In this document: piece by piece, positions 1 to 37,634 of the stretch
Numbering within the stretch: position 1 is the stretch's first letter
How the letters are laid out: each line of letters begins with the position of its first letter
NCBI GenBank assembly: GCA_016192455.1
Contig: JACPUC010000023.1
Location: forward strand, 1 to 37,634
Direction of reading: 5' to 3'
DNA: 37,634 nucleotides
DNA from: Candidatus Tectimicrobiota bacterium
GTDB lineage: Bacteria > JACPUC01
Translations under genes and position numbers: made by a program
The notes under the pieces: model-generated
Told to the model about the DNA's origin: nothing
Databases searched by the model: none
What the model saw: only the letters and a program-made list of their open reading frames with translations

Positions 1-174
1 GAAGTCACCCTCCTCTCCCTCGCCCGCACCTACCAGCTTACCGCCTACGACGCTGCCTACCTCGAGCTGGCGCTGCGCACGGCATCCCCCCTGGCGACGT
101 TCGATGAGGAGCTGGTGAAGGCTGCTCCGGCCGCCGGCGTCACACTCTTCCTGCAACCGGGCGCGGCAGCGTAG
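1..174 (+). CDS. VapC-family PIN-domain toxin, C-terminal part
   Basis: Frame 1 is open from the first base to a TAG at 172-174 and gives the last 57 residues of a protein whose start lies outside the window. The segment LTAYDAAYLELAL followed by PLATFDEELVKAA is the typical end of a PIN-domain ribonuclease: the Asp of the YDAAYLELA helix and the Asp of the TFDEEL turn are the third and fourth acidic residues of the metal site. VapC toxins cleave RNA and are held inactive by a cognate antitoxin, which would lie upstream, outside the window. Family assignment is firm for the visible part; activity cannot be judged because the N-terminal acidic residues are missing. Confidence 0.85.
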   Translation, partial: EVTLLSLARTYQLTAYDAAYLELALRTASPLATFDEELVKAAPAAGVTLFLQPGAAA

Positions 175-220
175 CCCGGCCCCGTCCCCCAAGCCACCGC
201 GGCTGCCCGCCACCCCACGC

Positions 221-1018
221 CTACCCGGCACTGGCATGGCTCATGTGGTGCCAGCGGATGAGGCGCCCCTCCAAGAGCACAAAGGCCGCGTTCAGCAGGT
301 AGCCAAGCACGGCGACCATGATGATGGCGGCGTACATCTCCGGGATGCGCAGCGCCGAGCGGTAGTCGACGATGAGGAAGCCCAGGCCGCTCCCCCCCAT
401 GAAAATCTCCACGAAGATGGCCAGGATGAGGGAGATGGTGAGGCTCAGTCGCAGGCCGGCCATGATGTACGGCAGCGCCGAGAAGAGGACGATGCGCCGA
501 AAGAGGCCGAAGCGCTGATAGCCGTAGGTGCGCGCCGTGTCCATGAGGATCGGGTCGATGCCGCGGACGCCGTCGAGGGCGTTCAGCAGGATGGGCCAGA
601 ACGACGCCCAGGCAATGACGAAGACCTGCATGCGCACGTTGATGCCGAGCACCAGGATGGCGATCGGCATGATGGCGATGGCCGGCACCGGCCGCAGGAG
701 TTCGACGAGCGGCTCGCTCACCTCGAAGAGGGGACGGGAGTGCCCGATCAGGAGCCCGCAGGGGATGGCGGCCACCAGGCTGAGGGCAAAGCCGAGCAGG
801 AGGCGGATGAGCGTCACCACGGTGTGGTACGGCAGCTCGCCGCTCCAGGTCATCTCCCCGAACGCCTGCAGCATCGAGCTGACGGCCGGGATATAGAAGG
901 CGACATCCTCGACGAGGTAGGTGACGATCTCCCAGCCGGCCAGCAGAAGAAGGACGAAGAGGAACCCGGAGAGTCTCGACTGCCGCGCAGCGAAGGCGCT
1001 CCACCCCGAGGTGCTCAT
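221..1018 (-). CDS. ABC transporter permease, SsuC/TauC type
   Basis: 265 aa, about six hydrophobic segments. The cytoplasmic EAA-like loop around residues 155-190 contains DTARTYGY and the R-R-I-V-L-F-S-A-L-P pattern of permeases for sulfonates, taurine, nitrate and hydroxymethylpyrimidine-like compounds (BPD_transp_1 family). It is the last gene of a minus-strand set: binding protein, ATPase, permease. It would form the membrane channel of the importer, in two copies, with the ATPase encoded at 1065-1856. The ATG at 1018 is the first start of the frame and gives a normal length. The divergent hyuAB pair suggests the cargo is a HyuAB substrate, but the family alone does not define it. Confidence 0.9.
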   Translation of the reverse strand: MSTSGWSAFAARQSRLSGFLFVLLLLAGWEIVTYLVEDVAFYIPAVSSMLQAFGEMTWSGELPYHTVVTLIRLLLGFALSLVAAIPCGLLIGHSRPLFEVSEPLVELLRPVPAIAIMPIAILVLGINVRMQVFVIAWASFWPILLNALDGVRGIDPILMDTARTYGYQRFGLFRRIVLFSALPYIMAGLRLSLTISLILAIFVEIFMGGSGLGFLIVDYRSALRIPEMYAAIIMVAVLGYLLNAAFVLLEGRLIRWHHMSHASAG

Positions 1019-1064
1019 CGCGGCTGCTCCTGAGGGGCGGGCGCGCTCTCCCGGCGCGGCCTCG

Positions 1065-1856
1065 TCACGGCGCCGTCCCCGTGTCGGTCGAGCGCTGCAA
1101 GAGCTTGTGGATGTAGCGGCGGTAGTGCAAGAAGCGGGGATGCTCCCGCGAGCTGATCTGCTCGCGCGGCCGCTCGATCTCGATAGCGATGGTGTCGAGC
1201 ACCACGGAGGGGTTCTGGCAGAGCACGATCACCCGGTCGGAGAGGTAGATCGCCTCGTCGATGTCGTGCGTCACGAAGAGGATGGTGCGGGAGAACTTCT
1301 GCCAGACGCGCAGGAGGAGGTCCTCGAGCTCGGCGCGGGTCTGCGCATCGACCGAGGCGAACGGCTCGTCCATGAGCAGGATGTCCGGCCCGTTCGCCAG
1401 GCCGCGGGCGATGGCGACGCGCTGCTGCTGCCCGCCGGAGAGCTGCCAGGGGTAGACGTGCTCGAAACTGCTCAGCCCCACGTCGTTGAGCACCTCGCGG
1501 CCGCGCGGGCGGTGCTCGCTGCGTTTGATCTCGGGGCGATTCTCCATGCCGAAGATGACGTTGTCGAGGACGGTCTTCCAGGGCAGGAGAGTACGCCCGT
1601 ACTCCTGGAAAATGAGGGCCATCTCGCGGGGGGGCTGGGTCACCTCCTTGCCATAGAGGAGGATCTGACCGCCGCTGCGGGAGCGCAGCCCGGCGATGCA
1701 GGTGAGCAGCGTCGTCTTGCCGCAGCCAGAGGGTCCGACGATGGAAACGAACTCCCCCTTGCGCACCTCGAAGGTCACGTCACCCAGCGCCGCGAAGCTC
1801 TCCCGGTTCGGCACGTCGTAGCTCTTCTGGAGATGCTGAATCCGCAGCGCTTCCAT
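1065..1856 (-). CDS. ABC transporter ATP-binding protein, SsuB/TauB type
   Basis: 263 aa. All ABC ATPase motifs are present: Walker A GPSGCGKT at 41-48, Q-loop FQEYG at 83-87, signature LSGGQ at 139-143, Walker B ILLMDEP at 159-165, and the switch histidine in TH at 196-197. The Q-loop context (IFQEYG followed by LLPWKTVLDNV) is typical of SsuB/TauB/NrtD-type ATPases. It should power the importer formed by the permease at 221-1018 and the binding protein at 1977-2966. About 120 nt separate it from the binding protein gene and about 45 nt from the permease gene, all on one strand, consistent with one transcript. Confidence 0.93.
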   Translation of the reverse strand: MEALRIQHLQKSYDVPNRESFAALGDVTFEVRKGEFVSIVGPSGCGKTTLLTCIAGLRSRSGGQILLYGKEVTQPPREMALIFQEYGRTLLPWKTVLDNVIFGMENRPEIKRSEHRPRGREVLNDVGLSSFEHVYPWQLSGGQQQRVAIARGLANGPDILLMDEPFASVDAQTRAELEDLLLRVWQKFSRTILFVTHDIDEAIYLSDRVIVLCQNPSVVLDTIAIEIERPREQISSREHPRFLHYRRYIHKLLQRSTDTGTAP

Positions 1857-1976
1857 TCATCAGGTCCAGCGCCCGCGGGCGGCGCCACCCTCGTCAGGCG
1901 GCGCGCCGCCCAGCGGCGATCCCCTCACTGGCGTCTCCCGGCGTGACCCCGGCCGCGGCCTTCACCGCCGCCGCGC

Positions 1977-2966
1977 TCAACACTCCTTGGGGGAGTACTT
2001 TGAGAACAGCGTGCAGACGTCGAGGCTGCGCGGGATATGGTTGAACTTCGCCGCCACGTCGATGAACGACTGCAGATCGACCTTGCGCGCCACGCGCGTC
2101 AATCCCGGCTGGATCATCTTGCGCGCCAGGTCTTCCTTGATGCGGGCATTGCGCTCCATGATGCCCGGCAGGGCCTCGGGGTGTTCCATGAGCCACTGGG
2201 TGGCCTTGTCCAGCGCCCGCACGATGGCCTGCGCCTTCTGGGGGTTCTTCTCGATCCACGACTCCAGCGCCATGTACGCCACCACCAGCACCTGCGAACC
2301 CAGCGCCCCATGCGGGAAGCCGACGGAGCGCCCGATCTTCTGCCCCACGATGACGGCGATGGCCGGTTCGACCGCCAGCACCGCGTCGACCTGCTTCGAC
2401 TTCAGGCCCGGCACGATGCCCGCAAAGCCGAGCTCGACGATCTTCACCGCCTTCGGGTCAACGCCGTTCTTCTCCAACCAGTTGAAGATGCTCAGGTCGA
2501 TGGAGCTGCGCGCCGCCGCCACGCCGATCGACTTGCCGGCGAAATCCTTCACCGACTGGATGCCGGAGTCCAGCGGCACCATCATCTGGGAGTACGGATG
2601 CGTCGCGGAGATGATCACGCCGGGATAGATGATCTTGACGCTGATTCCCTTCAGGTTGATCTGGGCGATGTCCACGGTGTTCGTGAACCCCAGCTCAAAG
2701 GACCCCGACACGATCCCTTCCATGATCATGGCGCCGACGCGCGCCGGCTGATCCTCGATCTTCAGCCCCTCGGCCTTGAAGAAGCCCTGCTCCTTGGCGG
2801 CAAAGTACTGCACGCAGGCGGAGATGCTGAGGTAGCCCGCTTTCAGCGCGGCCTCCTGCGCCCACGCCCGGCGCGGCCATGGGCTCGTCAGCAGCGTGGA
2901 AGACAGGCCGGCGGCAAGGCCAAGCGACAAGACTTCGCGTCGTGTAAACGAGCTCTGCCATTCCAT
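1977..2966 (-). CDS. ABC transporter substrate-binding protein, NMT1/SsuA-like
   Basis: 329 aa from the ATG at 2966, chosen because a GGAAGGGGG ribosome site lies about 8 nt upstream and the protein then begins with an export signal. The frame stays open far upstream, but that extension is antisense to hyuA. Residues 1-36 form a probable twin-arginine signal: TRREVL at 8-13, a hydrophobic stretch, then AWA before QEAALKAGY. The mature part has features of NMT1/SsuA-type periplasmic proteins, for example QYFAAKEQGFFKAEGL and the later VDAVLAVEPA. It would bind the cargo in the periplasm and deliver it to the permease. First gene of its operon, divergent from hyuA. Confidence 0.88.
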   Translation of the reverse strand: MEWQSSFTRREVLSLGLAAGLSSTLLTSPWPRRAWAQEAALKAGYLSISACVQYFAAKEQGFFKAEGLKIEDQPARVGAMIMEGIVSGSFELGFTNTVDIAQINLKGISVKIIYPGVIISATHPYSQMMVPLDSGIQSVKDFAGKSIGVAAARSSIDLSIFNWLEKNGVDPKAVKIVELGFAGIVPGLKSKQVDAVLAVEPAIAVIVGQKIGRSVGFPHGALGSQVLVVAYMALESWIEKNPQKAQAIVRALDKATQWLMEHPEALPGIMERNARIKEDLARKMIQPGLTRVARKVDLQSFIDVAAKFNHIPRSLDVCTLFSKYSPKEC

Positions 2967-3350
2967 CGTCCAGACCCCCTTCCTGACACCCCCGCGCACC
3001 TTCCCGCTGCCGGCGGCCGATCCTCCCGGCATCTGGCGCCGCCGGCAGCCTCGCGGCAGCCCGTGACCGCCACGCTCCCCGGCGGAGAGTGCTCTGCACC
3101 CCGGTGAGTAGCTCCTGAGGGTGTACCATACTCCCGCGTCGGATTCCACGCAAACCCCTCCCCAACGCCGCGGCGCCGCGCCTTGTGTCGCGTGGCGCTC
3201 ACGGGGTATAAGAGGCGAGGAGAGAGGTGGCCGAGGAGACGTTGCCGGGAGGGGCCCGCGCCTGGCGCACCCTGCCTGGCGACGGGTGCCCGAAGCAACA
3301 TCGCCCGACGACGCAGCGAAAGGCCGGGGACGGCGGACCGAGGTTGATCG
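2967..3350. other. Divergent intergenic region between importer operon and hyuAB
   Basis: 384 nt with no convincing gene. It must carry the control signals of both divergent units. A possible plus-strand promoter is listed separately at 3183-3212. I found no clear promoter for the minus-strand operon and no obvious riboswitch or operator palindrome. Confidence 0.6.
3183..3212 (+). promoter_or_regulatory. Possible sigma-70 promoter of hyuAB
   Basis: TTGTGT (3183-3188) and TATAAG (3207-3212) are separated by 18 nt, about 138 nt before the hyuA start. The -10 box matches consensus at five of six positions; the -35 box is weak. In such GC-rich DNA the TATAAG stands out. Confidence 0.35.
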
Positions 3351-5408
3351 ATGCACATCGCGACGGATATCGGCGGCACCTTTACGGACGTGGCGGCGTA
3401 TGACCCGGCCAGCGGACGGCTGCTGCTGGGCAAATGGTCGACGACGCCGCGGCAGCTCACGGAAGGGCTGTTCACCGCCATCGGCGACTCCGGTGCGGCG
3501 CTGCGCGAGGCGGACCTCTTGATCCACGGCTCCACGCTGGTGGTGAACGCCATCCTCGAGCAGCGCGGCGCCAAAACCGCTCTCATCACCACCAAGGGGT
3601 TCCGCGACATCTACGAGATCGGGCGCATCAACCGGCCTGAGTCGTTCAACCTCTTCTTCCGCAAGCACGTCCCCCTCATCCCGCGCTACCTGCGGTTCGA
3701 GCTGAACGAGCGCCTGAACGCCCAGGGGGAGGTGCTCATCCCTTTCGACGAGGCGGAAGCGCGCGAGCTGGCGCGACGCATCGTGCGCCAGGGGGTGGAG
3801 GCCGTGGCCGTCCTCTTCCTGCACTCGTACTGCAACCCCGAGCACGAGGCGCGCATGAAAGCGATCCTCGAGGAGGAGGCGCCGCACCTCTACGTCAGCG
3901 CCTCGCACGAACTGTCGCGCGAGTACTACGAGTACGAGCGCACCTCGACGGTGGCGGCGAACGCCTACGTCGGCCCCATGGTGCGCGCCTACCTGCGGGA
4001 CCTCGAGGCCCGCGGCAGCCGCGAGGGGCTGCGCGGCCGCGTCATGATCGTGCAGTCGAACGGCGGCCTGGTGGACACCACGACGGCCACCACCGCCTGC
4101 ATCGGCATGCTCGAGTCCGGCCCGGCGGCGGGGGTGAGCGGCGCCAACGCCCTGGGGCGCAGCCTCGGCCTGGAGAACCTCATCTGCTTCGATATGGGGG
4201 GAACGACGGCGAAGGCGTGCGTCATCGAGGGGGGCCTGCCGCGCATGGCGAGCGACTACTTCCTCGGCGGCTACACCAGCGGCCTGGCGATCCGCATCCC
4301 GTCGATGGACATCCACGAGGTGGGGATGGGCGGCGGCAGCATCGCGCGGCTCGAGGGGGGGCGCCTGCTGCACGTCGGGCCGCAGTCCGCGGGCGCCGAC
4401 CCGGGGCCGGTGTGCTACGGGCGCGGCGGCCGGGAGCCGACGGTGACCGACGCCAACGTCATCCTCAACCGCCTCGACCCGCGGCGCTTCCTCGGCGGCG
4501 CCATGCCGCTCGACGCGGCGGCGGCCCGGCGCGCCCTGCGGGAGCGCGTGGCGCATCCCCTCGGCCTGAACGTCGAACGCGCCGCCCAGGGGATCATCGA
4601 GATCGCCAGCGCCGGCATGGCGAACGCGGTGCGCGCCGCCACCACGCAGCGCGGCCTCGACCCGCGCGACTTCACGCTGGTGGCCTATGGCGGGGCGGGG
4701 CCGCTGCACGTCTCCGCCGTGGCCCGCGAGCTCCACATCCCGCGGGTGCTCGTGCCCCAGGCGCCGGGGCACTTCTCGGCCCTCGGCATGCTGCTTGCCG
4801 ATCTGCGCTACGATGCCGTGCGCACCTTCCTGACGCCGCTCAGCGACGGCCGCTGGGCCGAGGTGGAGAAGATCTACCAGGAGCTGGCCGCCGAGTGCGT
4901 CGAGGTGCTGCGGCGCGGCACTACGCCGACGGAGAGCCTCAGCGTCCTGCGCTTCGCGGACATGCGCTACGTGGGGCAGCAGTACACCGTCCTGGTCCCC
5001 ATCCCCGGCGACCTTACCCTCGCCGCCGCCCAGGCGGAGGTGAAGCGCCGCCTCGACGCCGTGCACGAGCAGCGCTTCAGCCACAGCGCCCCGGCGGAGC
5101 CGGCGGAGTTCGTCACCCTGCGCGTCAGCGTCAGCGGCGCCATCCCCCGGCCGACGCTGCCGCTCCTCCCCCTCGGCGATCCCGAACCGCCTGCCGCCGC
5201 CCTGCGCGGCCGCCGCGGCATCGTCTTCGCCGACAGCGTCGAGCCGCTCGAGTCGCCGGTCTACGCGCGCGAGGCGCTCCTCGCCGGCAACTGCGTCACT
5301 GGTCCCGCCGTCATCGAGGAGCCGGCCAGCACCACGCTCCTCTTCGCCGGCGACCGCGCCGTCGTCAACGAGGTTGGACTCCTCCTCATCGAGGTGGCGC
5401 AAGGATGA
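3351..5408 (+). CDS. hyuA: Hydantoinase/oxoprolinase family protein, HyuA-type subunit
   Basis: 685 aa, the usual length for HyuA/N-methylhydantoinase A. It opens with the actin-like nucleotide-binding motif DIGGTFTDVA (6-15) and has a later FDMGGTTAK and a GGAGPLH segment, as in the Hydantoinase_A family. Members of the family, with a HyuB partner, use ATP to open or carboxylate substrates such as hydantoins, 5-oxoproline, acetone or acetophenone. The stop codon overlaps the hyuB start in ATGA, so the two are translationally coupled. The divergent ABC importer suggests an imported substrate. The exact reaction cannot be read from sequence; hydrolysis of a cyclic amide is the default inference. 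Confidence 0.92.
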   Translation: MHIATDIGGTFTDVAAYDPASGRLLLGKWSTTPRQLTEGLFTAIGDSGAALREADLLIHGSTLVVNAILEQRGAKTALITTKGFRDIYEIGRINRPESFNLFFRKHVPLIPRYLRFELNERLNAQGEVLIPFDEAEARELARRIVRQGVEAVAVLFLHSYCNPEHEARMKAILEEEAPHLYVSASHELSREYYEYERTSTVAANAYVGPMVRAYLRDLEARGSREGLRGRVMIVQSNGGLVDTTTATTACIGMLESGPAAGVSGANALGRSLGLENLICFDMGGTTAKACVIEGGLPRMASDYFLGGYTSGLAIRIPSMDIHEVGMGGGSIARLEGGRLLHVGPQSAGADPGPVCYGRGGREPTVTDANVILNRLDPRRFLGGAMPLDAAAARRALRERVAHPLGLNVERAAQGIIEIASAGMANAVRAATTQRGLDPRDFTLVAYGGAGPLHVSAVARELHIPRVLVPQAPGHFSALGMLLADLRYDAVRTFLTPLSDGRWAEVEKIYQELAAECVEVLRRGTTPTESLSVLRFADMRYVGQQYTVLVPIPGDLTLAAAQAEVKRRLDAVHEQRFSHSAPAEPAEFVTLRVSVSGAIPRPTLPLLPLGDPEPPAAALRGRRGIVFADSVEPLESPVYAREALLAGNCVTGPAVIEEPASTTLLFAGDRAVVNEVGLLLIEVAQG

Positions 5409-7219
5409 CCCGAGCCTTCTCCCAGCCCGGCTCCGCCCCTGCCGACCGCGGCTTCAGCGGCGCCGACCTGCGGACGAGCGTCGACCCGATCACCACGGAA
5501 GTGGTGCGCAATGCCGTCGTCGCCATCACCGACGAGATGAAGACGAACCTCATGCGCACCGCCTACAACCCCATCATCTACGATGCGCTCGATTTCACCG
5601 TCGGCCTCTTCGACGCGCAGGGGAACACCATCTCCATCGGCCTGGGGCTGCCGATGTTCATCCGCGGCCTCTCCGACACGGTCCGCGCCAAGCTGGCGCA
5701 CTTCCAGCGGCCGGGTGGCGAGGGGATCAAGCCGGGGGACATCCTGCTCACCAACGACGCCTACATCGTCGGCAGCCACCTGAACCACATGGTCTTCAGC
5801 CTGCCCATCTTCTTCGACGGCGAGCTGGTGGCCTTCGCCGCCTCCATGGCCCACTGGCAGGACATCGGCGGCACCCTCAGCGGCACCACCACCGACATCT
5901 ACTCCGAAGGGCTGCAGCTCCCCATCGTGAAAATCTACAAGGAGGGCAGGCTCGATACCGAGCTGACCGACATCATCCGCGCCAACGTCCGCTTCCCGGA
6001 CCTCGCCATGGGGGATTTCCGGGCCCAGATCGCCGCCGTGCGCACCGGCGAGAAGCGCATCCTCGGACTGCTCGCGCGCTACGGCAAAACGGAGGTCTTC
6101 GAGGTGCTGCGCGCCATCATGGACTTCAGCGAGCAGCAGGCGCGCCGCGCCGTCGCCGCCATCCCCGACGGCGTCTACGAAGCGGAGTCGTTCATGGATG
6201 ACGACGGCGTGGTTGTCGGCAAGCGCATCCCGCTGAAGGTGAAGGTGGAGGTTGAGGGCGAGCGCATGCGCATCGACTTCACGGAGGTCAGCCGGCAGGT
6301 GAGCGGCTACTTCAACTCCGGCTCCACCGCCGGCCGCTCCGCCGCCGAGGTGGCCTTCAAGTGCGTCACCTCGCCGCTCCTCCTGCCGATCAACGAGGGG
6401 AGCTTCCGGCCGCTCGAGCTGATCCTGCCGCCGGGGCGCGTCGTCAGCGCCCTGAAGCCGGCCGCCATGCGCTGGTGGATGACCATCCCGATGACCCTCG
6501 TCGATACGGTCATCCGCGCCCTGGCGCCGGCGCTGCCGCGGCACGTCGCCGCCGGCCACCATGCCGACCTCCTCGTCTCCACGCTCTACGGCGTCAACCC
6601 GCGCAGCGGCCGCTTCTTCCTAGGAACCACGGCCCCCCCCGGCGGCGGCTGGGGAGCCAAGCACAACGAGGACGGCATGTGCGTCACGGTCTGCATCAAC
6701 GACGGCGACACGCACAACGCCTCCGTCGAGTCCACCGAGGCGCGCCTGCCGATCATCGTCGAGGAGTACGGCTTGCGTCCCGACTCCGGGGGCGCCGGGC
6801 GGCAGCGCGGCGGCCTGGGGATGGTGCGGTCGGTGCGCGTCCTTGGCGAAGCCCGGGTCAACACCCATATCGAGCGCACGCAATGCGCCCCCTGGGGGTT
6901 GTACGGCGGGCGCGACGGCCTGTCGAACGAGGTCTACATCCGCCGCGCCGACGGGCGCATCGAGCGACCGCCAAACGGCAAGCTCTCCTCCGAGATTCTG
7001 AAGGCCGGCGACGCCTACGTCGTCGTCGGGGGGGGCGGCGGCGGCTACGGCGATCCACGGCAGCGCGATCCCGCGCGCCTCTTGGATGACGTGCGCAACG
7101 GCTACGTCTCGCGCGACAGCGCGGTGCGCGACTACGGCATCGATCCGGGCAGCGCCGGCCTCGAGGAACCCGAGGCCGAGGGAGGCGCAGCGAACGGCGG
7201 CGGGGCGCAGGATCGGTAG
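5405..7219 (+). CDS. hyuB: Hydantoinase B/oxoprolinase family protein, HyuB-type subunit
   Basis: 604 aa from the ATG at 5405, which overlaps the hyuA stop. The frame is open upstream inside hyuA, but the coupled ATG gives the right N-terminus, followed by DPITTEVVRNAVVAITDEM, typical of Hydantoinase_B proteins. Further family signatures are the LTNDAYIVGSHLNH region and the glycine-rich C-terminal GGGGGGYGDPRQRDP segment. It pairs with HyuA to form the ATP-dependent enzyme. The C-terminal tail of about 25 residues (rich in Glu, Gly and Ala) looks unstructured. Confidence 0.92.
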   Translation: MTRAFSQPGSAPADRGFSGADLRTSVDPITTEVVRNAVVAITDEMKTNLMRTAYNPIIYDALDFTVGLFDAQGNTISIGLGLPMFIRGLSDTVRAKLAHFQRPGGEGIKPGDILLTNDAYIVGSHLNHMVFSLPIFFDGELVAFAASMAHWQDIGGTLSGTTTDIYSEGLQLPIVKIYKEGRLDTELTDIIRANVRFPDLAMGDFRAQIAAVRTGEKRILGLLARYGKTEVFEVLRAIMDFSEQQARRAVAAIPDGVYEAESFMDDDGVVVGKRIPLKVKVEVEGERMRIDFTEVSRQVSGYFNSGSTAGRSAAEVAFKCVTSPLLLPINEGSFRPLELILPPGRVVSALKPAAMRWWMTIPMTLVDTVIRALAPALPRHVAAGHHADLLVSTLYGVNPRSGRFFLGTTAPPGGGWGAKHNEDGMCVTVCINDGDTHNASVESTEARLPIIVEEYGLRPDSGGAGRQRGGLGMVRSVRVLGEARVNTHIERTQCAPWGLYGGRDGLSNEVYIRRADGRIERPPNGKLSSEILKAGDAYVVVGGGGGGYGDPRQRDPARLLDDVRNGYVSRDSAVRDYGIDPGSAGLEEPEAEGGAANGGGAQDR

Positions 7220-7321
7220 TGGTACGTCGCACAAATTCCAGTCTAAATTCGACGCCTTCTTCGTGCCATGTGGGGGGGGGAAGTTTGTGGGGGACCCTTG
7301 CTCCCCCACACCCCCAAGCCC

Positions 7322-7344
7322 CGCGAGCTGCTACGCAGCTCGCG
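7322..7344. other. Perfect hairpin between convergent hyuB and rsmI
   Basis: CGCGAGCTGC and its exact complement GCAGCTCGCG flank a TAC loop; an outer CCCCA/TGGGG pair extends the stem. It lies between two convergent genes and has no T-tract, so it may act as a bidirectional transcript-end structure or be part of a dispersed repeat. Similar phrases (GCGCGAGGGGG, CTCCCTCGC) recur near 29740 and 33980. Confidence 0.5.
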
Positions 7345-7405
7345 TAATTGGGGTGCGCGAGGGGGCGAGGCTCCCTCGCAGAAATACATTGAGATAACTT
7401 CGGAG

Positions 7406-8188
7406 CTACTCCTCCTCCGTCGCCTTGTCTTCCGCCCCGGCGGCGCCGCGCTTCGCAGCGTTCGTCGCTCCCTCCACGACAATGGTGATCTCGCCGCGCC
7501 AGGCGCGCCGCGCCGCTTCCGCCGCCAGTTCCGGCAGGCGGCCCCGCCAGAACTCCTCGTGCAGCTTTGTCAGCTCCCGCGCCACGACCACGCGCCGCTC
7601 GCCCAGCGCCGCGGCGAGATCAACCACGCAGCGAGCCATGCGGTGCGGCGATTCGTAAAAGATGAGCGTCGCCGGCACCTGCCGCAGCGCCTCCAGGCGA
7701 CGCCGGCGCGCCCCTGGCTTGACGGGCAGGAAGCCCTCGAAGAGGAAGCGGTGGGTGGGAAGCCCCGAGGCGGCGAGGGCGGCAAGGAGCGCCGACGGCC
7801 CGGGAACGGGCACGATGCGGATGCCGGCCGCGGCGGCGGCGCTGACCACGCGGTAGCCGGGGTCCGCAATGCCGGGAGTGCCGGCGTCGGATACCAGGGC
7901 GATCTCCCGCCCCTCCTGAAGCATGGTGACGAGCTGCGCCGCCCGCCGCGCCTCGATGTGCTCGTGGTAGCTCACCAGGGGCTTGCTCAGCCCATGGTGC
8001 GTCAGGAGCTTGCGCGTGTGGCGGGTATCCTCGGCGGCGATGAGGTCGACGCGGCGCAGCGTCTCCAGCGCCCGCAGGGTGATGTCCTGCAGGTTGCCGA
8101 TGGGCGTGGCGACGAGGTAGAGCGTGCCGGGCTGCCGGCCGGGCTGCTGCTCAGGCTTCTGCTCGCTGGGCCGCGGGATGCGTCTCAT
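7406..8188 (-). CDS. rsmI: 16S rRNA (cytidine-1402-2'-O)-methyltransferase
   Basis: 260 aa. Tetrapyrrole-methylase-fold enzyme with the RsmI signatures in order: ATPIGNL at 27-33, AEDTR at 52-56, DAGTPGI at 101-107, GPSA at 130-133 and FYESPHR at 177-183. It would 2'-O-methylate C1402 in the decoding centre of 16S rRNA using S-adenosylmethionine. The N-terminal 20 residues and the Ala/Lys/Glu-rich tail are nonconserved extensions; a later start is possible but no better ATG is seen before GTLYLV. Transcribed with or just after nadE (55 nt gap). Confidence 0.94.
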   Translation of the reverse strand: MRRIPRPSEQKPEQQPGRQPGTLYLVATPIGNLQDITLRALETLRRVDLIAAEDTRHTRKLLTHHGLSKPLVSYHEHIEARRAAQLVTMLQEGREIALVSDAGTPGIADPGYRVVSAAAAAGIRIVPVPGPSALLAALAASGLPTHRFLFEGFLPVKPGARRRRLEALRQVPATLIFYESPHRMARCVVDLAAALGERRVVVARELTKLHEEFWRGRLPELAAEAARRAWRGEITIVVEGATNAAKRGAAGAEDKATEEE

Positions 8189-8243
8189 GCGCGCTGGTCA
8201 GACTGGTGCGGTGGGGTGAAGGAGGGGGAGACGCGGCGGCGGG

Positions 8244-9080
8244 CTACCGCCCCCAGTCGCGCGCGTAGCGGAAGTCGCGATCAATGGTGCGCTCGGAGAC
8301 CTTGGCGATGAGCGGCGGGCGGCGCTTGAACTGGTTGGCCCGCACCCGCTCGGCGACGCGCGCCACGAAGAGGGCGTCAAACCCCGCCTCGACGAGATCC
8401 TCGCTGCTGTAGCGCTGATCGACGTAGAGGTAGAGGAGGCGGTCCACCTCGTCGTAGGTGAAGCCCAGCTCCGCCTCGTCGGACTGGCCGAGCCAAAGGT
8501 CGGCGCTCGGCGTTTTCGCCACGATCGGCGCCGGCACCCCCATGGCCTTGGCGAGCTGGCGCACCTGCGTCTTGTAGATGTCGCCGATGGGATTGAGCGC
8601 CGAGGCCATATCGCCGTAGAGCGTGCCGTAGCCGAGGAGCAGCTCGGTCTTGTTGCTGGTGCCGAGCACCAGGGCGCGCGCCACGGCCGACTGGTCGTAG
8701 AGGATGGTCATGCGCTCGCGCGCCATCTTGTTGCCGCGGCGCATCTGGTCGGCCTCGGGAAAGGCGCCGAAGTAGGCGTCGATCATCGGCGTGATGTCGA
8801 TGACGCGATGCTCGATGCCGAGGTCGCCCACCACCCGCAGGGCATCCTCCTTGCTCTCCGGGTTGCTCGTCTTGTACGGCATGAGGATGCCGACGACGTT
8901 CTCGCGCCCCAGCGCCGCCGCGGCGATATAGGTGGAGAGCGCCGAGTCGATGCCGCCGGAGATGCCGACGACGACGCGCTCCATCCCGACCTTGCGCACC
9001 TCGTTGGCGACGAAGCCGACGAGCAGCTTCTCCACCAGGGCGGTATTGATCGTCAGGTTCACCTCCGTCGCCCGGATCAT
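8244..9080 (-). CDS. nadE: NAD+ synthase (ammonia-dependent domain)
   Basis: 278 aa. The PP-loop SGGIDS at 41-46 binds ATP, and the later [20 protein letters not shown] region is the NadE signature. It converts nicotinic acid adenine dinucleotide to NAD with ATP and ammonia. Its ATG overlaps the stop of the upstream nitrilase-family gene in ATGA, so both are made together. The nitrilase protein may supply ammonia from glutamine, making a split version of the glutamine-dependent enzyme that is fused in many other bacteria. Confidence 0.93.
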
Positions 9081-9928
9081 GCGTAGCGCTCCCCAGCCAG
9101 GCGCTGCAGCTCGCGCAGGGTCAGGGCCAGGTCTTCATCGCGCAGCAGCGTGTTGAAGAAGCGCAGCCGGCGCACCTCGGCCGTGTCGATGGCGGCCACG
9201 GCGAAATCGTCCTGCAGGTACTCCGCCTTCACGACGGTGCCGCCGTCGGGACCCACCACCTCGGAACCGCCCCAGAAGTTGATGCCATCCTCGTAGCCGA
9301 CGCGGTTGGCGAAGCAGACGAAGAGGCTGAACATCTTTGCGTAGAAGCGGTTGATCGCCTCCCAGGTGCTGGAGATGCCGAGGCGCTCGGGATCGCCCAC
9401 GCCGCGCCCCGGGCTGCTGGACGGCGCCAGGATCATCCGCGCCCCGCCCACCCAGGCGAGGTAGGCCGCCGACGGATGCCAGAGGTCCTCGCAGAGGAGC
9501 ATGGCCAGGCGGCCGAACTTGGTGTCGAAGGTGCGCACGCGGTCGCCGCGCGCCAGGTAGCGGTGCTCGTCGAAGATGCCGTAGGTGGGCAGGTAGACCT
9601 TGCGATGCACGTGGCGCAGGGCGCCCTCCTCAAAGTAGCAGCAGGCGTTGTAGTAGAGGTGCTCGGGGGACTCCTCGACCAGCCCCACGACGAAGGAGAG
9701 GTCGCGGCTCTCGTCCGCGAGCCGCCGCAGGAGGGGGCTGTCGCGGCGCTGCGCCACCGTCGGCACCAGGTCTTTCAGGTAGTAGCCGGTGAGGCTCAGC
9801 TCCGGGAAGAGGAGGAGGTCGACCTGCTCCTGGCGCGCCTTCGCCAGCGCCTCGAGGCAGAGCTCGAGGTTGCGGTCCAGCCGCCCCAGCGCCGGTGTGA
9901 TCTGCGCCAGCCCGACGCGCAGCTTCAT
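9077..9928 (-). CDS. Nitrilase-superfamily hydrolase, probable glutamine amidase partner of NadE
   Basis: 283 aa from the ATG at 9928, where [12 protein letters not shown] starts like other CN hydrolases. The frame continues upstream without conserved sequence, so the longer start is unlikely. The catalytic triad is visible: Glu43 in FPELSLTGY, Lys110 in RKVYLPTYG and Cys146 in LLCEDLWHP. The CEDLWHP context and the overlap with nadE point to glutaminase activity feeding ammonia to NAD synthase, as in the N-terminal half of glutamine-dependent NAD synthetases. A stand-alone amidase acting on another substrate cannot be excluded. Confidence 0.88.
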
Positions 9929-10118
9929 GGTGGAACCCTCGCCCGGATATTCCGCGGACAGCAGGTGCGCCGCGGCAGGCAACGGCAGCGCGGGACTCAT
10001 GTGCCGCGCCATCGCCGCTCCCTCGGCATTATACAATAGAGGAGGCGGGGAGGCGGGTCAATTGTCTTGGGGCGGGGCGGGCGCGGGCGGTTTAAGGTCG
10101 AGGCCCGGCTGTTGTTCT

Positions 10119-10379
10119 TCACCTGATCAAATTGAGGCGTTTGAGGTCGTCCTCGGTCCAGCGGGTTGCTCTGAGTACACTTTCGAGGGTCTTGCGCGTG
10201 AGGTTGGCGCCGCTGCGGTGGTAGTGGACCAGCACGATTCTCCCGTCGGGGTGGGCGTAGATACGTCCGCCGGTTCGGGTTTCCCGCTTTAAGGAGAACC
10301 CGTCTTTCTCCACGGCGCTGATCAAGGTCCGTAGCGGGATGTTCCACAGGAGATGAACCAAGTGGCCGACCTGCGTCAT
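10119..10379 (-). CDS. HicA-like toxin
   Basis: 86 aa, read from the ATG at 10379 that overlaps the antitoxin stop in ATGA. The layout LISAVEKDGFSLKRETRTGG, HPDGRIVLVHYH and the end TEDDLKRLNLIR match the dsRBD-like HicA mRNA interferase fold. The usual GSH motif with the catalytic histidine is replaced here by TGGR, so activity is uncertain. The His residues in HPDG and VHYH remain. Antitoxin first, toxin second, with coupled translation. Either a divergent active form or a weakened toxin. Confidence 0.8.
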   Translation of the reverse strand: MTQVGHLVHLLWNIPLRTLISAVEKDGFSLKRETRTGGRIYAHPDGRIVLVHYHRSGANLTRKTLESVLRATRWTEDDLKRLNLIR

Positions 10380-10612
10380 ACGACGGCGATCACCGCGGCA
10401 TCATCTCTGACCTCCACCCCCTCTGCAACAGGAATGGGTTGCCCGCTCTCCAACAGGACTTCGATATATGCCTGGACCCCCTCTCTGAGCGCTTCGAGGG
10501 CTTCTTCCTTGCTGTACCCCCAGGTGGCGCAGCCGGGCAGCGCTTCCACCCAGGCGCTCCAGCGCCCGTCTTCTTCTTGCGCCAGATCAGCATGAAAGAC
10601 GTAGGATTTCAC
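10376..10612 (-). CDS. HicB-like antitoxin
   Basis: 78 aa from a GTG at 10612. I chose this start because the second copy at 10974-11210 becomes similar exactly here, has the same length, and has GAGG at a suitable distance; an ATG at 10666 would add 18 nonconserved residues. The partly degraded RNase H-like HicB fold is recognisable by FHADLAQEEDGRWSAWVEAL, then GCATWG and EEALEALREGVQAYI. It should bind and neutralise the downstream HicA-like protein and may repress its own promoter. Confidence 0.82.
   Translation of the reverse strand: MKSYVFHADLAQEEDGRWSAWVEALPGCATWGYSKEEALEALREGVQAYIEVLLESGQPIPVAEGVEVRDDAAVIAVV
10511..10612. repeat. Direct repeat in hicB, copy 1
   Basis: About 100 bp of the 5' part of this hicB is nearly identical to 11109-11210, at a constant offset of 598 bp. 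The stretch around GCGCAGCCGGGCAGCGCTTC is identical in both. Similarity falls off downstream, showing duplication followed by divergence. Confidence 0.85.
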
Positions 10613-10721
10613 GGCGACGACCTCGCTGCCATGGGGAGTGCTATTGAACGTGCCTACTAACAGCATAGCACGGCCTGGACCGCCGTCAATGCTCGGGCTT
10701 ATCGTGCCCTAGCACCCGTGC

Positions 10722-10977
10722 TCACTTGATCAACTTCAGGCGTCGCAGGTCCTCCCGGTCCACCGAGTGCCAATCAAGAGGTTGCGCAGAACGATGGCGG
10801 GAGAGTGAGATTTGGACGGTGGAAATGTATGACCACCCGCCGATGGTCCGGGTGGCGGTAGACGCGCTGGCTTCCTTGGCGCTCGGTGAACTCAAAGCCG
10901 TCTCGCTCAAGCGCTTGGACAATGCGGCGCGTGGAGACATTGCGCAGGAGCGCAAGGGGTGGGTGGCCGCCGGTCAT
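10722..10977 (-). pseudogene. HicA-like toxin, frameshifted second copy
   Basis: The frame starting at ATG 10977 gives a good HicA N-terminal part (RRIVQALERDGFEFTERQGS, HPDHRRVVIHFHRPNLTLPP) and then ends early in TSFC-like noise. The expected continuation is found in the other two frames: IVLRNLLIGTRWT in one, then DREDLRRLKLIK in another, ending near 10722. At least two small insertions or deletions are therefore needed around 10760-10810. The catalytic histidine position reads GSQ instead of GSH. The ATG overlaps the stop of the intact hicB, exactly as in the other copy. Confidence 0.85.
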
Positions 10978-11210
10978 ACGGTAACGGCAACGACAGGCTC
11001 GTCCAACTCATGAGGCGCGGCAACGCGCGGCATTTCCTCGCCGGCCTCTTGCAGATCTCGAAGATAGGCTTCCACCGCATCGCGGATGTTCCGCAGCGCT
11101 TCCTCCCTGCTGTACCCCCAGGTGGCGCAGCCGGGCAGCGCTTCCACCCAGGCGCTCCAGCGCCCGTCGTCTTCTTGGACGAGATCGGCATGAAAGACGT
11201 AGGATTTCAC
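10974..11210 (-). CDS. HicB-like antitoxin, second copy
   Basis: 78 aa from a GTG at 11210 with GAGG about 7 nt upstream, same length as the copy at 10376-10612. The first 36 residues are almost the same as that copy (FHADLVQEDDGRWSAWVEAL, GCATWGY); the C-terminal halves differ (EEMPRVAAPHELDEPVVAV). The antitoxin frame is intact although its toxin is broken, so it may still bind the paralogous HicA-like protein or act only as an autorepressor. An ATG at 11270 would add 20 nonconserved residues. Confidence 0.82.
   Translation of the reverse strand: MKSYVFHADLVQEDDGRWSAWVEALPGCATWGYSREEALRNIRDAVEAYLRDLQEAGEEMPRVAAPHELDEPVVAVTV
11109..11210. repeat. Direct repeat in hicB, copy 2
   Basis: Partner of 10511-10612, offset 598 bp. 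Both modules share the order GTG start, conserved half, divergent half, ATGA junction and hicA, so the whole module was duplicated in tandem. Confidence 0.85.
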
Positions 11211-11346
11211 CCTGGCAACCTCTTTGAGAGGCGAATGTGAGTTGCGCCCCGTAGAGCAAACATAGCACACGGCCGCGCCTCGTCAATATCGCCTCACCAC
11301 GTCTCCGGCCGCTCGCGGATGACTTCTGCGGGCAAGAGGAGAGGAG

Positions 11347-11613
11347 TTACCAGTAGGTGCTCTCACTCCTCAGCATGATTGCCGAAATTTCGACCACGCG
11401 GGATGTGCGGAAGGGGGTAAAAATAAGGCGATACCCAGCAACACGCTTCCGATATCGACCCTTCCACTGCTTGCCCTTGAGCGGTTTGACCGCTCCTCGA
11501 AAGGGGTCCTCCTTCATCTCCTCGAGGGCTCTGCCGACCAATTCCTGTCGATCGGGCGGGAGTTTCTCGTACTCCTTGGCGGCGCGACGTGAGAGTTCAA
11601 TGGTCCACGACAT
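11347..11613 (-). CDS. RelE/ParE-family toxin
   Basis: 88 aa. WTIELSRRAAKEYEKLPPD, then GKQWKGRYRKRVAGYRLIF and a final VVEISAIMLRSESTYW give the RelE/ParE small basic toxin fold: two N-terminal helices and a beta-sheet with an RxGxYRxIF-like strand. RelE-type members cut mRNA on the ribosome. It follows the AbrB-type antitoxin gene by 19 nt on the same strand. The frame is complete. Confidence 0.85.
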   Translation of the reverse strand: MSWTIELSRRAAKEYEKLPPDRQELVGRALEEMKEDPFRGAVKPLKGKQWKGRYRKRVAGYRLIFTPFRTSRVVEISAIMLRSESTYW

Positions 11614-11632
11614 AGAGACAGGAACTCGCTGA

Positions 11633-11896
11633 TTAGAGGTCTAATCCCAGGCGCTGTTTCAAGTCGTCCCAATTGATCGACTCGCCACGCTTGAGTTGCT
11701 TCTCTCCTTCGCGGACAAGAGCCTCCTCTTCGGGGGTAAGGAGATCATCGGCATCAACGAGTCGCTTGGGCTTGATGACCACTGCCTCCTCCACTCTGAG
11801 AACCTCGACGAAGTCCCCCTCTTGAAGGCCCAGCGCTTCACAGAACTCCTTCGGGATGACAACTTGGCGCCGCCGGCCGAGCTTGCTGATTGGCAT
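11633..11896 (-). CDS. AbrB/SpoVT-family antitoxin
   Basis: 87 aa, start ATG 11896 with GGAGG 7 nt upstream. The first 45 residues are a swapped-hairpin AbrB DNA-binding domain (LGRRRQVVIPKEFCEALGLQ, GDFVEVLR); the acidic C-terminal part (DDLLTPEEEALVREGE, then WDDLKQRLGLDL) is the toxin-binding tail. It would neutralise the RelE-like protein and repress the pair. AbrB-type antitoxins paired with RelE-type toxins are a known combination. Confidence 0.85.
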   Translation of the reverse strand: MPISKLGRRRQVVIPKEFCEALGLQEGDFVEVLRVEEAVVIKPKRLVDADDLLTPEEEALVREGEKQLKRGESINWDDLKQRLGLDL

Positions 11897-12048
11897 GGTA
11901 AGCCTCCGTCGAAGTGATAAACCTCGTCTGTTCGTCGCCTTAACAGAATATCAGATAGGCAGATATCTTGCCAGGGCGGTCTGCTGAAACCCCCCCCTCT
12001 TCCACCCTTCGCGAATGACCTTGGACGGACGCGGTTGGTTGAGAGAGG

Positions 12049-12304
12049 TCAGTCGCGGTACGACTCCCCGCGGCGCCGGACCCGGTGGAGATGGACCCTA
12101 TTACCCCTGATGTCGTAGCGAATCCGGTACTCACCAACCCGAACGCGCCATTGCCCGCTCTTGACGCCGGAGAACTTCTTCCCGTGCCTGGGGCTCTCCT
12201 CAGAGACGCGCGAGCTCAGTCAACAGCCGCTGCTGAGTCTCGGCGGTGAGCTTGCGAACGTCGCGCGCAAAGCGCGGAGAGCTGATGACAATGTAGCGCG
12301 GCAT
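12049..12304 (-). pseudogene. RelE/ParE-family toxin, frameshifted
   Basis: From the ATG at 12304 the frame reads PRYIVISSPRFARDVRKL, then TAETQQRLLTELARL and a TGA. One base over, the frame resumes with PRHGKKFSGVKSGQWRVRVG and EYRIRYDIRGNRVHLHRVRR and ends at a TGA at 12049-12051. Together they make a full-length RelE-type toxin broken by a single frameshift near residue 34. The start lies 2 nt after the stop of the Phd-type antitoxin, so this was a normal module. A sequencing error would look the same. Confidence 0.82.
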
Positions 12305-12306
12305 GT

Positions 12307-12627
12307 TTACTGCTTGACCCGCCGCGCTTTCGTCGCGAGACTTCGGCGGAGTTCTTCAAGGGTGATACCCTTGCCCTCTGCGATCTCCTTTCCTGAGTCA
12401 ATCAAACTCTGCTGAAACTCCTTATCCTGCTGTTCGCGCCACGTCTCGATCAGGTCCTCCAGGTCTTCATACTCAGGGATACTGAGCAACACCGCCGCCG
12501 GAATGCCTGCCCGCTTCACGAGGAAACGCTGCCGCTTGTTGGCAACCTGGTCGAGGATGTCGCCGAGATGGTGGCGCAGGGTGATGGCGCTGATCTCCTT
12601 TGGCGGAGCATGTTTCGGCTTCTTCAA
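12307..12627 (-). CDS. Phd/YefM-family antitoxin
   Basis: 106 aa from a TTG at 12627, preferred because AGGGAGG lies 5 nt upstream and the promoter at 12669-12699 lies just beyond. Longer starts in frame (ATG 12681) would overlap the promoter. The N-terminal part, EISAITLRHHLGDILDQVAN then FLVKRAGIPAAVLLS, is the Phd/YefM DNA-binding fold; the charged helical C-terminus (LIETWREQQDKEFQQSLID) binds the toxin. Its RelE-like partner immediately downstream is frameshifted. Confidence 0.82.
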   Translation of the reverse strand: MKKPKHAPPKEISAITLRHHLGDILDQVANKRQRFLVKRAGIPAAVLLSIPEYEDLEDLIETWREQQDKEFQQSLIDSGKEIAEGKGITLEELRRSLATKARRVKQ

Positions 12628-12668
12628 GGGAGCCTCCCTGAGAGGGTGTTTAACAGTAGTATGGTAGT

Positions 12669-12699
12669 AGTATAGCGTCATGATGGCCGGTGGCGTCAA
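12669..12699 (-). promoter_or_regulatory. Probable promoter and operator of the Phd-RelE module
   Basis: On the minus strand TTGACG (12694-12699) and TATACT (12669-12674) are separated by 19 nt. Downstream, the repeated phrase ACTACTACCATACTACTG, in an otherwise GC-rich region, may be the binding site for antitoxin autorepression. The transcript would start about 35 nt before the TTG start. Confidence 0.5.
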
Positions 12700-12811
12700 G
12701 GGGTTGATGCTCTTCCCACCGCTCCCACCGCTCCCACCGCTCGAGCATGAATTCTCCACGGAGGCGTGATCGAGATGGCTGGTGGCAAGCCGGCGCGCTG
12801 CTCCCAGCCGC

Positions 12812-13468
12812 TCACCGCGACCGGCTCACCGCGACGCGGCGGCAGGCGAAGGCGAGGGGGCAGCGCGAGCAGTGCGGCGAGAGGGGGGTGCAGAGGTTCT
12901 GGCCGTAGGTCACCAGGAGGTCGTTGAGGGGAATCCAGTACTGCCGGGGGAGCTTCTGGCGCAGCGCCGCCTCGGTCTGCTCGGGCGTCTTCGTGGCGAC
13001 GTAGCCCCAGCGGTTGCAAATGCGGTGCACGTGCGTATCAACGCAGATGCCGGCGCTCTGAAAGCCCAACGTGAGCACCAGGTTGGCGGTCTTGCGGCCC
13101 ACCCCCTTGAGGCTGAGGAGGGCGTCGAGGTTGTTCGGCACCTGGCCGTCGAAGCGCTCGAGGAGGGCGCGGCAGACCTCCCGGATGGTGCGCGCCTTGG
13201 TGCGGTAGAAGCCGACCGGGTAGATGGCGCGCTCGATCCGTTCCGTCGACAGACGCACCATCGCAGCCGGCGACCGCGCCAGGGCGAAGAGGCGCTCGCT
13301 GGCGGCGCCGGTCACCGCGTCCTTCGTGCGCAAGCTCAGGAGCGTGCTGATGAGGAGCTGGAAGGGGGGATGCCGAGCCTCCGCGTAGGCGCTCACCACC
13401 GGCGCTTTCCAGGCCCGCGCCGCGGCCTCCAGCAGGCGCATGACGCGATGGATCGAGCGGTTCGTCAT
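12812..13468 (-). CDS. nth: Endonuclease III, base-excision repair
   Basis: 218 aa from the ATG at 13468. The helix-hairpin-helix LKGVGRKTAN holds the catalytic lysine (Lys126), and Asp144 in VDTHVHR is the catalytic aspartate. The C-terminal cysteines 193, 200, 203 and 209 have the C-x6-C-x2-C-x5-C spacing of the [4Fe-4S] cluster of Nth. It removes oxidised pyrimidines and nicks DNA at abasic sites. The frame extends upstream without conserved sequence through repeats, so the later ATG is used. Confidence 0.94.
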   Translation of the reverse strand: MTNRSIHRVMRLLEAAARAWKAPVVSAYAEARHPPFQLLISTLLSLRTKDAVTGAASERLFALARSPAAMVRLSTERIERAIYPVGFYRTKARTIREVCRALLERFDGQVPNNLDALLSLKGVGRKTANLVLTLGFQSAGICVDTHVHRICNRWGYVATKTPEQTEAALRQKLPRQYWIPLNDLLVTYGQNLCTPLSPHCSRCPLAFACRRVAVSRSR

Positions 13469-13493
13469 GAGGGCCTCGAAAAGAGGCGCGGAC

Positions 13494-13524
13494 GCGGTTG
13501 ATTTCAGGCGACGATGAGGCTGAC
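13494..13524 (+). repeat. 31-bp direct repeat, copy 1
   Basis: Identical to 13769-13799; both contain TTGATTTCAGGCGACGATGA. Upstream flanks are also alike (TCGAAAAGAGG against TCGCAAAGAGG), so the duplicated unit was about 50 bp. Confidence 0.85.
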
Positions 13525-13697
13525 GGTCGTGCGGCAGGTGTCCTTCACCTCGGCGCTCTCCATGCCTCCGCGGTTCAATGGAGTGCACCGCCGAGCCGCG
13601 GAGGACGCGGAGGATAGGTGAACCACGGATGGACACGGATTGACACCGATTTCCGCGTGCCGCCGCGCCCCTCCGGGGTTTCTTGCATGCCGCTGGT

Positions 13698-13721
13698 AGG
13701 GGCGGTTCGCGAACCGCCCCT
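13698..13721. repeat. Dispersed palindrome with TTCGCGAA centre, copy 1
   Basis: Perfect 24-bp inverted repeat: AGGGGCGG, central TTCGCGAA, CCGCCCCT. The same core occurs at 29696-29717 and 34018-34041, always between genes, like a REP-type element. Confidence 0.85.
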
Positions 13722-13768
13722 CCGGCCGATGACCAGGACGCCTGCCTGCCTCGCAAAGAGGGGCGTCA

Positions 13769-13799
13769 GCGGTTGATTTCAGGCGACGATGAGGCTGAC
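13769..13799 (+). repeat. 31-bp direct repeat, copy 2
   Basis: Partner of 13494-13524, 275 bp downstream, in the same orientation. Confidence 0.85.
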
Positions 13800-14278
13800 C
13801 GTCTTGTTTTTTGTCCACAGGCTGGAAGCCTGTCCTACAGACCTTCTCCAGCGGGAGAGGGGATGTCTCCGCGTCTCCGCGGTTCAGCTTCACCGCGGAG
13901 GCGCGGAGGGCGCGGAGGTTTCGACAGGCACGGAGCTTGCGGCGGCCGATTCTATCGTTGCCGCAGCCTGCCCGCAAGCAAGGGGTGATGACCTCCGCCG
14001 CCGCGGCCCGCTGGTTGCCTTGCGGCGGCCTTTTGTGTACCGTTCCCCGAGGCGCGCCGGCGCGTGCTCACCTCGACATGACGGGGATTGGTCGTCCCAG
14101 CGGACGACGTCCGGCGCCGCGGTTCGTCGGTGGGGCGCCGCGCTGCTCCACGCTGACGCATCTCCTGGACCCCTGCTGAAGGAAGCCCTCCTCAGCCGCG
14201 TGCCGCGCGATCGCCACGGCGCGGCCGGCGGCTCGCGCCCCGCCCATCCGCACCAGCCAGGAACGAAAGCACGACCCC

Positions 14279-15163
14279 ATGGCGGCAGGCAAGTTCTACG
14301 CGCTCATGGCCGGCATCATCTGGGGGTTCACGCCGATCTTCGCCAAGCTCGCCCTGGGCGGCGCCAGCTCCCGCCTGGTCATGGTCTTCGGGACGCTCAG
14401 CGGCGCCGGGCTGATCGTCGTCATCGGCCTGGCGCAGGGCACCAGCGGCTGGTTCGGGTTGCCGCTGCCGACGCTGCTGGTCTACATGGCGACGGGAGTC
14501 ACCGGCTCGTTCTTCGGCCACATGTTCTATATCAAGGGGATTGACAAGATCGGCGGGGCGCGGGCCACCTCGATCGTCAACGCCAGCCCGCTCCTCACCA
14601 CGTTCTTCGCCACGCTGCTGCTGGGTGAGCGCTTCACCGCCGTGATCGGCGCGGGCATTGTGTTGATCGTTGGCGGCATCTACCTCATCTCCGCGCAGCG
14701 CGCGGACCAGGGACCGCAGCGCTACCGGCGCCTCGACCTCCTCTGGCCGCTCCTTTCCGCCTTTTGCTACAGCTTCAATCCGGTGCTCAAGCGCCTTGGC
14801 ATGACCATGACGCCGGCCCCCATCCTGGGCATCTTTTACTCGCACGGCACCTCGTCGGTTCTCTTTCTCATCTCCTTCCTCATCCGGCAGGGCTGGCGGG
14901 AGGCCCGCAGCGTGGCGCCGCGCTACCTCCTCTTCACCGTGCTGGCCGGCTTCGCCACCTCACTGGGGGGATACATGACCTACCTCGCCGTGCAAGATCA
15001 GCCGGCGCTCATCGTCTCCTCCATCTGGCGCATCACCCCGCTGGTGAGCCTCTTCCTCAGCTACCTCATGCTGCGCGGCGCCGAGGAGGTCACCCTGAAG
15101 GATCTCCTGGGCACCGTGACCATCGTGGCGGGAGTGGTCATCCTGCTGCGGCTGGCGCGGTGA
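14279..15163 (+). CDS. EamA/DMT-family transporter
   Basis: 294 aa with about ten hydrophobic segments arranged as two EamA repeats. The first repeat begins [20 protein letters not shown]; the second begins near residue 155 with [20 protein letters not shown] and ends in a conserved membrane helix ([15 protein letters not shown]). Members of this drug/metabolite family export amino acids, metabolites or drugs across the inner membrane. Start ATG 14279. The substrate cannot be inferred; neighbours are repair genes and give no clue. Confidence 0.9.
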
Positions 15164-15244
15164 GGGGGGCCGCTGGGCGGAGGCGGCGATGCGCGCGGGG
15201 CTACTTTCGCTGTACCTTTGCTCCACTGCTATGATAGAAAGGGG

Positions 15245-15250
15245 TATAAT
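15245..15250 (+). promoter_or_regulatory. Possible -10 box before yebC
   Basis: A perfect TATAAT lies about 107 nt before the yebC start in the only AT-rich stretch of the gap, with a second TATGAT at 15230-15235. No good -35 element sits at 16-18 nt (TTGCTC is 21 nt away). Confidence 0.35.
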
Positions 15251-15356
15251 TGGATTACAAGGCTACAACTCTGGCGCCAGATTCTGGGTGCTGGCAAGCG
15301 AACCTCCAGAGCCATGCCTCCGCGGCACCACCAGCCATGCTCGAAGGAGGGGTCCC

Positions 15357-16109
15357 GTGTCAGGTCATTCAAAATGGGCGAGCATCAAACATAAGAAAGC
15401 GGCGGTTGATGCCAAACGTGGGAAGATGTTCACCAAGGTCATCAAAGAGATCACCGTGGCGGCACGGCTTGGCGGAGGCGATCCCGACACCAATCCGCGC
15501 CTGCGCCTGGCAATCGCCAACGCCAAGGACGTGAACATGCCGCACGACAACGTGCAGCGCGCCATCAAGAAAGGCACCGGCGAGCTGGAAGGAGCCTCGT
15601 ACGAGGAGGTGACCTACGAAGGGTATGGTCCGGCGGGCGTCGCGGTGATGGTCGAGGTGATGACCGACAACAAGAATCGCACCGTCGCGGAGATTCGCTC
15701 CATCTTCAGCAAGAACGGCGGGAACCTCGGCGAGGGCGGCTGCGTGGCCTGGCAGTTCGAGAAGAAGGGGCTGGTGCTCATGGACGAGGGGCAGATCGAG
15801 GAGGATGCCCTGCTGGACATCGTCCTCACCGCCGGCGCGGAGGACCTGCGGAAGGATGGCCTGGTCATCGAGATCGTCACCGCCCCGGACGAGCTCGAAC
15901 AGGTGCGCCAGGCGCTCGAAGCGCACCAGCTCACCTACTCGTCGGCGCGCGTCAGCATGCTGCCGCAGAGCACGATCCAGCTTGACGGCAAGCACGCGCA
16001 GCAGATGCTGCGTCTCATGGACGCCCTGGAAGACCACGAGGACGTGCAGAACTGCCACGCCAACTTCGACATCCCCGAGGAGGTGATGGCGGCCATGACC
16101 ACCCACTGA
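15357..16109 (+). CDS. yebC: YebC/PmpR-family protein (TACO1 family)
   Basis: 250 aa from a GTG at 15357 with AAGGAGG 6 nt upstream; the N-terminus [20 protein letters not shown] is the invariant family start. Other signatures are [16 protein letters not shown] and [14 protein letters not shown]. Family members act as DNA-binding regulators, and in some bacteria in translation of proline-rich stretches. It heads the yebC-ruvC-ruvA-ruvB order seen in many Gram-negative bacteria. An in-frame start at 15189 would add 56 nonconserved residues. Confidence 0.95.
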
Positions 16110-16170
16110 TCCCGCCTCGCTCGTCACCTGTGCTCCTCGCCCCTGCACCCTCGTCACGCGGGGAATCCTC

Positions 16171-16674
16171 GTGCGCATTCTTGGTATCGACCCGGGCAGT
16201 CGGGCCACCGGTTTCGGCGTCATCGAGTGCGACGGGCCGCGGCTGCGCGCGGTGCGCTGGGGACGCTTGACCGCCCCCCGGCACCTGCCGCTCTGCGAGC
16301 GCCTGTTGGCGGTCTACGACGGCGTGCGCGAGGTCCTGGCGGCGGATCGCCCGGATGTGGCGGCGGTGGAGTCGGTCTTCTTCGCGCAGCATCCCCGCGG
16401 CGCCCTCGTCCTCGGCCAGGCGCGCGGGGTGGTGCTGTTGGCGGCGGCGCAAGCCGGCCTGGCGGTTGCCGAGTACTCCCCCCTGGCGATCAAGCAGGCG
16501 GTCGTCGGTCATGGCCGCGCCGAGAAGGCGCAGGTGCAGGCCATGGTGCAAGCCCTGCTCGGCCTCACGCGTCCGCCGCCCAGCGATGCGGCCGATGCCC
16601 TGGCGGCGGCGATCTGCCACGCCCACAGCGAGCCCCTGGCGGCCAGGCTGCGCGCGTCGCAGGCGCGACGGTGA
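16171..16674 (+). CDS. ruvC: Holliday junction resolvase RuvC
   Basis: 167 aa, GTG start at 16171. The four acidic active-site residues are in place: Asp7 in LGIDPGS, Glu67 in AAVESVFF, Asp139 and Asp142 in SDAADALAAAICH. It cuts Holliday junctions after branch migration by RuvAB, whose genes follow directly. Length is normal. Confidence 0.96.
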   Translation: MRILGIDPGSRATGFGVIECDGPRLRAVRWGRLTAPRHLPLCERLLAVYDGVREVLAADRPDVAAVESVFFAQHPRGALVLGQARGVVLLAAAQAGLAVAEYSPLAIKQAVVGHGRAEKAQVQAMVQALLGLTRPPPSDAADALAAAICHAHSEPLAARLRASQARR

Positions 16675-16747
16675 ACCGGGGGTCGGGCCGGGCGCTGATC
16701 TCCTACCTGCTTTGTTGGGCCGCGGACTTCCGAGGGGGGAGAGTGCG

Positions 16748-17359
16748 ATGATCGCCCGGCTGCGCGGCGCCCTGGCGGTGAAATCGGCGCTCCATGTCGT
16801 GGTGGACGTCCATGGGGTGGGCTACCGCGTCTTTGTCCCCCTGTCGACGTTCTACAGCCTGCCGGAGGTGGGGCAGACGGTGACGCTTGAGATCCACACC
16901 CTGGTGCGCGATGATGCCCTGCACCTCTACGGCTTCCGCACCTGGCGGGAGAAGGCGCTCTTCGAGCAGCTCCTGAGCGTCTCGAAGATCGGCCCCAAGG
17001 TGGCCATCGGCATCCTCTCGGGGATCAGTCCCGAGGAGCTGGTGACGGCGATCGAGGCCGGCGATACGGCGCGCATCAACGCCGTGCCCGGCGTCGGCGC
17101 GAAGACGGCCGAGCGCATCATCGTCGAGCTGCGCGGCAAGGTGGCGGGCAAGGTGTGGGAGGGCGCGCTGGAGGGCCAGCCCAGCGATGGCGGCGGCGCG
17201 CGCGCCGTGACGGGCGAAAGCGTCTCGGCGCTCGTCAACTTGGGGTACAAGCGGCAGGAGGCCGAGAGAGCGGTGAAGGCCGTGCTGCAGAGGCGCGAGG
17301 GAAGCGACCTGAGCCTCGAGGAGACCATCCGCGAGGCCCTGCGCCACCTCTCCCAGTGA
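16748..17359 (+). CDS. ruvA: Holliday junction DNA helicase subunit RuvA
   Basis: 203 aa from the ATG at 16748, preceded by a GAGGGGGGAG ribosome site. The upstream part of the frame overlaps ruvC in another frame and is not conserved. Domains: OB fold 1-63 (MIARLRGALAVK, DVHGVGYRVFVPLS), two helix-hairpin-helix motifs (KIGPKVAIGILSG and VPGVGAKTAERIIVELRGK, about 80-130), flexible linker, and the RuvB-binding domain III from about 155. It binds Holliday junctions as a tetramer and loads RuvB. Confidence 0.96.
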   Translation: MIARLRGALAVKSALHVVVDVHGVGYRVFVPLSTFYSLPEVGQTVTLEIHTLVRDDALHLYGFRTWREKALFEQLLSVSKIGPKVAIGILSGISPEELVTAIEAGDTARINAVPGVGAKTAERIIVELRGKVAGKVWEGALEGQPSDGGGARAVTGESVSALVNLGYKRQEAERAVKAVLQRREGSDLSLEETIREALRHLSQ

Positions 17360-17524
17360 GCGGCGCGACGGGGGGATGCCGGCGGCGAGAAGGCGCGGCG
17401 CTGCCACGGCTTGCCCGCGGCGCCGGCGCGCTGCGCGGCAAGGCTGCGCCTCGTTGCGAGTCAGCACCATTCCCCTGGCGAACTGCGGGGGCCCCCCTGA
17501 GCACTGGCGCAAGGAGCCACCAGC

Positions 17525-18544
17525 GTGGATGAGCGACTGACCAGTCCCACAATCTCCGCGGATGACGCGGTGGCGGAGGCGGGGCTGCGGCCGCGCACCT
17601 TCGACGAGTACGTGGGGCAGGAGAAGATCAAGGAGAACCTCTCCATCTTCATCACCGCCGCCCTGCAGCGCGGCGAGGCGCTCGATCACGTGCTGCTCTA
17701 CGGCCCCCCCGGCCTGGGCAAGACCACCCTGGCGCACATTATCGCCAACACCCTGGGCGTGCCGCTGCGCGGCACCTCGGGGCCGGTGATCGAGCGCGCC
17801 GGCGACCTGGCGGCCATCCTCACCAACCTGGAGGAGCGCAGCGTCCTCTTCATCGACGAGGTGCACCGCCTCAATCGCGTCGTCGAGGAGATTCTCTACC
17901 CCGCCATGGAGGACTTCCAGCTCGACCTTGTCATCGGTCAGGGGCCGCACGCGCGCTCGGTGAAGCTCACCCTGCCGCCCTTCACGCTGGTGGCCGCCAC
18001 GACGCGCGCCGGCCTGCTGACGGGGCCGCTGCGCAACCGCTTCGGGGTCGTCTGCCGCCTGCAGTACTACGACACCGCCGAGCTCGAACAGGTGGCGGCG
18101 CGCTCGGCGGCCCTCCTGGCGATTCCCCTCGACGCGGCGGGGAAGCACGAGCTGGCGCTGCGGGCGCGGGGGACGCCGCGCATCGCCAACCGCTTGCTGC
18201 GGCGGGTGCGCGACTACGCCCAGGTGCGGGCCGACGGCGTCATCACGCGCGAGGTGGCCGACGCGGCCTTGCAGCTCCTGGAAGTCGACGAGCTGGGGCT
18301 CGACATAATGGATCGGCGGCTCCTCGCCGCCATCATCGAGAAGTTCAACGGCGGCCCGGTCGGCGTGGAGACCCTGGTGGCGGCGATCAGCGAAGAACGC
18401 GACACCATCGAGGACGTCTACGAGCCGTTCCTCATCCAGCGCGGCCTGCTGCAGCGCACGCCGCGGGGGCGCGTGGCGACGCCCGCCGCCTACCAGCACC
18501 TGAAGCTCGTGCCGCCGGGTGAGCAGCAGGGTCGCCTGTTCTGA
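17525..18544 (+). CDS. ruvB: Holliday junction DNA helicase subunit RuvB
   Basis: 339 aa, GTG start at 17525. AAA+ ATPase with Walker A GPPGLGKT at 60-67, Walker B VLFIDEVH at about 107-114, sensor 1 in AATTRAGLL, the arginine finger region GPLRNRFG, and a C-terminal winged helix. It drives branch migration with RuvA. It lies 165 nt after ruvA, a longer gap than usual, with no gene in it. Confidence 0.97.
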
Positions 18545-18652
18545 GGCCAGGACCGGGGGCCGTCGCCGCCGCGCCGCGCGGTCAGGCGCGCCGCCGCCGG
18601 CGCTGCGGCCGCAGGCTTCCAGCGCTCTCTTCCCTTCCTCCTGCCGTGCACC

Positions 18653-19690
18653 GTGAAGCTGGCCGACTTCGACTACTTCCTCCCTCCCGGCTTGATCGCC
18701 CAGCAGCCGCTGGAGCGCCGCGACGCCTCCCGCCTCCTCGTCGTGCACCGGCAGAGCGGTCGCCTCGAGCATCGTTCCTTCGAGGACTTCCCGAGCTACC
18801 CGGCGCCGGGCGACGCCGTGGTGGTCAACGACACCAAGGTGGTGCCGGTGCGCCTCCTTTGCCGGCGCTCGCCGGGAGGCGGACGGACCGAGCTCTTCCT
18901 CCTCTCGAAGGTGGCGCCGCACTGCTGGCGCGCCCTGGCCCGGCCGCGCGCCAGGCTGCGGCCCGGCACCGTGGTGCTCATCGGCGACTGGGTGACGGCG
19001 ACGATAGAGCGCCTGGAGGCCCAGACGGTGCTGGTGCGCTTCCCCGAGGAGGTTGACGTGCTGGAGGTGCTGGAACAATGGGGAAGGATGCCATTGCCGC
19101 CGTACGTCGGGCGCGACGAGCTTGACCCCGAGCAAGCGCGCCTCGACCGCGAGCGCTACCAGACGGTCTATGCCGCCTCACCCGGCTCGGTGGCGGCGCC
19201 CACGGCGGGGCTCCACTTCAGCCCGCGCCTCCTTCGGGCGCTGGACGAACGCGGGGTGAGCCTCTGCACCGTCACCCTGCACGTCGGCTACGGCACCTTT
19301 CAGCCGATCCGCAGCAGGCGGGTTGAGGACCACGCCATGCACGCCGAGCTGGCCGTGGTGCCGGCGCAGACGGTGGCGCGCCTGCGCGCCTGCCGCGCGC
19401 GCCGCGGCACGGTCTGGGTGGTGGGCACCACGACGGTGCGCGCCCTCGAAAGCGCCGGCCGGCAAGGCGATCTCTCCCCCTTTCGGGGCGCCACCGATCT
19501 CTTCATCTACCCCGGCCATCACTTCACCTGCACCGATCACCTGCTGACGAACTTCCACCTCCCCAGATCCTCGCTCTTCATCATGGTCTGCGCCTTCGCC
19601 GGACGGGAGCTCATGCTGCGCGCCTACCACGAAGCGATCGGCGAAAGGTATCGCTTCTACAGCTTCGGCGACGCCATGTTGATCATCTGA
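18653..19690 (+). CDS. queA: S-adenosylmethionine:tRNA ribosyltransferase-isomerase
   Basis: 345 aa, GTG start at 18653. Family signatures include LADFDYFLPPGLIAQ at the start, RLLVVHR, GDAVVVNDTKVVPVRL, GSVAAPTAGLHFS and the C-terminal YRFYSFGDAMLII. QueA moves the ribosyl part of SAM to 7-aminomethyl-7-deazaguanine in tRNA, making epoxyqueuosine. No obvious ribosome site precedes the GTG, but the N-terminus fits the family. The ruvB-queA neighbourhood is common. Confidence 0.96.
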   Translation: MKLADFDYFLPPGLIAQQPLERRDASRLLVVHRQSGRLEHRSFEDFPSYPAPGDAVVVNDTKVVPVRLLCRRSPGGGRTELFLLSKVAPHCWRALARPRARLRPGTVVLIGDWVTATIERLEAQTVLVRFPEEVDVLEVLEQWGRMPLPPYVGRDELDPEQARLDRERYQTVYAASPGSVAAPTAGLHFSPRLLRALDERGVSLCTVTLHVGYGTFQPIRSRRVEDHAMHAELAVVPAQTVARLRACRARRGTVWVVGTTTVRALESAGRQGDLSPFRGATDLFIYPGHHFTCTDHLLTNFHLPRSSLFIMVCAFAGRELMLRAYHEAIGERYRFYSFGDAMLII

Positions 19691-19884
19691 CCCGGCAGCC
19701 GACACCGAGCGCGTCCAGACCCGCGGGGCGGCACTGCGGGCACACTCCCGCCGCCGGCCGGCGGCGTCGCCGCAACCGCAGGCGGGCGCGCAAACGCCCC
19801 CCTCACGCTGCCGAGGCCGGGCACGTGGAACGAACCGCGTCTCCATGGGCAAATGGGTAAAGAACGGCCGCTCGCGGAGGGAAC

Positions 19885-20190
19885 CTACCAGACGGTGTTC
19901 GGGCGCTCGGGTGTGGCGCTGTTGACCGCGTCCCGAAAGTACTTCCCCGATTTGAAGCGCACCACCTTGCGCGGTGGAATCTTGGCCTCTTCGCCGGTCT
20001 TCGGGTTGCGCCCGATGCGGGCGCCCTTGCGCGTGACGTAGAAGGAACCGAAGCGACGCAGGATGACGCCCTCCCCCTCGCCGAGAGTATGTTTGACGAG
20101 GGCGAGGATGCAGTCAACTGCTTCCTCAGCCTTCACCTGGGTAAGGCCAGCGGCTTCCGCCACGCGATTCACGATATCAATTTTGGTCAT
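19885..20190 (-). CDS. HU/IHF-family DNA-bending protein
   Basis: 101 aa. The N-terminal helices (MTKIDIVNRVAEAAGLTQVK) and the DNA-binding arm (RFGSFYVTRKGARIGRNPKT, then KIPPRKVVRFKSGK) are standard for HU and IHF. The GRNPKTGE arm with proline inserts between base pairs and bends DNA. IHF-alpha-like features are visible, but subunit type cannot be fixed by eye. A promoter is proposed at 20286-20314, leaving a leader of about 90 nt. Confidence 0.94.
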   Translation of the reverse strand: MTKIDIVNRVAEAAGLTQVKAEEAVDCILALVKHTLGEGEGVILRRFGSFYVTRKGARIGRNPKTGEEAKIPPRKVVRFKSGKYFRDAVNSATPERPNTVW

Positions 20191-20673
20191 AAAATCCCCT
20201 CGCCTGAAACCACGCGCCGCACGGCTCCGCCACTGGCTTGGACTACGCTGACCATCTGCAACTCGCGGGGAAGGTCCAATCTATCCGTATATCACATCCC
20301 CCCGACTAGGACAAGACTATTCGACGTTTTCCTTGACGACTTTTTGCCCTGCCGTTGCCCCCTTGGCGGCGTTGACCCTCCCCTTTCGGCGCTTCACCCT
20401 GCATGTCGGTTGGGTCGCCCAGAGAGATCGCTGAGATGCAGGAGTAGCATCAAGTAGGTAAACACATTGCTTCATTGTTTCCGCCGCTAACTGGTCCTGG
20501 CGGGAAGCAAGTTCGCGGCGCTGTGCCGTTCCGCCCGCCGCCCGCCCCGGCCTCTCTCCAACTGGGAGAAACACGGGGTAGAGAAAGGCGGGCGCGGAAA
20601 GGGGATCAGCCGCCGAACGCGCAGCTTTCCCGGCGGCGGCGATAGTCAGTCCCTCCCGTCGCCGCGGCAGGTG
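20191..20673. other. Intergenic region upstream of the HU gene and downstream of the glycosyltransferase
   Basis: 483 nt. Apart from the proposed HU promoter I see no gene that I can support. A minus-strand frame at 20317-20574 lacks a recognisable family and a clear ribosome site. No tRNA-like structure was found. Confidence 0.6.
20286..20314 (-). promoter_or_regulatory. Probable promoter of the HU/IHF gene
   Basis: On the minus strand TTGTCC (20309-20314) and TATACG (20286-20291) are separated by exactly 17 nt, in an AT-richer pocket 96 nt before the ATG. Confidence 0.45.
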
Positions 20674-23196
20674 CTACGCACTGAGCTTGCCGGACGGCGC
20701 GCGCGGGGCCGCCGGCTCCTCCCCCATCTGTTCCTCGGCAAGCAGTGTGGCGCCCAGCATCCCGGCATAGACCTCCTCGTAGCGCCGGGTTAAGCGCTCG
20801 TAGTCATAGTGTGCGGCCACGAAGGCGCGGGCCCGCGCCGCCAGGTCCCGGCAGGCCCGCGGATCGCCGAGGGCGGCAAGGAGACGATCGGCCATGGACC
20901 GCGGCCCATCGGCCAGCCACACCTCGCGCCCATCCGCGACACCCAGGCCCTCGCAGGCGACCGAAGTTGCGACCACCGGAATCCCGCGCGCCATCGCTTC
21001 GAGGATTTTCAGGCGCGTTCCCGATCCCCGGCGCAGGGGCGCCACGAAGACCGCGCAGCCTTCGTAGAACGGCGCCAGGTCCTCGACGTAGCCGTGCACG
21101 GTGATGCCGTCGAGCTGTCCCAGGCGCTGCACCGCGGGGGGCGGCGCCGCCCCGACCACCTCGAGGCGCACCTGCGAATCCCGCCCGCGGAGCAGCGGCC
21201 AGACCCGCCGGGCGAAGTGCAGGATGCCCTCGACGTTCGGCGGATGGGGAAAGTAGCCGACGAAGAGGAGGCGCGGCGGCGGCGCGGGGGAGCGGCGCAT
21301 CGGCTGATCGGCCAGGCTGACGCCGTTGGGAACCACCGAGACCGGCGGCAGGCGCGCCTCGTAGCGGCGCAGCAGCGCGGCGTCCTCCGCCGACATGGTG
21401 ACGAGGTGGTCGAAGCGCCGGCAGATCTCCAGCTCCGCCCGGAAGGTGGCGGCCGCATCGAGGAGATGCTTGGGCGCTCTGCAGGTGCGCCAGGAGGTGA
21501 GGAACCGCCGCCACAGGGTGACGAAGGAGATGTCGATCTCCACCAGCAGGGTGCGCGCCGGCGGGCTGATGTAGGGGGCGTAGATGCCCATGCAGGTGTA
21601 CTCGCACTGCGCCACGTCGTAGCGCAGGCAGCTCTGCGCCATGCGGATCGCCTCAACCATCTGCAGGTCGAAGTAGGCGGCAAAGGGATGCAGGTTCCAG
21701 ACGTCGCCCTGGAAGCTCTGCCGGCGCAGGATCAGCTCGACGTGCTCGCAGAAGGGGGTCAGGGCGCCGCGCGCAGCGCGCTCTTCCTCCCGCTCGATGA
21801 AACTGAGGAGCGTGATGCGGTAGCCGCGCCGCGCCAGGCAGCGGATGTAGTGGTACATCCTGACGGCGCCGCCGTGGCGCAACGGGTAGGGGAAGTGCGG
21901 CGTCAGGATGAGGAGGCGCGGGCCACGGCGCTGAGGGCGGGCGGCGCGCGCCGCCTGAGCAAGCGCGGCGCTCGAGGGCGCGGCGGCCCCCGGCCCGTTG
22001 GCGCCGCGGGCCGGCAGCGTGCTCCTCGCCAGGATGTTCGCGTCGGCGAGGCGGGGGAGGCGGGCGGCGGCAAGCCGGCGCGCCAGCACCGCGCCGATCC
22101 GGGGGAGGGCCTGACGGCTTCCACGGAGGTGGGCCAGGAGGGCGAGTCGGCTCGGTTCGCCGCCGAACGGCAGGCGCAGGAGGAAGAGGAGGAGGTGCCG
22201 CCAGGCGCGCACGTTCCGCAGCACGAAGAGCTGCCGGTTCCGCGCCACGATGGCGGCGATCGCCGCCGGCGCGTAGAGCCGTCCGATGGTGCCGCGATGC
22301 TGGTGCTCCACAGCGCTCTGCGTTGCAAAGCGGACCTGCCAGCCGCGCTGCCAGGCGCGATAGGAGAGATCGACATCCTCGAAGTAGAAGGGTGCGTACA
22401 GCCGGTCGAAGCCGCCGAGCTGCTGAAAGGCGGCGCGGCTGAAGAGAGATGAGCCGCCGCCGGCATACAAGCAGGGGAGGGAGGGAGGGAACTCGGCGGC
22501 CAGGCGCTCGTCGAGGAGCCGCCGGTGCCAGAGATCAAAGCGGCCATGCGCCAGCCGCCCCACCGTGAGGCCGCTCTCCATGCCCTGCTTGGCGGGGTCC
22601 GTCATCAGGATGCGCGCCGTGACGGCCGCCACGGCGGGCGCCTCGAACCCGGCGCAGAGCGGGGAGAGAAATTCCTCGTCCACCACCATGTCGTTGTTCA
22701 GGAAGAGGAGGTGCGAGCCGCGCGCCGCGGCCGCGCCCGCGTTGCAGCCGCCGATGAAGCCGAGGTTCCGCCGCTGCCGCAGCAGGCGCACCTCGGGCCA
22801 GTCGCGGACCAGGAACTCCGCCGTGCCATCGGTGCTGCCGTTATCAACGACGATGATCTCGTGCTCGACGGGCTGGCGCGCCAGGGCGCGCCGTAGGGGC
22901 GGCAGGCAGCGAGCCAGCAGCTCCCTGCCGTCGAAGGAGGGGATGACGACGCTCACAAACCGTGGCGTGCCGGCATCCCGCCGCTCCGTGCGTGGTGGCG
23001 GCGCCAGGCGGCGCAGCACCCATCCCAGCAGGTCGGTTGCCGCCAGACCGATGCCCCAGAGCGCGCCGCAGACGATTCCTTGGGCGAAGCAGGCGAGGCG
23101 CAGCGCCGTCATCTCCAGCACGTGGCGCAGCAGGTGCAGCGTCATACGCCGGGGCGGCTGCTCATGCTGCGGTTGGGGCGAATCACTGGAGATCAT
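20674..23196 (-). CDS. Two-domain glycosyltransferase, GT2 fused to GT4
   Basis: 840 aa from the ATG at 23196; an ATG at 23145 or a longer start at 23301 is possible. A hydrophobic segment at about 30-60 may anchor it in the inner membrane. The GT2 domain follows: VVIPSFDG 83-90, VVDNGSTDG 116-124, LNNDM 166-170 (metal/nucleotide-sugar site), FEDVDLSYR 272-280. After an Ala/Pro-rich linker (about 380-425) comes a GT4 domain: ILTPHFPYPLRHGGAVRMY, a FVGYFPHPPNVEGI segment, and SGTRLKILEAMARGIPVVAT. It would add two sugars, or one sugar by each domain, to a surface glycan. Its 5' end is 71 nt past the methyltransferase stop. Confidence 0.88.
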   Translation of the reverse strand: MISSDSPQPQHEQPPRRMTLHLLRHVLEMTALRLACFAQGIVCGALWGIGLAATDLLGWVLRRLAPPPRTERRDAGTPRFVSVVIPSFDGRELLARCLPPLRRALARQPVEHEIIVVDNGSTDGTAEFLVRDWPEVRLLRQRRNLGFIGGCNAGAAAARGSHLLFLNNDMVVDEEFLSPLCAGFEAPAVAAVTARILMTDPAKQGMESGLTVGRLAHGRFDLWHRRLLDERLAAEFPPSLPCLYAGGGSSLFSRAAFQQLGGFDRLYAPFYFEDVDLSYRAWQRGWQVRFATQSAVEHQHRGTIGRLYAPAAIAAIVARNRQLFVLRNVRAWRHLLLFLLRLPFGGEPSRLALLAHLRGSRQALPRIGAVLARRLAAARLPRLADANILARSTLPARGANGPGAAAPSSAALAQAARAARPQRRGPRLLILTPHFPYPLRHGGAVRMYHYIRCLARRGYRITLLSFIEREEERAARGALTPFCEHVELILRRQSFQGDVWNLHPFAAYFDLQMVEAIRMAQSCLRYDVAQCEYTCMGIYAPYISPPARTLLVEIDISFVTLWRRFLTSWRTCRAPKHLLDAAATFRAELEICRRFDHLVTMSAEDAALLRRYEARLPPVSVVPNGVSLADQPMRRSPAPPPRLLFVGYFPHPPNVEGILHFARRVWPLLRGRDSQVRLEVVGAAPPPAVQRLGQLDGITVHGYVEDLAPFYEGCAVFVAPLRRGSGTRLKILEAMARGIPVVATSVACEGLGVADGREVWLADGPRSMADRLLAALGDPRACRDLAARARAFVAAHYDYERLTRRYEEVYAGMLGATLLAEEQMGEEPAAPRAPSGKLSA

Positions 23197-23267
23197 CGCG
23201 TGTGGACTCGTGCAGCTCCGGGCATTCCCAATTCTGACCCTAATGTTCCAGCTCCCGCGTCCCGCCC

Positions 23268-24059
23268 CTACGGCTTCACGTAGGGGTTCGTCCGCTGGCA
23301 ATGGGGGCAGGTCCAGACGCCTGAGCCGGCTGCCGCGTCGAAGGCCTCAGGGAGCACCGACCCGCCGCCGCAATGCGAGCAACAGTGGGTGACGCGGCGC
23401 CAGCCGCGGCGGCTCTCGCGGCGGAAGAGGAGGATATAGTTGTTGCGCGCCAGCAGGTTCTTTCCCAGGATCATTCGCACGGCCCGCAGGAAGCGATAGA
23501 TGCTTTGGCGCAAGTGCGGCCAGCCGCGCAGGTAGGTGTAGCCCCCGGGCCAGTCCGCGTAGGCAAGGAGCTTGAGCCCGGTGACCCGGTACACCTCGCG
23601 CAGGAACGATTCCAGGCTGTAGCGCTGCAGATGCCCGCCCTGCTGCTGGAAAAGATGCCGGTAGATGCGGTCTTCGAGGCTCGTGGCGCGCGGGATGGAG
23701 ACGTAGAAGAGGCCGCCCGGCCGCAGGACACGCTCGGCCTGCTCGAGGCAGGGCCGCGGGTTGCGCACGTGCTCGTAGACGAAGTTGGCGATCACCAGAT
23801 CGAAGGAGGCGTCCGCGAAGGGGAGGTCCTCGATCGTCCCCTGCTTGAAGGTCACGTGGGCAGGGAATTCCGTCGCATTAACCAGCGGGTGTTGATCATA
23901 GGCGACGATGCGCAGCTTCTCGTACCGGTAGGGGAAACTGCCGCTGCCGCAGCCGAGGTCGAGCACGCGCGCGCCGTCCGGCAGCTCCGCCAGGAGCTCA
24001 TCCATGAACAGCGGCGCCTCGTCGGGCTCTCTCTGGGGGGGCTGGGCATTGGCAGCCAT
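23268..24059 (-). CDS. SAM-dependent methyltransferase with C-terminal zinc-ribbon-like segment
   Basis: 263 aa from the ATG at 24059; the frame is open to 24341 but the extra part is nonconserved. The class I motif VLDLGCGSG is at 32-40, followed by IVAYDQHP, FDLVIANFVYEHVRNP and VLRPGGLFYVSIPR. The end carries two CxxC pairs (CCSHCGGG and WTCPHCQ), a probable zinc ribbon not usual for plain methyltransferases. With the glycosyltransferase downstream it probably modifies a glycan or its lipid carrier. The substrate is unknown. Confidence 0.82.
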   Translation of the reverse strand: MAANAQPPQREPDEAPLFMDELLAELPDGARVLDLGCGSGSFPYRYEKLRIVAYDQHPLVNATEFPAHVTFKQGTIEDLPFADASFDLVIANFVYEHVRNPRPCLEQAERVLRPGGLFYVSIPRATSLEDRIYRHLFQQQGGHLQRYSLESFLREVYRVTGLKLLAYADWPGGYTYLRGWPHLRQSIYRFLRAVRMILGKNLLARNNYILLFRRESRRGWRRVTHCCSHCGGGSVLPEAFDAAAGSGVWTCPHCQRTNPYVKP

Positions 24060-24482
24060 GGCAACAAGGGACCCTCGGCGCGCCGCGCCTGCGGTGGAGA
24101 GGCGCGCCTGCTCCGCGCGGCAACCGGCCGCGCCGAGGCCGCGGCCCCTTGGGGAGGGTAGGCCGGCGCTGCCTCCGCAAGCGGTACGCTGCGCCGCGCC
24201 AGGCAAACTCCAGGAGCACACTCCTCTCCCGTCGATCGAGACTTCCTCGATGGCGCCAGTGTAGCAGGTTCGTCCGGGGCGCGAAACCGGCAGTCTTGCT
24301 GCAAAGCGTGACGGATCGGCCGGCTGCGCTCCAGGGTCCATGGGGCCGCATGCTGCCCTTCCACGGCCTTGACTTGCCCTCGACTCCAGGCTCTCCTGCC
24401 GCCCAGCCGCGGCCTGGCCATTCCGCTAACCCCCTGAGCTTTGAAGGGGTTCAAAAAAGGACAAATTTCGTCTAATTTACCA

Positions 24483-24511
24483 TTGACAGGCCACCGACCG
24501 CCCCTTATATT
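24483..24511 (+). promoter_or_regulatory. Sigma-70 promoter of the ISC operon
   Basis: TTGACA (24483-24488, perfect -35), 17 nt spacer, TATATT (24506-24511, five of six matches). It is the strongest promoter visible in the window, 41 nt before the ATG of the Rrf2-type regulator, which suggests autoregulated transcription of the operon. Confidence 0.8.
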
Positions 24512-24516
24512 CAAAC

Positions 24517-24533
24517 AAGACAAGAGAGGTCTT
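24517..24533. promoter_or_regulatory. Inverted repeat at the start of the ISC transcript, possible operator
   Basis: AAGAC, 7 nt, GTCTT. It begins 6 nt after the -10 box and so covers the expected transcription start. A repressor bound here, most simply the Rrf2-type protein encoded next, would block initiation. It does not resemble the E. coli IscR type 1 motif closely. Confidence 0.4.
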
Positions 24534-24552
24534 CTTTCAGAGGAAGTGATCT

Positions 24553-25044
24553 ATGCGTCTGACGCGAGAAACGGAATACGCGCTGATGGGGCTGTTATTC
24601 CTCAGCCGCAAGCATCCCGTTGACGGCGCCATGCTGCGCGAGATCGCGGATGCCTGGGGCCTGCCGGACAAGTTTCTGGCGAAGATTTTCCAGAAGCTCA
24701 CCCGCGCCGGCATTCTGGTTTCGCAGCGCGGCGTGCAGGGGGGCTTCAAGCTGGCCCGGCCGGCGAGCGAGATCAGCCTCAACCACGTTATCGAGGCCGT
24801 CGAAGGCCCCATGCTGATCAACTGGTGCCTGAACGACGAGAATGCCTGCTGCCAGTTCCACCTCTGCGGCCTGCAAGCCGTGTTGAACAAGGCGCAGGAG
24901 CGTATCCGCGACGTCTTCAAGGAAGCCACCCTCGCCGACATGTCGGAAGGCACGGTGCTGCACGAGATTCAGACCGTGAACTTCCAGAACCTGCAGCCCG
25001 GCAAGGGGCGGCCGGAAGAGCTGGCGCCGCAGAGCGTCGCGTGA
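24553..25044 (+). CDS. iscR: Rrf2-family regulator, IscR-like
   Basis: 163 aa. N-terminal winged helix (MRLTRETEYALMGLLFL, then LPDKFLAKIFQKLTRAGILV, SQRGVQGGFKLA). Cysteines 92, 99, 100 and 105 lie where IscR proteins hold a [2Fe-2S] cluster; the 92-99-105 or 92-100-105 spacing differs slightly from the E. coli C-x5-C-x5-C. First gene of the ISC operon, so the role as an iron-sulfur-sensing repressor of cluster assembly is a strong inference. It is followed by a 175-nt gap before iscS. Confidence 0.88.
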   Translation: MRLTRETEYALMGLLFLSRKHPVDGAMLREIADAWGLPDKFLAKIFQKLTRAGILVSQRGVQGGFKLARPASEISLNHVIEAVEGPMLINWCLNDENACCQFHLCGLQAVLNKAQERIRDVFKEATLADMSEGTVLHEIQTVNFQNLQPGKGRPEELAPQSVA

Positions 25045-25219
25045 GGCGCCAGGCAGCGAGATAGACGATACGAGGCAGGGGCGCGACGTCGTCGAGCTGA
25101 CGCGCCGCGCCGGAGAACGAGCGCTCATCCGCCGCCGCGGCGAGAGGAGCGGGCCACCCTGGAGAAGCGTCGAAGCAGGCAGCGCGGCGCCGCGCTAGGA
25201 GCCTGGGAGTAGAAGCGCG

Positions 25220-26434
25220 ATGAAGCTTCCGATCTACATGGATTATCATGCCACCACCCCTGTTGACCCGCGGGTTGTGGAGGCGATGTTGCCCTACTTC
25301 ACGGAGTACTTCGGCAATGCCGCCAGTCGCAACCACCCGTTCGGCTGGAAGGCGGAAGAGGCGGTGGAGACGGCGCGGCAGCAGATTGCCCGCATCATCA
25401 ACGCCGACGCCAAGGAGATCATCTTCACCAGCGGCGCGACCGAGTCCGATAACCTGGCCCTGAAGGGCGTGGCCGACATGTACCGCGAGAAGGGGAATCA
25501 CCTCATCACCGCGGTGACGGAGCATAAAGCCATCCTCGACTCCGCCAAACGGTTGGAGAAGTGGGGCTTCGAGGTCACCTATCTGCCGGTGCGAGCGGAC
25601 GGCATCGTCGACCCGGCGGATGTCGAAAAGGCGATCACCGAGAAGACGATCCTGGTTTCCATCATGCTTGCCAACAACGAGATCGGCACCATCAATCCGC
25701 TTGCCGAGATCGGCGCGATCACCCGCAAGCATGACGTCCTCCTGCATACCGATGCGGTGCAGGGGATCGGCAAGGCGCCGGTGGACGTGGAGGCGATGAA
25801 CATTGACCTCCTCTCCATGACGGCGCACAAGATTTACGGCCCGAAAGGGATCGGCGCCCTCTACGTGCGGCGGCGCAAGCCCCGCGTGCGCCTGACGCCG
25901 ATCATCGACGGCGGCGGCCATGAGCGCGGCATGCGCTCGGGAACCCTCAATGTGCCGGGGATCGTCGGCTTCGGCAAGGCCTGCGAGCTCTGCCAGCAGG
26001 AGTTCGAGGTGGAGACCGCCCGCCTGCGCCGCTTGAGCGCCAGGCTGCGCGACGGCATCCTGAGCCAGCTCGACGACGTGCACCTGAACGGCCATGCGGA
26101 GAAGCGGCTGCCGAACAACACCAACCTCAGCTTCGCCTACGTGGAGGGCGAGTCGCTCCTCATGGGGTTGAGCGACGTGGCGCTGTCGTCAGGCTCGGCC
26201 TGCACCTCGGCGTCGCTCGAGCCCTCTTATGTGCTGAAGGCGCTGGGAGTCGGCGAGGACCTGGCGCACTCGTCGATCCGCTTCGGCCTCGGTCGCTTCA
26301 GCACCGAGGAGGAGGTGGATTACGTCATCGAAAAGGTGGTCTACCACGTCAACCGCCTGCGGGAGATGTCGCCCCTCTATGAGATGGTGAAGGAAGGCAT
26401 CGACCTGAAGAGCGTGCAGTGGACGGCCCGCTAG
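25220..26434 (+). CDS. iscS: Cysteine desulfurase IscS
   Basis: 404 aa, the E. coli IscS length. Key residues: His102 in TEHKA, the PLP lysine Lys204 in [10 protein letters not shown], and the active-site Cys328 in [14 protein letters not shown]. The IscS-specific C-terminal ending ([17 protein letters not shown]) is present. It removes sulfur from cysteine and passes it to IscU and other acceptors. The ATG at 25220 is preceded by GGGAGTAGAAG. Confidence 0.97.
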
Positions 26435-26488
26435 ATCACCCGAGCAGCGTTCGACACCTCCCCTCCCGTAGGGTGTGAGAGATAGACC

Positions 26489-26517
26489 TTGTGGCGGTTG
26501 AGAAAGCTGCCTAGACT
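26489..26517 (+). promoter_or_regulatory. Possible internal promoter before iscU
   Basis: TTGTGG (26489-26494) and TAGACT (26512-26517) with a 17-nt spacer, about 48 nt before the iscU start in a 130-nt gap. Weak boxes. Confidence 0.25.
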
Positions 26518-26564
26518 GTCACTGAGGGAGGGCGGCAGGCAGGTGGATTGACGGAGGGACCCTG

Positions 26565-26978
26565 ATGGCGTATAGTGAGAAAGTCATCGACCACTACAAT
26601 AACCCCCGCAACATGGGGAGCTTGGAAAAAGAGCGTCTCGATGTGGGGACGGGCATCGTCGGCGCGCCGGAATGCGGCGACGTGATGAAGTTGCAGATCA
26701 AGGTGAACGACCAGAACATCATCGAAGACGCCCGCTTCAAGACCTTCGGCTGCGGCAGCGCCATTGCCAGCTCCAGCCTGGCGACGGAGTGGGTGAAAGG
26801 GAAGACGCTCGACGAAGCGTTGACCCTGAAAAACACCGATATCGTCAACGAACTGAATCTGCCGCCGGTGAAGATTCACTGCTCGGTGCTGGCGGAGGAT
26901 GCGATCAAGGCGGCGATCTCCGACTACCAGCGCAAGCGCAACGGCGCGGCCAGCCAAGCCGGCGGCCACACCACGTAA
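26565..26978 (+). CDS. iscU: Iron-sulfur cluster scaffold IscU
   Basis: 137 aa. The three cluster ligands Cys37 (APECGD), Cys63 (FGCGSA) and Cys106 (HCSVLAEDA) are present, as is the LPPVK motif at 99-103 recognised by HscA. It starts YSEKVIDHYNNPRNMGS like all IscU proteins. The tail after about residue 125 is a short nonconserved extension. It builds a [2Fe-2S] cluster with IscS and releases it with HscA. Confidence 0.97.
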   Translation: MAYSEKVIDHYNNPRNMGSLEKERLDVGTGIVGAPECGDVMKLQIKVNDQNIIEDARFKTFGCGSAIASSSLATEWVKGKTLDEALTLKNTDIVNELNLPPVKIHCSVLAEDAIKAAISDYQRKRNGAASQAGGHTT

Positions 26979-27123
26979 GGCCCCGGCGGGAAACACCCAG
27001 GAGGGATTCCCAACCAGCGCGTGTGACGTCCGATGCGTGCCTTCTGCGCCGCGGAGCGGGCATGCCATCGACACGATAGAGTAAGGTGGTCAATCGACGT
27101 GGATCGAGAGAAGGAGGGACTCG

Positions 27124-27447
27124 ATGATTTCTGTTACGGAGAAGGCTGTGACTGCGGTGAAGAAGATCATCCAGGAGCAGAATAACCCCGAACTGAAGCT
27201 GCGCATGGGGGTCAAGGGGGGTGGCTGCTCGGGGCTCTCCTACACCCTGAATCTCGATACCAAGGCCGATGCGAAAGACAAGGCGTTCGAGTTTGATGGC
27301 CTGACGGTGGTGGTCGATCCGAAGAGCTTGCTCTTTCTCAACGGCACCACCTTGGATTACGTCGATGACGTCATGGGTGGAGGGTTCAAGTTCGAGAACC
27401 CGAGCGCGAAGACCACGTGCGGCTGTGGAAGCTCGTTCGCGGCATAG
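27124..27447 (+). CDS. iscA: A-type iron-sulfur carrier IscA
   Basis: 107 aa. Cys35 in GGGCSGLSY and the C-terminal Cys99 and Cys101 in CGCGSSF are the conserved metal/cluster ligands of the HesB/IscA family. It carries clusters to target proteins. AGGAGG lies 9-10 nt before the ATG. The 145-nt gap after iscU is longer than usual. Confidence 0.96.
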   Translation: MISVTEKAVTAVKKIIQEQNNPELKLRMGVKGGGCSGLSYTLNLDTKADAKDKAFEFDGLTVVVDPKSLLFLNGTTLDYVDDVMGGGFKFENPSAKTTCGCGSSFAA

Positions 27448-27753
27448 GGTCCCGGCCCCGCCGGGTGGTTCGCCTCTTCTCTCCTCCCTCCCTATTTCCC
27501 CACATCCCGCTGCAGCGTGGCTGGGGGCGCCAAGGCGGCGCCCCCATGCGAGGGGTGAAGTGTGCCGATGCCGGGGCTGGGAGCAGCCGAGCGCCAGGGG
27601 ACGAGGTCGGCGGGAACGCCGGCGGCGCGCAGCCGATGACCGGCTCCGAGGGGGCGCAGGGCGACATGGAGATGGCAAGGTCAGTCGATCACAGGTTTGA
27701 GGAAGCCCGTCAGAGGCATGCCGCGCACGGGCGCAGCTCATGAGATAACGATC
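27448..27753. other. Gap between iscA and hscA, where hscB would be expected
   Basis: 306 nt without a gene I can support. It is too short for an HscB of about 170 aa, and I see no HPD J-domain motif in any frame. It holds the hairpin at 27523-27545. Confidence 0.7.
27523..27545. other. Strong hairpin between iscA and hscA
   Basis: GGGGGCGCC, loop AAGGC, GGCGCCCCC: a perfect 9-bp GC stem. No T-tract follows, so it is more likely a processing or attenuation structure than a classical terminator. It could lower expression of hscA, iscX and fdx relative to iscSUA. Confidence 0.5.
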
Positions 27754-29631
27754 ATGGCGGATGGGGTGATCCTGCAGATGGCGGCGGAACGCGGCGGGCA
27801 ACAGCAGGCCGCGCCGATTGTCGGCATCGACCTCGGCACGACGAACAGCCTCGTCGCCGTGATGCGCGGCGGCAAGACGGAGGTGCTCGCCGACCCCCAC
27901 AGCGGCCCGCTGGTCCCCTCGGTCATCAGCTACAGCCCCGCCGGCTGGGTGGTCGGCCTGGCCGCCAAGAACCAGCGCGTCATGAACGCCACGAACACCG
28001 TCTACTCCGTCAAGCGCTTCATGGGGCGCGGCCTCGAGGACCTGCGCGAGGAGCTGCGCTACCTGCCGTTCGCCGTCGCGGAGGAGCCGGGAAACGTCGT
28101 GCGCATCAAGCTGGGGGAGCGTTCCTACACGCCGCCCGAGCTCTCCGCCATGGTGCTGCGCGAGCTGAAGCGGCGGGCCGAACGCCTGCTGGGGCTGAAC
28201 GTGGCGCGCGCCGTCATCACCGTGCCGGCCTACTTCAACGACGCCCAGCGCCAGGCCACGAAAGATGCCGGGCGCCTCGCCGGCCTCGAAGTGATGCGCA
28301 TCGTCAATGAGCCGACCGCGGCGGCCCTGGCCTACGGGCTGCACGAGCGCAAGGAGGGGACCATCGCCGTCTACGACCTGGGCGGCGGCACCTTCGACAT
28401 CTCCATCCTGAAGCTCAAGGATGGCATCTTCGAGGTGCTCGCCACCAACGGCGACACCCACCTCGGCGGCGACGACATCGACCAGGAGCTTACCAAGTAC
28501 CTCCTCGACGAAATCCGCACCATCTGCCACGCCGACCTGCGCCATGATCCCGAGCGTTTGCAGCAGATCAGGATTCTCGCCGAAGCCGCCAAGTGCGAGC
28601 TGTCGTCGCGGGATGTGGCCCACATCCACTACGAGCTGCCCGAGCAACGCATCCGCTACGACATCGAGCTGACGCGCCGGGACTTTGAGCACCGCATCCG
28701 GCACATCGTCGAGCGCACCCTCGGCCCCTGCCGGCAGGCCCTCGCCGATGCCGGCCTGACGCCGGCGGCGATCGACGAGGTGGTGCTCGTCGGCGGCTCC
28801 ACGCGCATCCCCATGGTGCGGCGGCTGGTGCAGGACCTCTTCCAGCGAGTGCCCCATACCGAGCTGAACCCCGAGGAGGTGGTCGCCCTCGGCGCCGCCG
28901 TGCAGGCCAGCATCCTCGAGGGGGGCGTTTCGGACATGCTGCTCCTCGACGTCACCCCCCTCTCCCTCGGCATGGAGACCTTCGGCGGGGCGATGGAGAA
29001 GCTCATCCAGCGCAACACCACCATCCCGACGAGCGTCACGGAGATGTTCACCACCTTCGTCGATGGGCAGACCTCGGTGGACATCCACATCCTGCAGGGC
29101 GAGCGCGAGCTGGCCGGCGACAACCGCAGCCTGGGGCGGTTCTCGCTGAAAGGCATCGGCGCCATGCCGGCCGGCATGCCGCGCGTCGCCGTCACCTTCA
29201 CCATCGACGCCAACGGCATCCTCAGCGTGCGCGCCAAGGATCAAATCAGCGGCAAGGAGCAGGGGATCGAGATCAAACCCTCCTACGGGCTCACCGAGGA
29301 AGAGGTGGAGCGCATGCTGCTCGAGTCCATCGAGTTCGCCGAGGAGGACGTGACGGCGCGCCTGCTCGTCAGCGTGCGCAACGAGGCGGAGACCGTGCTG
29401 CGGGCGACGGAGAAGGCGCTCGTCGAGGGGGCCGAGCTCATCGAGGCGGAGGAGCGCGCCGCCATCGAGGGCGCCGCGGCGGCCCTGCGCCAGGCCCTCG
29501 AAGCGTCGCAGCCGGCCCTCATTCGCCAGCGCACCCAGGAGCTGAACACCGCCACCTACCACCTCGCCGCGCTGCTCATGGATCGCGCCGTGCAGACGGC
29601 GCTGAAGGACAAGTCCATCGACAGTATCTAA
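27754..29631 (+). CDS. hscA: Hsp70-type chaperone HscA
   Basis: 625 aa from ATG 27754; a start at 27697 would add 19 residues. Actin-like ATPase domain with DLGTTNSLVAV (26-36), VPAYFNDAQRQATKDAGRLA, NEPTAAALAYG, YDLGGGTFDISIL and VVLVGGSTRIPMV, then a beta-sandwich substrate domain and helical lid without a DnaK-type acidic EEVD-like end. The length and operon position fit HscA (616 aa in E. coli), which helps release clusters from IscU through LPPVK. The usual J-protein partner HscB is not encoded next to it. Confidence 0.95.
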   Translation: MADGVILQMAAERGGQQQAAPIVGIDLGTTNSLVAVMRGGKTEVLADPHSGPLVPSVISYSPAGWVVGLAAKNQRVMNATNTVYSVKRFMGRGLEDLREELRYLPFAVAEEPGNVVRIKLGERSYTPPELSAMVLRELKRRAERLLGLNVARAVITVPAYFNDAQRQATKDAGRLAGLEVMRIVNEPTAAALAYGLHERKEGTIAVYDLGGGTFDISILKLKDGIFEVLATNGDTHLGGDDIDQELTKYLLDEIRTICHADLRHDPERLQQIRILAEAAKCELSSRDVAHIHYELPEQRIRYDIELTRRDFEHRIRHIVERTLGPCRQALADAGLTPAAIDEVVLVGGSTRIPMVRRLVQDLFQRVPHTELNPEEVVALGAAVQASILEGGVSDMLLLDVTPLSLGMETFGGAMEKLIQRNTTIPTSVTEMFTTFVDGQTSVDIHILQGERELAGDNRSLGRFSLKGIGAMPAGMPRVAVTFTIDANGILSVRAKDQISGKEQGIEIKPSYGLTEEEVERMLLESIEFAEEDVTARLLVSVRNEAETVLRATEKALVEGAELIEAEERAAIEGAAAALRQALEASQPALIRQRTQELNTATYHLAALLMDRAVQTALKDKSIDSI

Positions 29632-29643
29632 AGGTGCATCGCA

Positions 29644-29788
29644 GGGGCGGGGCTTGCCCCGCCCGAAGAACTCGGCCCCATGCCCGCGAACTGTAGGGGC
29701 GGTTCGCGAACCGCCCCCACGATGCGGGGTGCGGGAAGGGGCGCGGCTCCCTCGCGGACCTGGATGCCGGGCGGGGCAAGCCCCGCCC
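29644..29788. repeat. Composite palindromic repeat between hscA and iscX
   Basis: Three palindromes in a row: GGGCGGGGCTTGCCCCGCCC (29645-29664), the TTCGCGAA-centred element (29696-29717) and GGGCGGGGCAAGCCCCGCCC (29769-29788). The first and last are inverted copies of each other, so the whole block could fold into a large cruciform or behave as a small non-coding mobile element. Confidence 0.75.
29696..29717. repeat. Dispersed palindrome with TTCGCGAA centre, copy 2
   Basis: 22-bp perfect inverted repeat with the same core as 13698-13721 and 34018-34041. Confidence 0.85.
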
Positions 29789-29897
29789 CTACGATCAGCT
29801 CCTGCGAGGTGCGCGAGGCGCGTGGGATTAATGATTCCCCTCCTCGCAGAAAAGGTGACGTAGATTTTAGCTGGCGTGGCGCGGCGGAGGAGTTGTC

Positions 29898-30110
29898 GTG
29901 GGGCTCACCTGGCAGGACGCGGAAGAGATCGGCATCCAGCTCTTCGAGAAGTTCCCGCAGACGGACCCCCTCGGCGTGCGCTTCACCGACCTGCACCGCT
30001 GGGTCACCGAGCTGGATGAGTTCGAGGATGACGCCAAGAAATCAAACGAGAAAATCCTCGAGGCCATTCAAATGGCCTGGCTCGAGGAGTACCGCGACGC
30101 GCGGGGGTAG
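29898..30110 (+). CDS. iscX: IscX (YfhJ) iron-sulfur assembly protein
   Basis: 70 aa, GTG start at 29898 giving GLTWQDAEEIGIQLFEKFP; RFTDLHRWV and the DDAKKSNEKILEAI segment are the IscX signature. It is a small acidic protein that binds IscS and iron and tunes cluster assembly. GGAGG lies 8 nt upstream of the GTG. The last codons (AWLEEYRDARG and stop) are the first unit of a 172-bp tandem array. Confidence 0.95.
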   Translation: MGLTWQDAEEIGIQLFEKFPQTDPLGVRFTDLHRWVTELDEFEDDAKKSNEKILEAIQMAWLEEYRDARG

Positions 30111-30761
30111 GATAGCGTGAAAGAACCACAGATAGACACCGATGAACACTGATAATCCCTCTCCCCCTGGGAGAGGGCGGGGTGAGGGGCCGAAAGCTAT
30201 CCGTGTCTATCCGTGTTCATCCGTGGTTCGTTTTGCGGATCATTTGGCCTGGCTCGAGGAGTACCACGACGCGCGGGGGTAGGGTAGCGTGAAAGAACCA
30301 CGGATAGACACCGATGAACACTGATAATCCCTCTCCCCCTGGGAGAGGGCGGGGTGAGGGGCCGAAAGCTATCCGTGTCTATCCGTGTTCATCCGTGGTT
30401 CGTTCTCAGGATCATTTGGCCTGGCTCGAGGAGTACCGGGACGCGCGGGGGTAGGGTAGCGTGAAGGAACCACGGATAGACACTGATGAACACCGATGAT
30501 CCCTCTCCCCCCGGGAGAGGGCGGGGTGAGGGGCCGAAAGCTATCTGTGTCTATCTGTGTTCATCCGTGGTTCATTCTGCGGATCATTTGGCCTGGCTCG
30601 AGGAGTACCGGGACGCGCGGGGGTAGGGTAGCGTGAAAGAACCACGGATAGACACTGATGAACACTGATAATCCCTCTCCCCCTGGGAGAGGGCGGGGTG
30701 AGGGGCCGAAAGCTATCCGTGTGTATCCGTGTCCATCCGTGGTTCATTCTCAGGATCACTG
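30074..30761 (+). repeat. Four-copy 172-bp tandem array starting inside iscX
   Basis: GGCCTGGCTCGAGGAGTACC begins units at 30074, 30246, 30418 and 30590: an exact period of 172 bp, 4.0 copies, nearly identical. Each unit holds the last codons and TAG of iscX, the text GTAGGGTAGCGTGAA, then a 30-bp arm (GAACCACGGATAGACAC...), a CCTCTCCCCC...GGGGTGAGGGG middle, and a complementary arm ending ATCCGTGGTTC, so each unit can fold into a long hairpin. It separates iscX from fdx. Confidence 0.95.
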
Positions 30762-30802
30762 CTCCCCTCGCGGCAAACCCGGCGGCGGCGCTGGAGGTTA
30801 TG

Positions 30803-31216
30803 ATGAGCGGCACGAATCCGTACATTGATCAAGTGGACCTTGAGCTTCCCAAGAAGCCGTACAAGATCACTTACATCGTCGAAGGCGTGCGCACCGACGT
30901 CGAGGTGAACCCGGAGGAGATTCCCTACAGCAGCACCGGCCTGCCCGGCAGCCTGCTGAACACCGCCCTGGGGCACGGCCTCGACGTCGATCACGCCTGC
31001 GGCGGCGTCTGCGCCTGCTCCACCTGCCACGTCATCGTCAAGCAAGGCCTCGAGTCCTGCAACGACTCCACCGACGACGAAGAAGACCAGCTCGACGAAG
31101 CCCCCGCCCTCACCATTCACTCCCGCCTCGGCTGCCAGTGCGTCCCCAACGGCAGCATGGACCTCGTCGTCGAAGTCCCCAACTGGAACCGCAATGCGAC
31201 GAAGGAGGGGCATTGA
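30803..31216 (+). CDS. fdx: [2Fe-2S] ferredoxin of the ISC system
   Basis: 137 aa from ATG 30803, 5 nt after GGAGG; the adjoining ATG at 30800 is too close to it. Adrenodoxin-type cluster ligands Cys66, Cys72 and Cys75 (C-x5-C-x2-C) and Cys111 in GCQC. VDHACGGVCACSTCHVIV is the family signature. It supplies electrons for cluster building on IscU. Compared with E. coli Fdx (111 aa) it has about 20 extra N-terminal residues. Last gene of the operon; a terminator follows. Confidence 0.94.
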   Translation: MSGTNPYIDQVDLELPKKPYKITYIVEGVRTDVEVNPEEIPYSSTGLPGSLLNTALGHGLDVDHACGGVCACSTCHVIVKQGLESCNDSTDDEEDQLDEAPALTIHSRLGCQCVPNGSMDLVVEVPNWNRNATKEGH

Positions 31217-31251
31217 GCAGTTTTGCCACTGGTCTGGATCACTAAGGGAAC

Positions 31252-31278
31252 GCGGCGAGGGGCGTGCCGCTCTTTTTT
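31252..31278 (+). terminator. Probable rho-independent terminator after fdx
   Basis: GCGGC (31252-31256), 9-nt loop, GCCGC (31266-31270), then TCTTTTTT. It lies 36 nt after the fdx stop. The stem is short, but the T-run is good. Confidence 0.55.
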
Positions 31279-31454
31279 GGCGGACGGGATTACCCCTTTC
31301 ACGTATTCGCAGGTTCATCTGTTCCCAGCCGTGGCGAAGTGATTGCTTCTCTTGCATGTGATACAAAAAGCCGTACCTTCGGCAACAGGAAATTTCGTCA
31401 CGCCGCGCCTGGGCAGAATGCACGACGCGCCTTTTATGTGAATGGATCAAACGT

Positions 31455-33188
31455 CTATGATTGACCTGGGAAAAGAATCTCCCTCCAAGACTCAGCGAGG
31501 CTTCTAGATATATTATCTAACCTCTCATTCGTAGGAATCTCAACTTGATTATAATTCTGAGCCAAGTAATCATTAAATCCAGATATTCTATTTCTTCCGA
31601 TATATTCGAGATAATCCATAATTTCTTGAAACAATGATCGACCGGAAAGATGCAAAGACTCCAACACCTCTACATCCTCAACTGTAAGGAGAACAAGCTC
31701 TGATACCACAATTTCTTGCGGACAACCAACCATTTCATAATGTTCCCAGAATTTCCTATCTAGGTAACAGCGAACAAGCCCAAGACCAAGACACTCATCA
31801 AAGGTAACAATTATCGGAATAATTCTTTTGATTCCTCCTAGATCGATGCCTTTCCCGCTAAGTAATTCTCTCCCGTCCTCGCTGCCAACGTATTTTATTG
31901 CGTTAACTAATTGACGAACAGCTTTTGCCTTTCCGCGTTCGTTCTGAACATACTTTCTATCCAAGTCAGAACGTAGCTTCTCAACGGAGTAACTATACTT
32001 AGCATCCGCATTAAGCGGGGAAGTCTTAAACTCAAATAGAAACAAAGTTGAGTTTACGCATACTAAGTAATCGCACACTTCCTCGCCATTAGTTTTTTTG
32101 ATCCTTCCGCACGTTATCGTCTGACCACCTTGGTCCCTAAAAAGTTGATTGAAGCGCGACTCCATATAATTGTCAAAGGCTAAGCCAAATGCTTCATGCA
32201 AAAGGTCTTTTTCTTCATTTCCTAGGGAATCATGATATTCCCAAAACAATCCCACATATAATTTGTCGACAAGAAAGTCAATATCAAGGCATGTAAAGAC
32301 ATCGGACCCGACACTTAATAGTGGCCTGCCTCGAAAGCTATTGAAATCCATATAGAAATACTGTGTGTCTTGTTTTAACAGTTGGCGCCGCATAGAGCTT
32401 ATGTCAGTTATCAGTAATGAGATGCAAGAATTAATAGTAGCTTGATCAATGGCACAGTTTCGGAAAATGTTACTAAGATTTCCTACGCAAGGGATATCTA
32501 TTCTTGGATAATAAAGGTGCTCTGTTAGCACGCCGTAAATTGCAAATACCATAGCTTGCCACTTATCTAGACTAAAATTATAGCATTTCTTAAACCATTC
32601 CGCTATGTCAAAGCAGATATTTGTTCTTGTAATACGTATATTGGGTATTTCCTTGATGAAAAGATCGTAACTCCTCGAAATTCTTCTCCATAGACAAGGC
32701 TTATGACCAAGCTCATAAGCAGGAAGGATGCGGACTAAGTTAAGAAGGAGCCGATCGTTAGTGTCGGTCTCTTCCACTTGCAACTCGGGTCGAATCGTGT
32801 CATTTAATTTAAGACAGATCTCACCTACCTGCCAATGATCACGCTGAGTCAGATTTATTCTGGTTCCTGGCGTACAATTCATTATAGCTAGTTTTATCAG
32901 ACACAGTAGTTGTTGCTTATGAAAGACTGTTGTCTTGGACGTTGGCAAGTCAGGACGATTCAAGAACTCTTGCAGTCTAGCCATGATGTTCGGAGAGAGA
33001 TAGTGGGAAACAAGCCTACGTCTCATATTCCCATCTTCATCTGTACTTAGCATTACATTGATTTTGGCAAGATCAACTATCAGAGATTCTAGGTTATACT
33101 GAGATAAATGATGGCATAGCTCGTTTAAGCTCTCTGTCCATTGGCTTGAATGGATCGAATTATACGAGATATACATTCCAGGGTTCAT
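31455..33188 (-). CDS. Unknown protein with PD-(D/E)xK nuclease-like motif, in an AT-rich island
   Basis: 577 aa from the ATG at 33188, which has GGGGAG 5-6 nt upstream; an ATG at 33254 would add 22 residues. Base and codon use are far more AT-rich than all neighbours, a sign of transfer. I do not recognise the family. The N-terminal 330 residues look alpha-helical. The C-terminal part has the pattern of a PD-(D/E)xK nuclease: a helix with glutamates (HEAFGLAFDNYMESRF), Asp373 in CDYLV, Glu386 and Lys388 in FLFEFKTS, then KAVRQLVNAIKYVG as a following helix. If real, it would cut nucleic acid and may serve defence. It follows the flavin reductase gene by 58 nt. Confidence 0.6.
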   Translation of the reverse strand: MNPGMYISYNSIHSSQWTESLNELCHHLSQYNLESLIVDLAKINVMLSTDEDGNMRRRLVSHYLSPNIMARLQEFLNRPDLPTSKTTVFHKQQLLCLIKLAIMNCTPGTRINLTQRDHWQVGEICLKLNDTIRPELQVEETDTNDRLLLNLVRILPAYELGHKPCLWRRISRSYDLFIKEIPNIRITRTNICFDIAEWFKKCYNFSLDKWQAMVFAIYGVLTEHLYYPRIDIPCVGNLSNIFRNCAIDQATINSCISLLITDISSMRRQLLKQDTQYFYMDFNSFRGRPLLSVGSDVFTCLDIDFLVDKLYVGLFWEYHDSLGNEEKDLLHEAFGLAFDNYMESRFNQLFRDQGGQTITCGRIKKTNGEEVCDYLVCVNSTLFLFEFKTSPLNADAKYSYSVEKLRSDLDRKYVQNERGKAKAVRQLVNAIKYVGSEDGRELLSGKGIDLGGIKRIIPIIVTFDECLGLGLVRCYLDRKFWEHYEMVGCPQEIVVSELVLLTVEDVEVLESLHLSGRSLFQEIMDYLEYIGRNRISGFNDYLAQNYNQVEIPTNERLDNISRSLAESWREILFPGQS

Positions 33189-33246
33189 GGATTCTCCCCT
33201 CAGCACCATTTGAGTAACCTGGGCGTCTCTTCTCGGCCATCCTTCA

Positions 33247-33957
33247 TCAATCATAACTCTCCGTCCGCATCTCCTTGCGCCCGAATCCCAGCTCCTTGAG
33301 GTGGGCGCGGAGGGGGCGGAGGTAGGCTTTGAGGCCGCAGATCATGGGGAAGTAATCGCGGCGCTGGTTGTAGAGGGAGTCGATGAGGGCGATCTCGCGG
33401 CGGGGGTCGGCGGGGTGGTGCTCGTCGCCGGCGGTGATGACGGGGTGGTAGCGGAACTGCTCCTGGCGGGCGGCGAGGGCTTCGAACTCGTCGTGGTAGA
33501 TGAGGTGCTCCCGGCGGGCGGCGCTGTGGATCAGGGTGGCGGGCGGCAGGGTTCCCTGCCTGGCGAGGTGCGTCAGCATGCAGCGGATCGGCACGATGCC
33601 GGTGAAGCGCGCCAGGAAGAGCAGCTCGCGCGGCGGCGGCTCGGGGAGGCAAAAATTCCCCAGCGGCCCGTCGATCTCCACCGCGTCCCCTTGCCGAAGG
33701 CTGAAGAGGTAGCTCGATCCAAGGCCCTGGGGCACGCGGTCGAACACCAGCACGAGGCGTCCGGAGTCGTCCCGCGGCGCGGCCAGGGAGTAGGCCCGCG
33801 CCAGGGGCGGATGCTCGCCCACCGGCAGGCGCAGGGAAATCCACTGTCCCGGCGCGAAGTCGAGCCGCCGGCTTGCCGGCAAAAGGACGATCTCGCGCAC
33901 CTCCGGCGTCAGCTCGCGCGCGCTCTCGACGGTAGCCTGCTGCGTCGTTCCCGACAT
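33247..33957 (-). CDS. FAD/NAD-binding oxidoreductase (ferredoxin reductase-like)
   Basis: 236 aa. FAD site RAYSLA preceded by FAPGQWISLRLP, a GPLGNF flavin/phosphate loop, and an NAD-binding GIVPIRCMLTHL segment as in FNR-type reductases; no iron-sulfur domain. It would pass electrons from NAD(P)H to a partner such as the oxidoreductase encoded upstream (34108-35115). The C-terminal aromatic residue typical of FNRs is not obvious (ends ESYD). Confidence 0.85.
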   Translation of the reverse strand: MSGTTQQATVESARELTPEVREIVLLPASRRLDFAPGQWISLRLPVGEHPPLARAYSLAAPRDDSGRLVLVFDRVPQGLGSSYLFSLRQGDAVEIDGPLGNFCLPEPPPRELLFLARFTGIVPIRCMLTHLARQGTLPPATLIHSAARREHLIYHDEFEALAARQEQFRYHPVITAGDEHHPADPRREIALIDSLYNQRRDYFPMICGLKAYLRPLRAHLKELGFGRKEMRTESYD

Positions 33958-34017
33958 CTTCGGACGATTCCTTCCGAAATGCGAGGGAACCGTGCCCCCT
34001 CGCGCACCCCGCCTTGC

Positions 34018-34041
34018 AGGGGCGGTTCGCGAACCGCCCCT
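34018..34041. repeat. Dispersed palindrome with TTCGCGAA centre, copy 3
   Basis: 24-bp perfect inverted repeat identical in core to 13698-13721, in the 150-nt gap between the flavin reductase and the LLM gene, next to GGGGGTGTGGGGGAGC text that also recalls 7270-7310. Confidence 0.85.
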
Positions 34042-34107
34042 ACGGAATGGGGGTGTGGGGGAGCGATGGTCCCCCAGAAGAAAAATGATCCAATGGAATC
34101 CGGAACG

Positions 34108-35115
34108 CTACCGCGTCGGCGCCAGGGCCTCGATGGTGGCGCAGATGATCTCGAAGGTGGCGCCGTGGGGGAAGAAGACGAGGGGCAGGTCGAGTCCCGT
34201 CTGGGCGTAGACCTCCAGGCTGCGGCGCGCGGCCCGCGGGTCGCCCCACAGCGCCAGCTCGTCGAGCATGGGGTCGGAGATGCGCGCCACGGCGCCCTCG
34301 CGGTCGCGCGCCTCCCAAGCGGCGCGCACCGCCTCGCACTCGGAGCGGAAGGCGCGCTCGTGCACGGCGCGGTAGTGGTACTCCCCCATGCCGCCGAGGT
34401 AGAAGGCCAGCGCCTTCGCCGCCAGCTCGCGGGACATCGCGGCATCGGCGGCGCCGCGCGGTCCCAGGCAGCCGAGGATCATCGAGCCGGTCACCAGGCG
34501 CGTGGTGCGTCCGGCCGCCTGGGCCGTGTCGTGCACCGTGCGCACCGCCTCCGCGATGCTGCCGCGCGGCAGCAGGTAGCCCAGCCAGCCGTCCGCCACC
34601 TCCGCCGCCAGGGCGATGTTCTTCTCCCCCTGGGCCGCCAGGTAGATCGGCAGGCGCTCCTGGACGGGGCGCGTTGCCAGGGTGAAGTGCTTCAGGTTGA
34701 GGCGCGGGCCGCTGTGGCTGACGCGCTCGCCGGCGAGAAACCGCCGTACCACCTGCAGCACCTCGCGCGTCGTCTCCAGGGGCTTGCCGAAAGGGACGCC
34801 GTGCAAGTTCTCGATGACCAGCCGCCCGCTGACCCCCAGGCCGAGGATGAAGCGCCCCCGCGAGAGCTGGTCGAGGCTGCAGGCGCTCATCGCCAGCAGC
34901 GCCGCGCTGCGCGTGTAGACCGGCACAATGGCCGTGCCGAGCTTGATGCGCTCGGTCACCGCCGCCACGTAGGCGAGCTGCGTGAAGGCGTCGCCGGCCC
35001 AAATCTCCGGCAGCCACAGCGAGTGGTAGCCGCAGCGCTCCGCCAGCCGCGCCACCTCGGCGAGCTGCTCGACCGGCAGGGAGGTCTGGCCGGGCAGGGT
35101 GATGCCGAGCTGCAT
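34108..35115 (-). CDS. LLM-class (luciferase-like) oxidoreductase, probably F420-dependent
   Basis: 335 aa, start ATG 35115. N-terminus MQLGITLPGQTSLPVEQLAEV, then SLWLPEIWAGDAFTQLAYVAA, TERIKLGTAIVPVYTRSAAL, and RFILGLGVSG: the TIM-barrel pattern of F420-dependent LLM proteins such as methylene-H4MPT reductase-like enzymes. FMN use instead of F420 cannot be excluded, and the nearby flavin reductase would suit that. The clustered SsuC-type permease recalls sulfonate or other small-molecule degradation. Confidence 0.85.
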   Translation of the reverse strand: MQLGITLPGQTSLPVEQLAEVARLAERCGYHSLWLPEIWAGDAFTQLAYVAAVTERIKLGTAIVPVYTRSAALLAMSACSLDQLSRGRFILGLGVSGRLVIENLHGVPFGKPLETTREVLQVVRRFLAGERVSHSGPRLNLKHFTLATRPVQERLPIYLAAQGEKNIALAAEVADGWLGYLLPRGSIAEAVRTVHDTAQAAGRTTRLVTGSMILGCLGPRGAADAAMSRELAAKALAFYLGGMGEYHYRAVHERAFRSECEAVRAAWEARDREGAVARISDPMLDELALWGDPRAARRSLEVYAQTGLDLPLVFFPHGATFEIICATIEALAPTR

Positions 35116-35297
35116 GGATGCTCCTTTCGAGGCGCGGCGCGTGGGAGAGGCGAATCTCGGCCGCCGCGTTCAACGGCGAGGGAGGGCGCCCTTCGCCCGC
35201 CGGTAGGTTGCACGGGACGCGCCGCGAGCTGGGCGCCAGGTGGGCGAAAAGGGATGGCGGGCGCGGGCGGGGGCGCGGCGCTGGCGCCTCGGCTTCT

Positions 35298-35573
35298 CTA
35301 GCCCCGGAGGGACTCCTCGTACAGCTCCTTCAGGTAGCCGTAAAGCTCCTCGAGGACGGGCTTGATCTCGCGCGCCTCCGCCGAGCCGCTGCCGGCGTAG
35401 GCCTTGGCGATCTCGATGGCGGTGTCGCGCGCCAGGACGTTGATTTGGCGCCGCCGCGCCGCGTCCTCGCCCGCCGCCCCCTCGCCCTCCTTGGGGGAGA
35501 GGCCGGTGAGGTGGCGCAGCACCTTGGCGGCCAATTCTCGGGCCAGCGCTTCAATCTCCTGGTCGGTTGCCAT
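35298..35573 (-). CDS. Small helical protein of unknown function
   Basis: 91 aa from the ATG at 35573 (ATDQEIEALARELAAKVLRH). Two or three amphipathic helices: about 4-20, 45-60 (VLARDTAIEIAKAYAG) and 68-88 (IKPVLEELYGYLKELYEESL). No family recognised. It lies between the permease gene (upstream, 90 nt) and the LLM gene on the same strand, so it may belong to the same transcript. The frame is open upstream inside the permease gene, but that part is antisense-like noise in another frame. Confidence 0.6.
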   Translation of the reverse strand: MATDQEIEALARELAAKVLRHLTGLSPKEGEGAAGEDAARRRQINVLARDTAIEIAKAYAGSGSAEAREIKPVLEELYGYLKELYEESLRG

Positions 35574-35662
35574 GGCGGAATTCCTCAACGGCGGACGCGG
35601 GGCCGCGGCGGGCTCGGCGGCGCGAGGCCAGGACGACAGGGCCGCGGCGGGGCGCCGAAGGC

Positions 35663-36433
35663 TTAGCGCTGCTTTGCCGTGGCGCCGGCGTGCCAGGCCA
35701 TCAGCCTGCCCTCGGTGAGACGAAAGAGGCGATTCAGCAGGTAGCCGAGGATACAGAGCGCGAAGACGCCGGCATACATCTCGGTGGTCGAGAAGCTGCG
35801 CTGCATGAGGATGGTGTAGTAGCCGATGCCCTTGTCGCTGCCGAGCATCTCCACCGCGATGATGAGAATGATGGAGATCGCCAGGCTGATGCGCAAGCCG
35901 GTCATGATGGAGGGCGAGGCCGCCGGCAGGATGATGCGGCGGATGACCTGCAGCCTGCGGTAGCCGTAGGTGCGGGCCGTCTCGATGAGGAGCGGATCGG
36001 TGCCGCGGGCACCATAGATGGTGTTGACGATCATGAGCTTGGAGCAGGCGAAGAAGATGAGGAAGATTTTCTCCAGGGAGCCGATGCCGAGGAAGAGCAT
36101 TGCCGCGGGCACGATCGCCGTTGTCGGCAGCGGCCGCAAGAACTCGATGATCGGCTCGAAGAGGTTGTAGAGAGGACGCGAGGTCCCCAGGAGGATGCCA
36201 AAGGGCACGGTCACGAGGACCGACAGGAAGTAGCCGGCAAACATATTGATCAGGCTTGCGCCGATGTGGTAGGGGAGGACGCCGCTGAGGAGGAGCCGCG
36301 CGAAAGTGACGAGAATCCTGGAGACGGGCGGGAAGAAGACCTGCTCGACGAGGCCGGAGCGGGCGATTCCCTCCCACGCCGCGAGGAGGGCCAAGATCAG
36401 CATCCAGCCAAGCGGGCGGGTGATATGCTTCAT
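35663..36433 (-). CDS. ABC transporter permease, SsuC/TauC type, second
   Basis: 256 aa, six or so hydrophobic segments, EAA-like loop with ETARTYGYRR at 151-160. It is a paralogue of the permease at 221-1018 (TARTYGY, GVLPYH, P.FGILLGTSRPLY). In this family an ATPase and a binding protein are normally adjacent, but none is in reach: upstream begins the second AT-rich island. No good ribosome site precedes the ATG at 36433, which suggests that the island has replaced the original upstream DNA. Confidence 0.9.
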   Translation of the reverse strand: MKHITRPLGWMLILALLAAWEGIARSGLVEQVFFPPVSRILVTFARLLLSGVLPYHIGASLINMFAGYFLSVLVTVPFGILLGTSRPLYNLFEPIIEFLRPLPTTAIVPAAMLFLGIGSLEKIFLIFFACSKLMIVNTIYGARGTDPLLIETARTYGYRRLQVIRRIILPAASPSIMTGLRISLAISIILIIAVEMLGSDKGIGYYTILMQRSFSTTEMYAGVFALCILGYLLNRLFRLTEGRLMAWHAGATAKQR

Positions 36434-36538
36434 CCCAACAAAACCTTTGAAGGGTGCTCTTTGCCGGAGCGGTCTAATTTACTATTCTTGCGGGCTTCCT
36501 CTAGGCTATAGTATTTACCGCATGACATAAATCGACCC

Positions 36539-37129
36539 TCATAATCTGGAATATATGGCTAGTACAAAAGGAGCACCATCGTATATGTTCTTGGTCTTGT
36601 CTATTGAACGATACTCAACATCAAACTTAAGTTTTGCGGCAGAAAGAAGTTTGGACATACTTTTAATACCTTTGTGATTTTCAAATGAATCTCTGACCAT
36701 TATACTAATGCCACTTTTAAGAGGGCTTAATGGGCTCCATTCTTCGGCGATTTTAACATTACATCCACCTTTAGCTATCGTTTCCCCAAGATTAACAGCA
36801 AATTTCATGGCTTCTGAATCGGTATGATTTACAACAATCATCACTATTGGCTGTATCGGACATGCCTCCTTTGCAGCTTTTATGATTTTTGTAGCCTGCC
36901 TATTCGTTAATCGTCTTGGGCCTTTAGCTTCTCGAACAGCCGCAGACCACCATGCTATCCCCACGGTGATCATAATGGCAGTTGACAAAATCAATCGAAC
37001 AGTAGGTTTAGCGGAGGCCATTTCCCTAGCCTCCAAACACCATCGAAGAAGAGCAAGAAAGAAGCCTAAGGCCACAACCCAGGTTAAACCGCGAAACCAA
37101 AATTCTATTGCTGGCATTTTTAACCCCAT
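36539..37129 (-). CDS. Membrane-anchored protein of unknown function, in an AT-rich island
   Basis: 196 aa from ATG 37129 (an ATG four codons later is also possible). Two hydrophobic segments, about 8-28 (WFRGLTWVVALGFFLALLRW) and 44-66 (VRLILSTAIMITVGIAWWSA), then an alpha/beta cytoplasmic domain: RRLTNRQATKIIKAAKE, PIVMIVVNHTDSEAMKFAVN, VKIAEEWSPLSPLKSGISIM and a final FVLAIYSRL. I do not recognise the family. Codon use is AT-rich, unlike neighbours. Confidence 0.55.
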   Translation of the reverse strand: MGLKMPAIEFWFRGLTWVVALGFFLALLRWCLEAREMASAKPTVRLILSTAIMITVGIAWWSAAVREAKGPRRLTNRQATKIIKAAKEACPIQPIVMIVVNHTDSEAMKFAVNLGETIAKGGCNVKIAEEWSPLSPLKSGISIMVRDSFENHKGIKSMSKLLSAAKLKFDVEYRSIDKTKNIYDGAPFVLAIYSRL

Positions 37130-37214
37130 TCGTTAATTTATAGTTAGAATATGACTCAACGTATAAGCATAGATCAAGGTGATAATCAGGTAAACTACTG
37201 TATAATCAAGATAG
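37130..37214. other. Right edge of the second AT-rich island
   Basis: AT-rich and gene-free. TATAAT at 37201-37206 lies about 17 nt before the next gene's first plausible start; no matching -35 is clear. Composition changes to GC-rich between about 37212 and 37225. Confidence 0.5.
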
Positions 37215-37223
37215 CAGATCCCC

Positions 37224-37469
37224 CTGACCGAAGTTGGCTCGTTCGATGCCAAGACCCACCTCCCCAACCTGTTGCGCCGCGTGGAACAAGGTGAGACCAT
37301 CACCATTACCCGGCGTGGCAAACCGATTGCCCGGCTCGTACCAGTGGAGCCCGACCGGCAAGCAGAGGTCCGCGAGGCGGTCCAGAGGCTTAAGGTCTTC
37401 CGCCGCGGCATGCCTGTGGTTCCCTTGCAGGAACTGCTGGAGGCGCGGCACGCAGGACACCCGTACTGA
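37224..37469 (+). CDS. Phd/YefM-type antitoxin without an ordinary start codon
   Basis: The frame opens after a TAG at 37212-37214 and reads LTEVGSFDAKTHLPNLLRRV, ETITITRRGKPIARLVPVEP and a charged C-terminus ending ARHAGHPY. The VGSFDAKTHL start is the classical N-terminus of Phd/VapB proteins, but no ATG, GTG or TTG precedes it; CTG 37224 gives 81 aa, ATC 37218 two more, and TTG 37272 (65 aa) would remove the first strand and helix. The stop overlaps the ATG of vapC. Probably the AT-rich island or a point mutation took its start. Confidence 0.7.
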   Translation: MTEVGSFDAKTHLPNLLRRVEQGETITITRRGKPIARLVPVEPDRQAEVREAVQRLKVFRRGMPVVPLQELLEARHAGHPY

Positions 37470-37634
37470 TGCTCGTCGTCGATTGCTCCGCGTTGCTGCC
37501 GCTCTGCTTCCCGGATGAAGCGAGCGAGCGGGCCGAGACCGTGCTCGATGCCCTCGCCTCGCAGGGCGCGTGGGTGCCGGCGCTCTGGTGGTTCGAGGTG
37601 TGGAACGTCCTCCTCGTCAGCGAGCGGCGCGGGC
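37469..37634 (+). CDS. VapC-family PIN-domain toxin, N-terminal part
   Basis: First 55 residues, running off the window. LVVDCSALLPLCFPDE carries the first active-site Asp; VPALWWFEVWNVL carries the conserved Glu. The ATG overlaps the antitoxin stop (TGATG). PIN-domain toxins cut RNA. Whether it is still controlled depends on the odd antitoxin start upstream. Confidence 0.85.
   Translation, partial: MLVVDCSALLPLCFPDEASERAETVLDALASQGAWVPALWWFEVWNVLLVSERRG

Follow-up and report, generated by a model that had tools for sequence, protein, structure and literature searches.

A remote, unannotated GapS1-like protein, predicted to be a PD-(D/E)xK nuclease, encoded by an AT-rich gene of a Candidatus Tectimicrobiota bacterium

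Contig JACPUC010000023.1 of a Candidatus Tectimicrobiota bacterium (assembly GCA_016192455.1, genome size 4.46 Mb), analysed here in its entirety as a window of 37,634 nucleotides, carries an AT-rich gene whose product we assign by profile comparison as a remote, unannotated GapS1-like nuclease. We favour, with a probability of roughly 0.7, the reading that this protein is a stand-alone, horizontally acquired antiphage nuclease related to GapS1, in which infection sensed by the front part of the chain would lead to the cutting of nucleic acid.

An AT-rich gene among redox genes

The gene occupies positions 31455..33188 on the minus strand and encodes 577 amino acids when read from the ATG at 33188, the length given in the earlier note; the complete open reading frame spans 31455-33254 and yields 599 amino acids from its first ATG, so that 33254 is an alternative start. 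The start at 33188 is preceded by a good Shine-Dalgarno sequence (AGGGGAGAATCC-ATG, with the ribosome-binding site region at 33189..33202, minus strand). When the region was shuffled 2000 times, no open run exceeded 209 codons, as opposed to the 599 observed. With a G+C content of 39.8% (0.398), the gene differs strongly from the rest of the window at 66.9% (0.669), and none of 163 other gene-length windows on the 37.6 kb contig has an equally low value. These figures bear out the earlier description of a 577-residue protein encoded by a single AT-rich gene, which lies between ordinary redox genes; of the island then drawn at 31217-33240, the gene itself stands but the limits do not, since the gene runs on the minus strand from 33188 or 33254 and 31217-31454 is intergenic.

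To the right, genes for a FAD/NAD reductase, a luciferase-like monooxygenase and an ABC permease lie on the same strand as the nuclease gene, while to the left a gene for a 2Fe-2S ferredoxin faces it. The nuclease gene lies 58 bases downstream of the reductase gene, and because of this gap and the shared strand it could be the last member of the reductase operon. With the reductase and the ferredoxin as its neighbours it is a stand-alone single gene, as GapS1 is. No defence genes were found next to it, and the redox and transport functions of its neighbours count against an antiphage reading. The search for flanking repeats or insertion borders at the gene returned merely short chance pairs, an integrase is likewise absent, and promoter and terminator predictions at the locus did not rise above those in shuffled sequence.

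Relatives of the window protein

Taken alone, the window protein had no match in Pfam, PADLOC, NCBIfam or PHROGs. Scanning genome and viral contigs for patterns from the window protein and two relatives, L003 and L004, gave no matches, and tblastn found no relatives in phages; in plasmids it returned one weak match, from Pseudarthrobacter, which is a true relative. Full-length relatives of 571-606 amino acids, with identities near 20%, were obtained from a search of 386 genomes, each from a different family. The window protein is 13-23% identical to all relatives found, and L003 aligns with window residues 7-570 at 22% identity (E 1.2e-11). A profile built from six sequences (A1) recovers further members, namely L012, L013 and L014, the last being a paralogue in the window's own genome. 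The broader profile A5 detects about a dozen clear members in the 386 genomes, a count that leaves out weaker matches with longer frames, and two copies in the genome of the window. Current annotation is blind to the window gene and to most of its relatives.

Homology to GapS1

GapS1/GAPS1 was reportedly described in Mahata et al. 2024 (Nat Microbiol 9:3268). The curated NCBI model NF047931 (antiphage_GapS1) matches L002, L012, L013 and L014 with E-values of 2e-10, 2e-8 (1.6e-8), 1e-17 and 9e-19, respectively; for additional members from plasmids and genomes its E-values range from 5e-11 to 1e-26. A Klebsiella prophage protein, L027, scores 393 bits with this model, which exceeds the curated 320-bit threshold, and most E. 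coli homologues of L027 bear the RefSeq name GapS1. A protein of this Klebsiella prophage was independently called GAPS1-like by a published structure-based annotation (PMC12774648), and a conference report credits K. pneumoniae GAPS1 with protection against many phages (PMC12908700). The window protein itself has no match to NF047931 and therefore lies below the 320-bit cut-off; its relatives reach 21-94 bits.

In profile-profile comparison the window protein together with three relatives matched bona fide GapS1 at E 1e-5, and a six-member window set did so at E 7.8e-9. A four-member window set matched the GapS1-like set, which comprises the proteins matched by NF047931 including the annotated E. 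coli GapS1, at E 3.4e-23 over 469 columns. Stripped of the nuclease, the front still matched the GapS1-like front at E 1.1e-17 over 269 columns and the back part alone matched the GapS1-like set at E 3e-15, while the controls of this comparison, reversed sequences and the front against the back, gave no match. As the front matches by itself and the controls are negative, the helical stretch of residues 1-320 (32229..33188, minus strand), which the first reading of the sequence had left unrecognised, can be placed as the GapS1 front, and the "unknown family" proposed at that time gives way to a remote GapS1-like protein. By this profile evidence, the window family is homologous to GapS1 over its full length, in the front as well as in the nuclease. 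The window residues D373, E386 and K388 align with D316, D329 and K331 of GapS1.

In a phylogenetic tree that is poorly resolved around the GapS1 clade, the window protein falls outside bona fide GapS1, on another, weakly supported side (82/85). Because it fails the curated cut-off and lies outside the clade, we file it as GapS1-like rather than as GapS1. GapS1 is likewise a single protein, of about 500-580 amino acids, with a helical front and a C-terminal D...(D/E)xK nuclease, it is likewise encoded by an AT-rich gene carried alone, and the profile match covers the whole length. The window protein differs in being only about 15% identical and about 60 residues longer, in lacking a match to the curated model, and in being encoded chromosomally among housekeeping genes, whereas GapS1 is found beside a P2-like integrase. 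Judging from the homology, the window protein probably works like GapS1, although function need not be kept at such a distance.

Active site and predicted structure

The predicted PD-(D/E)xK nuclease domain, delimited with an AF2 model and VIA-align, extends over approximately residues 321-535 (31584..32228, minus strand). Its core motif D373 ... E386-x-K388 (32025..32072, minus strand) is present as the earlier note had quoted it and is largely conserved among 19 divergent members. Asp373 is invariant (19/19), the acidic residue at position 386 is kept throughout (Glu in 15 members, Asp in four; 19/19), and 17 members have Lys at position 388, where the other two, L002 and L006, carry Thr. 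The window's D339 marks the first acidic position, in the helix before the core (32172..32174, minus strand), and is represented by Glu in 14/19 members; the conserved Gln426 in the helix after the core (31911..31913, minus strand) is kept in 16/19. In L002 (7437-9113) and L006 (895-2634), E-x-T takes the place of the motif with the expected catalytic Lys, and catalysis in these two proteins is possibly altered or lost.

The AF2 model of the window protein has a mean pLDDT of 54, with values of about 45-84 in the nuclease part and mostly 26-40 in the front up to residue 160; the low-confidence model of the front is mostly helical. In the nuclease part it shows a helix at 324-351, strands at 356-359, 374-378 and 381-388, further helices, and a strand at 455-462. 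With moderate confidence, the model therefore points to a PD-(D/E)xK core consisting of helix, three strands, helix and strand, with D and (D/E)xK on neighbouring strands. For the nuclease part, VIA-align of the window model ranks the PD-(D/E)xK cleavage domains of N.BspD6I (Z 10.9, 189 residues aligned, 4.0 Å) and FokI (Z 9.9) highest among solved structures; these matches lie within about residues 166-553 at 7-12% identity, and the recognition domain of the restriction enzymes was not found in the window protein. Upx (9.0), Cdn1 (8.5) and Can2 (7.4) follow, with lower values for Shedu, McrC and Hachiman. The CRISPR ancillary nucleases Can2/Card1/Cdn1, Shedu SduA and Hachiman HamA act in defence and share this core (Z about 6-8.5), but none of the sensing domains that they carry, CARF among them, was detected in the window protein. 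Holliday junction resolvases appear among the weaker fold matches. Both the conservation across homologues and the structural comparison, in which the best solved matches are PD-(D/E)xK nucleases and no other fold, agree with the nuclease class originally suggested for the protein.

Foldseek with the window model returned nothing at E < 0.001, and a search of viral models with the window and GapS1 models likewise gave nothing below 0.001. Since Foldseek alone provides no strong match, our claim on the fold draws on motif, model and VIA-align together. A sequence search of solved structures gave no convincing match, and a weak PHD-finger match in it was dismissed as chance; profile A5 matched the DUF1887-family structure 8bao alone (0.0074), in the nuclease core. 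The model of bona fide GapS1 (pLDDT 75.6) has its best match in the antiphage protein Upx (9wuf; Z 11.7 over 366 residues, nearly full length), the protein also matched by the window model. Upx differs in having a chain of 1212 residues and has no sequence match with profiles A1, A2 and A5. Nearly all of this GapS1 model (m28e824ef4cc7, encoded at L048 2977-4503) aligns with Upx 33-523, and the window model with residues 912-1272 of Upx; the models hint that Upx contains two such modules.

Genomic context of the relatives

Defence genes or prophages surround eight of the relatives examined. L003 adjoins HEC-02, L013 adjoins a type I restriction-modification (R-M) system and L002 lies near a type III R-M system. 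L019 has a type IIG R-M gene on one side and PDC-S06 on the other, and a DrmD-like helicase is encoded upstream (region L043 1544-13572). L005 (region L038 302-3893) follows the phage-defence candidate PDC-S39 with an overlap of 29 bases, near a DRT-type, UG21-type reverse transcriptase, and may form a two-gene system with PDC-S39. Three GapS1 genes reside in P2-like prophages, and a P2-like integrase adjoins the gene at both E. coli loci examined. Other members, such as the window gene, its paralogue L014 and L020, are solitary among housekeeping genes. At 22 of the 23 loci compared, the gene has a higher A+T content than its flanks; the difference averages 10 points, and the surroundings range from 31% to 70% G+C. 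Since these loci are related to one another, a sign test on them serves as no more than a guide. Horizontal transfer is the simplest reading of the origin of these genes.

Proposed function and alternatives

Given the conserved front and nuclease, the defence contexts and the homology to GapS1, the window protein is most likely a one-protein antiphage sensor and nuclease, whose front would sense infection and whose nuclease would then cleave nucleic acid. The nuclease part of this proposal is well supported by motif conservation and modelling, and the antiphage role, drawn by analogy from the known biology of the family, is the most likely one. The helical front of about 320 residues, as the putative sensing and regulatory part, would keep the C-terminal PD-(D/E)xK domain inactive and would respond to a presumed cue of infection. 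The nuclease would then cut nucleic acid, presumably DNA or RNA, with a putative metal held by D339, D373 and E386 and with participation of K388. Phage growth would stop as a result, and the infected cell would probably be sacrificed, as expected for an abortive outcome.

An antiphage system or a restriction enzyme without a methylase had been proposed from the sequence at the outset. The full-length GapS1 homology and the defence contexts of the relatives speak for the former, and we retain the latter as a rival, in which a solitary restriction-type endonuclease, modification-dependent or orphan, would use the front as recognition domain and cut DNA directly according to sequence or modification instead of serving as a triggered abortive effector. 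N.BspD6I and FokI are type IIS restriction enzymes, and type I, IIG and III R-M genes occur beside relatives, which is in keeping with such a function. The structural match to these two enzymes is, however, mainly that of the nuclease domain, the front has its profile match in that of GapS1 and Pfam recognises no restriction recognition domain in it, and no methyltransferase lies beside the window gene among the flanking genes scanned (from 24.5 kb rightward). We consider a restriction function unlikely on these grounds.

Alternatively, the protein might serve DNA repair, recombination or a selfish element as a resolvase- or homing-like nuclease with no role in defence. This would fit the resolvases among the weaker fold matches, and an AT-rich solitary insertion is also consistent with a selfish gene. 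Such a role appears improbable in view of the patchy occurrence of full-length members (about a dozen in 386 genomes), the several defence neighbourhoods around relatives, and a window gene that has neither flanking repeats nor an integrase. The replacement of Lys by Thr in L002 and L006 shows that the motif is not kept family-wide, as might be expected if the gene were a decayed or catalytically dead relic, or encoded a nuclease toxin directed against other targets; we regard this as very improbable for the window gene, which has an intact 577-codon frame with every motif residue present.

The link to GapS1 places a kind of system that is already known in a wider frame: GapS1 is part of a far broader family sharing one front domain, of which the window branch and most other members are unannotated. 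Because the front domain is shared, a single solved mechanism of sensing and killing would explain orphan genes in many phyla, and the consistently low G+C content of the solitary genes offers a simple search handle for more of them. More tentatively, GapS1 might represent just one tip of an extensive superfamily, for the most part without annotation, whose members are plug-in defence nucleases encoded by single AT-rich genes that occur on their own among the housekeeping genes of many phyla. The longer Upx would perhaps be a further member, and the window protein would form a deep branch apart, with a trigger and a target of its own.

Other genes near the two copies

The host's second GapS1-like gene, L014 (L035 9449-11077), has a G+C content of 0.45 as compared to 0.66, and its product groups with cyanobacterial proteins in the tree (98/99). 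About 6 kb from it lies an AT-rich Hypoth_Ymh (PF09509) gene (L035 2677-3465). At the right end of the window (37224-37634, plus strand), a gene for a Phd/YefM antitoxin (Pfam E 3.3e-10) is followed by the overlapping start of a PIN-type toxin, truncated by the contig end, the pair constituting a VapBC-like toxin-antitoxin system. Adjoining this pair is a second AT-rich gene (36539-37129, minus strand), which encodes a protein of 196 amino acids with no Pfam match.
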